A DNA stretch of 40,234 nt from IMG/VR virus record IMGVR_UViG_3300030380_000557, positions 1,612 through 41,845 of that record; one strand, given 5' to 3'. A program made the translations under genes and the position numbers. The notes beneath the pieces are model-generated. The model was given only the letters and a program-made list of their open reading frames with translations. It had not been told where the DNA came from and did no database searches. The DNA is from a virus. Each line of letters starts with the position of its first letter. Position 1 is the first letter of the stretch. This document shows, one piece after another, positions 1-40,234 of this stretch.

Positions 1-387
1 CTTTCTAAACCTAAACCTAAACGTAAATCCAAGGCTAAAGCTGTTTCACAGGCTAAAGCTGTTTCACAGGCTAAAGCTGCTCCTATGATGTTTGATGCTG
101 CTCTACAGTCTAAGAAACAAGAGCCTAAGTCTAAAGCAAAGAAAAAAGAAAGTATGTCAATTTTTGATTTTGCAGCGGGTAAAGGAGCAACTCCTCGTTT
201 TAAACAAAGAAAATCAAAACCGGGAGAGGTTACACTTTTTGGTTTTGATGTAGATGTAGACAGCACTGATAAAGGCATGGCTATGGAAGAGTTTGATTCT
301 AAGTATGGTGGTCAAATTAAAGGCACAGTAAAGCGTCGTATGGGTGGTAAAGTACGAGGCTATGGAAAGGCTATGCGTGGTTACTAA
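1..387 (+). CDS. Lysine-rich small phage protein, 5' partial
   Basis: The reading frame is open from base 1, so the gene begins left of the window; at least 128 residues are present. An ATG at 85 is only an internal methionine as far as can be seen. The N-terminal part is very rich in Lys, Ala, Ser and Pro and contains a duplicated AKAVSQ unit. The C-terminus ends in a basic Gly-rich tail (MGGKVRGYGKAMRGY), a tail type I associate with small proteins of marine phages. Function is unknown. It is the first of a run of small basic proteins ahead of the tail genes; a nucleic-acid-binding or minor virion role is inference. Confidence 0.75.
   Translation, partial: LSKPKPKRKSKAKAVSQAKAVSQAKAAPMMFDAALQSKKQEPKSKAKKKESMSIFDFAAGKGATPRFKQRKSKPGEVTLFGFDVDVDSTDKGMAMEEFDSKYGGQIKGTVKRRMGGKVRGYGKAMRGY
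34..78 (+). repeat. 18-bp tandem repeat
   Basis: The 18-base unit gctaaagctgtttcacag occurs at 34-51 and 52-69, followed by a partial third copy at 70-78. It lies in frame inside the first gene and encodes repeated AKAVSQ, so copy-number change would keep the frame. Confidence 0.9.
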
Positions 388-580
388 AGAGTTTCTTATT
401 AGGTACAATAAGTCTGTTCAAGAGGGTTATGATGATCCTACTTTAATAGATAATTCAGGAACTAAACCTAATAAAGAAGACTATGCAGATTTTAATGAAT
501 ATATAAACAGTCTTTGTAATTATATGAGAAAAAAATTTAGGTATACATATGGCAGTAAAGCGAAAAAGAAAGCCCAGTAA
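377..580 (+). CDS. Small phage protein, unknown function
   Basis: I place the start at GTG 377, which overlaps the preceding stop and follows a GGAAAGG Shine-Dalgarno site at 364-370; the frame is open further upstream but without a good start. The 67-residue product has an acidic, tyrosine-rich middle (EGYDDPT, DYADFNEY) and a very basic end (GSKAKKKAQ). No domain is recognised. It overlaps the next gene by 32 bases, which suggests coupled translation in the basic-protein cluster. Confidence 0.6.
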   Translation: MVTKEFLIRYNKSVQEGYDDPTLIDNSGTKPNKEDYADFNEYINSLCNYMRKKFRYTYGSKAKKKAQ

Positions 581-848
581 TATGAAGGGCATTACGATTG
601 GTAGGGGCATGAAGCGTCCTACCAAGGCTGGTGCTGGTATGACTAAGAAGGGTGTTGCTAAATATCGTAGGCAGAATCCCGGCTCTAAACTAAAGACTGC
701 TGTAACCGAAAAGAAACCTACAGGCAAACGTGCAGCAAGGCGTAAGTCGTACTGTGCAAGGTCTGCTGGACAAATGAAGAAATTTCCAAAGGCTGCTAAA
801 AATCCTAATAGCAGACTAAGACAAGCCCGTAAAAGATGGAGATGTTAA
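549..848 (+). CDS. Basic small protein, DUF6321-like
   Basis: The 99-residue, strongly basic protein has the block KLKTAVTEKKPTGKRAARRK, then SYCARSAGQMKKFP, then NPNSRLRQARKRWRC. This order (basic helix, conserved Cys, terminal RRWRC-like end) matches a family I recall as DUF6321, common in marine phages. Function is unknown. The isolated Cys residues near positions 69 and 99 could bind metal or form a disulfide. Its stop overlaps the next ATG (TAATG at 846-850). Confidence 0.75.
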   Translation: MAVKRKRKPSNMKGITIGRGMKRPTKAGAGMTKKGVAKYRRQNPGSKLKTAVTEKKPTGKRAARRKSYCARSAGQMKKFPKAAKNPNSRLRQARKRWRC

Positions 849-1006
849 TGGCACCTAAAAAACTTACAAATAGACAAAAGACTACACTTAAAAAACATTC
901 TAAACATCATACTAAAAAACATATGACTAGTATGAAAAAGTCAATGAGAAAAGGAAAAACTTTTGGGGCTGCTCATAAGAAAGCCATGAAAAAAGTAGGT
1001 CGATAG
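848..1006 (+). CDS. 52-residue Lys/His-rich peptide
   Basis: This short gene runs from ATG 848 (TAATG overlap with the previous stop) to TAG 1004-1006 (TAGTG overlap with the next GTG). The product carries HSKHHTKKHM, MKKSMRKGKTF and AHKKAMKKVG, a signature I recognise from small proteins that recur across marine phages. It has almost no acidic residues. Function is unknown; the composition fits nucleic-acid binding. Confidence 0.7.
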   Translation: MAPKKLTNRQKTTLKKHSKHHTKKHMTSMKKSMRKGKTFGAAHKKAMKKVGR

Positions 1007-1314
1007 TGCGTACAAAACGTGATCCTAAAGTAGGTACTGGTAAAAAACCTAAAGGTTCTGGTCGAAGACTTTATACTGATGAAAATCCAAAAGATACTGT
1101 TAGTATAAAGTTTGCAACTCCAGCAGATGCTAGAGCTACAGTAGCAAAGGTTAAAAAAATAAATAAGCCTTATGCTCGTAAAGTACAAATACTTACTGTG
1201 GGAGAACAACGTGCTAAAGTTATGGGTAAAACTCAAGTAGCTTCTATATTTAAAAAAGGTAAAGAATCTATTAGAAAAGCAAGAGGTAGTAATGGCAAAC
1301 GTAATAAAGCGTAA
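1006..1314 (+). CDS. Conserved basic marine-phage protein
   Basis: Starts at GTG 1006, coupled through TAGTG to the upstream gene. The 102-residue product begins RTKRDPKVGTGKKPKGSGRR and has a compact conserved core (LYTDENPKDTV, KFATPADARATVAKV, QILTVGEQRAKVMGK). It is a well-conserved protein of marine phages that usually lies near head and tail genes; I cannot name a domain. The regular alternation in the core suggests a folded alpha/beta domain with basic tails. It overlaps the next gene by 23 bases. Confidence 0.75.
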   Translation: MRTKRDPKVGTGKKPKGSGRRLYTDENPKDTVSIKFATPADARATVAKVKKINKPYARKVQILTVGEQRAKVMGKTQVASIFKKGKESIRKARGSNGKRNKA

Positions 1315-1699
1315 GAAAGGCGGTACAGCTACCAAACGTGACCCAAAGAAGTGGGCTGCTGCTAAAGCTAAAGCAAAGCGCAAGATGGGTGGTAAACACT
1401 CTGCCAGAGCTATGCAACTTGCTGTTAAGTATTACAAAGATGCTGGTGGAACTTATAGCGGTAAGAAAAAATCTACTAATAAACTTTCAAAGTGGAGCAA
1501 ACAAAAATGGCGCACGAAGTCAGGCAAACCCTCCAGCAAAACCGGGGAGCGTTATCTACCGGAGAAAGCAATCAAATCCCTATCGTCAAAGGAATATGCA
1601 GCGACCACCAGAGCAAAGAGAAAAGGGACTGCTGCCGGGAAGCAGTTCGTGAAGCAGCCAAAAAGAATAGCGGCTAAAACTAAAAGGTATAGAACGTAA
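1292..1699 (+). CDS. Basic protein, DUF5872-like
   Basis: ATG 1292 follows an AGAGG site. The 135-residue product is highly basic. Its centre reads HSARAMQLAVKYYKDAGGTY, then LSKWSKQKWRTKSGKPSSK and ERYLPEKAIKSLSSKEYAAT, which matches a family I recall as DUF5872 (SAR-x-AQL-x-x-YYK followed by KW-x-x-QKWRT and RYLP-x-KA). The family is found in phages and giant viruses and has no assigned function. The second half (about 1500-1680) uses more G/C-rich codons than its neighbours, hinting at a separate origin for that segment. Confidence 0.8.
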   Translation: MANVIKRKKGGTATKRDPKKWAAAKAKAKRKMGGKHSARAMQLAVKYYKDAGGTYSGKKKSTNKLSKWSKQKWRTKSGKPSSKTGERYLPEKAIKSLSSKEYAATTRAKRKGTAAGKQFVKQPKRIAAKTKRYRT

Positions 1700-2373
1700 T
1701 GGCAGTATCAGGAACATATGACTTTAACCTTGATATAGACGAGGTTATACAAGAAGCTACGGAAATGATTGGGGGTGAAGATACTCTTGGCCACGAACCT
1801 GCTTCTGCACGCCGCTCTATTAATCTCATGCTTAAAGATTGGCAGAATAGAGGTGTGCTTCTCTGGACTACTTCTGTTTCCAGTGTAACTGTAGCTGCCA
1901 GTACTACAACCTATTCTCTTGCCTCTTCTACTATAGATGCTCTGGAAGTTGTTCTTAACAGAGACAGTACTGATATACAGCTTGAGCGCATTACTCCTGA
2001 AGAATATCTTCTTATTCCTAATAAGACACAGACAGGTCGTCCCAATCAATACTCTATACGTAGAGAAAGAGATAATCCTGTACTGTCTGTATGGCCCCTT
2101 CCTGATAATTCTACAGATGTTTTGAAGATGGAAATTATTTCTGAGCTTCAAGATGTAAATAAGTCTGCTATACAAAATGCAGATTTACCTAAAAGATTTT
2201 TACCTTGCCTTACATGTGGTCTTGCTTATTACATGTCAATGAAGCGACCTCTTGTTCCTGAGAATAGAATTATGATGTTAAAGGCAAACTATGAAGAACT
2301 TCTTATGAGAGCAATGGAAGAAGACAGAGAAAGAGCCTCTATGTTTATTCGTCCAAGACTAAGGTATATTTAA
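1699..2373 (+). CDS. Head-tail adaptor (tail accessory factor, P22 gp4/SU10 adaptor-like)
   Basis: The 224-residue protein would dock on the portal and connect the head to the tail. It starts with a helical segment (DIDEVIQEATEMIGGE, then SARRSINLMLKDWQNRG), has a beta-rich middle, and ends in a helical region with the amphipathic LPKRFLPCLTCGLAYYMSMK segment. This helix-beta-helix layout and length fit the podoviral adaptor family. Position before the zinc protein and fibres supports a connector role. It is joined by TAATG to both neighbours. Assignment rests on architecture, so the exact subfamily is uncertain. Confidence 0.75.
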   Translation: MAVSGTYDFNLDIDEVIQEATEMIGGEDTLGHEPASARRSINLMLKDWQNRGVLLWTTSVSSVTVAASTTTYSLASSTIDALEVVLNRDSTDIQLERITPEEYLLIPNKTQTGRPNQYSIRRERDNPVLSVWPLPDNSTDVLKMEIISELQDVNKSAIQNADLPKRFLPCLTCGLAYYMSMKRPLVPENRIMMLKANYEELLMRAMEEDRERASMFIRPRLRYI

Positions 2374-2648
2374 TGGCTACCACTAAAAATGCACTGGCTA
2401 TGTGCGATGTATGTGGGTTTGTATATCCACATCGTATAATGCAAATGAACAGTTATGGGATGCTGGTATGCCCAGAAGACTTTGAAGGACAGTTTGATCT
2501 GAAGAACCATCCTCAAAATCATGTGCCTGATGTAAGAGATAATCCAGCTATTCTTAATCCTCGTCCTGATACAGGCGGACGTAATCTTGAATGGAGTCAG
2601 GCCAGCACAGCTTGGGGATCAACAGAGAAGTATTGGAATCTAATATGA
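2373..2648 (+). CDS. Small zinc-binding-type protein
   Basis: The 91-residue protein has CDVCGFVYPHRIM near residue 11 followed by LVCPEDFEGQFDLKNHPQNH, giving a CxxC pair plus a third Cys and nearby His/Asp that could complete a zinc site. The form recurs beside the adaptor gene in related marine phages. The role is unknown, probably a minor virion or tail assembly factor. ATGA overlap with the following fibre gene. Confidence 0.75.
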   Translation: MATTKNALAMCDVCGFVYPHRIMQMNSYGMLVCPEDFEGQFDLKNHPQNHVPDVRDNPAILNPRPDTGGRNLEWSQASTAWGSTEKYWNLI

Positions 2649-5161
2649 GCGATTTAACAAGTCAACTAATATCAAATACATATAAGCAGATTATACTTGT
2701 TAGTTCTTCAACTAGCAATACTGGTGTAGACACTTCCCTGAAAGCAGTCCAGACAGGTGATGGTGTTAACACTGCCCTGAAGGTAGCTACCAATGCAGTA
2801 CAGATTACTGGTGCATTAGGAGTAGATGGGTCAGTCTCTCTGGATGGAAACTTACATGTAGATGATAAAGTATGTGCCAGCAGTTTCTACGGAGACGGTT
2901 CAAACCTGTCTGGTGTGACTGCAACGATTGCTGGTAACATATCAGTAAGTAATGCCACGGTAGGTGGTACTCTTTATGTTGGCGGCACGGCTACTCTGGC
3001 TGGCGCTACACATCTGCAAAGCACTGTATCAGTTGGTGGGGCTGCACAGTTTGGCTCTACGGTAACTGTATCAGGCGCTGCACAACTACAAAGCACAGTT
3101 ACGGCTGTGGGGGCTGCAACATTTAAATCTACAGTTACAGTAGAGAATGCAGCAATACTTAAAAACAATGTTTCAGTTGGTGGTACGTTTGCAGTGGCTG
3201 GTGCAGCTACCTTCACCTCCAAAGCGGAGTTTGATAATGATGTATCAGTTAGTGGACGTTTGGATGTTGCTTCTTCTGTTTGTGTAGGAGGCATTGCAAA
3301 CTTTGCAAGTAATGTTTCTGTAAGCGGAAATTTAAATGTTGTTGGTAATGTAACTGCTGCTGAGTTTTATGGTGATGGTTCTAATCTTACAAATGTGGAA
3401 GCTGAACTTGGTATTGCCACAAACATTTCCGTATCAGGATTTATAAATGCTGGTGGTAATGTATCAGTAAGTGGTACTTTCAATGTTGTTGGTGCTGCTA
3501 CATTTAAAGATAATGTAAGTGTAAGCGGCAATACTAATCTTGGCGGCACAGTCACAGTAGGTGGTGCAGTAAGTTTGGCATCAACTCTTAGTGTAGGTGG
3601 CGCAGCTAACTTTGCAAGCACGGTTACAATAGCTGGTGCTAATGTTCAAGCAGCGAATGCAAGAGTATGTGCAAGTGCTTATTATGGAGATGGTTCTAAT
3701 CTTACAAATGTAGGTATTAGTGGAAATGTATCTGTTAATAATGCAACTATTGGCGGAAATTTATATGTAGGCGGAACAGTAACGGTAGCAGGGGCTGCAA
3801 TATTTGAAGATAGTGTATCCGTATCAGGTAATGTGGACATAGCAGGTAACACCTCAGTAGGTGGAACTCTGATGACCACAGGAGCCGCCACATTTGATGA
3901 TGATGTATCTGTAAGTGGTAATACAAATCTTGGTGGTACAGTAACTGTAGGCGGGGCAGTTAGCCTTGCATCAACCCTCAGTGTGGGAGGTGCAGCAAAC
4001 TTTGCCTCTACAGTGACCATAGCAGGGGCTGTGAGCCTTAACTCTACTCTCTCGGTAGGTGGGGCTACCCATCTTGCCAGCACCGTCACAGTGGCCGGAA
4101 AAGCCATCTTTGAAGATAGTGTATCTGTAAGTGGTAATGTAGATATAGGAGGTAATGTTTCAGTAGGTGGAACGCTCTTTGCTGCTGGAGGAATTACTTA
4201 TGATGGAGATGTATCTGTTAGTGGTAACTTGGCCGTTGGCGGTAATACTTCTATTGGTGGTACGCTTAGTGTTACGGGTGCAGTATCTCTTGCATCTACT
4301 CTTAGTGTAGGAGGTGCAGCAAACTTTGGAAGTACTGTAACGGTAGCTGGTGCGGTATCGCTAGCATCAACTCTTTCAGTAGGGGGAGCAGCACACTTTG
4401 CAAGTACAGTTACAGTAGCTGGGGCAGCGATCTTTGAAGATGCAGTATCAGTATCAGGTGCAGTAGATATAGCTGGTAATACTTCTATTGGTGGTACACT
4501 TATAACCACAGGTAAAGCAGAGTTTGAAGATGATGTATCTGTTTCAGGTAACTCAAACTTTGGCGGAACAGTTACTGTTGGTGGAGCAGTATCACTAGCC
4601 TCTACACTATCAGTAGGTGGTGCAGTAAATCTTCTTAGCACTGTTACTGCTACGGGCAACTCAGGCTTCTTAGGAACTGTCAGGGTTAGTGGTGCAACCT
4701 CTCTGGAGGGTACTGTACATATTACAGGTACAGCTACAATTACAGGTAACTCTGGTTTCCTTGGTACTGTCAGAGTATCTGGTAATACTTCTCTGGAGGG
4801 ACAACTACAACTAAGCGAGTCTGCTGCGGCTGCTGTACATACCACTGCAATTAACGGTGTGACATCTGTATCCCTAAACTTTGGTATAGCACAGAACTTC
4901 TTTACTTCTGTTACTGCTGCACATACACTGGCACGACCTACCAATGCAAGAGTAGGACAGGTTGGTAGTATTCTGTTTATGCAGGATGGCGGCTCTGGTA
5001 CAGTTGCTTATAATGCCTGTTGGAACTTTATTGGCGGCACAGCCCCAACATTATCAACAGGCGATAATGCAATGGATAGATTAGATTATATAGTAGTTTC
5101 AGTTTCTTCTGACGATACTGCTGAAAATATTCAAGCAGTTATGACACAAGCTTATAGTTAG
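2645..5161 (+). CDS. Repeat-built tail fibre protein
   Basis: I use ATG 2645 (838 residues), which gives an ATGA overlap with the previous gene; an open stretch upstream lacks coding character. Residues about 70-720 consist of near-perfect 12-residue units (GGAVSLASTLSV, GGAANFASTVTV, AGKAIFEDSVSV), sometimes with 6-residue insertions, rich in Ser, Thr, Val and Gly. This 6-residue periodicity is typical of a beta-solenoid shaft. The motif YGDGSNL occurs three times and may mark segment boundaries. The last ~70 residues form a different cap domain (GQVGSILFMQDGG through RLDYIVVSV), also present at the end of the fibre at 8267-9214. Likely an elongated fibre shaft that reaches towards the host surface. 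Confidence 0.88.
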   Translation: MSDLTSQLISNTYKQIILVSSSTSNTGVDTSLKAVQTGDGVNTALKVATNAVQITGALGVDGSVSLDGNLHVDDKVCASSFYGDGSNLSGVTATIAGNISVSNATVGGTLYVGGTATLAGATHLQSTVSVGGAAQFGSTVTVSGAAQLQSTVTAVGAATFKSTVTVENAAILKNNVSVGGTFAVAGAATFTSKAEFDNDVSVSGRLDVASSVCVGGIANFASNVSVSGNLNVVGNVTAAEFYGDGSNLTNVEAELGIATNISVSGFINAGGNVSVSGTFNVVGAATFKDNVSVSGNTNLGGTVTVGGAVSLASTLSVGGAANFASTVTIAGANVQAANARVCASAYYGDGSNLTNVGISGNVSVNNATIGGNLYVGGTVTVAGAAIFEDSVSVSGNVDIAGNTSVGGTLMTTGAATFDDDVSVSGNTNLGGTVTVGGAVSLASTLSVGGAANFASTVTIAGAVSLNSTLSVGGATHLASTVTVAGKAIFEDSVSVSGNVDIGGNVSVGGTLFAAGGITYDGDVSVSGNLAVGGNTSIGGTLSVTGAVSLASTLSVGGAANFGSTVTVAGAVSLASTLSVGGAAHFASTVTVAGAAIFEDAVSVSGAVDIAGNTSIGGTLITTGKAEFEDDVSVSGNSNFGGTVTVGGAVSLASTLSVGGAVNLLSTVTATGNSGFLGTVRVSGATSLEGTVHITGTATITGNSGFLGTVRVSGNTSLEGQLQLSESAAAAVHTTAINGVTSVSLNFGIAQNFFTSVTAAHTLARPTNARVGQVGSILFMQDGGSGTVAYNACWNFIGGTAPTLSTGDNAMDRLDYIVVSVSSDDTAENIQAVMTQAYS
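3515..3640 (+). repeat. 42-residue fibre module, copy 1
   Basis: These 126 bases encode a module that starts VSVSGNTNLGG and ends FASTVTIAGA. An identical 42-residue protein segment is encoded at 3905-4030, but the two DNA copies differ at many synonymous positions. Further related copies lie between 4230 and 4640. Confidence 0.85.
3905..4030 (+). repeat. 42-residue fibre module, copy 2
   Basis: Encodes the same 42 residues as 3515-3640 with different codons for several Ser, Gly, Thr and Val residues. It is followed by more 12-residue shaft units. Confidence 0.85.
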
Positions 5162-5172
5162 GATTAATAAGA

Positions 5173-7479
5173 ATGGTATTTAGTAATAATCTTTTAATGG
5201 GTGCTGCTGGTCAAGCAACAGGATATGAGATTGATCAGAGCATTCGTTTTAACGACGACGATTCTGCCCATTTGTCTCGTACTTTAGGTACTGCAAGTAA
5301 TCGTAAAATTTGGACATATAGTCTTTGGATTAAAAGAGCTAATCTTGGTACAAGGCAAATGTTTTTTACCGTAGCTGCTGGAGGAGGCGCACAAGGTATC
5401 CTTGAGTTTGACCAAGGCGATGGCGGCAATGGGGGAATGGATAAGCTAGTTGTTAACAATGAAACTAGCGGAACAACTGCACTGAATTGGGAACTTGAAA
5501 TTGCGTTTCGTGACCCAGCAGCATGGTATAATTTTGTTTTTGTATACGACACCACGCAAAGCACTGCGAATGATCGTTTCAAATGTTTTGTGAATGGCGC
5601 ATTACAAACTGAGTGGGATAGAAATTCAACTCCCGGTCAAAATGAAGAACAAGCTTTTAATAATGCTTTAGACCATAGAATTGGTGAAGGCCATATAGCA
5701 AACTTTTACTTTGATGGTTACATGGCCGAAATACATTTCATTGATGGCACTGCAAAAGCTGCGTCTGATTTTGGTGAGTACAACGATGATGGCGTCTGGG
5801 TGCCGATTAAATATGAAGGGTCTTACGGAAACAATGGATTTTACCTAAAAGGGCAGGACAGTTCTGCACTTGGTGATGACACTTCAGGAAATGGGAATGA
5901 TTTTGCCAGCAGTGGCTTGGCAGCGGCGGATCAAAAATCTGATACGCCGACTACAAACGCATCAACCCTTAACCCACTGTGGGCCGGGGCAACATTGTCT
6001 GATGGCAACCTCGTAGCAACCGCAAGTGCTGATGCGTATCAGTGGGCTACATCAACATTTTCAATTGATGACGGTGGTAAATACGTTTGTGAATTTCAGA
6101 AAAGTGCCGGTACATTTGGCTATGTCGGTATCTTCCAACTTGGAAATCACAATGCAACCACCGGCAACAACTATATGTACGCCTATAATCTTGGAACAGG
6201 TGAAATTGTAAAAAATTCAAGTGTAGTAACTGATCTTGGAACTGGTGCGGCCAACAGCTTAATGCGTATTGAATATGATGGCAGTAATGACACTATTGAG
6301 ATATTTGATGATGGTACAGAAATCTTTCCAGCATCAACTGGTGTATCAAATACTGTTGGTTTGACAGGACAAAATTCTTTGCACTTTGGCTGTGCGCCTT
6401 ATGCGAGCGGCACAATTATCACAGCAACTTTCCAAGGTTTAAGCGGAACACCAACTACCAATTTTAAAGAGTTGACAAGTGCTAATCTTTCCACACCAAC
6501 AATCTCTGATGGATCAAAGTATTTTCAAACCACGCTGTATAACGGAACTGGCAGCGAGCTTGAAGTAAATCAATCTGGCAACTCAACTTTTGAACCAGAT
6601 TTTGTATGGATTAAAAATCGTAGTAATGCGGGCAACGAACATGATTTATATGATGCTGTTCGTGGTGCAACAAAAGCAATATTTTCTTCTGCGGCAAGTC
6701 CTGAAAGCACTCAGACACAAGGTCTAAAAAGTTTTGACAGCGATGGTTTTACTGTTGGCACCCGTGGTGAGGTAAACACAAGCGGATCAACTAATGTTGC
6801 TTGGCAGTGGAAAGAAGAAGCAACCCCCGGTTTTGATATTGTTACCTATACGGGTAACAAAACTAACCGCACAATTTCACATTCGTTAGGAGTTGCTCCA
6901 GAGTGGATTGTTATTAAAGACACTTCAAACACTGAGAGTTGGGTTGTTGGTCACAATTCGATTGGCTGGACAAAAAACCTTTTTCTTAATCTGACTAATG
7001 CCGAGGCAACCAGTTCATCAATCTGGCAAGACACTGCGCCAACAAGTTCTGTTTTCTCAATCGGAACAAGCGACGGTGTAAACAAAGTTGGAACGCATAT
7101 AGCGTATCTTTGGGCATCGGTTGCTGGATTTTCAAAGTTTGGTTCTTATACGGGCAATGGCTCCGCAGATGGGCCATTTATTTTTACCGGGATGGCACCT
7201 GCTTTCATTATAGTGAAACGTGCCGCTGGCGGAACAGGTAACTGGGACATGTTTGATAGGCAGCGTGATCCAATTAACCCCGCAGATGCAGTGCTAGATG
7301 CAGATTCCAACGGTGCTGAAGCAAGTTATTCAACCATTGATATCGATTTTTTAAGCAACGGATTTAAGGTTCGTGGAACGCAGTCCAATATCAATACAAG
7401 TGGTGACACATACATATACATGGCCTTCGCAGAGAATCCATTCGGCGGTGAAGACATTGTACCAGTGACAGCAAGATAG
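5173..7479 (+). CDS. LamG/SPRY-type tail protein, probable receptor-binding protein
   Basis: The 768-residue protein follows an AGGA site and reads as several beta-sandwich modules. Residues about 20-200 resemble a LamG/concanavalin-like lectin (IWTYSLWIKRA, WYNFVFVYD, FVNG, DGYMAEIHFIDG). About 285-430 resemble a SPRY-like domain (KYVCEFQKSAGTFGYVGIF). About 470-768 hold two copies of a DUF7483-like module (FVWIKNRSNAGNEHDLYDAVRG; ISHSLGVAPEWIVIKD, then MAPAFIIVKRA). Such modules are known for carbohydrate or surface binding in marine phages. Placement between two shaft-type fibres suggests the host-recognition element. It uses more CGT and AAC codons than the AGA-rich neighbours, which fits exchange by recombination. 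Confidence 0.8.
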   Translation: MVFSNNLLMGAAGQATGYEIDQSIRFNDDDSAHLSRTLGTASNRKIWTYSLWIKRANLGTRQMFFTVAAGGGAQGILEFDQGDGGNGGMDKLVVNNETSGTTALNWELEIAFRDPAAWYNFVFVYDTTQSTANDRFKCFVNGALQTEWDRNSTPGQNEEQAFNNALDHRIGEGHIANFYFDGYMAEIHFIDGTAKAASDFGEYNDDGVWVPIKYEGSYGNNGFYLKGQDSSALGDDTSGNGNDFASSGLAAADQKSDTPTTNASTLNPLWAGATLSDGNLVATASADAYQWATSTFSIDDGGKYVCEFQKSAGTFGYVGIFQLGNHNATTGNNYMYAYNLGTGEIVKNSSVVTDLGTGAANSLMRIEYDGSNDTIEIFDDGTEIFPASTGVSNTVGLTGQNSLHFGCAPYASGTIITATFQGLSGTPTTNFKELTSANLSTPTISDGSKYFQTTLYNGTGSELEVNQSGNSTFEPDFVWIKNRSNAGNEHDLYDAVRGATKAIFSSAASPESTQTQGLKSFDSDGFTVGTRGEVNTSGSTNVAWQWKEEATPGFDIVTYTGNKTNRTISHSLGVAPEWIVIKDTSNTESWVVGHNSIGWTKNLFLNLTNAEATSSSIWQDTAPTSSVFSIGTSDGVNKVGTHIAYLWASVAGFSKFGSYTGNGSADGPFIFTGMAPAFIIVKRAAGGTGNWDMFDRQRDPINPADAVLDADSNGAEASYSTIDIDFLSNGFKVRGTQSNINTSGDTYIYMAFAENPFGGEDIVPVTAR

Positions 7480-7491
7480 GAGAAGAAAGTA

Positions 7492-8064
7492 ATGTGGAAA
7501 CATAACGGCAGAACAATCAGAGTAGGTAAAGCATGGACTGCTGATAATGGTGTTCAGAATCCTGCTAACTGGCATATCTGGTCTGCCTCAGAAAAGATTG
7601 CTGCTGGTGTTGTTGAGATAGCAGAAGATACTCCACCTGATAGTCGTCTATATCATTGGGGACAAAACTCTGATGGTACTATTACATCTACTGCTAAGTC
7701 TCTTGTAGATGTTAATGAAGTAGATGCAGATGGTAATGCTCTTTTAGATGAGGATGGCAATCAAGTTGTTACCCGTGGTGTTAAATATAATCTTAAACAA
7801 GAAGTTAAAGCACAACAAGGTTCTTTACTAAGTCAAACTGATTGGGTTGTTGTTCGTAAAGCTGATAATGATACTGCAATACCAAGTAACATTGCAACAT
7901 GGAGAGCAGCTATCAGAACTAAAGCTACGGAGATGGAAACAGCAATAGATAATGCAGCAGATACAGATGCAGTTGCAGCATTGTTTGTTAGCTACATAAC
8001 AAATGAAGATGGTAGTGTAACTAAATCGGGTATTCTTTATGATTGGCCGGTGTTAGGAGAGTAA
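7492..8064 (+). CDS. Tail fibre assembly-like protein
   Basis: ATG 7492 follows a strong AGGAGAAG site. The 190-residue protein starts with a short beta-rich part (WKHNGRTIRVG, NPANWHIWSA) and ends in a helical region whose core KAQQGSLLSQTDWVVVRKAD followed by IPSNIATWRAAIRTKATEME is typical of fibre-assembly/XkdW-like proteins (L-x-x-TDW-x-x-x-R and P-x-x-x-x-x-YR/WR). Location directly after the receptor-binding protein supports a role in folding or attaching fibres. Confidence 0.7.
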   Translation: MWKHNGRTIRVGKAWTADNGVQNPANWHIWSASEKIAAGVVEIAEDTPPDSRLYHWGQNSDGTITSTAKSLVDVNEVDADGNALLDEDGNQVVTRGVKYNLKQEVKAQQGSLLSQTDWVVVRKADNDTAIPSNIATWRAAIRTKATEMETAIDNAADTDAVAALFVSYITNEDGSVTKSGILYDWPVLGE

Positions 8065-8267
8065 TGTATTATTTTTTTTCAATTATAGTTCTTTCAATGT
8101 TACCAACAGGAGAACCTATAATAGAGCAATCAGTTACTGGTCCATTCTTAGAAAGAAAACACTGTATTGCATACGAAAATTTAATAAAAGGCATAGCACA
8201 ACAAACACCTACATCTCATATATTAGAAGCTGAATGTAGAAAAGAAGCTAAAGGAAAGGCAGCATAA
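8064..8267 (+). CDS. Small exported or membrane-anchored Cys protein
   Basis: Real start is ATG 8064 (TAATG overlap), giving 67 residues. The N-terminus MYYFFSIIVLSMLPTGEP is a hydrophobic signal-like segment. The rest is soluble with Cys residues near positions 35 and 59 that could form a disulfide in the periplasm. Its stop overlaps the next ATG (TAATG). No family recognised. Confidence 0.6.
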   Translation: MYYFFSIIVLSMLPTGEPIIEQSVTGPFLERKHCIAYENLIKGIAQQTPTSHILEAECRKEAKGKAA

Positions 8268-9214
8268 TGGCAAGTACATATACAACAAATCTCCGCTTAA
8301 CAAAGCAAGCAGATGGAGAGAACCCAAACAGTTGGGGAGCTATTCTCAATGATGGGGTTATCAGTCTTGTTGATGATGCCATTGCTGGGTACACTACTGT
8401 ATCAATAGGCAGTGCTGCAACAGTTACTCTGACAGAAACTCAGGGATCAGGTGATCAGTCTCGCTCTGCTATTCTTGAGTTTAAGGGAACTGTTGGTGGC
8501 GCACATGATACAATTAATATTCTTATTCCTAATAACTCAAAAACATATGTTGTAAAAAACTCTGTCTCTTATAATGATAGCACTGATGCTATTGTTCTGA
8601 AGGTAGCTGGTAATACTGGTGTAACTATTACTGGTGATTCCACAGCAATGTATGTTACGAATGGAACTACTGTTCTTCCTGTAGCGCAGACTACCTTTAC
8701 TAATATTACAGCTACTGGTAATCTTGATGTAAAGGGTAATGCAAGTGTCAGTGGTGCAGTAAGAGTTGGAGGTACTCTCACAGTAGCAGGAGCCGTAAGT
8801 CTTGCATCTACTCTAAGTGTTGGTGGCGCTGCATACTTTGGCAGCACAGTCACTGTCTCTGGTAAGGGTAAGTTTATGACAGGTGCCTTTGCTCCTATTG
8901 TTACTCTGGCAGATGCAACTTCTGTAGTTCCTGATCTTAATACCAGTAATGTATTTGCTGTGACTTTGGCAGGTAACAGAACTCTTGCTGCTCCTACTAA
9001 TACTTCTACTAATATTGGAGCATCTGGTCATATCTTTATTATTCAAGATAGTACTGGAGATCGTACACTTAGTTATAATACAGTCTATCAGTTTCCAAAT
9101 GGAGGAGGAGTACCAACACTGACAACTGCTGCTTCTGGTGTGGATGTATTATTCTATGCAGTAAGAACTACTACCAAAGTTGATTCAATACTTATAAAGA
9201 ACTTTACACGATAA
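8267..9214 (+). CDS. Second tail fibre with shared shaft and cap modules
   Basis: The 315-residue protein begins with TTNLRLTKQADGENPNSWGA, an N-terminal segment common to phage fibre and baseplate attachment domains. Residues about 155-205 contain the same 12-residue shaft units as the long fibre (VGGTLTVAGAVSLASTLSVG). The C-terminal ~75 residues (SGHIFIIQDSTGDRTLSYN through DVLFYAVRT) are homologous to the cap of the 2645-5161 fibre. It is therefore a short fibre or fibre anchor, and exchange of modules between the two genes is likely. Confidence 0.8.
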   Translation: MASTYTTNLRLTKQADGENPNSWGAILNDGVISLVDDAIAGYTTVSIGSAATVTLTETQGSGDQSRSAILEFKGTVGGAHDTINILIPNNSKTYVVKNSVSYNDSTDAIVLKVAGNTGVTITGDSTAMYVTNGTTVLPVAQTTFTNITATGNLDVKGNASVSGAVRVGGTLTVAGAVSLASTLSVGGAAYFGSTVTVSGKGKFMTGAFAPIVTLADATSVVPDLNTSNVFAVTLAGNRTLAAPTNTSTNIGASGHIFIIQDSTGDRTLSYNTVYQFPNGGGVPTLTTAASGVDVLFYAVRTTTKVDSILIKNFTR

Positions 9215-11055
9215 TGGCAACTAGACTAGCAAAGTTTGAATTTCAGCAAGGCTTCCATAGAGAAACTACGGCCTATGCTGAAGGCCAGCGTTGGTTCGAT
9301 GGCAACTATGTACGCTTCCGTGCTGGTCGTCCAGAGAACATGCGTGGCTATGAAACAAGAGCTTCAGGAGCAACCTTTGATGGTTCAGCCAGAGACTTGC
9401 TTACATGGTCAGACTCTGATAGCAAGAAGAGAGCAATCTTTGGCACACCTGATAAACTGTATGTTAATGAAGGTGATGTAATATACGATATTACTCCAAT
9501 AACAACAGCAGTTACTCTTGCTAATGTTTTTGGTACATCTTCTGGAAGTACAAGAGTTTGTTGTTCTGATGCTGCACATGGCAGGGCTGTAGGTGATTAT
9601 GTATTGTTTACATCTTCGGCAGCTTTTAATGCTGTAAGTTTACAGGGTAACACATATCAAGTTGTTTCTGTAGAGAGTGCTAATGTATTTACCATATCAG
9701 TTACCGATGCTGCTAATGCAACAGGTAGTGATGCAGGATCAGCAACCTTTAACTATTATATACCAACTGGTAACTCTATAGCTGCTGCTGGTCTGGGATA
9801 TGGTGCTGCTAGATATCAAGCAACAGTATGTGCATCACAGACAAGAGCTTGGAATCAACCTGCCTCTGCTGGATCATCTGGTATTGTGTTTGATATTACT
9901 CAGTGGAGTTTAGATAACTGGGGTGAGGATGTTGTAGCTAACCGTAAGGGAAGTAATATATTCTACTTTGATAGTGATGCTTCCGTACTACCAACAAGAG
10001 CTACCTCTGTTACTACTTCTCCTATTAACTCTAACTCTATTATTGTATCACCAAATGATAGACATTTAGTTTGTCTTGGAACAAATGAGTTTGCTGTTGA
10101 TGCTACAGTAAGTGGAACATTTAATCCAATGCTGGTGCGTTGGTCAGACCAAGATGATAGAAGCAACTGGGTTCCCTCAGTAAGCTCTACTGCTGGTGAG
10201 GTTGTTCTTACAGATGGTACAGAGATTATTGGTGCTGTTCGTTCTAAAAATGCTATTAATATCTGGACTGATAATTCACTATGGTTAATGGAGTTTGCAG
10301 GTCCACCATTTACATTTAGATTTACACAAGCCGGTACAAACTGTGGAATGGTAGGACCACATGCAGGTATTGACTTTGGTGGTATTACATACTGGATGGG
10401 ATATGATAACTTTCATAGGTTTACTGGTCAGGTAGAAGATATACCATGTACTGTTCGTAGATTTATCTTTGATGATATAAATAGAAACTATTATGATAAA
10501 GTATTTGCGGGATTAAATTCAGAGTTTAATGAAATTATTTGGCTTTATGCTTCTGGAACTAATACTGAATGTGATAAGTATGTAATATATAATCCAGTAG
10601 ATGACTACTGGGTTTATGGTGAAATGATCTTTACAACATTTGCGGATAAGGAAGTCTTTGGAAATACAATTACAACAGGTGTTACTGCTGCTGGTAATAA
10701 TATATATAACAATGAACCTGTATCTGTCTTCACAGGCAGTGGTGAAACGTTATCATCTTTTGTTGAGTCTGGTGACTTTGACATTGATGATGGTAACGCT
10801 ATCATGTTTATGAATAGAATTATTCCTGACTATGATTTGTCTGGCGGTAAAATTAAAATGAAGTTTACAACCAAGCAGTATCCTGAAAGCACTGAATCAG
10901 TAACAAAAGAATTTGATATTACAAATACAACAGAGAAAGTAAACTTTAGAAGTAGAGGAAGGCAAGCGAAGGTACGGGTATCTTGTGACTCAAATAATGC
11001 AAGCTGGCGATGGGGATCAATCAGACTTGGCATACAGGGTGATGGGGGAAGATAA
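9214..11055 (+). CDS. Tail hub / DNA stabilisation protein (P22 gp10-like)
   Basis: The 613-residue protein would close the tail tube below the adaptor. It starts MATRLAKFEFQQGFHRETTA with WFDGNYVRFRAGRPENMRGY nearby. The rest is beta-propeller-like with repeated W and DD motifs (WSLDNWGEDVVANRKGSNIF, NDRHLVCLGTNEF, LVRWSDQDDRSNWVPS). The C-terminus ends in RQAKVRVSCDSNNASWRWG and LGIQGDGGR, typical of the gp10 family. Length and position after the fibres fit. TAATG joins it to both neighbours. Confidence 0.82.
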   Translation: MATRLAKFEFQQGFHRETTAYAEGQRWFDGNYVRFRAGRPENMRGYETRASGATFDGSARDLLTWSDSDSKKRAIFGTPDKLYVNEGDVIYDITPITTAVTLANVFGTSSGSTRVCCSDAAHGRAVGDYVLFTSSAAFNAVSLQGNTYQVVSVESANVFTISVTDAANATGSDAGSATFNYYIPTGNSIAAAGLGYGAARYQATVCASQTRAWNQPASAGSSGIVFDITQWSLDNWGEDVVANRKGSNIFYFDSDASVLPTRATSVTTSPINSNSIIVSPNDRHLVCLGTNEFAVDATVSGTFNPMLVRWSDQDDRSNWVPSVSSTAGEVVLTDGTEIIGAVRSKNAINIWTDNSLWLMEFAGPPFTFRFTQAGTNCGMVGPHAGIDFGGITYWMGYDNFHRFTGQVEDIPCTVRRFIFDDINRNYYDKVFAGLNSEFNEIIWLYASGTNTECDKYVIYNPVDDYWVYGEMIFTTFADKEVFGNTITTGVTAAGNNIYNNEPVSVFTGSGETLSSFVESGDFDIDDGNAIMFMNRIIPDYDLSGGKIKMKFTTKQYPESTESVTKEFDITNTTEKVNFRSRGRQAKVRVSCDSNNASWRWGSIRLGIQGDGGR

Positions 11056-11330
11056 TGGCAAGATACCCAACCCTTCCACAGAATATGTCTACAGATGACA
11101 TTAGGCGTATGTACGGTGAAATACAACGATGGGGATCAATACTAATTAATGAGCTTAATAATAGAGATACAGTAATAGAAAGTACTCCAGCAAGTAATAT
11201 ATATCGTGTAGTAACTGTTACAAGTATTGGAAGACCACAAAAAGGAGACATTGCATACTCGGCAAGCACAGGGAAGTTTAAGGGGTATGTAAGTCTAGGA
11301 TCAGAAACATCTTGGCAGGACTTAAACTAA
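11055..11330 (+). CDS. Small tail-associated protein
   Basis: A 91-residue protein beginning ARYPTLPQNMSTDDIRRMYG, with a helical N-terminal half and a short beta-rich end (RPQKGDIAYSASTGKFKGY). The end resembles short segments that decorate phage fibre or hub proteins. Coupled by TAATG to the tail hub gene, so probably a minor tail component. No named domain. Confidence 0.65.
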   Translation: MARYPTLPQNMSTDDIRRMYGEIQRWGSILINELNNRDTVIESTPASNIYRVVTVTSIGRPQKGDIAYSASTGKFKGYVSLGSETSWQDLN

Positions 11331-11536
11331 TGAAAACATTTTCAGAACATTTTCAATTAATTAATAATAGTACTTTGTATGGTAACTATAATACTGGACA
11401 AGCTATTGATCCTTTTCATCGTAGAATTGATGAGAAGCGAGAACAGTTTGCGAAAACTGCTAAGATAGGGTATAATAGTAGTAATGAATTACTTGATAAT
11501 AATACTCCTCAGTTTACCTATGGAAGGTTAAAGTAA
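11330..11536 (+). CDS. Small protein, unknown function
   Basis: I place the start at ATG 11330 (TAATG) rather than an upstream TTG. The 68-residue product is polar, rich in Asn and Tyr (FQLINNSTLYGNYNTGQ) with a short charged helix (RRIDEKREQFAKTAK). It sits between the tail-associated and the internal virion genes and ends in TAATG. Nothing recognised. Confidence 0.6.
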   Translation: MKTFSEHFQLINNSTLYGNYNTGQAIDPFHRRIDEKREQFAKTAKIGYNSSNELLDNNTPQFTYGRLK

Positions 11537-12252
11537 TGGCTCCTACTCCCCCAAGACAAATGATGCCGCCTCCCAGAACACCTGTAGTGGGTAACTCTCT
11601 ACAACAGCTTGCTGCTATGAGAGCTAACAGAGGTCAAGTTCCTGCGTTGGGTAATGTTAGACCAATGCAAGCTTCTGCTGCACCACGGCCACCTATAATG
11701 CAAATGGGGGACGATGCTAGTGAGGTAATAAAAGAAGGAGCATTTAATGCTGCTTTTGAAACTCTTGCAAAGAAAGCAGGGGTTAATATTATTGAGGGTG
11801 TCCAAGATGTAATGGGAGTGAAGCGTCAGCAAGAGCAACAACAGCAAATTGCAAGTCTACAAGAAGCAGCTATGAAAAATGCAGCAATGCAGAGGCTTAT
11901 AACTGCAAGTAGTGATCGAACAGTTGCAATGGAAAGTGGTGGTCTTATAGCTCTAGCAGAGGGTGGTGAGTTCTCTGGTAGAGTTCCCGGCGATGGACAC
12001 GGTATGGAAGACAATGTTCGTATGCCAATTAAAGAAGGTGAAAAACAAGTAGCTACACTTGCTGTAAGTCCTAGCGAGTATGTAGTAGATAGTTATACAA
12101 TGGCAGCACTGGGTAACGGTAATGCAGATGAGGGTGCAGATGTCATGGATGAAACAATTAAACAAGTTAGAAAGAAAGCATATGGTTCTGAGAAGCAGCC
12201 AAATGAAATTGACGGACTTGCTGCACTCAAACCATTAATAGAAAGGGTTTAA
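11536..12252 (+). CDS. Virion-associated protein with conserved GGEFSGRVPG domain
   Basis: The 238-residue protein has a Pro/Met-rich N-terminus (about 1-55), a Gln-rich helical middle (KRQQEQQQQIASLQEAAMK) and a conserved C-terminal domain: GGEFSGRVPGDGHGMEDNV, VATLAVSPSEYVVDSY, MAALGNGNADEGADVMDE, then GLAALKPL. This domain is widespread in marine podoviruses next to ejection proteins. Its function is not known to me; a small internal virion protein is the likeliest role. Confidence 0.65.
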   Translation: MAPTPPRQMMPPPRTPVVGNSLQQLAAMRANRGQVPALGNVRPMQASAAPRPPIMQMGDDASEVIKEGAFNAAFETLAKKAGVNIIEGVQDVMGVKRQQEQQQQIASLQEAAMKNAAMQRLITASSDRTVAMESGGLIALAEGGEFSGRVPGDGHGMEDNVRMPIKEGEKQVATLAVSPSEYVVDSYTMAALGNGNADEGADVMDETIKQVRKKAYGSEKQPNEIDGLAALKPLIERV

Positions 12253-12255
12253 GAT

Positions 12256-14103
12256 ATGGGTTTCTTATCTTCATTATTTGGCAGTAGTAAGTCACAACCA
12301 TCAACATCGACAGTTATTCAGAGTCAACAGCTTCCTCCTGAAATTGCTCCTGCTGTTAAAAAAGTTGTTGATGAAGCAGAGGCTATCTATGATGCTGAAA
12401 AAGCAGCAGGGTATATTCCTTATGAAGGAGCTACTCTAGCGCCATTTACTGCTGAAGAAGAAGCAGCACAGGCAGGTTTAGCAGGTCTGGTAGGAACACA
12501 ACAGCCTTTCATAGATGAGTCTCTGGGGCTTACCAGAGCGCAGACACAGGCATTTACTCCTGAAATTGCTCAACAGTTTATGTCTCCCTATCAACGTGCT
12601 GTAACAGATATTGAGAAGCGAGAAGCGCAGAGAGTATTTGAACGTGATGTACAGCCATCCTTGGAGGCGAAAGCTATTCAACAGGGTGGTGGGATGTCTG
12701 GTCTTGGAACAAGGGCTGCATTAGAGGCTTCAGAAGCTCAGAGAGAACAGGGTAGGCTTCTTGCAGATATTGAAGCTAGAGGATTACAGAGTGCCTTTCA
12801 AGATGCACGATCAGCTTTTGAACAGCAGAAAGCAAGAGAAGCTAATGCAGCAGCAGCTATTGGCAGGGCCGGTGCAGAGACATTTAAATCTGGTCTGGCA
12901 GAGCAGGGTGTTCTACAGACTGTTGGAGAAGAGAAACGTGATCTTGCTCAGTCTGCACTTGATGAAGAATACTTTAAGTTTTTGGAAGAGCGAGAGTTTC
13001 CGCAACAAAGACTTTCTGAGTACTCCGGTTTTGTATATGGTAATCCTCTTAATCGTATACCAACTCAATCAACTAATACAACTGGCACACCCTTCCAACC
13101 TAGCTTTGGTAGACAACTTCTTGGCATTGGCTCTACTCTTGGCAGCGCCTTCCTTGGTAGTACTCCCGGTGCTAATCTATTTGCTAAAGGAGTATCAAGT
13201 ATATTTGGTAAAACTGGTGGTGGTCTTTCTGATCTTATTAAACGTAAGGGAGGAGGAGGCTTTCCTGATATGAGTGGTGATGGTAAGGTAACTCAGAAAG
13301 ATATACTGATGGGCCGTGGTGTGATTGCTCGTAATATTGGTGGTGATCTAGATGTAGATGAGGCAGAGCCTACGTCATTAGAAGGATTAAGATCACTTCG
13401 TCCAGTAGAGGCAGAACTTGTTGAGCGTCAACAGCTAGGTGCTTTACAAAATGAGTTTGCTAAGTTTGGTGTGAGAAGTCCAGAAGATATAAAAAGAATA
13501 GCACAAGAAAGGGCGCAAAAAAGACTTGATGCTGTGTCTACAGATAGTATTCCTTTTTCTGCACAAGCAGCCTCTGATTTTCTTGCAGCACTTGGTAGGG
13601 CTGCTGTAAGAGAAGAGGGCAATGTAGGTGCTGCGTTTGCAGAAGAAACTGAAAAGACTAAAAAGAAACAAGCTGAAACTAGAAAGCTAACTAAGAAGCA
13701 AGAGCTTGCTAATCTAGAAGCTGAGTTTGATGCGGAAGATAAAGCTTATGCTGTACCTGCTACACTAGCTAAGAAAAGAAGCGATATCTTGCAGTCTAAT
13801 TTATCAACGAGAAAAAAGATTCTTGAACTTAAAAAGTTAAAAGAAGAAATTAGAAAATCAAGACAGGGTGATTTAGGAAAGTTTAACCCTCTAGTTGAGC
13901 AAGATAAACGAGAACAAACTGTTAAAGATGATATAGAAGAAGTTATTAAGCGTTCTGGAAATGAAAGTTTAATGACTTTATTTAAAGGTTTAGACACAGA
14001 AACAAAAAATCTTATAGCTCGTTTAGTTGTTGAAGAAAGGGGTAGAAAAACTCCATATCAAAAAGCAATAGTAAAAGTTTTAAAAGAACAACTTGCTAAA
14101 TAA
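12256..14103 (+). CDS. Internal virion / DNA ejection-type protein
   Basis: The 615-residue protein begins MGFLSSLFGSSKSQPS, then a long helical, Ala/Gln/Glu-rich region (about 20-260) with FTAEEEAAQAGLAGLVG and GGGMSGLGTRAALEASEAQ typical of podoviral ejection proteins. A glycine-rich stretch (GIGSTLGSAFLGSTPGA, about 295-315) may be membrane-active. Residues 338-349 (DMSGDGKVTQKD) read as an EF-hand-like calcium loop. The C-terminal 200 residues are charged coiled coil. It lies with the two flanking genes in the place of T7 gp14-16 or P22 gp7/16/20. No enzymatic motif seen. Confidence 0.68.
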   Translation: MGFLSSLFGSSKSQPSTSTVIQSQQLPPEIAPAVKKVVDEAEAIYDAEKAAGYIPYEGATLAPFTAEEEAAQAGLAGLVGTQQPFIDESLGLTRAQTQAFTPEIAQQFMSPYQRAVTDIEKREAQRVFERDVQPSLEAKAIQQGGGMSGLGTRAALEASEAQREQGRLLADIEARGLQSAFQDARSAFEQQKAREANAAAAIGRAGAETFKSGLAEQGVLQTVGEEKRDLAQSALDEEYFKFLEEREFPQQRLSEYSGFVYGNPLNRIPTQSTNTTGTPFQPSFGRQLLGIGSTLGSAFLGSTPGANLFAKGVSSIFGKTGGGLSDLIKRKGGGGFPDMSGDGKVTQKDILMGRGVIARNIGGDLDVDEAEPTSLEGLRSLRPVEAELVERQQLGALQNEFAKFGVRSPEDIKRIAQERAQKRLDAVSTDSIPFSAQAASDFLAALGRAAVREEGNVGAAFAEETEKTKKKQAETRKLTKKQELANLEAEFDAEDKAYAVPATLAKKRSDILQSNLSTRKKILELKKLKEEIRKSRQGDLGKFNPLVEQDKREQTVKDDIEEVIKRSGNESLMTLFKGLDTETKNLIARLVVEERGRKTPYQKAIVKVLKEQLAK

Positions 14104-14108
14104 TTTAA

Positions 14109-17100
14109 ATGGTAGATAATTCTATATTAAATGCTGCGGCTGAAGAGCTAAGTTCTTTACCCGTAGAATACTCAGGACTAAGTGATCGTCTATTAAATTT
14201 AGATGATGTGGCTAAAGAATTAAGTTCTTTAGATGTATCTCCTGTATCTCAAGAAGATAATTCTTTAGATGAATTAAAAAATATAACTTTAAATAAAGAT
14301 GACTACAAAAAGTTTGGATTTGATGTTAACTCAACATCTCATAAGTGGGATTTAGCTACTGATGATGCTGGTAAAGAATTTTATAGCACTCTAGCTATGA
14401 TTGCTGAGACTGTTGGTGCAGATGAAACGGCAAAAGATTTTAGAAATACCTCTGAAGAATTTAGAAAGACTAGAGAGGCTAAACCAAATCCTGATATCAG
14501 TATGTCAATTACTGAAGAGTCCTCTAAAATATATGATAGATTTTCTAAGGGTGAAATACTAGGTGCAATAGGCGACACTGCTGAATTTGTTCACTCTGCT
14601 TTGGTAGGTGCCGCACCATCTCTGATCGCTACAGGTGCTGCTGTTGGTGGTGGAGTTGTTGCTGCCCCTGTGCTTACGGCTGTAGGTGTTCCTACTATGC
14701 TTACAGTTTCTGTTCTTGGGCTAACTCCCGGTCTTCTCTTATCAGCGGGTTCTATTCATGATGAAGCTATAAAATATGGAGCATCTAAAGAAGAAGCTCA
14801 AGCTGTTGGCTTGGGTGCTGGTACTGCTATTGGTTTGTTGGATAGAGTTGGTTTTGGCTTTTTAATTAGCGGTCTTACTAAAAAGTTAGGTAAAGACCTT
14901 ACAGTAAAAACAATTAAAGATCAAACTAATTTACCTGAAAAAACAATTAAAGAAGCTGTAGAAACTGCTGAAGATATAGCTAAAAAAGGTGTAGTTAAAG
15001 AAGCTGTTAAGGGTGCTGGTAAGGGTGCTTTAGGTGAGGGTGTAACTGAAGGAACCCAAGCAGTTGTTCAGGATATATCTCCTGCGCTTGTATCTGATAA
15101 AGAAATTAAGGGTGCAGAGCTTCTTAAAAATGTTATTGATAGTGCGGCTGTTGGTGGTATAGCTGGTGGTACACTAAGAGGAACACTAAGTGGTGCCTCT
15201 GTTGGTGTATCCAGACAGGCCAATCGACAGATACAAGAAGATGAAGAGGTTATAGATAAACTTGTAGAGGCTATTCCTGAAAATGTTCAGAGTCTAGAGA
15301 GGTTTGATCCTAATAAACCTTTCATATTAAATGAGGATGGTACTCCAACAAACACTATTCCACGAAGTAAAACTCAGGGGCTATCTGAAACTGAAAGAAA
15401 AATTCTTGATGAGCGTGAAGCTATTGAAAGTCGAGATAAAATTATAGACCTTCCACGAACTGCTTTAACGGCTGGCCGTGAGGTTGAAACTGTTTATGAT
15501 TTTGATAATGACATTGAAGTTTTAAGCAGAGAAAGAGAACAGCTTGTTAGGAAACAAAAACAACAGGGTGATAAGTTTTCTAAAGATGATAAGAAAAGAC
15601 TTGATGAGGTAACTGTAAGCCTGAGAAACAGAAAGGGCGGAACAAGTAATAATCTTCTTTTAAATTTGGTTGCTAGATCAACAGCACCCTTACAACGATT
15701 AGCTAATACAAGTCCTGTTGCTAAAAGAATGGTACAAGATTTAACAAACTTTTTTGTTGAGTCTAATCAAGAGATTGGAAGTCTTTATAAAACAAAAGAA
15801 CTTATTAACGATAGAATAAGAAAAAATTTTAAATTACCATTTCAATCTTCTATACCTAAAAAAATAAAAACTGAAGTAGCCAACCAACTTAATTATAGAG
15901 ATTATAATTCTACTAATCCTGAAGTTGTAGAAGTTGCTAGGCAAATACGTGAAGAAATTTTAGACCCTCTTTATGTTAGGCTGCAAGCATCTGGTGTTGA
16001 TATAGGTAGAGTTGATGAGTATCTTACTCGTATCTTTAAGCTTCGTCCAAAAGGTCTTGGAAGAAAAAAAGATATAAATAAATTTGTTGAAATTTTAAAT
16101 CGTAATGGTTTAAACGGTAACAGCATCATGGATAATATACTTGAAAATGATGGGGTGTATAATCCTGAAGGTGATATTAATATTTTTGTTCCTAATACTA
16201 CAAATACTTCTGTGAGTTCTACTAGAATTGATCCTGAAAATCCTAGAAAACTACCTGATGAAGTTATTAAAGAGTTGCAAGATGCTAAACTTCTTGAAAC
16301 AGACTTTGATAAAATTGTAAATAAATATATTGTTAGTGCTGTTCGTAGAGCAAAGCTAAAAAAATATGCTGATACTTATAATCCTATAATAAACCAACTG
16401 GTTAAAGACAGGGTTATGGAAGTTGACGAAGCTTTGCGTATAAAAAATATTGTTGATGCTCTACAACATAGATATAAACCAATTAAAAGTAGAGGGCTTA
16501 GAACTTTTCTAAGATTTGCAAATACTGGAACATATATTGCAACGCTACCCTTTGCAGCTATTACAGCTTTATCAGAACCGTTTATTGTTCTTAGTCGTGT
16601 TAGTCCGAAGAATGCTTTAATGGGTGCGATGGCTGCTGCTGAATCTACACTAAGACAGGGAGTAAGAACTTTCTCTCCTAAATTTAAAAGAAGTCAGAAT
16701 GAAGAAGCCTTGATGTCGTTAATGCAGACTGCTGATCTAGCTTTGGCAGACGCTATTCGTGATATTGGAGATATATCTGTTAGTAAAAGAGCAACAGATA
16801 CTTTCTTTAGAGTTAACCTTCTAGCACAGGTAACGCAATTTAGTCGTAATGTAGCTCTTCAAGCAGCATCAAGACAGATAGCACAAGACCTAAAAACTTT
16901 ACATAATCAAGAAGTTGAAGGTGGTAAGGTAACTCAAGAATCAAGACGTGCTAGAAAAAGATTAGAGATCGGAGGTCTTCTTAGCGTTGTACCTAGAGTA
17001 AATAAAAAAACAGGAGAGTTTAATCCTTTAACACCATCTCAAAGAGAGGCTATGGAGTGGGCAGATCAGTATAGTGGTGCAAAAAAATATGGCGTATCTA

Positions 17101-17735
17101 CTGAGCCTATGACTGCACCTCCTGATATAATAACTCAGGCAATGGGTAAAACTGTAGATGAAGTTATCATGACCCCTAACCCTCTTAACAAACCTCTGTG
17201 GATGTCTGATCCTCACTGGTCTTTTGCCGCATTACTTAAAGGATTTATGATAACATTTGGTAATACTGTTGGTATGCGTTTCTACAAAGAAATTGTACAA
17301 CCAATATTTACTAAAGGTAGATTGCCTGATATAGGTGACGCAGCTAAATGGGCAATGACATGGACTCTTCTTACCGGAGCTATACTTGCAACAATGACAT
17401 TGAAGAATGGAATTAGATATGGTGAAGAAGAAAGTCCGTATGATGATTTAGATATTTATGAAAAGATACTTCAGGCATTACTTCAAAGTAATATTCTTGG
17501 ATATGGTAATGTATTTATAGATGCATTAAGGGCAGAAAAGTATGGTCGTGATCCCTTTACATCATTAGGCGGTCCTCTTGTTTCTAAGGCAGCAGATTTA
17601 GTTACAGCCGTTGGAAGCGGAAGTCCTAAAAGAATAGCAACAGCTATAGGAAATACTACTCCTATTGGAGCATTGCCTAAAGTAGCAAGACCTGATATTG
17701 GTCTTGAAGACCTAATAGAAGACCTTACTGACTAA
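14109..17735 (+). CDS. Large internal virion / ejection protein (1208 aa, LPD-type)
   Basis: The longest protein in the window. Residues about 145-235 contain hydrophobic glycine-rich segments (ALVGAAPSLIATGAAVGGGV, LTVSVLGLTPGLLLSAG) followed by GALGEGVTEGTQAVVQD and AAVGGIAGGTLRGTLSGA, a pattern of large polyvalent phage proteins and ejection-pore proteins. The middle is charged and helical. The C-terminal third has WMSDPHWSFAALLKGFM, WAMTWTLLTGAILATM and DPFTSLGGPLVSKAADL, membrane-interacting helices. I see no lytic transglycosylase or protease motif. It likely travels in the capsid and forms part of the DNA translocation channel. Confidence 0.7.
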   Translation: MVDNSILNAAAEELSSLPVEYSGLSDRLLNLDDVAKELSSLDVSPVSQEDNSLDELKNITLNKDDYKKFGFDVNSTSHKWDLATDDAGKEFYSTLAMIAETVGADETAKDFRNTSEEFRKTREAKPNPDISMSITEESSKIYDRFSKGEILGAIGDTAEFVHSALVGAAPSLIATGAAVGGGVVAAPVLTAVGVPTMLTVSVLGLTPGLLLSAGSIHDEAIKYGASKEEAQAVGLGAGTAIGLLDRVGFGFLISGLTKKLGKDLTVKTIKDQTNLPEKTIKEAVETAEDIAKKGVVKEAVKGAGKGALGEGVTEGTQAVVQDISPALVSDKEIKGAELLKNVIDSAAVGGIAGGTLRGTLSGASVGVSRQANRQIQEDEEVIDKLVEAIPENVQSLERFDPNKPFILNEDGTPTNTIPRSKTQGLSETERKILDEREAIESRDKIIDLPRTALTAGREVETVYDFDNDIEVLSREREQLVRKQKQQGDKFSKDDKKRLDEVTVSLRNRKGGTSNNLLLNLVARSTAPLQRLANTSPVAKRMVQDLTNFFVESNQEIGSLYKTKELINDRIRKNFKLPFQSSIPKKIKTEVANQLNYRDYNSTNPEVVEVARQIREEILDPLYVRLQASGVDIGRVDEYLTRIFKLRPKGLGRKKDINKFVEILNRNGLNGNSIMDNILENDGVYNPEGDINIFVPNTTNTSVSSTRIDPENPRKLPDEVIKELQDAKLLETDFDKIVNKYIVSAVRRAKLKKYADTYNPIINQLVKDRVMEVDEALRIKNIVDALQHRYKPIKSRGLRTFLRFANTGTYIATLPFAAITALSEPFIVLSRVSPKNALMGAMAAAESTLRQGVRTFSPKFKRSQNEEALMSLMQTADLALADAIRDIGDISVSKRATDTFFRVNLLAQVTQFSRNVALQAASRQIAQDLKTLHNQEVEGGKVTQESRRARKRLEIGGLLSVVPRVNKKTGEFNPLTPSQREAMEWADQYSGAKKYGVSTEPMTAPPDIITQAMGKTVDEVIMTPNPLNKPLWMSDPHWSFAALLKGFMITFGNTVGMRFYKEIVQPIFTKGRLPDIGDAAKWAMTWTLLTGAILATMTLKNGIRYGEEESPYDDLDIYEKILQALLQSNILGYGNVFIDALRAEKYGRDPFTSLGGPLVSKAADLVTAVGSGSPKRIATAIGNTTPIGALPKVARPDIGLEDLIEDLTD

Positions 17736-17750
17736 AAGAAAGGACGAACA

Positions 17751-18134
17751 GTGACTAACTGGGAACATTTTACTGAAGATGAGATGCGTTGTAAGGGTAC
17801 TGGAGAGTGCCACATGGACGAAGAGTTTATGGAAAGGCTCATTCGTTTAAGAAAAGACTACGACAATCCAATGATCATATCTTCAGGCTACAGGGACATA
17901 GCATATAATACTACAATAGGCGGCTCTCCTAACTCTGCACATATCTATGGCAGGGCTGTTGATATTGTAGTTGGTGGTCACGATGCTTTTAAACTACTAC
18001 GTCTTGCTATCATACATGAGTTTAAAGGTATAGGTGTGTCTCAACGTGGCATGTATGAACGCCGCTTCTTGCACCTTGATACAATGGAAGATGGGGATCA
18101 TCATCCTCGTCCGTGGATATGGAGCTATAAATAA
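17751..18134 (+). CDS. Endolysin, peptidase M15 family
   Basis: The 127-residue enzyme should cleave peptidoglycan stem peptides (L,D- or D,D-peptidase). GTG 17751 follows an AAAGGA site. M15 zinc residues are visible: the SAHIYGRAVD motif places H64 and D71, and HLD gives H108 and D110. The substrate loop SSGYRD (44-49) is also typical. Its length matches single-domain phage M15 endolysins. It has no signal peptide, so it needs a holin; membrane-protein genes follow directly. Confidence 0.9.
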   Translation: MTNWEHFTEDEMRCKGTGECHMDEEFMERLIRLRKDYDNPMIISSGYRDIAYNTTIGGSPNSAHIYGRAVDIVVGGHDAFKLLRLAIIHEFKGIGVSQRGMYERRFLHLDTMEDGDHHPRPWIWSYK

Positions 18135-18161
18135 AACTAACATTATTGAGGAGGCTAAACT

Positions 18162-18452
18162 ATGGAATGGGCAATAATGACATTCGGTGGAAAGCTATGC
18201 TGTATCTTCGCTTCAGGATGTGGCGGTGTAGCAAATGTATTAACACAAAAGAAGTGGAACTTAGGTGCTGCTAAAGATATTTTAGTTGCAGTTCTTGTGG
18301 GTTGGATTGCAGCAGAATTTCTAATTCCGGCAGCTATGGGATACTTTAAGTTTAATCATCAGGTTGCAATTGGTTTAGCATTCATTGTTGGGTATTGTGG
18401 TATACGTCTTCTTCCTAAACTTGAAGAAGCACTAATGAATAGAATTAAGTAA
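18162..18452 (+). CDS. Membrane protein, probable holin
   Basis: ATG 18162 follows a strong GAGGAGG site. The 96-residue protein has hydrophobic segments at about 5-25, 37-60 (ILVAVLVGWIAAEFLIPAAM) and 67-87, and a charged C-terminus, resembling LydA-type phage holins. Location right after the endolysin supports the lysis role. The short loop includes Cys13 and Cys14. Another holin candidate is encoded on the opposite strand at 19986-20390. Confidence 0.65.
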   Translation: MEWAIMTFGGKLCCIFASGCGGVANVLTQKKWNLGAAKDILVAVLVGWIAAEFLIPAAMGYFKFNHQVAIGLAFIVGYCGIRLLPKLEEALMNRIK

Positions 18453-18529
18453 TGCCGGGACGTGTGTGGCTGGCATACTTTGCAGCAGTGATATTAACAG
18501 CTATAATTTTTGGTCCTGCTAACGTATAA
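18452..18529 (+). CDS. 25-residue transmembrane peptide
   Basis: An ATG overlapping the holin stop (TAATG at 18450-18454) opens a 25-codon frame: a short basic start (MPGRVW) and one hydrophobic helix (LAYFAAVILTAIIFG). Size and position resemble small lysis-modulating peptides, but it could also be fortuitous. The gene after it has its own AGGGAGG site. Confidence 0.4.
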   Translation: MPGRVWLAYFAAVILTAIIFGPANV

Positions 18530-18542
18530 CAGGGAGGTTAGT

Positions 18543-18905
18543 ATGGAAGGTGGAATCGACATACGTTTGGTCGTAACTATTGCTGGTATCTTATTCAGTG
18601 TAGCAGGAGCCAGTGCTGTAGCTAAGATGCAGATTAGACAGCTAGTAGAAAAACTAGATGATGTTGAGCAACGACTGCGTAAGATGGATGCTCGTAGTGA
18701 TAAGCTAATCACTGCAACTGAAACTCAAGAGCAAAGAATAAATATTTTAGCTAAGATGGCAAGTCCTGAAAATCTTAGGCGAGATCATATGCAACTGGCA
18801 GAGATTGTTACGCATGTGGGAAGACTACAAAAAGATTGTGATAGGCTATATGCCATGCACAATGGATCACATCCTCCCGTAGCAAGTGAAAGGATAGCAA
18901 AATGA
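18543..18905 (+). CDS. Membrane-anchored coiled-coil protein (spanin- or DUF2730-like)
   Basis: I use ATG 18543 after AGGGAGG (120 residues); the frame is open further left without a start signal. One N-terminal transmembrane helix (about 9-25, VVTIAGILFSVAGASAV) is followed by a long charged coiled coil (QLVEKLDDVEQRLRKMDARS onward). This layout fits an inner-membrane spanin or DUF2730-like lysis-cassette protein. No lipobox partner gene is obvious within it, so the spanin label is tentative. Confidence 0.6.
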   Translation: MEGGIDIRLVVTIAGILFSVAGASAVAKMQIRQLVEKLDDVEQRLRKMDARSDKLITATETQEQRINILAKMASPENLRRDHMQLAEIVTHVGRLQKDCDRLYAMHNGSHPPVASERIAK

Positions 18906-19132
18906 GTAAAGATAATATTCCCGATAAAGAAACATATCAAGTTAACAGACGTAGAATGTGTTGGGTTGTTCTTGTAATGATGGCCGCTATGACTGTGGCG
19001 ATCATTGGATGGCCTGAAAGATATGAGAATGCCAACGTAATGGAGATGGCATATCTAGCATTATCCGGTCTTGTTGCTGCATACTTTGGTGCAACTGCAT
19101 TTCAGGCTACTAAAAAGAAGGTAAAAAAGTAA
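18902..19132 (+). CDS. Two-TM small membrane protein (holin-like)
   Basis: The ATG overlaps the previous stop (ATGA). The 76-residue protein has two hydrophobic helices, about 19-37 (MCWVVLVMMAAMTVAIIGW) and 48-66 (AYLALSGLVAAYFGATAF), and a Lys-rich tail (KKKVKK). It is the last gene of the rightward operon. Two TM helices with a basic C-terminus fit a class II holin, or an antiholin acting with the upstream membrane protein. Confidence 0.6.
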   Translation: MSKDNIPDKETYQVNRRRMCWVVLVMMAAMTVAIIGWPERYENANVMEMAYLALSGLVAAYFGATAFQATKKKVKK

Positions 19133-19197
19133 AACCTTCTATATCGAGCTAGGAGCGTCATACAGAAGAATCAGTACCTCTGGGCTATATGCCTACC

Positions 19198-19246
19198 AGA
19201 AGGGCTAGAGAAGGCTACTCAGTGGCTCTCCTAGCCCTTCTTTTTT
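19198..19246 (+). terminator. Rho-independent terminator of the rightward operon
   Basis: A perfect 11-bp inverted repeat (agaagggctag at 19198-19208 and ctagcccttct at 19231-19241) is followed by six T. The T-run overlaps the stop codon of the convergent terS gene. On the other strand no T-run follows the stem, so it should act only on rightward transcription. Confidence 0.88.
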
Positions 19247-19736
19247 ACTCTACCAGTACGGAATTTGTCTCTTCACTGCCTTCAGACGGTTCTTCTGCAT
19301 AATCGCTATCATTTTCTTCAAACAACGCATCAGCGAAGTCACACTTAGATAGAAGCTGTACAACTTTCTCTTCTCCTAATACATTTAAACATCCAACAAT
19401 AGCAGTCTCCAGAGTATCCTTATCCATAGAAGAGCTACTATCACTATTAGAACCACGAATACGTGACAATAGTTCAAGTGCTTTGATGGCGCTGTTAGTA
19501 TGTCCATTTGCTTTGGCAAAGGTGTACTGACTTTCTATTTCTTCTATAACATTAACATCTGTTTCAAGCTCTTGTTCAAGCTCATGTACACGATCTATAA
19601 CTTCCTGCATCTGCATAAGACGGTAGCCTTGGTTGTTTGCTGATGCAGCAGAGTAACCAGCAGACTTTGCAGCCTCAGTTGCATTACGGTGCAGAACGTA
19701 AGCCTCTGCAAACTTCTCCTGTTTTTCATTTAACAT
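19245..19736 (-). CDS. terS: Terminase small subunit
   Basis: The 163-residue protein should recognise phage DNA and start packaging. The N-terminus (EKQEKFAEAYVLHRNATEAA, then AGYSAASANNQGYRLM) is the helix-turn-helix of the terminase small-subunit family, followed by an oligomerisation helix (VIDRVHELEQELE). The C-terminus is very acidic (EENDSDYAEEPSEGSEE), which may contact the large subunit. It is unusual that terS is at the end of the leftward arm, facing the late operon; the large subunit is not in the window. Overlaps the upstream gene by 11 bases. Confidence 0.85.
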   Translation of the reverse strand: MLNEKQEKFAEAYVLHRNATEAAKSAGYSAASANNQGYRLMQMQEVIDRVHELEQELETDVNVIEEIESQYTFAKANGHTNSAIKALELLSRIRGSNSDSSSSMDKDTLETAIVGCLNVLGEEKVVQLLSKCDFADALFEENDSDYAEEPSEGSEETNSVLVE

Positions 19737-19986
19737 AATAAGTTACCAATCCATTTGTTAGTATGGCAAGGGACACAACATTGATAACAATCAAGGCTCT
19801 ATCGTTCCAGATCATTCCCACAATAAACCATCCAGTGAGTCCGACAATATCAAAGTATAAGTTTAGAGGGTAAATATTATTAGAAGTAAGTATAATACCA
19901 ACAATAAGAACTAAGGATGCACCCCACTTAATATACCAATCTTTTGTTTTGTGTGGTGTCATCTTCTTCAAACTGTATTCAGGCAT
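19726..19986 (-). CDS. Three-TM membrane protein, DUF6552-like
   Basis: The 86-residue protein has a charged start (TPHKTKDWYIKWG) and three hydrophobic segments (about 22-35, 46-60, 65-82) with the conserved-looking GLTGWFIVGMIWNDRALIV. It matches a small marine-phage membrane family I recall as DUF6552. TAATG couples it to the 3-TM holin gene upstream. A role with the holin is inference. Confidence 0.7.
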   Translation of the reverse strand: MPEYSLKKMTPHKTKDWYIKWGASLVLIVGIILTSNNIYPLNLYFDIVGLTGWFIVGMIWNDRALIVINVVSLAILTNGLVTYYVK

Positions 19987-20390
19987 TATTTCATATTACT
20001 TCTGGCAACGCCCTTCCACTTCTCTGCTGTACGCATACCGCCAAGCCCAAGAAGTGCCATGATCAGACTGATCAATTCATTAGTCTCCAGTACAGGAAGC
20101 GTTACCATAGGATACCAAGTAATAATAATCCAAGATAGAATAGGTGCAAGAATAAACTGCCATGCTAGAGCAAAGCAACATACCCACATGATAGCTGGCC
20201 TAGCTCCACTGACAAAGATAGAGGGATGTTTTGCCTGTTCTATATTCGCCTGTGCTTGAGCAAGATCAAGTGATACCATCTGTGTCTGAAGCTCATGCTC
20301 CAGCTTCTTCTTCAGGTCTTTGTCCTCTACAAACTTGTCAAGAACTTTGCCAGCTACACCAATAACTGAATCTGCAATACCTAATACCAT
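19986..20390 (-). CDS. Holin, 3-TM superfamily (GTA holin type)
   Basis: The 134-residue protein has an amphipathic helical N-terminus (about 1-55: DLKKKLEHELQTQMVSLD, QAQANIEQAKHP), then the family signature GARPAIMWVCCFALAWQF, a second hydrophobic segment (ILAPILSWIIITW) and ELISLIMALLGLGGMRTAEK at the end. This is the pattern of 3-TM phage holins, including the gene transfer agent holin. It would make membrane lesions for lysis. It is separated from the endolysin by the convergent junction and is read in the opposite direction. Confidence 0.85.
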   Translation of the reverse strand: MVLGIADSVIGVAGKVLDKFVEDKDLKKKLEHELQTQMVSLDLAQAQANIEQAKHPSIFVSGARPAIMWVCCFALAWQFILAPILSWIIITWYPMVTLPVLETNELISLIMALLGLGGMRTAEKWKGVARSNMK

Positions 20391-20393
20391 GTT

Positions 20394-20567
20394 CTATTTC
20401 CTTGTACAGAAGGAATATATATTCATTGCCTTCTTTAGTTTAGAAATCTTCTGCAAAGTTGATGCCGCACTCTGGCACGTAACAGATGAATCAAAGTTCT
20501 GATAAGTTACATTGATGTCAGAGCCAGCCTTGGTCCACATCAGTGCTACAACAATTAGTACATACAT
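20394..20567 (-). CDS. Small exported Cys-containing peptide
   Basis: A 57-residue frame starts at ATG 20567 (TAATG overlap with the upstream methyltransferase) behind a strong AGGAGG site. The N-terminus MYVLIVVALMWTKAGS looks like a signal peptide or anchor. The mature part has two Cys residues, near 31 and 54 (VTCQSAAST, SFCTRK), which could form a disulfide. It resembles in layout the small protein at 8064-8267. Possible outer spanin-like or exported accessory; no lipobox is seen. Confidence 0.6.
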   Translation of the reverse strand: MYVLIVVALMWTKAGSDINVTYQNFDSSVTCQSAASTLQKISKLKKAMNIYSFCTRK

Positions 20568-21256
20568 TATTGTTCCTCCTCTTTCTTTAGTTTAACTACA
20601 CGGGGATACTGATCTATCCTGTAGCCTTCAGTGTAAAAAGTTTTAGTATCTTGATTCTCCATTGTATCAGCAAAGAGATAAATTTTTAGATGTTTAAACT
20701 TTCTACTTTTTTCTGCTAACATTTGTATCCAATCATTAGGAGAGAAGACAGAGATATGAGCATTCCTACCATCAGGTAACAGTTTCAATGCTTCAAAGCA
20801 AGCTACGTTTAGAAAGACTATCTTCTTTGCATAGGAAAATATTTCTTCTACTACCCAACCCAAGTCTTCTTCTGCAATATGTTCCAGAACATCAGTGCAT
20901 ATCACTGCATCCTTTCTGTGTATAGGAAGCTTACTGTGTTTCTCATAGCCGGGATCAAAGAGTTCGCACTCATCTAACTCCCAATACTCAGGAAGAGGAC
21001 AGTCAATTTCATTAGTGATCTCTGAGAACTTGTCTGTGTAGAGTACTGCCTTACCACAGCCATAGTCAAGCACAGACTTACAGTTATTGTTTTTCAGGTA
21101 TAGTTTTATAAGGTCCACAAACTTTAGAAGGCTGCGTCCATTGAACATACCCTCTCCCTGATCGTGTTTCTCCTCATACATCTTAACAAGATTACCATAA
21201 TCATCTGATGGATTATGTCTACTGTTAGTATTGTCTATATTAATATCAGACATCAT
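20567..21256 (-). CDS. Class I SAM-dependent methyltransferase
   Basis: The 229-residue protein has motif I at 62-69 (VLDYGCGK), a conserved acidic segment, and motif IV-like DAVICTDVLEHIAEED (116-130), typical of Methyltransf_11/23 small-molecule methyltransferases. It overlaps the upstream three-domain protein by 11 bases. Together with the neighbouring glycosyltransferases it probably methylates a sugar or other small acceptor rather than DNA; no DPPY/NPPY DNA-methylase motif is present. Confidence 0.85.
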   Translation of the reverse strand: MMSDINIDNTNSRHNPSDDYGNLVKMYEEKHDQGEGMFNGRSLLKFVDLIKLYLKNNNCKSVLDYGCGKAVLYTDKFSEITNEIDCPLPEYWELDECELFDPGYEKHSKLPIHRKDAVICTDVLEHIAEEDLGWVVEEIFSYAKKIVFLNVACFEALKLLPDGRNAHISVFSPNDWIQMLAEKSRKFKHLKIYLFADTMENQDTKTFYTEGYRIDQYPRVVKLKKEEEQ

Positions 21257-23600
21257 AGTATCCTTTAAACTGTGGGCGAACTTCCTGTTCTTCTTTAATC
21301 TTCCATAAGTCAGCTACCATTGTATTCTCTCCATGAAAAGACAGAACACCCTCAAGGCCGGGATCGTTAAAGACTTTCTCACAATCCTGTGCCATAGCTA
21401 GTAGCTCACCTGTAGTCCAGTAGGACTTGTCCTTGACATTAACCTGTATATACTTAGGCTTGGGAGTTTCACCACCCTCAAGATCACCTGTGGTTTCTGT
21501 CTTCTCCTCATCGGTAGGCTCATCTCTGCAACAGTCAAAGCCAAACAGATGTATATCTCTGAAGCCCATTGTGTGTAGCATGCCAATACCACGCATGGCA
21601 GCGCATGTACCTCCTGTGATAAGAGTAGCGCCCTGTGGTATGCCAAGCTCCTCACTTAACTTAACCTGTTGTTTCTCAATAACTTTCCCTTGCTCCTCCT
21701 CTTCACGAAGCGAGTCAGTGAAAGCGTGCCAGCCCCACATATGGGTATCCTTTTCTTTCAGATACTCTGTAACAGAAGGGTCTGTCATGGATGCAACAAA
21801 GAAGTTAATACTAGGATCAGTCTTTTCAAACAAATCTTTTCGTACAATATTATGTGTACTCTTACCTGTGATTGGTCTGGGATCAAGAACAATACAGCCC
21901 CACGGTATGATGCCGTTCTTCATCAGCCCCGGCAGAGCATGTTTAACTGACAGAACTTTACAGCCGGGATTATCATGTATAAACTTTTCTAACTTTGCAT
22001 AGTCTATGTAGGGACCAGCAGAAACAATAACAGCCTTGTCCTTATGTGCAGGATGCTTTGTAACCCACTTGTCTTTATCTATATGTGTAAGATTAGTTAC
22101 AATGTTATTGCGTATATACTCTTTTGGTACTGAATCTCTGGGATGAACAACAATAGGAACTTGTTTTAGTTCTGGTGGGATATCAGGAAGAGACTCATCC
22201 GTTAGAAATACTACAAGGTGTGTACGACCACCACCCAGAACCTTATCATCAGAGGGGAGTACATACTTTCTTACATTAGATTTCTCATCAAAGGTAGTCC
22301 AGCCGTCATCCGTAGTTTTTTCTTCGTGTAGCTTTTTAGTAGGGACAGAATCAAAGAGTACTTTCATTCCCTGATACTCATCATCAGGTGTCTTCTCATT
22401 GTCTTCCTTAGTAAAGAAGTGATCACCCATAACAACAGGGATAGTTTTAAGTACATCAAACTCATGCTTTACAGTTTTAATACTGTTACCACTTCCCATC
22501 AAAGCAAAGTCTACCTCATCCATATAGACAGGCTTTAGAGTATCTCTGACATTACCTTTGTATAACTCATAGGTAAACTCTTTACTCTTCTCTTTCTTCA
22601 TATGTTCGGCAAACTCGTCAAACCTTTTCTCAACAGCCTTCTTGGTATTGTGTGGCTTGGCGTTGAACTCTTCTTTATCGGTAGCTGTAGTAGCATCTTC
22701 AAACAGATCATAACCAATGTAATGAACGGCGTCTGAGTTGTCAAAAGCAGCAAGAGCCATCTCAAGCGCACGACCCCCATTCCATGTCCCCGTCTCTAAT
22801 ATAGTCTTTGGTTTATAGAAACGAATGGTATCAGCAAGCTGCTTGTACCTACCGGGAAGAATGTCAGGAGTTGTTTCATTATCTGATAGCTCAACAATCC
22901 TTTGACCATCGCTGTTACGAACATTGACAGAACTCTTATGGTTAATGTTTATTATAAGATTTTCCATACCAACAAACTCATGCACAGTCATGCCATGTGC
23001 TGTATAGATAGTGACAAGCCTACTAAGAATAAAAGCAGGGGTCCACTCACGATAATTGATATACTCTCCTGACATATAAGAGCCACGCCAATCACCCATA
23101 ATATCTACAGCAGTCTGCCGTCCAAGATTAAATGCCATGAGGTAAGATGTTTCAGGTGTGTAAATAAAATCAATGTTATAGGCAGGATCAGGAAAATAAT
23201 AATCAAGAGTGCTTGTTCGTATGTCTTTAACTGTGAGGCACATAGGATCAACCCAGAGTAGCCAGCATCCCTTGTTCTCAAAGCCACACTCAGTGATAGC
23301 AAATACTTCTGGTGCTGCTGACAGCCCATCAAGAAGCTCAGTATACTGTACTGCACCCTCTTCAGTACCGTCATGCTTCTGGTTTTCTTCTACAAATGTA
23401 GAGTACTCCGGTATGTTCTCAAGATTATGATATTTAATATTATCTGCTTGAGGCAGGGAATAGTTACTGATGTCTACATTATAATAGTAGCAGTGAAACT
23501 CAATGTCTGGTTGCCAGTTTTCTTTAAACTCATTAAGAAGTTTGAAGGCGTTTTTCTTTAACTTCTTTTCGTCAAAGCATGTAACAATTTTATATGTCAT
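21246..23600 (-). CDS. Three-domain glycan protein: GT-like, methyltransferase-like and DUF115 (MptE-like)
   Basis: The 784-residue protein appears to be a fusion. Residues about 1-225 look like a GT-A glycosyltransferase remnant (KIVTCFDEKKLKKNA, LLWVDPMCLTV at 114-124). About 250-465 fit a class I methyltransferase of the macrocin-O-methyltransferase kind (TILETGTWNGGRALE, 266-280), but the usual DG-x-HS loop reads ALMGSGNS (366-373), so the metal-binding residues are replaced. About 515-760 match DUF115/MptE-like proteins (AVIVSAGPYIDY, LDPRP, ITGGTCAAMRGIGMLHTMGF, HLFGFDCC), related to flagellin-glycosylating Maf proteins. It overlaps the glycosyltransferase gene upstream. A role in building or transferring a modified glycan is inference. 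Confidence 0.75.
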   Translation of the reverse strand: MTYKIVTCFDEKKLKKNAFKLLNEFKENWQPDIEFHCYYYNVDISNYSLPQADNIKYHNLENIPEYSTFVEENQKHDGTEEGAVQYTELLDGLSAAPEVFAITECGFENKGCWLLWVDPMCLTVKDIRTSTLDYYFPDPAYNIDFIYTPETSYLMAFNLGRQTAVDIMGDWRGSYMSGEYINYREWTPAFILSRLVTIYTAHGMTVHEFVGMENLIININHKSSVNVRNSDGQRIVELSDNETTPDILPGRYKQLADTIRFYKPKTILETGTWNGGRALEMALAAFDNSDAVHYIGYDLFEDATTATDKEEFNAKPHNTKKAVEKRFDEFAEHMKKEKSKEFTYELYKGNVRDTLKPVYMDEVDFALMGSGNSIKTVKHEFDVLKTIPVVMGDHFFTKEDNEKTPDDEYQGMKVLFDSVPTKKLHEEKTTDDGWTTFDEKSNVRKYVLPSDDKVLGGGRTHLVVFLTDESLPDIPPELKQVPIVVHPRDSVPKEYIRNNIVTNLTHIDKDKWVTKHPAHKDKAVIVSAGPYIDYAKLEKFIHDNPGCKVLSVKHALPGLMKNGIIPWGCIVLDPRPITGKSTHNIVRKDLFEKTDPSINFFVASMTDPSVTEYLKEKDTHMWGWHAFTDSLREEEEQGKVIEKQQVKLSEELGIPQGATLITGGTCAAMRGIGMLHTMGFRDIHLFGFDCCRDEPTDEEKTETTGDLEGGETPKPKYIQVNVKDKSYWTTGELLAMAQDCEKVFNDPGLEGVLSFHGENTMVADLWKIKEEQEVRPQFKGYYDV

Positions 23601-24360
23601 AGGGTTCGATTATTCCTTTTCCTGCAAGGTAAGTATAGTCTCCGTTCCATTCAGCAGCATATCTACCATCAATAGCTCTACCGCATTTCCATTCTTTAAA
23701 CCACGGCCCACCTGTTGTGAAGTGTACGTTCTTGGCTTCTATCTCTTCTGAGGAATGACCATCAAGCCAATTCCATTCCTGATGAATAGTTCCAATGTCA
23801 GCTTCTTTATCAGGCAACCATTCAAAGCCGTGTAGCCACCCACCTGTTTGCGTATTAACTTCTAATGGAGTTAATTTTTTATTAAGTGCGTGTCCACAGT
23901 TCCAAAGAATAAGACTTGACCAGTTCTTCCTGCGATAGTGTTCCTGCCTCTGGCCGTCCATCTTGAACTCTTCGGTAGGTTCATACTGATGCTTAACACA
24001 GTACAGTGGGTAGTAGTCCATGTTATATTCTTCAAACAACTCATTGATGTCAGTGCGAAGATACATGTCACAGTCCATGTACAATGCCCAACCCTGATAC
24101 ATGTTCAGGGCAGGTACAAGAAAACGTGTGAAGCTGAAATCCGTAGAGAATGGCTTACCATCTAGGTCATCTATCATCTGTCCATCTTTAACAGTATGCT
24201 TACGGTTAAACAAGCCCATACGCTCTACAATATCTTTGCGAATAGGTTTGACATCCACATTCTCAACTGCAATACGTTCAATGGTAAACTTTAAAACTTC
24301 ATAGGCCACATCTTCTCTTGGATCATAGCCTATGTAGACTGTGTTAGGTGCTTTTCTCAT
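23590..24360 (-). CDS. Glycosyltransferase (GT8-like)
   Basis: I choose ATG 24360, which follows an AGGAGA site; an upstream in-frame start at 24393 overlaps a hairpin. The 256-residue protein has VYIGYDPREDVAYEVLKF at the N-terminus, the metal-binding DxD as MDCDMYL (DCD at 96-98) and a C-terminal HFTTGGPWFKEWK resembling the conserved His-containing GT8 end. It would transfer a sugar from a nucleotide donor. It overlaps the three-domain glycan gene by 11 bases, so the two are probably made together. Confidence 0.8.
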   Translation of the reverse strand: MRKAPNTVYIGYDPREDVAYEVLKFTIERIAVENVDVKPIRKDIVERMGLFNRKHTVKDGQMIDDLDGKPFSTDFSFTRFLVPALNMYQGWALYMDCDMYLRTDINELFEEYNMDYYPLYCVKHQYEPTEEFKMDGQRQEHYRRKNWSSLILWNCGHALNKKLTPLEVNTQTGGWLHGFEWLPDKEADIGTIHQEWNWLDGHSSEEIEAKNVHFTTGGPWFKEWKCGRAIDGRYAAEWNGDYTYLAGKGIIEPYDI

Positions 24361-24378
24361 TATATCTCCTATGTAATT

Positions 24379-24407
24379 AGGGGGAGCAAACACTACGCAC
24401 TCCCCCT
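24379..24407 (-). other. GC-rich hairpin between hsp20 and glycosyltransferase genes
   Basis: An 8-bp perfect stem (agggggag at 24379-24386, ctccccct at 24400-24407) with a 13-base loop lies between the hsp20 stop and the next ATG. Neither strand has a T-run after the stem, so it is not a standard terminator; it may instead protect or cleave the polycistronic RNA. Confidence 0.55.
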
Positions 24408-24414
24408 TAGTTGG

Positions 24415-24855
24415 TTACAAGTTATAGATTTTTTCTTTCTTGTCTTCAGGTATTACCTGTTGAAGATCGATGGTAATCATACCGTCTCTGAAAGACACAT
24501 CATCTACAACTACGTCACTGGCAAGGTGGAAAGACTTTGAGAAAGGTCGCTTCGCTATGCCCTTCTGTGCGAACTTCTCATCGTCTTCTTCTTCTTTCTT
24601 TCTGCCAGATATGGTTAGTGTACCGTCTTCAGTTTTAATTTCCAACTCTTCTTTACTGAAGCCAGCAGCAGCTAACTCAACTACATATTTACCATTACCA
24701 TTCTTTATTAGATTGTGCGGTGGATAAGAACTAGCTGTACGGTTAGGCGTCTTCTCTACCATATTTATCATGTCTCTAAATAATCTATCATGTCCAATGG
24801 CCCATGTAGAAAACTTAGAAAAGAACGGATCGTTGCTTGAAATATACGCATTCAT
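24415..24855 (-). CDS. hsp20: Small heat shock protein, Hsp20/IbpA type
   Basis: The 146-residue chaperone carries the alpha-crystallin domain: HNLIKNGNGKYVVELAAAGF, KEELEIKTEDGTLTISGRKK, then FSKSFHLASDVVVDDVSFRD and GMITIDLQ, with the C-terminal VIPEDKK of bacterial IbpA forms. ATG 24855 follows AAGGAG. Hsp20 genes are common in T4-like cyanophages and other marine phages and are thought to aid virion protein folding. A consensus sigma-70 promoter lies 58 bases upstream, so this is the first gene of its own transcript. Confidence 0.93.
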   Translation of the reverse strand: MNAYISSNDPFFSKFSTWAIGHDRLFRDMINMVEKTPNRTASSYPPHNLIKNGNGKYVVELAAAGFSKEELEIKTEDGTLTISGRKKEEEDDEKFAQKGIAKRPFSKSFHLASDVVVDDVSFRDGMITIDLQQVIPEDKKEKIYNL

Positions 24856-24886
24856 ATCATTTCTCCTTATAGCAAGTTGATATTGT

Positions 24887-24907
24887 GTGACCCATTATTG
24901 GCATCAC
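24887..24907 (-). other. Hairpin at the predicted 5' end of the hsp20 RNA
   Basis: GTGA (24907-24904) pairs with TCAC (24890-24887), with an inner CC/GG pair and an AT-rich loop. It would sit at the very start of the transcript from the promoter at 24914-24942. It is a weak stem and does not cover the ribosome site, so a thermosensor role is not supported. Confidence 0.35.
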
Positions 24908-24913
24908 ATATAT

Positions 24914-24942
24914 ATTATACTACCTCTTATATGATTTGTCAA
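24914..24942 (-). promoter_or_regulatory. Consensus sigma-70 promoter for hsp20 and downstream genes
   Basis: Reading leftwards, TTGACA (24942-24937) and TATAAT (24919-24914) are both perfect consensus and separated by 17 bases. The start point would fall near 24907. It lies about ten bases beyond the CCA end of the tRNA gene and drives hsp20, the glycan genes and probably the lysis and terS genes. A perfect match implies strong use by the host RNA polymerase. Confidence 0.85.
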
Positions 24943-24951
24943 GGACTTTTT

Positions 24952-25028
24952 TGGCGCACTTGGCAGGACTTGAACCTGCAACCTACAGATTAGAAGTCTG
25001 TTGTTCTATCCAGTTGAACTACAAGTGC
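24952..25028 (-). tRNA. tRNA-Arg (UCU)
   Basis: A complete 77-base cloverleaf: acceptor GCACTTG/CAAGTGC, D arm GTTC/GAAC, anticodon stem ACAGA/TCTGT around loop CTTCTAA (anticodon TCT), T arm GCAGG-TTCAAGT-CCTGC, discriminator G and an encoded CCA. It decodes AGA, which is frequent in the rightward structural genes, so it may supplement host translation. Confidence 0.93.
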
Positions 25029-25035
25029 TAATCTA

Positions 25036-25206
25036 CTAACCATATGCATCAAAACTTTTACCTCTTTCTGCAATTTCTTTTATAGTCCTTTTGCAGACTG
25101 TGCAAAAAGTTTGTGTTGAATCAATCTTACAAATCTTCTGACACTTCCTGCTTTTCTCCTTTGACTCCTCAGTAGGAAACCAGTTACACTCCACATGATC
25201 CACCAT
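25036..25206 (-). CDS. Small four-Cys protein, DUF1289-like
   Basis: The core CQKICKIDSTQTFCTVCKRT followed by IKEIAERGK matches DUF1289 (C-x3-C-x8-C-x2-C-x-RT-x2-EI), a bacterial family of small presumed metal-binding proteins. The start is ambiguous: ATG 25206 (overlapping the ribonucleotide reductase by 23 bases), GTG 25221 or GTG 25191, the last with a GGTGGA site. Overlap with the reductase means co-translation and perhaps a linked role, for example as a metal or redox partner; that is inference. Confidence 0.7.
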   Translation of the reverse strand: MVDHVECNWFPTEESKEKSRKCQKICKIDSTQTFCTVCKRTIKEIAERGKSFDAYG

Positions 25207-26869
25207 GTCCAGTGATGTCACAGATGTCGTGCGTCTCTAGTCCTTCTTCAAACTCCTCACCAAGCTTTTCTACAGCTTCAGAATACGGCACCGAAGAAAG
25301 AGGTTGTCCTCCCCTACATCCGTCAGGGTACACCGTGAAACCTCGCAGCCTGTGAGCGTAAGAAGCAAGAGTATCAGTAAACTCAGTAACAGTATCTTCA
25401 TTGTTAAGCTTACTCCCCCACTTGGGCAGATTAATTGTGCTGCTGATAGACATATCAACATAGTCCTGTACATCTGCCTGAAACTTTATACGCCTCTTAT
25501 AGTCCTCTGCAAGATCAAGGGCTGACTCAATGCTTTTTGGATCAACACCATACAGATCAATGATCTCCTGTGCTGCACTGTCCACCACGTACTGATAGTG
25601 CCAACGATTGCCACCCTTCAGATACCTGCGCTTGTAAGCCACAGCAAAGATAGGCTCTACACCTGTGGATGTTCCTGCAAGAATACCTATTGATCCAGTT
25701 GGAGCAATGGCACGATTAGCGACAGGAGTAGAACAGCTAAGAGTATTACTAAAGTCGGTGCTAACGTGATCACTAACTCCCTTATATACCGATAACCACT
25801 TGTGAAGTCCTTCGGTAACTTCATACTTCTGTCCTCCCTTGATTAACCATTCATGCATACCCATCAGACCAAGACCAAGCCTACGGTTCTTCTCTCTGGT
25901 CTTGTATACCTTATCATAGGGTAGCTTTGCCCTGAGTGTTCCACATAGCAGAAACTTGGTAGCAAGCTCCACTACATCTGCGAACTCTTTCAGATCGTCA
26001 ATGCGCCCCATATTAACAGACCCAAGATTACAAACATCAGAATCATCTTCAGATGTAACCTCCGTGCAAGCATTACGTAACGTCTCCTTTTCCTTGTCGA
26101 AAAAATTAAACGAGAAGCCCGGTTCTGCACTTCTAAGAGCCTGACGTACATTAGTCCTAAAGACATCTCCTGTATCTCCTGTTTTCCAATAGTTAAGCAA
26201 CCATTCTGTATCGTAGTTCACGCTGATGTTTGTCATATCCAGCGGTGCCACAAAGTTAAAGTCTTGTTCTTTTACCTGACCAATGGAGAAACCTGTCTCA
26301 CCCACTGGCATATCATACCAGTTTTTACTGGCAAGAAACTTATCTACATCAGCATGTTTCCAGTTAAGACTGGCATAGATAGCAGACCTGCGACTGCCAC
26401 CCTGCATGACCCTTCGGCCAATCTCATTGATCATCTGCATCTTTGGTATAGGGCCAGAAGCAAGACCACCCGTACCATTGAGGATACGTCCTTCCTCACG
26501 GTATACAGAGTAGTCCACTCCAATACCACCGCCTGTCATAAGACAGGACTCAGACTTCCAAGAGATGTCAGCCCAATCTTCTCTACTATCCTCCTCTGCT
26601 TTGAGCAGGTAGCAGTTATTAAAAAACTTATTCTCACGCCCTGCATAATAAAGATATCGACCACCGGGAATAAACTTCAGGTCAGTGATCATACGTTTCA
26701 GTTCGTCTTTGTCATCCTTACTTAGATAGTCCTGACACACATCGTCTACCAGAGTAGATGACAGTGCATCCCATGTCTCGCACCCATGATGGGCGTACTT
26801 GTGTTTAAAGATGTCTTCGCTAAACTTGGAGCGAAACATCGGGTTCTCATTAGATCGAAATTGTGGCAT
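25184..26869 (-). CDS. nrdJ: Ribonucleotide reductase, probable class II (adenosylcobalamin-dependent)
   Basis: The 561-residue enzyme reduces ribonucleotides to deoxyribonucleotides for phage DNA. Visible landmarks: NNC (C86), the radical-site NACTE (N266-E270) and partner Cys in DVCNLGSVN (C280), and the phosphate loop RAIAPTGSIGILAGTSTGVE. The C-terminus ends DICDITGHGGSCGV, supplying the reductant-side Cys pair. No small subunit (NrdB) gene is in the window, which favours the B12-dependent monomeric type known from roseophages. It is shorter than cellular NrdJ. ATG follows AAGGGGAA; its end overlaps the DUF1289-like gene. Confidence 0.85.
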   Translation of the reverse strand: MPQFRSNENPMFRSKFSEDIFKHKYAHHGCETWDALSSTLVDDVCQDYLSKDDKDELKRMITDLKFIPGGRYLYYAGRENKFFNNCYLLKAEEDSREDWADISWKSESCLMTGGGIGVDYSVYREEGRILNGTGGLASGPIPKMQMINEIGRRVMQGGSRRSAIYASLNWKHADVDKFLASKNWYDMPVGETGFSIGQVKEQDFNFVAPLDMTNISVNYDTEWLLNYWKTGDTGDVFRTNVRQALRSAEPGFSFNFFDKEKETLRNACTEVTSEDDSDVCNLGSVNMGRIDDLKEFADVVELATKFLLCGTLRAKLPYDKVYKTREKNRRLGLGLMGMHEWLIKGGQKYEVTEGLHKWLSVYKGVSDHVSTDFSNTLSCSTPVANRAIAPTGSIGILAGTSTGVEPIFAVAYKRRYLKGGNRWHYQYVVDSAAQEIIDLYGVDPKSIESALDLAEDYKRRIKFQADVQDYVDMSISSTINLPKWGSKLNNEDTVTEFTDTLASYAHRLRGFTVYPDGCRGGQPLSSVPYSEAVEKLGEEFEEGLETHDICDITGHGGSCGV

Positions 26870-26884
26870 AGCTTTGTTCCCCTT

Positions 26885-27193
26885 CTAGTTGTCGTATTCC
26901 ATTTCCAATATGAGTTGGGCATAGTGGATCGCTTTTTCTATATCCTTTCTCCCCTCTCCCTTAGTGCGGTGTCGAGTGATGTATTTTATCACATTACCCT
27001 CCAGATAGTCAAGCCCATTTGCATGGATATATTCTACTGGTTGTATCTTGCATCCCTTGTAGTGTTGTCCTCCTACTTGTTGTTGAAGTGCTTTCTCTTC
27101 TTTCATACGTCTAGTATAATAATCATAGTTTCTTTCATTGTTTGGGTAGTTACGTTCGTCATAAGAAGCTATTGAGCTTTCGTCTAATTTCAT
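26885..27193 (-). CDS. DUF3310 protein
   Basis: The 102-residue protein ends with GGQHYKGCKIQPVEYIHANG, LDYLEGNVIKYITRH and KDIEKAIHYAQLI, the full DUF3310 signature (HYK, IQPiEyi, GNviKYitR, DL-x-KA-x-HY). DUF3310 proteins occur in many phages and are sometimes listed as nucleotide kinases, without firm evidence. The N-terminal 35 residues are polar and Tyr/Asn-rich. It overlaps the upstream gene by 35 bases, in the nucleotide-metabolism part of the operon. Confidence 0.85.
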   Translation of the reverse strand: MKLDESSIASYDERNYPNNERNYDYYTRRMKEEKALQQQVGGQHYKGCKIQPVEYIHANGLDYLEGNVIKYITRHRTKGEGRKDIEKAIHYAQLILEMEYDN

Positions 27194-27479
27194 TTACGTT
27201 CTCCGATGTTACAGTTTTAACAGCAAAACTTCTCACAGCTTCAGGCTCCAGACCAGCAAGCTCACAGGTTGACTCAAAGTTTTCACAGGTTACTCCAATA
27301 GAACAGAAGACCCATGCGCTTGCCTGATCACGGTGAAGCACTGTCTCTAAACTCTCAGTAGGTTCTTTAGGTTTGGATAGGTCTAACAAAGCTTGAAGAA
27401 CTATAGCTAGATGCAGTGTCTTGTCTGCATCCTTATTAGTTAGGTCGTATAGTGTACCGAAGTCAGGGATGTCATTCAT
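27159..27479 (-). CDS. DUF6280-like phage protein
   Basis: I place the start at ATG 27479, inside the end of the GIY-YIG gene and behind CAGGAG; an earlier in-frame start would overlap further. The 106-residue protein has HRDQASAWVFCSIGVTCENF and ESTCELAGLEPEAVRSFA, a motif (RR/HRDQA-x-AW, then C-x-x-AGL-x-x-x-AVR) I associate with a phage family listed as DUF6280. Function unknown; the helical C-terminus suggests DNA binding. Confidence 0.6.
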   Translation of the reverse strand: MNDIPDFGTLYDLTNKDADKTLHLAIVLQALLDLSKPKEPTESLETVLHRDQASAWVFCSIGVTCENFESTCELAGLEPEAVRSFAVKTVTSENVNEIRRKLNSFL

Positions 27480-27867
27480 CTTCAGGCCACTCCTGTACTG
27501 GACGATAGTACTTACCACCTACATAGTTATTGTAATAGGCAGGTTCATCCGTTCCCTCTATCTTTGCTGTAAGAACTTTATAGATCATCTGAAAATAACA
27601 CTCATAGTATCGGAGGCTCCTCTTGTTTTTATACTCACCAATAACTTGGAAACGAAAGTTTTTCTTACCAAGTTTCTTGATATCTTCATTAAGATATTTA
27701 CTAGAGCCTGTATAGATACGCCAGTTTGATTCTACTTTCTTACCCTTACGTGTAACGTAGTATTGCTTACAACCTATGTAGGCTTTCTTAGTCTTCTTGT
27801 TTGTAATGCGATATACAAACCCAAAGCTATTCTTCGTATCAAAGTCTTTATCATATTCCCAATGCAT
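27472..27867 (-). CDS. GIY-YIG nuclease-type protein
   Basis: The 131-residue protein fits the GIY-YIG fold: FGFVYRITNKKTKKAYIGCKQY supplies the GIY...YIG strands, NWRIYTGSSKYLNEDIKKLG the helix with Arg, and YYECYFQMIYKVL the conserved Glu helix. It is a single-domain, free-standing form, so it could be a homing-type or repair endonuclease, or a host-DNA degrading enzyme. TAATG couples it to the Cas4-like nuclease upstream. Confidence 0.75.
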   Translation of the reverse strand: MHWEYDKDFDTKNSFGFVYRITNKKTKKAYIGCKQYYVTRKGKKVESNWRIYTGSSKYLNEDIKKLGKKNFRFQVIGEYKNKRSLRYYECYFQMIYKVLTAKIEGTDEPAYYNNYVGGKYYRPVQEWPEDE

Positions 27868-28727
27868 TAGAAGTTAGTTACTTCCTCAACGTCAGGCTGC
27901 TTTGCTACCTGCGTAAGATACCTCTTACCCTGCGAATACTTGAACGCACGTAGCCCTGCGCCGCCGTTAGCATCAGACCAACAGTCTCTCTTATGCTCGC
28001 AATAAACACAACCAACAGCAAGCTTACGGTTGCCAGACTTACCATCAGGTAAATCGGAGTAGCACTTATCAGGTAGAAAAGGCGCAGACACCACGTCTTT
28101 AAGATGTTTAATTCTTTCTTTAGCATTGATCATATCCATACTGTGCAGTTGAGAGAGACATACCTCACCAGTAGATTTGTTAATGGCAAGAAAGGCTGCA
28201 CGATTTAGATCATTGGCTGCTGCATAGGCAGATACCTGTGCAACATAACCAAAGGGATCATCCTCTGTTAGCCTATTGTATTTAAACTTATCAAAACCTA
28301 TACCACTGGCAGACTTAACATCAACAAGGACACCATCAATAATTGAATCCTGATGTCCAACCACACCTTCAAGTGTAACTTCTTTCTGTTGATCTGTAAC
28401 GTCATGTCCTGCCACTGTAGCACAGAGCAGTAGAAGCTCCTCAAGAATATACCCATAGAGAAACTTAATCCTTGTAGATGGCGGCAGTGTCTCCGGTGTT
28501 AGCTTCTTGTTAACATCGTACCAAAGCTTTCGATCTGGCTTACCAATAGCAGACAGGCGTAGGTTGCCACGATCTCTTGGCTCTTCATATAGAAAACTTT
28601 TCAGGTGTACCTTCAACATATCACCAAAGGTATCGATATGTTTATCTACCTCTGCTTCATCCATGTCGATAGGCGTTAGATTAAACAGATCATAGATATC
28701 TTCTACAAGAGTTTCTATTGTTTTCAT
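27867..28727 (-). CDS. PD-(D/E)XK exonuclease, Cas4/RecB-like
   Basis: The 286-residue enzyme has the nuclease core GHQDSIIDG (124-132) with DVKSAS (D136-x-K138) and Q164-x3-Y168 (QVSAY), as in RecB/Cas4 nucleases. Four C-terminal Cys (C222, C240, C243, C249; GCVYCEHKRDCW) have the C-x17-C-x2-C-x5-C spacing of the AddB/Cas4 iron-sulfur site. It probably takes the place of the T7 gp6 exonuclease in recombination or host DNA breakdown. The ATG sits three bases after a terminator T-run and has no Shine-Dalgarno site. Confidence 0.82.
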   Translation of the reverse strand: MKTIETLVEDIYDLFNLTPIDMDEAEVDKHIDTFGDMLKVHLKSFLYEEPRDRGNLRLSAIGKPDRKLWYDVNKKLTPETLPPSTRIKFLYGYILEELLLLCATVAGHDVTDQQKEVTLEGVVGHQDSIIDGVLVDVKSASGIGFDKFKYNRLTEDDPFGYVAQVSAYAAANDLNRAAFLAINKSTGEVCLSQLHSMDMINAKERIKHLKDVVSAPFLPDKCYSDLPDGKSGNRKLAVGCVYCEHKRDCWSDANGGAGLRAFKYSQGKRYLTQVAKQPDVEEVTNF

Positions 28728-28730
28728 AAT

Positions 28731-28767
28731 AAAAAAAGGGGAGAGGACAATGACAAAACCTCTCCCC
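28731..28767 (-). terminator. Rho-independent terminator after the SSB gene
   Basis: Reading leftwards, the stem ggggagagg (28767-28759) / cctctcccc (28746-28738) with a 12-base loop is followed by seven T (28737-28731). It separates the SSB gene from the nuclease operon, so downstream expression needs readthrough, antitermination or another promoter. Confidence 0.88.
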
Positions 28768-28784
28768 CTTCCTTTCTATGCTAG

Positions 28785-29249
28785 TTAAAAGGGAACAGCT
28801 TCCGATGTAGCTTCTTGCACGTAACCACCCTCAACAGGGGTGAAGTCTTCAGTGCCATCGGTGTACTCAATAAAGTCTACGATCTGTACAGCAGCAAGAT
28901 CAGAAGATACTCCTGACTTACCAGCATAGTTCCAATCAAACGGGATTGCTTTTACATTCACTACGCTACCATTAGCAATTTTCTTTCCATCCCACAGATT
29001 ATTCTGTGAGTCTTTGACGATGGGTGCCTGACGCTCAGTCCCATCCTTACGCATAACCTTACGCTTAATAGTAACGAAGTCACCACGTTCGTCTCCCTTG
29101 TTAGCGATAGGAAGATTAGCAGCTTCGATGGTTGCACGGTTGTCGTCGTTAACCTCAACCTGAATGCTCCACACCGGATCGAACTTGGTGTTCGGCTCAG
29201 TGATAGAAGCATAGTGGCACTTACCAGAAATGTAAATCGGATCGTTCAT
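28785..29249 (-). CDS. Single-stranded DNA-binding protein (T7 gp2.5-like)
   Basis: The 154-residue protein reads as an OB-fold: IYISGKCHYASITEPNTKF, VWSIQVEVNDD, GDFVTIKRKVMRKDGTERQA, then NGSVVNVKAIPFDWNY and AAVQIVDFIEY. It should coat replication-fork DNA and work with the polymerase and primase-helicase. The tail is acidic and ends SEAVPF, so the last residue is Phe as in T7 gp2.5 and the tip resembles bacterial SSB (IPF), which recruits partners. The ATG follows AAAGGAG. It is the first gene after its own promoter and is followed by a terminator, which predicts high expression. Confidence 0.8.
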   Translation of the reverse strand: MNDPIYISGKCHYASITEPNTKFDPVWSIQVEVNDDNRATIEAANLPIANKGDERGDFVTIKRKVMRKDGTERQAPIVKDSQNNLWDGKKIANGSVVNVKAIPFDWNYAGKSGVSSDLAAVQIVDFIEYTDGTEDFTPVEGGYVQEATSEAVPF

Positions 29250-29333
29250 AAATAGTCTCCTTTAAAACGCTGCGCTATTGCAGCCATGATGGGGATCATT
29301 CCCCGTTAGGTTGTCTACTACTAACTAAACAAC
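29250..29333 (-). promoter_or_regulatory. Structured leader of the SSB gene
   Basis: From the predicted start near 29333 to the ATG, three short stems are visible: gttgt/acaac (29333-29329 with 29314-29310), gggga/tcccc with a 4-base loop (29304-29291), and gctgc/gcagc with a 6-base loop (29284-29269). The ribosome site aaaggag lies just beyond the third. An autoregulatory or stabilising function is possible. Confidence 0.5.
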
Positions 29334-29339
29334 GAGTGC

Positions 29340-29369
29340 ATTATAACATATCGTATATCAGGATGTCAA
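29340..29369 (-). promoter_or_regulatory. Sigma-70 promoter for the SSB gene
   Basis: TTGACA (29369-29364) and TATAAT (29345-29340) are both perfect consensus, with an 18-base spacer, read leftwards. The promoter starts just after the DNA polymerase stop codon. Confidence 0.82.
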
Positions 29370-29372
29370 CAC

Positions 29373-31004
29373 CTAATGTGTCTCTGCCCAATTATTTCCA
29401 ACCTTAAAGTCTGAATCAAGGTCACACTTAAAGTTTAGTATTTCCTGTGTCGTATATATAGCCTCCTTTGTTATCTTGGTAAAGCTTTCTATGTCTGGCT
29501 TGGCTACCTCAAACTGATACTCATCATGTACTGAAGCAACAAGCTTGGCATCAAGGCCATGCTCCCAGATCATCCTGTCCATCTCAACAAGCCAACGCTT
29601 GCATACCACCGCACCGGCACCCTGAAGCAGAGTGTTAAGTGCAGCATGTTCGTGCCTGATATGTAACATACGACCATCAAGACCTCGTATCAAACCCTTT
29701 GAAGCAACTGTACCAATATCTTTACGTAGCTTGTTAAGGGCTGGCATATTCTTCAGGAACTTTGCAATAAGATTCTGTCCATCAGAGGCTTTACCCCCAA
29801 CGACACTGCCAATCTTAGCAGGGCCAGCACCGTACAGGAATGCATAGATAAATGTCTTGGCTTGGTCACGGTTACTTAGACCTGCTGCCTTCATGTTAGC
29901 TGTATGTACATCACCTGTCAGTACCTCATAGTTAAACTTGGCATCGTCCATATAGTGTGCAAGACAACGTAGTTCAAGACCACTGGCATCAGTACCGACT
30001 AGCTGATGCGTCTCTGGATTAGATACTGTCCAGAGTTCCCTACACTCCTTACCGAAGGGACTGTACACTGCCGGAACCTGTGCCATGTTTGGGCCGTGGT
30101 GTGCCATCCTACCTGTGATAGTCTTGAGGGTAAGCACCCTGCCATGCACCCGTTCCTGTTCGCTACATGCCTGTATCCACGCCTTCAGTAGGCCGGTACG
30201 TTTCTGTAGCAGGAAGTAACGGGAGAACATCTTGGCCTCTGGCATATCAATCGTGTCCAGCACTGCCTCATTGACAATGACATTGCCTTTGTCTGTTTTC
30301 TTTTTAGGCTTCCACCCTTTCTCCATCAGACGTTCGGCAATCTGCTTACGACTTGCTATATTAAAAGGTATTTCTTTTGTCTTTGTCTTTAGCTCTACGA
30401 TGGTAGGTGGAAACATATCTTGAGCCTTTTCTTCAAGAGAGTACAACTCATCCATAAGTTTAGCTTCCAGTGTCATGCCCTTCATCAGGTCAAAGGCAAA
30501 GCCGTTGCTCTGTTGTTTGTCTACGATGCTACGAACCTTTCGTTCCAGATCGTAGGATTCCTCAGAGAACTTTTTGCCTTCTTCCTGTAGGTAGTCATAC
30601 GTCTCCATTGTTACAGCCGTGTCGGTGTAGCAGTACTTCAACATATCTTGATTGAAGTGGGAGAAGTCATGGTAGTCACCCTTCTTATGATTGAAGAAGT
30701 TACCCCATGACTCAAGGGAATGACCACCATCACGAATAGGATTGTATAACTGAGACTTGATAAGTGTATCATCAATCTGATCTACCTTAATATCAGAACC
30801 AGTAAACTTATTAAGTAAGGGAGCGTCGAAGCTGATACCGTTGTGCATAATAAAGGTATCTATTTTCTTCGACCACTCCCTAAAGTTATGGCATTCATCT
30901 CCTATCCAGTGTCGTGCTTGTCCTGTTTCTTTGCTCCTTGCTACGATACAGTGTATCTTGGTTGCGTTAATAGCATCTGTTTCTATATCAACTACTGCTC
31001 TCAT
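29373..31004 (-). CDS. DNA polymerase, family A (T7 gp5-like) with 3'-5' exonuclease
   Basis: The 543-residue replicative polymerase has a proofreading domain (D6-x-E8 in VVDIETD; NGISFDAP with D60; Y124-x3-D128) and polymerase motifs A (GTDASGLELR, D339), B (RDQAKTFIYAFLYG, R379, K383, Y387) and C (SVHDEYQ, H493-D494-E495). Tyr387 matches the E. coli Phe762 position and T7 Tyr526. No thioredoxin-binding-type insertion or DnaJ-like Cys cluster (reported in HMO-2011) is visible between exonuclease and polymerase domains. It is shorter than T7 gp5 (704). It overlaps the upstream nuclease-like gene. Confidence 0.95.
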   Translation of the reverse strand: MRAVVDIETDAINATKIHCIVARSKETGQARHWIGDECHNFREWSKKIDTFIMHNGISFDAPLLNKFTGSDIKVDQIDDTLIKSQLYNPIRDGGHSLESWGNFFNHKKGDYHDFSHFNQDMLKYCYTDTAVTMETYDYLQEEGKKFSEESYDLERKVRSIVDKQQSNGFAFDLMKGMTLEAKLMDELYSLEEKAQDMFPPTIVELKTKTKEIPFNIASRKQIAERLMEKGWKPKKKTDKGNVIVNEAVLDTIDMPEAKMFSRYFLLQKRTGLLKAWIQACSEQERVHGRVLTLKTITGRMAHHGPNMAQVPAVYSPFGKECRELWTVSNPETHQLVGTDASGLELRCLAHYMDDAKFNYEVLTGDVHTANMKAAGLSNRDQAKTFIYAFLYGAGPAKIGSVVGGKASDGQNLIAKFLKNMPALNKLRKDIGTVASKGLIRGLDGRMLHIRHEHAALNTLLQGAGAVVCKRWLVEMDRMIWEHGLDAKLVASVHDEYQFEVAKPDIESFTKITKEAIYTTQEILNFKCDLDSDFKVGNNWAETH

Positions 31005-31467
31005 TTGTCATGTCCATCAGGTATGCATCTTCTACGGGAATGTGAAAGAATTTTTCGCCCTTTCTTATCTTGTAGTTAGAGGCTTCTTTAACCTCGCAGT
31101 CCAGCAATGTGTTACCATCTACGTGCCATGCCTTTGTGCAGTCATGGTTAAAGACCACGAAAGTAAGAAGGTCATTATAACATTCGCTCTTCCACTTGTC
31201 AAGTAGTCTCTTCTTACGGTGTGGAATACGTAACTCTTTCCAACTGTCAGGCCACTCATCACTCTTCCAAGAATATTTTACCTCCACCTCATAGAGATGT
31301 CTTGGAAGTTCTGGACCTACAGTTGATACGATATCAAAGTAAGTTGTTTCATTGGTATCAATGTTAGTATGATCATGTTCCTTTAGCCAAGATACCATAG
31401 CTTCTTTTGCAGCCTTGTCAGCAATATCATACAGAGTTCTGTCAAACTTTTTACGAACCTCAGTCAT
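30988..31467 (-). CDS. PD-(D/E)XK-like nuclease candidate
   Basis: I choose ATG 31467 (159 residues), spaced correctly from GGAGA; ATG 31473 is too close to it. The segment TTYFDIVSTV, then YEVEVKYSWKSDEWPDSW reads as a PD-(D/E)XK core: D45, E62 and K64. A basic helix IPHRKKRLLDKWK follows. It lies between the primase-helicase and the polymerase, the region where T7-like phages carry endonuclease I, so a Holliday-junction or branched-DNA nuclease role is plausible but unproven. Confidence 0.6.
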   Translation of the reverse strand: MTEVRKKFDRTLYDIADKAAKEAMVSWLKEHDHTNIDTNETTYFDIVSTVGPELPRHLYEVEVKYSWKSDEWPDSWKELRIPHRKKRLLDKWKSECYNDLLTFVVFNHDCTKAWHVDGNTLLDCEVKEASNYKIRKGEKFFHIPVEDAYLMDMTNESSS

Positions 31468-33082
31468 TGTCATTCTCCAAGAAAGGGTTATCGATCTGTG
31501 TCATACGTCCTGTACCACCATCATAGTGAAGGTGACAGGCCACACCTGTATCTCCGGTGTACCTGTTCTTCAGGATACGGATAGAGGTGGTGTTAGCTTC
31601 GATAGGGTCGTCTGCCTGTTGATTACGCTCCAGTGCAATTACTGCATCAGACAGGTGAGCAATGGAGGCAGAGCCTCGTAAGTGTGACAGAGTAACCTCA
31701 CGCCCATTCTCATGCCCGTTATCACCTGATGGCCTACGTAGGTGGCTGACCAGAAGTAGAGCAATGCCTGTCTCCTCAACAAGAGAGCGAAGCTTGGTCA
31801 TCAGGATGTCGATAGACTTACGCTCATCGCCGTTGTCCTCCTGACCTGATACAAGGATAGATAGATGATCAAGGAAGACCCACTTGCAGTTAAGAGCCTT
31901 TGCCATGTACCTGACACGACCAAGAATCTCGTCGTTGTCGATGCTGCCAAAGTGATCGAACGCAAAGAACCTGCCAGAGTCAATCGTCTTGGCTTGCCAA
32001 TCATCCAACTGTTCCTGCGTGTACTGTTCACGAATCTCCTTGATGTACAGCCTAGCGTTGGCCTCGACACTCATAAGGTTGAAGGCAGTCTGCTTCGTGT
32101 TCTCCTCCATAGCAAGCACACCAATATTATCCTTGGTGTTGTGCATGATATGATACATAAGCTCACGCATGATGCTGGACTTACCCATACCTGCACCAGA
32201 GGTAAACGTCACAAGCTCTCCGGTCCTGATGCCGTAGGTCTTGTCGTTCATGCCAGACCACGGATAGGGACAAGTCTCGTTGTGCGTCTCATCGTAGAGG
32301 CTACGGCCAAGGTCAGCAAGGTTGATGATACCTGCTGGTGTATAGGTACGTGCGCTCCACCATGACTGAGTAAACTTCTCACGCTGCCCCATCTTCAGAT
32401 ACTCATTGGCATCCTTCAGTTCAAGGTCCATGATCTTGCACTTGTTAGGCTCAAACAGTTTGGCAACAGCCTGTGCTGCATCCTTGCCCTGCTTGTCATT
32501 GTCAAAGCAGAGGACGATGGTATCGAACTTGTTAAGATACTCCAGCGACTGCTGACAATTCTTAACGGCAGACTGTGCGCCATTCTTGATAGACACCGAA
32601 GGCCACTTCGATCCCATCAATTCAAAGGCACTCATGGCATCAATCTCACCCTCGCAAACCGTGACAAACTTGCCCGTCTGACCAAAGATATTCTGACCAA
32701 ACAAACCACACTTGCCAAGATCACCTTCAGACCAGAACTGCTTGTCGCTGGTGCGCCGGAACTTGGAAGCAAGGTGATTGCCATCCTTGTCATGGTACTT
32801 GTACATGTGCTTGTCTATCATAGTACCATTCTTAGTAACGGATACACCGTACTTCTTACAGGTATCTAGTGATAGCTTTCGATCAGGAATAGCTGAAAAA
32901 ATAAAAGAAGATTCATTCTCGTTGTGCATTTTTACGACCTGTTTTGGTTGGGTATCCATTCTCTCTCCGTTTCTGTAGGGTTTAGATTCTTCGCAGCTAA
33001 AACATTTAGTTCCCCACTCGTAGTATGCCAGTGCATCTGACGAACCACAGTCGGGGCAGGGTTGGTGCGTTTTAAGTTCCAT
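31460..33082 (-). CDS. Bifunctional DNA primase-helicase (T7 gp4-like)
   Basis: The 540-residue protein joins a primase to a DnaB-like helicase. Zinc ribbon: C9, C12 (CPDC) and C27, C30 (CFSC). TOPRIM: CEGEIDAM (E144, E146) and LCFDNDKQG (D194, D196). Helicase: Walker A GAGMGKSS (296-303), Walker B-like WVFLDHLSIL, and the LLLVSHLRRP segment with LRGSASIAHLSDAVIALER. It would unwind the fork and make primers for the polymerase. The acidic C-terminus (ENDND) matches T7 gp4, where the tail binds the polymerase. ATG follows GGAGATATCT. Confidence 0.95.
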   Translation of the reverse strand: MELKTHQPCPDCGSSDALAYYEWGTKCFSCEESKPYRNGERMDTQPKQVVKMHNENESSFIFSAIPDRKLSLDTCKKYGVSVTKNGTMIDKHMYKYHDKDGNHLASKFRRTSDKQFWSEGDLGKCGLFGQNIFGQTGKFVTVCEGEIDAMSAFELMGSKWPSVSIKNGAQSAVKNCQQSLEYLNKFDTIVLCFDNDKQGKDAAQAVAKLFEPNKCKIMDLELKDANEYLKMGQREKFTQSWWSARTYTPAGIINLADLGRSLYDETHNETCPYPWSGMNDKTYGIRTGELVTFTSGAGMGKSSIMRELMYHIMHNTKDNIGVLAMEENTKQTAFNLMSVEANARLYIKEIREQYTQEQLDDWQAKTIDSGRFFAFDHFGSIDNDEILGRVRYMAKALNCKWVFLDHLSILVSGQEDNGDERKSIDILMTKLRSLVEETGIALLLVSHLRRPSGDNGHENGREVTLSHLRGSASIAHLSDAVIALERNQQADDPIEANTTSIRILKNRYTGDTGVACHLHYDGGTGRMTQIDNPFLENDND

Positions 33083-33109
33083 AGATATCTCCAGTGGATT
33101 AAGATAAGT

Positions 33110-33298
33110 TTACCATTTTCCTTTGCTCATGTCCATAAGTTCTTTACATAGTTCCTGTCGGTGTGCAGATATATCCTTTTCTATTGATACCAGTGTCTCT
33201 ATCTTATCAACCATTTCCATACTACGCCACGGTGCTTTGAAGCAGGTCTGAACATGGCCTCTGTCTTTTGGTTTGTATATCTCTACGAGAACATCCAT
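33110..33298 (-). CDS. Small protein, unknown function
   Basis: The start is ATG 33298 behind AAAGGA; a longer frame reading upstream is an artefact of the neighbour's sequence in another frame. The 62-residue product begins MDVLVEIYKPKDRGHVQTC and has a helical C-terminus (DKIETLVSIEKDISAHR). It is in the run of small genes between thyX and primase-helicase. No family recognised. Confidence 0.55.
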   Translation of the reverse strand: MDVLVEIYKPKDRGHVQTCFKAPWRSMEMVDKIETLVSIEKDISAHRQELCKELMDMSKGKW

Positions 33299-33302
33299 CG
33301 CT

Positions 33303-33461
33303 CTATCCTTTCTTGATTTCATAAACTCTTTCTGAAGATTGCTTGGTAAGATGTTGAGTGAGTTGTTCTCTATTTCGGAGTTCTTCTTCCGCCTCCTTCT
33401 TAGTATCGAAAGATTTAATTTCCACATCACCCCATTCCTTATTTAATATCAACTTCCACAT
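33303..33461 (-). CDS. 52-residue small protein
   Basis: ATG 33461 overlaps the end of thyX and the frame ends at TAG 33303. The product MWKLILNKEWGDVEIKSFDT continues into a charged helix (KKEAEEELRNREQ) and resembles many small phage proteins that begin with a beta hairpin and a Lys/Glu helix. It lies in a different frame from a longer chance reading frame at 33110-33430. The next ATG is five bases after its stop. Confidence 0.6.
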   Translation of the reverse strand: MWKLILNKEWGDVEIKSFDTKKEAEEELRNREQLTQHLTKQSSERVYEIKKG

Positions 33462-34117
33462 AGCGCACCCCACGATTCAGGAAATAACTTTTCCATATGT
33501 TCTCCAATTAGTTTTACTACATCATGAGTTTCAACCTGTGCATCCTTACTACATCGTAGCTTATACACCCGTCCAAATGCCATAAGTGTACCAGACCAGT
33601 ACCACTCTGTCAATAGACTTTGTGGTAGTATTGCTCTGGCCTGTTCTGCACATACACCTGAATCAATCATAGCTTTGTAAGAATCTTCGCAGTGACGTTG
33701 TGCATCTTGAAACATATGGTTTACCACACTTGGTGAGGCAACCGACTGCCTCGATGACCCCTGCTTTACGTTCTCAGCACTCTGTCTCCAGTAGTCAGGG
33801 GACCAGAACTCTGGATCAGTTTTGATATACCTTCGGCTCACCTCATTCCAGACCAGACCAACCTGATGCTTCATAAGCTGGCGTGCTACAAAGATAGGTG
33901 CCTTGATCCTAAACTGTGCAGAGCCATGACCAAATGGGGTCCAGTGATTATGCTTGGCAAGATACTTTATTAGTTTAATATCTTTATCTTGAAGCACTCC
34001 CTCAGTGGGTCCACCAAAAGGTATTACTTCCCAAGATGATTCTTTATCAAAGCTTACCCGTGCTGCATTTACAACACTGAGATCACTGCCCATATGATCA
34101 ATCAATTCAACAGTCAT
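33449..34117 (-). CDS. thyX: Flavin-dependent thymidylate synthase
   Basis: The enzyme makes dTMP from dUMP with FAD and NADPH. I choose ATG 34117 (222 residues) with a GGAAG site; a start at 34147 is also in frame. The signature region reads ARQLMKHQVGLVWNEVSRRY (78-97), where the classical RHR-x-x-S part is replaced by Q-x-x-KHQVGL but NE-x-S-R-RY is kept; LAKHNHWTPFGH (53-64) precedes it. HT-type host-independent thymidylate supply fits the nearby reductase. It overlaps neighbours on both sides. Confidence 0.92.
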   Translation of the reverse strand: MTVELIDHMGSDLSVVNAARVSFDKESSWEVIPFGGPTEGVLQDKDIKLIKYLAKHNHWTPFGHGSAQFRIKAPIFVARQLMKHQVGLVWNEVSRRYIKTDPEFWSPDYWRQSAENVKQGSSRQSVASPSVVNHMFQDAQRHCEDSYKAMIDSGVCAEQARAILPQSLLTEWYWSGTLMAFGRVYKLRCSKDAQVETHDVVKLIGEHMEKLFPESWGALCGS

Positions 34118-34292
34118 CGAATGTATCTTCCCACAGTTCATGTACAAAAGAAACTTTGTCTTCCATAATATTATCTGCTTCTTTTTTTGCTAATTTCCTA
34201 GCTTCTTTGTAGGCATATCCATCATCAACATACTCCCTGATAAGGTCACGCATTAAACCGCTGCGTTCTTTCTGCCATAAATTTTTAGCCAT
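34107..34292 (-). CDS. Small protein, unknown function
   Basis: A 61-residue, highly charged helical protein (KNLWQKERSGLMRDLIREYV, then ARKLAKKEADNIMED). ATG 34292 lies one base after the previous stop. It overlaps thyX by 11 bases. Nothing recognised. Confidence 0.6.
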   Translation of the reverse strand: MAKNLWQKERSGLMRDLIREYVDDGYAYKEARKLAKKEADNIMEDKVSFVHELWEDTFDDC

Positions 34293-34293
34293 C

Positions 34294-34464
34294 TCACTCT
34301 AAACCCTCTAAGTCTTTGAAAAATTTATCTCTTTCTTCTTGTAATGTTACATCATATCCTGATTCTTTCATCATTAACCATAGCTCTTCACCGTACCCTA
34401 AAGATTTTCTCAGTACATCCTCTTTCTGAAGTCTGTGCCAATCAAAGTCATAAACTTTTGTCAT
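34294..34464 (-). CDS. Small protein, unknown function
   Basis: I use ATG 34464 (56 residues), inside the end of the upstream coiled-coil gene; an upstream start at 34491 is possible. The product MTKVYDFDWHRLQKEDVLRK is acidic and helical. No family recognised. Confidence 0.5.
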   Translation of the reverse strand: MTKVYDFDWHRLQKEDVLRKSLGYGEELWLMMKESGYDVTLQEERDKFFKDLEGLE

Positions 34465-34627
34465 CGTGTTCCACCCATCCAGTGTTAGCATTTACTTGTT
34501 TCTCTTTTGCTAAGTCACTTCTTAATTTATCTATTATCTTTTCTTGTTCTTTTACTCTGGACTTTAACATCTTAATATTAGTATTTAATATATCCCAAGC
34601 TGATTTTAAGTTGCTGTCTTCTGACAT
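34448..34627 (-). CDS. 59-residue coiled-coil protein
   Basis: ATG 34627 follows GGGAG with good spacing and the frame ends at TGA 34448, overlapping the next gene. The product has a charged coiled coil (NIKMLKSRVKEQEKIIDKLR). It is short, so easily missed. Function unknown. Confidence 0.6.
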   Translation of the reverse strand: MSEDSNLKSAWDILNTNIKMLKSRVKEQEKIIDKLRSDLAKEKQVNANTGWVEHDDKSL

Positions 34628-34639
34628 AGTATACTCCCA

Positions 34640-35128
34640 TCATTGAGTGTTGTCAATATAAAAGACATGATTATCTATCTGCCCTACGATAGAAAACCTC
34701 TCATCCAATGCCCAGTAGGGCAGTACATATGAAGCATGGTAGTGCGTAGCACCCTCTGTATGGAGCAGGATAACGCCCTTCATGGCAAGCCCTGCTGCAT
34801 TCACTGCTTCAGCATATGCATCTACATTGGCAATAGTTTCTGGCTTACCATCGCACCAGTAGGAGAAGTGGCACTTGTTTCTGACAGGCTTGCCCTTCCA
34901 TGTTCTACCCTGTCGTACCACATCACATATATTATCTGGATACCTTTCGGACTGCACTCGTTGAAGTATAACATTTGCCACAGCAAGTTGTGCAACAAAA
35001 GATTCTGAACGTGCTTCAAAGTACACTGCTTCTGCAAGACAGGATAGCTCATCTGCTTTTGCTTGTGTAGAAAATACAATTACAACAGCTACTATAAAGT
35101 TAAACATGATAAGTTTAAAGTAGTTCAT
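34640..35128 (-). CDS. Exported cell wall hydrolase, SleB-like
   Basis: The 162-residue protein begins with a signal peptide or anchor (about 1-25, FKLIMFNFIVAVVIVFSTQA, cleavage likely after AKA). The rest matches the SleB/Hydrolase_2 family: LAEAVYFEARSESF with E33 and E38, VAQLAVANVILQRV, CDVVRQG, NKCHFSYWCDGK. These enzymes are muramidase/transglycosylase-type hydrolases. It is far from the lysis cassette and next to thyX, and the export signal would let it act without a holin. ATGA overlap with the upstream gene. Confidence 0.85.
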   Translation of the reverse strand: MNYFKLIMFNFIVAVVIVFSTQAKADELSCLAEAVYFEARSESFVAQLAVANVILQRVQSERYPDNICDVVRQGRTWKGKPVRNKCHFSYWCDGKPETIANVDAYAEAVNAAGLAMKGVILLHTEGATHYHASYVLPYWALDERFSIVGQIDNHVFYIDNTQ

Positions 35129-35322
35129 TGCATCCTCTCAATTTTAATTCCAAAGGGGAATCCATTCTGAAGTTCCCTGATACCATGACACATAAGATAT
35201 GCCGCAGCATCTTCATAGGTTGGGAACGTATGTATTTCTTCGTCTTCTTCAGAAATCATTGCATCAACGCTGTCAATGTCACTCAAGCCATCAATATCTA
35301 CTTGTGTTATAATGTAATTCAT
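35125..35322 (-). CDS. Small acidic protein, unknown function
   Basis: A 65-residue acidic protein (DIDGLSDIDSVDAMISEEDE, then HTFPTYEDAAAYLMCHGI) of an alpha/beta type. The ATG overlaps the stop of a possible 18-codon frame (TAATG) and its end overlaps the SleB-like gene (ATGA). No family recognised. Confidence 0.6.
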   Translation of the reverse strand: MNYIITQVDIDGLSDIDSVDAMISEEDEEIHTFPTYEDAAAYLMCHGIRELQNGFPFGIKIERMQ

Positions 35323-35378
35323 TATATAATTCCTATTAATATTAAATCTATTAGAGTTACAACTACATCTATAATCAT
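35322..35378 (-). CDS. 18-residue hydrophobic peptide, possible
   Basis: ATG 35378 follows a GAGGACAAGG-type site and the stop forms TAATG with the next gene. The product (MIIDVVVTLIDLILIGII) would be one short membrane helix. It may be a leader peptide for the downstream pair or chance. Confidence 0.3.
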   Translation of the reverse strand: MIIDVVVTLIDLILIGII

Positions 35379-35428
35379 CGCCCTTGTCCTCTATATTTTT
35401 TCCAGCTACGTCTCTTATGTTTATTGTT

Positions 35429-35452
35429 GGGACGGGAAAAATTTCCCGCCCC
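35429..35452 (-). other. Strong intergenic hairpin downstream of the DUF932 gene
   Basis: In the leftward RNA ggggcgggaaa (35452-35442) pairs with tttcccgtccc (35439-35429) with one G-U pair and a tiny loop. The pairing is better in the leftward than in the rightward RNA (G-U versus A-C). No T-run follows. The surrounding 35379-35517 has no gene I can support; it may hold a processing or attenuation signal. Confidence 0.55.
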
Positions 35453-35517
35453 TATAGATGTACGCTTCTTGATCCGATGTTGTGTCGGGTCGTACTTGTT
35501 GTCAGTCTGCTTTGCCA

Positions 35518-36414
35518 CTATACCATCTCCAATCGTTTCCAATGTGGTGAGACCATCATCTTACGCACCTTATCTTCACGCAGTACACGGGTGTTAGCTT
35601 TGGGTACATGGGTAGACCATGCCGTAGCTGCCTGATAAGCAGTCCACAGTGTACCTTTGGTCTGCTGGCTGTACCCTTCGTAGTTACCCCGTCCAATGAG
35701 GTGACGGTTCTCTTCATCAAAGGTTTTCATCAGGGTGGATAGCATTACTTTGTTGGGGCGATGCGCTTTGGTCACGTTGTCTGTGCTTTTTGCCAACGTG
35801 TTGCTAAATAAACTGATAGCCTGATCTCTATCAATAGAAGTATTATACCACATTTTCATCTGATCCATGCCATCGTTGGCAATGAAGTCAGATGCAGCCC
35901 TTATCTTACTGGCAAAGCTGGTGACAGAGAAGTTCTTTGAGTGGCGACCATACACATAGGCCAGCTTGTTACCATCAACAAGGGTATTGTAACACGCCTG
36001 ACGGAAGTAACCCATCATCCCGTTGTTAGCCCATGTCCTGTTGTGGCTGGTGCGGAACTTGAACTGTGGTGTAACCGTATCATTCCTGCCGTCTATCGTT
36101 GTGGCTTCAGCATGGAACTTGGCAGTAAGTTCTAGCTGTTCACCATGACCAATTACATTGGTTTGGAACTCAGCACCATCAAGATCAATACCTGACATAG
36201 CAATAGCTTCTTCAATATTTTCTACAAGATCAAGATACTGAACAGGCTCATATTTATCAGACACAATTGCAATAGGCTCTTTGCTATCAGTACGACGTAG
36301 ACCTACACCTAGTGAGGGATCAATCTTTCCCCCATCTACACCTCCAAAGTTAGGATTAAAAGCACCAAGGTCAAACGGTTCTACACGAAAGTTAATTACA
36401 TCATGGTTAAACAT
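35518..36414 (-). CDS. DUF932 phage protein
   Basis: The 298-residue protein fits DUF932 (phage/plasmid-like TIGR03299): VGLRRTDSKEPIAIVSDKYE, YLDLVENIEEAI, then TPQFKFRTSHNRTWA with FRQACYNTLVDGN. The family is common in phages and plasmids, function unknown. Its end is followed by the 35429-35452 hairpin. It overlaps the small gene upstream by 8 bases. Confidence 0.85.
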   Translation of the reverse strand: MFNHDVINFRVEPFDLGAFNPNFGGVDGGKIDPSLGVGLRRTDSKEPIAIVSDKYEPVQYLDLVENIEEAIAMSGIDLDGAEFQTNVIGHGEQLELTAKFHAEATTIDGRNDTVTPQFKFRTSHNRTWANNGMMGYFRQACYNTLVDGNKLAYVYGRHSKNFSVTSFASKIRAASDFIANDGMDQMKMWYNTSIDRDQAISLFSNTLAKSTDNVTKAHRPNKVMLSTLMKTFDEENRHLIGRGNYEGYSQQTKGTLWTAYQAATAWSTHVPKANTRVLREDKVRKMMVSPHWKRLEMV

Positions 36415-36568
36415 TTTGATTCTCTTTCATCTTTAGGTTGAAACGTATTGTATATAAGTGCTGAATGCACTGTGACACTTTGTCACTGTTTTCTAGTTTT
36501 ACTAAGCCATTCAACTGAAGTTGGCTCAACACTTCAAGAGTTTCTTCTATAGCCTCAAGCTGTGTCAT
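36407..36568 (-). CDS. Small helical protein
   Basis: Start uncertain: ATG 36568 (53 residues) or ATG 36583 (58 residues), both inside the previous gene. The product (MTQLEAIEETLEVLSQL, then KVSQCIQHLYTIRF) is a helical hairpin of the type often seen in small phage regulators. It overlaps the DUF932 start by 8 bases. Confidence 0.5.
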   Translation of the reverse strand: MTQLEAIEETLEVLSQLQLNGLVKLENSDKVSQCIQHLYTIRFNLKMKENQNV

Positions 36569-36773
36569 AGTTCCATCTTTCATAACCCTCTGAAAGGGAA
36601 CGCATTTCATGCTCAATCCAGCCATTTAGTTCTTGAATATTAATATCTTCAGGATCAACATCATAAGCAATGAGTTCCATATATTCTTCTACCATTGGGC
36701 GGCACCACTCATCGCCACCATAACGCAGAAACTTTTCAACATCTTCGATGTCTTTAAACTCAGGAATATTCAC
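36555..36773 (-). CDS. Small acidic protein, unknown function
   Basis: Starts at GTG 36773 after GAGGAGAG. The 72-residue acidic product (DIEDVEKFLRYGGDEWC, ELIAYDVDPEDINIQE) has no recognised domain. It overlaps the next gene. Confidence 0.6.
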   Translation of the reverse strand: MNIPEFKDIEDVEKFLRYGGDEWCRPMVEEYMELIAYDVDPEDINIQELNGWIEHEMRSLSEGYERWNYDTA

Positions 36774-36774
36774 G

Positions 36775-36996
36775 TCACTCTCCTCTTAGTTGTATATCTT
36801 TTAGTGTGTACTCAGATAGTATACCATTAAACGTGTTAGAGATCAAGCACAATCCGTTCAACGTAGACGGTGCATTGGTCATGGTAAAAGTCATAGCTGC
36901 CATCAGAGATTCCTCTGCGATGTTTAGGTCGTCCATGTTTTCTTCTTGTAGTAAACTAAGTTCATTATAAACTTGGTTAAATACTTTCATGTTCAT
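36775..36996 (-). CDS. Small protein, unknown function
   Basis: ATG 36996 is 7 bases after AGGAG. The 73-residue product starts MNMKVFNQVYNELSLLQEEN and has a Met/Thr-rich middle. Its stop is one base before the next GTG. No family recognised. Confidence 0.6.
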   Translation of the reverse strand: MNMKVFNQVYNELSLLQEENMDDLNIAEESLMAAMTFTMTNAPSTLNGLCLISNTFNGILSEYTLKDIQLRGE

Positions 36997-37029
36997 ATGA
37001 AAGCTCCTCTAGTATATCATGCCATGCGT

Positions 37030-37209
37030 TCATTCGTACCCCGCATCAAGTAACTCCATGTATTCTAATGCAAATGGATGTACATCGTACAGTGTATGTC
37101 TATATTCTTTGGCTTCTTTGTAGGTTTTGTGGTAGGTAATCTCTCCATCACAATGTTTAGACTTCCACTTCCTACCTTCTTTAGTAATAATTCTAACACT
37201 CTCAATCAT
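37030..37209 (-). CDS. Small basic protein, unknown function
   Basis: I prefer ATG 37209 (59 residues, GAGGA site at proper distance) over 37218. The product (MIESVRIITKEGRKWKS, HKTYKEAKEYRHTLYD) is basic with conserved-looking aromatic residues. No family recognised. Confidence 0.5.
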   Translation of the reverse strand: MIESVRIITKEGRKWKSKHCDGEITYHKTYKEAKEYRHTLYDVHPFALEYMELLDAGYE

Positions 37210-37375
37210 TATCTTCATCCTCTGGTTTTAGTGGTGGCTTGCCGCCGAAGTAGGTTTCTTGTATCCACTTGTAGTGTTCCGGTGTTCCCGGTTTGGGTGG
37301 CTTTACCATACCCGGCATGATCATATCATACAAGTCTACTTGTCTCTTCAACCAATCGTGATCTTCCTTACTCAT
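37202..37375 (-). CDS. Small protein, unknown function
   Basis: I use ATG 37375 (57 residues) behind CGGAGA. The product (SKEDHDWLKRQVDLYDMIMP, KPPKPGTPEHYKW) ends in a very acidic tail (EDEDND). It overlaps neighbours on both sides. Nothing recognised. Confidence 0.55.
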   Translation of the reverse strand: MSKEDHDWLKRQVDLYDMIMPGMVKPPKPGTPEHYKWIQETYFGGKPPLKPEDEDND

Positions 37376-37472
37376 CAGTTGTCTCCGGTTTAACATCCTT
37401 CTTCTTATTTGGAAGGATACGATTACGAAATAAGTGCTGTTGTAACATCTTGGCTTGGGGATTTCTCCTCAC
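37368..37472 (-). CDS. 34-residue RNP-motif peptide
   Basis: GTG 37472 forms a GTGA overlap with the preceding stop and the frame runs to TAA 37368; a longer GTG start at 37499 would give 43 residues. The product (MRRNPQAKMLQQHLFRNR, then ILPNKKKDVK) has the RNP-x-A-x-x-L...FR-x-R pattern I recognise from tiny basic phage proteins. It escapes length cut-offs. Confidence 0.5.
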   Translation of the reverse strand: MRRNPQAKMLQQHLFRNRILPNKKKDVKPETTDE

Positions 37473-37657
37473 TCCATGTCCACGCTTGGACTTCCCCACA
37501 ACACTTTTAAATTTTCCTTGTTCTTTTCTTCCCATTCAATTGCTCCTTGCACGTATGCCTCATAGTTTGCATCACGCTGCTCTCTATTATACCACCACTT
37601 GGGCATAACATCGTATGATAGCTGTTGTAGCTCATCCCATTCTTGTTTAGATAACAT
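37469..37657 (-). CDS. Small protein, unknown function
   Basis: A 62-residue protein (SKQEWDELQQLSYDVMPKWW, RDANYEAYVQGAIEWEEK) rich in Trp and Glu. Starts at ATG 37657 inside the previous gene. No family recognised. Confidence 0.6.
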   Translation of the reverse strand: MLSKQEWDELQQLSYDVMPKWWYNREQRDANYEAYVQGAIEWEEKNKENLKVLWGSPSVDME

Positions 37658-37862
37658 AGCTTTGATCCTTCTTCAGCCATTCCAGTTGCACCATAGCTAT
37701 ATCATAAGCCTGTGCTGGTGTCAAGTCAGTAAGCGAATAGATGGTGTACTTTAGACCGGACTTCTCGCCTGTGGTCTTGATCTTTTTGCGACGGCTCACG
37801 TCCCATGTAATCTTCCAGCTATCACCACCAAGTTCTACCTCTACGAAATCAATCATTGTCAT
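37647..37862 (-). CDS. Small protein, unknown function
   Basis: Starts at ATG 37862 (71 residues, AGGAA site), with ATG 37856 as an alternative. The product (MTMIDFVEVELGGDSWKITW, DLTPAQAYDIAMVQLEWLKK) looks like a beta sheet plus one helix. It overlaps the Cys-rich gene upstream. Confidence 0.55.
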   Translation of the reverse strand: MTMIDFVEVELGGDSWKITWDVSRRKKIKTTGEKSGLKYTIYSLTDLTPAQAYDIAMVQLEWLKKDQSYVI

Positions 37863-37971
37863 CTCCAAATTCCTCTAAAAATTTTTCATGGATACAGGCG
37901 TGACGCATAGTGGTACAACCGTAACAGTCACACTCCTCATAGTCTTCTATTTGGTCATCTCTATTGGTCAT
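37849..37971 (-). CDS. 40-residue Cys-rich peptide
   Basis: ATG 37971 follows AGAGG and the frame stops at TGA 37849. The product has four Cys in EECDCYGCTTMRHACIHEK (C-x-C-x2-C-x7-C-x-H), a probable metal-binding knuckle. Overlaps both neighbours, as do most genes here. Confidence 0.6.
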   Translation of the reverse strand: MTNRDDQIEDYEECDCYGCTTMRHACIHEKFLEEFGDDND

Positions 37972-38137
37972 CTTGTACCTCTATATTGGGTACGAAATCT
38001 TTGTCTGTAAACAACTGTAATTGAAATCGTTTGTTATCTTTATCCGTAACAGTCACGGTTACAGTTGCGAAGCTATCAAAGTTGCTATCTTGCTTTACTT
38101 TGATATCATTTACGTCAAATATCTGTAGTCCGTTCAT
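37961..38137 (-). CDS. 58-residue small beta-rich protein
   Basis: ATG 38137 (ATGA overlap with the previous stop, AAAGGG site) to TAG 37961. The product (MNGLQIFDVNDIKVKQ, FATVTVTVTDKDNKRFQLQL) is beta-rich. Function unknown. Confidence 0.6.
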   Translation of the reverse strand: MNGLQIFDVNDIKVKQDSNFDSFATVTVTVTDKDNKRFQLQLFTDKDFVPNIEVQDDQ

Positions 38138-38277
38138 GATTTAACCCTTTCATCTAGTAAATCTTCAACAATTTCAAGTGCTTGTTCTAACCTGCTATCA
38201 TCACCATGTAAGGCTAGTTCAATAGCGGTATGCACCCAGTTTAGTTTAGCTCCTTTTGATAGGTCTATAATTTCCAT
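38134..38277 (-). CDS. 47-residue helical protein
   Basis: ATG 38277 (TAATG overlap) to TGA 38134 (ATGA overlap). The product (MEIIDLSKGAKLNWVHTAIE, RLEQALEIVEDLLDE) is mostly helical. Function unknown. Confidence 0.6.
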   Translation of the reverse strand: MEIIDLSKGAKLNWVHTAIELALHGDDSRLEQALEIVEDLLDERVKS

Positions 38278-38426
38278 TAGCTCATCCCTTCCCATTCTTC
38301 TTCTGCCCTGCGTGAGGCTTCCAAGATAGTCTCCAACTCATCTTCAGGCCACCCGTCTTCGAGCAGCCATTCCAAGTGTTCGTTGAATAAGTTCTCTTTG
38401 ATGATCTCGTTTTGCATCACACTCAT
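38277..38426 (-). CDS. 49-residue acidic helical protein overlapping its upstream neighbour
   Basis: ATG 38426 lies six bases after a strong GGAGG site that is inside the upstream gene, and the frame ends at TAA 38277 (TAATG). The product (NLFNEHLEWLLEDGWPEDEL, RRAEEEWEGMS) looks like a real, acidic small protein. It overlaps the 38344-38526 gene by 83 bases in another frame. Confidence 0.6.
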   Translation of the reverse strand: MSVMQNEIIKENLFNEHLEWLLEDGWPEDELETILEASRRAEEEWEGMS

Positions 38427-38526
38427 GTGCTTCCTCCATCCAATCTAGGGTTGCGTAATCTTCAGCCTTATCAACAGGATATCCCATTGAAATATATTTG
38501 TCAACTAAAATATCGTAGTCAGGCAT
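38344..38526 (-). CDS. Small protein with overprinted C-terminus
   Basis: ATG 38526 follows AGAGG. The first ~36 of 60 residues (MPDYDILVDKYISMGYPVDK, EDYATLDWMEEA) look like normal coding sequence; the remaining basic end (KRDHQRELIQRTLGMAARRR) is read out of frame over the next gene. Either both products are made or a frameshift joins them. Confidence 0.55.
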   Translation of the reverse strand: MPDYDILVDKYISMGYPVDKAEDYATLDWMEEAHECDAKRDHQRELIQRTLGMAARRRVA

Positions 38527-38737
38527 AATTCACCTCTGCTTGTGTTTCAATCCATACTTTTGCACCACAACTTAGTGGCTTGTCAGGACTGTATACTATT
38601 TTACATGGCCCGTCAACATAAACTTCATGGGCATAGTTATTGTCCTTGTATGTCTTCACAGTTATCACTGGCTCACGTTCACCAGTTTTAGAATTACTCT
38701 TGATAACATGTTGATTTATATGGATAATTTTCTTCAT
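38519..38737 (-). CDS. Small protein, unknown function
   Basis: A 72-residue, beta-rich protein (HVIKSNSKTGEREPVITVKT, YVDGPCKIVYSPDKPLSCG). ATG 38737 overlaps the ParB-like stop (TAATG). Likely a small single-domain phage protein; none recognised. Confidence 0.6.
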   Translation of the reverse strand: MKKIIHINQHVIKSNSKTGEREPVITVKTYKDNNYAHEVYVDGPCKIVYSPDKPLSCGAKVWIETQAEVNYA

Positions 38738-39603
38738 TACTTCTTTACCCTTTTGTTGTGGATACGTACCATCTCTGCTCTCATGTCTACTTCTTTAGCA
38801 AAGCTATTGAACTGATGTCTGCTGCAACATAAGTTTTTAAGAAACCTATCGAAGTCAAAACATGGAGTAGAAAGATTATACAACAGTGCTTGTTGAAACT
38901 GCTGTTTCTTAATTGTCTTGTGAGTTAGTGGCATATGCATTGCTGCTGTCTCTAACGTCCTGATCTTGCATAGAATATCTTCTATGTGGTGTTCGTTGAC
39001 TCTGTCGTATCTAAGACCGCCAGATTTAAATGTAGCGTTACCTCCATCTCCCTGTGTCAGTGATAAATACTTATTATCTTTTCTACTTTCCTTTCTGTTT
39101 ATCTGCTTGTTGTAGATTGCAATCAGAATGCCAGCAGTTACTAAGTTATTGGCAAGATGATCCAAGAACTTTTTGTATGCTCTTGCTACTTGCTTGTCGT
39201 CCTTTTGTTTGGCATAGTATTTTGCATAGTCCATCAGTGTCCAGTTAGTCTTTCCAGAATTAAGCATCATAGTAATGTCGCCTATCTCTGAATCTTTTAC
39301 CTTACATTCCATCACATACATTGGAATATTTAGATACATTGCTGCCAATGCTCTGTGCTCTCCATCTATTTTTATTATAGCTTTGTTGTCCTCAGTTATG
39401 TATACAATTATGGGCTGGAAGTTAAAGAAACCCATCTTCTTCATTCGTAGAATTATTTTTGCTACGTTATGGTCGTGTTGTTTACGATTGCCCAGTAACC
39501 TTTTCATGTTATTATACAATGGGTTATCTGGTTTTATCTCACGTACAACATTAACTACTTTACACTTCTCAAAATCTTTTCTAATGTTTGTAGATTTGGT
39601 CAT
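38737..39603 (-). CDS. ParB/sulfiredoxin-like nuclease-domain protein
   Basis: The 288-residue protein has an N-terminal ParB-like fold: LLGNRKQHDHNVAKIIL, FNFQPIIVYITEDNKAIIKI, and the signature DGEHRALAAMYLNIPMYV (D80, H83, R84). A helical region with NSGKTNWTLMDYAKYYAKQK follows. Such phage proteins bind nucleotides or DNA and may be regulators or nucleases rather than partition factors; no ParA is seen. ATG follows AAAGGA. Confidence 0.72.
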   Translation of the reverse strand: MTKSTNIRKDFEKCKVVNVVREIKPDNPLYNNMKRLLGNRKQHDHNVAKIILRMKKMGFFNFQPIIVYITEDNKAIIKIDGEHRALAAMYLNIPMYVMECKVKDSEIGDITMMLNSGKTNWTLMDYAKYYAKQKDDKQVARAYKKFLDHLANNLVTAGILIAIYNKQINRKESRKDNKYLSLTQGDGGNATFKSGGLRYDRVNEHHIEDILCKIRTLETAAMHMPLTHKTIKKQQFQQALLYNLSTPCFDFDRFLKNLCCSRHQFNSFAKEVDMRAEMVRIHNKRVKK

Positions 39604-39626
39604 TGTTTTAGTCCTTTGGTTTGATG

Positions 39627-40226
39627 CTATTTAATGTTATGTACTCTACGCCATACTACCCATGTGATCGCCTGTATTTCAAAAGCTTTCAGCGATCTGC
39701 CGTTCACTCGCACTCGTTTACCAGCCTTTACGTAAGCATCTGATATAGTTTTATATTCTTTTTTCCCCACGTTTGTCTTGTCGTTTGTTAGTCCATGACG
39801 TTCGCCATAGTATATATTCTTGGCGTGTCCGTCAACAGTACAAGTATCGTCGCCCATTATGTTGCGATAGAACGATACTATCTTCTGCCCATTGAGAATG
39901 TTAATAACACCCTCATGGTCTGGCATTTGTTCCAGTATAGACCATGCCTTGCGCTTCATAGTGTTGTATGTTGATACTTTGATATCGTCAATGCCATCAC
40001 CGTTTAGAAAACCTGCAATCAGATCACGGGCATTGGCTACGTTTCGATCCCACTTGTTGTTAGGTGACAACGCCGCAACCACACCAGTAACTACGTGTAC
40101 TTGCACGGATAGGTCTAACGCTATGCGATTGCAGTCTGCGTATGCGTTGGCGTACCACACTATACCGTCACGCTTTTCTTCTGGTGTTGCCAGCTTGTAG
40201 ACTTTAATAATGTTATCAATCGACAT
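39627..40226 (-). CDS. DUF7178-like protein
   Basis: The 199-residue protein has GVVAALSPNNKWDRNVANAR, then STYNTMKRKAWSIL, LNGQKIVSFYRNIMG, and a C-terminal FEIQAITWVVWRRV. This order matches a family I recall as DUF7178, found in phages and predicted to be helical with DNA-glycosylase-like helix-hairpin-helix elements; the activity is unknown. It is the first leftward gene in the window and appears complete; its upstream context is cut off after eight bases. Confidence 0.72.
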   Translation of the reverse strand: MSIDNIIKVYKLATPEEKRDGIVWYANAYADCNRIALDLSVQVHVVTGVVAALSPNNKWDRNVANARDLIAGFLNGDGIDDIKVSTYNTMKRKAWSILEQMPDHEGVINILNGQKIVSFYRNIMGDDTCTVDGHAKNIYYGERHGLTNDKTNVGKKEYKTISDAYVKAGKRVRVNGRSLKAFEIQAITWVVWRRVHNIK

Positions 40227-40234
40227 TACTTTCA

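Follow-up and report, generated by a model that had tools for sequence, protein, structure and literature searches.

The window analysed here, a stretch of 40,234 nucleotides from a 41.8-kb virus contig (IMG/VR record IMGVR_UViG_3300030380_000557), carries virion, ribonucleotide reductase, thyX and helicase genes of a podovirus-like phage type. Its DNA polymerase is nearest to those of pelagiphages HTVC103P, 104P and 115P (46%). On the minus strand lie three genes, for a GT8-like glycosyltransferase, a long fusion protein and a separate methyltransferase, which overlap as a preliminary description had stated, by 11 nt at each of the two junctions (Table 1). AGGAGAT precedes the ATG of the GT8-like gene at 24360. 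The three-gene module is flanked by hsp20 on one side and by a 57-aa ORF, a GTA-type holin gene and terS on the other. Its neighborhood in the window genome consists of replication genes and holin/terS, not capsid or tail genes. Elsewhere in the window, an 856-aa tail-fibre-like protein is encoded at 2591-5161, and its repeated stretches match cyanophage YadA-type and structural proteins. At the ribonucleotide reductase slot (25184-26869), other clades (L096, L141, L147, L221 and L251) carry a reductase only about 22-25% identical.

Table 1. Features of the glycan module and of its promoter in the window.
Feature	Positions	Strand	Remarks
Separate class I methyltransferase gene	20567-21256	minus	229 aa; subfamily other than that of the M domain
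Fusion gene, GT-A-like + methyltransferase-like + DUF115/Maf-like	21246-23600	minus	784 aa
C domain, aa 485-784	21249-22148	minus	MptE-like/DUF115, Maf fold
M domain, aa 246-455	22236-22865	minus	Methyltransf_24/TylF-like
Switched loop GSGNS for DGGHS, aa 369-373	22482-22496	minus	M domain
SAM-binding motif I LETGTWNGGRA, aa 268-278	22767-22799	minus	kept
N domain, aa 1-240	22881-23600	minus	GT-A-like fold
D-P-M in place of D-x-D, codons 118-120	23241-23249	minus	N domain
GT8-like glycosyltransferase gene	23590-24360	minus	256 aa; DxD and HxxxGGPW intact
hsp20 gene	24415-24855	minus	first gene past the shared promoter
TTGACA-17-TATAAT promoter	24914-24942	minus	upstream of hsp20, conserved in near relatives

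The promoter is the sole site with 12 of 12 consensus bases in an 8-kb scan. Among the near relatives listed, both hexamers match exactly and keep their distance from the hsp20 start (-87/-88), with a divergent spacer between them, and a looser form lies upstream of 59 of all 101 hsp20 genes compared. The promoter is very likely real and common to hsp20 and the glycan module. The set had been credited with a strong promoter of its own; a conserved consensus promoter is indeed present, but it sits upstream of hsp20 and belongs to that gene, so the set shares it. A tRNA-Arg(TCT) gene (24952-25028) ends about 10 bases before this promoter.

The GT8-like protein scores below the Pfam cut-off for GT8 (PF01501; 16.9 bits vs 24.3, E 0.0049). 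It has both the DxD and the C-terminal HxxxGGPW-type motif, and D96, D98, H213, G217 and P219 are invariant in 13 GT8-like sequences down to 35% identity. The separate methyltransferase scores 23.8 bits with Methyltransf_23 (cut-off 27, E 4e-5) and matches the methyltransferase family phrog_24759 (E 1e-18), and its profile matches the structures of CFA synthase, Hen1 and UbiG. No membrane segment was found in either protein or in the fusion.

The preliminary description saw three joined regions in the fusion, and structure prediction supports three folds. AlphaFold2 with 17 close relatives gave a pLDDT of 38.6, and an alignment of 76 diverse sequences (A4) was used instead, which gave a mean pLDDT of 87.1 and a pTM of 0.58. 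The predicted domains are thus good models, while their mutual arrangement is uncertain. In Foldseek, the best PDB match of the model is Maf (5mu5, E 1.4e-7, probability 1.00). It also matches class I O-methyltransferases (TomG 5n5d, E 7.9e-6; 3duw; COMT) and GT-A enzymes (GT6 alpha-1,3-galactosyltransferase, GT8 glycogenin and LARGE1, E 1e-5 to 4e-5), the latter being taken, from the length of the matches, to fall on the N domain. Profile matches of A4 to alpha-actinin in the PDB were set aside as chance hits, because their E values are marginal (0.004 at best) and the predicted folds are unrelated to alpha-actinin. The fusion also passes the cut-off for MptE-like/DUF115 (PF01973; E=1.1e-16, 61.5 bits vs 34.6, aa 499-692), as do all nine other fusions scanned, and the proposed relation to DUF115 and Maf is borne out.

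The catalytic motifs of the other two domains are altered in the window. The N domain has D-P-M where GT-A enzymes have DxD. The M domain lacks the canonical DGxHS loop and DDY, and has GSGNS and GDHF; the reading ALMGSGNS of this loop was correct, and all 17 of the nearest sequences have GSGNS unchanged. The M domain matches Methyltransf_24 below the cut-off (E=0.003, 18.8 bits vs 26.3), whereas relatives with an intact loop pass it (E to 6e-12) and one of them also passes that of TylF, a sugar O-methyltransferase family. There is no profile-level similarity between the N domain and the GT8-like gene, or between the M domain and the separate methyltransferase, which is of a different subfamily; therefore neither pair arose by recent duplication.

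The fusion has 35 near relatives in IMG/VR, and many more were found through the motifs ETGTWNGGRA, LFGFDCCRD and TGELLAMAQDCE. After dropping copies identical in the last 300 residues, 179 distinct copies remain, all in uncultured viral contigs. Median dN/dS among near relatives is 0.056 for N, 0.068 for M and 0.086 for C; by this measure all three domains are under purifying selection. Such ratios, in a protein found in 179 distinct viral sequences, argue that the fusion is not a chance product. The invariance of the SAM motif is partly built in because the ETGTWNGGRA pattern selects for it, but the motif is also kept in the sets that do not (IMG/VR relatives, LFGFDCCRD and TGELLAMAQDCE), with G275 changed to A or S in three sequences and with L251/L254 as exceptions. 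The domain order is N-M-C in every complete ORF with a C domain, except for L221 (N-C) and two with an in-frame stop. These two, L066 and L071, seem to be split fusions; a single stop (TGA and TAA, respectively) interrupts each of them close to the M-C boundary, not at the same position, and both stops are probably errors. An apparent N-C-M order in four copies came from a mis-sorted weak match, and the C region follows M in them. The N domain occurs alone in pelagiphage Mosig, where a GT8 homologue is its neighbor, and in podovirus ct7QV12, with the large terminase gene nearby.

A search of cultured phages with the whole fusion protein gave no match, and a first scan of host genomes found no fusion. 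In a second host-genome scan, contig L208 turned up in a Sneathiella MAG. It shows full phage synteny and is probably a co-binned phage of the same group rather than a host gene, giving a weak hint of the host. The carriers are widespread, uncultured, mostly marine podovirus-like bacterial viruses, in many of which the module occupies a fixed position. The GT8-like gene is directly upstream of the fusion in 154 of 154 copies whose upstream flank spans 900 bp or more, and the DUF115 signature is well kept; thus these two form the constant core of the module. In L251, a thyX gene (5775-6413 of that contig) lies between the GT8-like gene and the fusion as a mobile gene inside the module; the thyX of the window is at 33452-34147.

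The methyltransferase loop divides the 179 copies. DGGHS...DDY is intact in 66 and GxGNS...DH is found in 110. Among 55 aligned sequences, 20 have DxD, DGGHS and DDY, 10 have DxD with GxGNS or GxGDS, and 25 have GxGNS and no DxD; DGGHS without DxD does not occur, and DxD is present in 30 altogether. In a larger set that was not deduplicated, D369 and H372 are each found in 98/98 of the intact group, and the switched group has G369 in 190/190, N372 in 184/190, D393 in 190/190 and H394 in 158/190. D298 is kept in the switched group, as is SAM motif I. On unrooted trees built without the motif columns, the loop switch is a single branch (SH-aLRT 100) and DxD changes three times, always inside the switched clade. 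As read from these trees, DxD loss is later than the loop switch and confined to that clade. We take DGGHS as ancestral, though the trees are unrooted, because matches to outside methyltransferase families come from the intact copies and hardly at all from the switched ones. With its DxD lost, the GT-A part of the window fusion may be non-catalytic too.

The state of the loop goes together with the separate methyltransferase gene. Among contigs that extend 800 bp or more downstream, after deduplication and with ORFs that start inside the fusion counted, this gene follows the fusion in 78 of 78 switched-loop contigs and in none of 48 intact-loop contigs, where terS or a holin gene is usually next. 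Anywhere in the stretches examined, a relative of it occurs with only one of the 66 intact copies (L094, about 4 kb upstream). This main association is one change on the tree, and a Fisher test on the counts would overstate it because the switched clade is one event. Two further cases appear on the tree. In L251/L254 the fused M domain is degenerate (GGFDE) and the downstream methyltransferase gene is absent; a stand-alone M paralogue with DGGHS/DDY, above the Methyltransf_24 cut-off, is present. In L221 the fusion has no M domain, and a 230-aa gene with a weak methyltransferase match (E 0.015) comes directly after. On the N+C tree, the switched clade, L251/L254 and L221 are three separate changes, with the starred branches forcing fewer. 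L251/L254 and L221 are apparently further independent degenerations, their placement being uncertain with long branches and a quick tree search. The argument for loss and gain is that the two coincide, that there are no exceptions, and that these two cases add to it.

The fused M domain had been suggested to be a binding scaffold while the separate methyltransferase supplies activity. The comparative counts strongly support the view that the M domain no longer acts in the canonical manner and that the separate enzyme is the active one, but a scaffold is not the only reading of the domain, because the replacement residues are nearly invariant. GxGNS...DH could instead be a retooled active site, metal-independent or using another metal or substrate, with the separate methyltransferase adding a different methylation. 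Conservation of the replacement residues equals that of the canonical ones, SAM motif I and D298 persist, and within the switched clade the M domain (60% mean identity) is better kept than the N domain (46%). A separate enzyme of another subfamily, without profile-level similarity to M, also fits this reading. However, replacement is the simpler explanation for a gene that every switched contig and no intact contig carries, and for the further methyltransferase genes that accompany other fusions whose M domain has decayed or is absent. We consider a retooled site unlikely, though worth keeping in mind.

The reading that we prefer, and hold to be on balance probable, is that the module assembles glycans in the cytoplasm and that the separate methyltransferase took over from the fused M domain. 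The module would be transcribed together with hsp20 from the conserved sigma-70-type promoter. Its working transferases would be the GT8-like enzyme, which would use a nucleotide sugar as donor, and the Maf-like (DUF115) part of the fusion, which would attach a sugar to a protein or glycan, probably from a CMP-sugar as in Maf and Cst-II. In the ancestral fusion, both the GT-A domain, with DxD, and the O-methyltransferase domain, of the metal type with DGGHS/DDY, may have been active. The window lineage would then have acquired, in the interval that separates the fusion from the holin/terminase genes, a gene for an unrelated class I methyltransferase. The gained enzyme would have taken over methylation, its arrival probably preceding or accompanying the loss, in which the fused M domain lost two canonical acidic residues and a histidine. 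The M domain may have been kept as a SAM-binding or docking part, and the fused GT-A domain would have lost DxD later, in sublineages.

The module thus likely serves the cytoplasmic assembly of a methylated glycan, and its target is most plausibly a virion protein, which would be glycosylated before assembly. We favor this target, with the host surface as the main rival, because of the Maf enzymes, the contexts of GT8-like genes in other phages and the sugar-supply genes. In other phages, GT8-like and methyltransferase genes lie near head/structural, tail or lysis genes, and some of these phages also have GT29-like, GT9-like or sialyltransferase-annotated genes. In a cyanophage, the neighbors of a GT8 homologue are kdsA/kdsB, and GDP-mannose 4,6-dehydratase genes occur in seven loci of the intact type (L059, L060, L072, L077, L097, L101 and L122). 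This dehydratase was seen near the module only with intact-loop fusions, downstream of terS in the loci examined, and some contigs related to its carriers also have a cupin resembling a sugar isomerase.

Pathways for surface polysaccharides, too, typically include glycosyltransferases and GDP-mannose dehydratase, and the module is not beside capsid genes in the window genome. It could therefore alter host LPS or capsule, blocking superinfection or masking receptors, and leave virions unmodified. Maf enzymes, however, act on cytoplasmic protein subunits (PMC11339370, PMC4065374). Furthermore, the three proteins lack membrane segments, neither a flippase nor a lipid-carrier enzyme was seen near the module, and its location next to holin and terS points to late expression, at a stage where excluding other phages would bring little benefit. 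We regard a role at the host surface as improbable, but as the most serious competitor for the target. Glycosylated and otherwise modified DNA occurs in some phages, and the window genome has thyX and ribonucleotide reductase genes, but modification of phage DNA bases by the module is very improbable, as no base hydroxymethylase was seen among the annotated genes and the enzymes to which the fusion is related, Maf and TylF, have proteins or sugars as substrates.

A broader account can be offered only tentatively, as possible but short of probable: in one phage lineage a trifunctional glycan enzyme passed methylation to a gained enzyme, its M domain remained as a conserved SAM-binding regulator or a retooled site, its GT site was lost afterwards, and what is left is a Maf-type protein glycosylation machine acting on the virions of abundant marine phages. 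The copies form a natural series from intact, to loop switched, to DxD lost, to a domain decayed or deleted, in which the loss of a catalytic site inside the fusion is paired with a separate enzyme encoded elsewhere in the contig. This opens two questions to experiment: do marine phages decorate their own virions with sugars and methyl groups, and by what route do pseudoenzyme domains originate and why are they retained?

Maf enzymes O-glycosylate flagellin from CMP-nonulosonic acids, resemble Cst-II, and consist of a degenerate Rossmann-like N domain, DUF115 and a helical C domain (PMC11339370). The C domain of the fusion is Maf-like by both PF01973 and its best PDB match, and the nearest known activity is cytoplasmic protein glycosylation (PMC11339370). 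Unlike in Maf proper, DUF115 ends the fusion, GT-A-like and methyltransferase-like domains stand in front of it, and there is no flagellin substrate. Compared with TylF and Methyltransf_24, intact relatives pass the cut-offs and the window M domain matches weakly in the same region, below the cut-off, with GSGNS...DH in place of DGGHS...DDY. Our literature search for DUF115 or MptE-like proteins in phages gave nothing on point. We know of no DUF115 or methyltransferase fusion in the virion glycosylation of mycobacteriophages, which have other hosts. Their phage-encoded glycosyltransferases are suggested to modify capsid protein (compare PMC11256854), a likeness to our preferred target. Pelagibacter phage Mosig EXVC030M (MT647606, about 127141-130666) has its stand-alone N-domain homologue (hmmsearch 8.6e-22) directly beside the GT8 homologue and an FkbM methyltransferase; these are separate genes, no DUF115 fusion was seen there, and its genome of 141 kb is much larger. 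UniProt A0A6J7X5Q0, a 714-aa protein of an uncultured phage annotated as 'Methyltransferase domain containing protein' and without a described function, matches the fusion structurally along nearly its whole length (E 9.6e-55, with 25% identity across 810 columns) and apparently has the same architecture, which is therefore already in the databases, unnamed. What is new, at the level of sequence comparison, is the series of intact and switched loops and its coupling to the separate methyltransferase.
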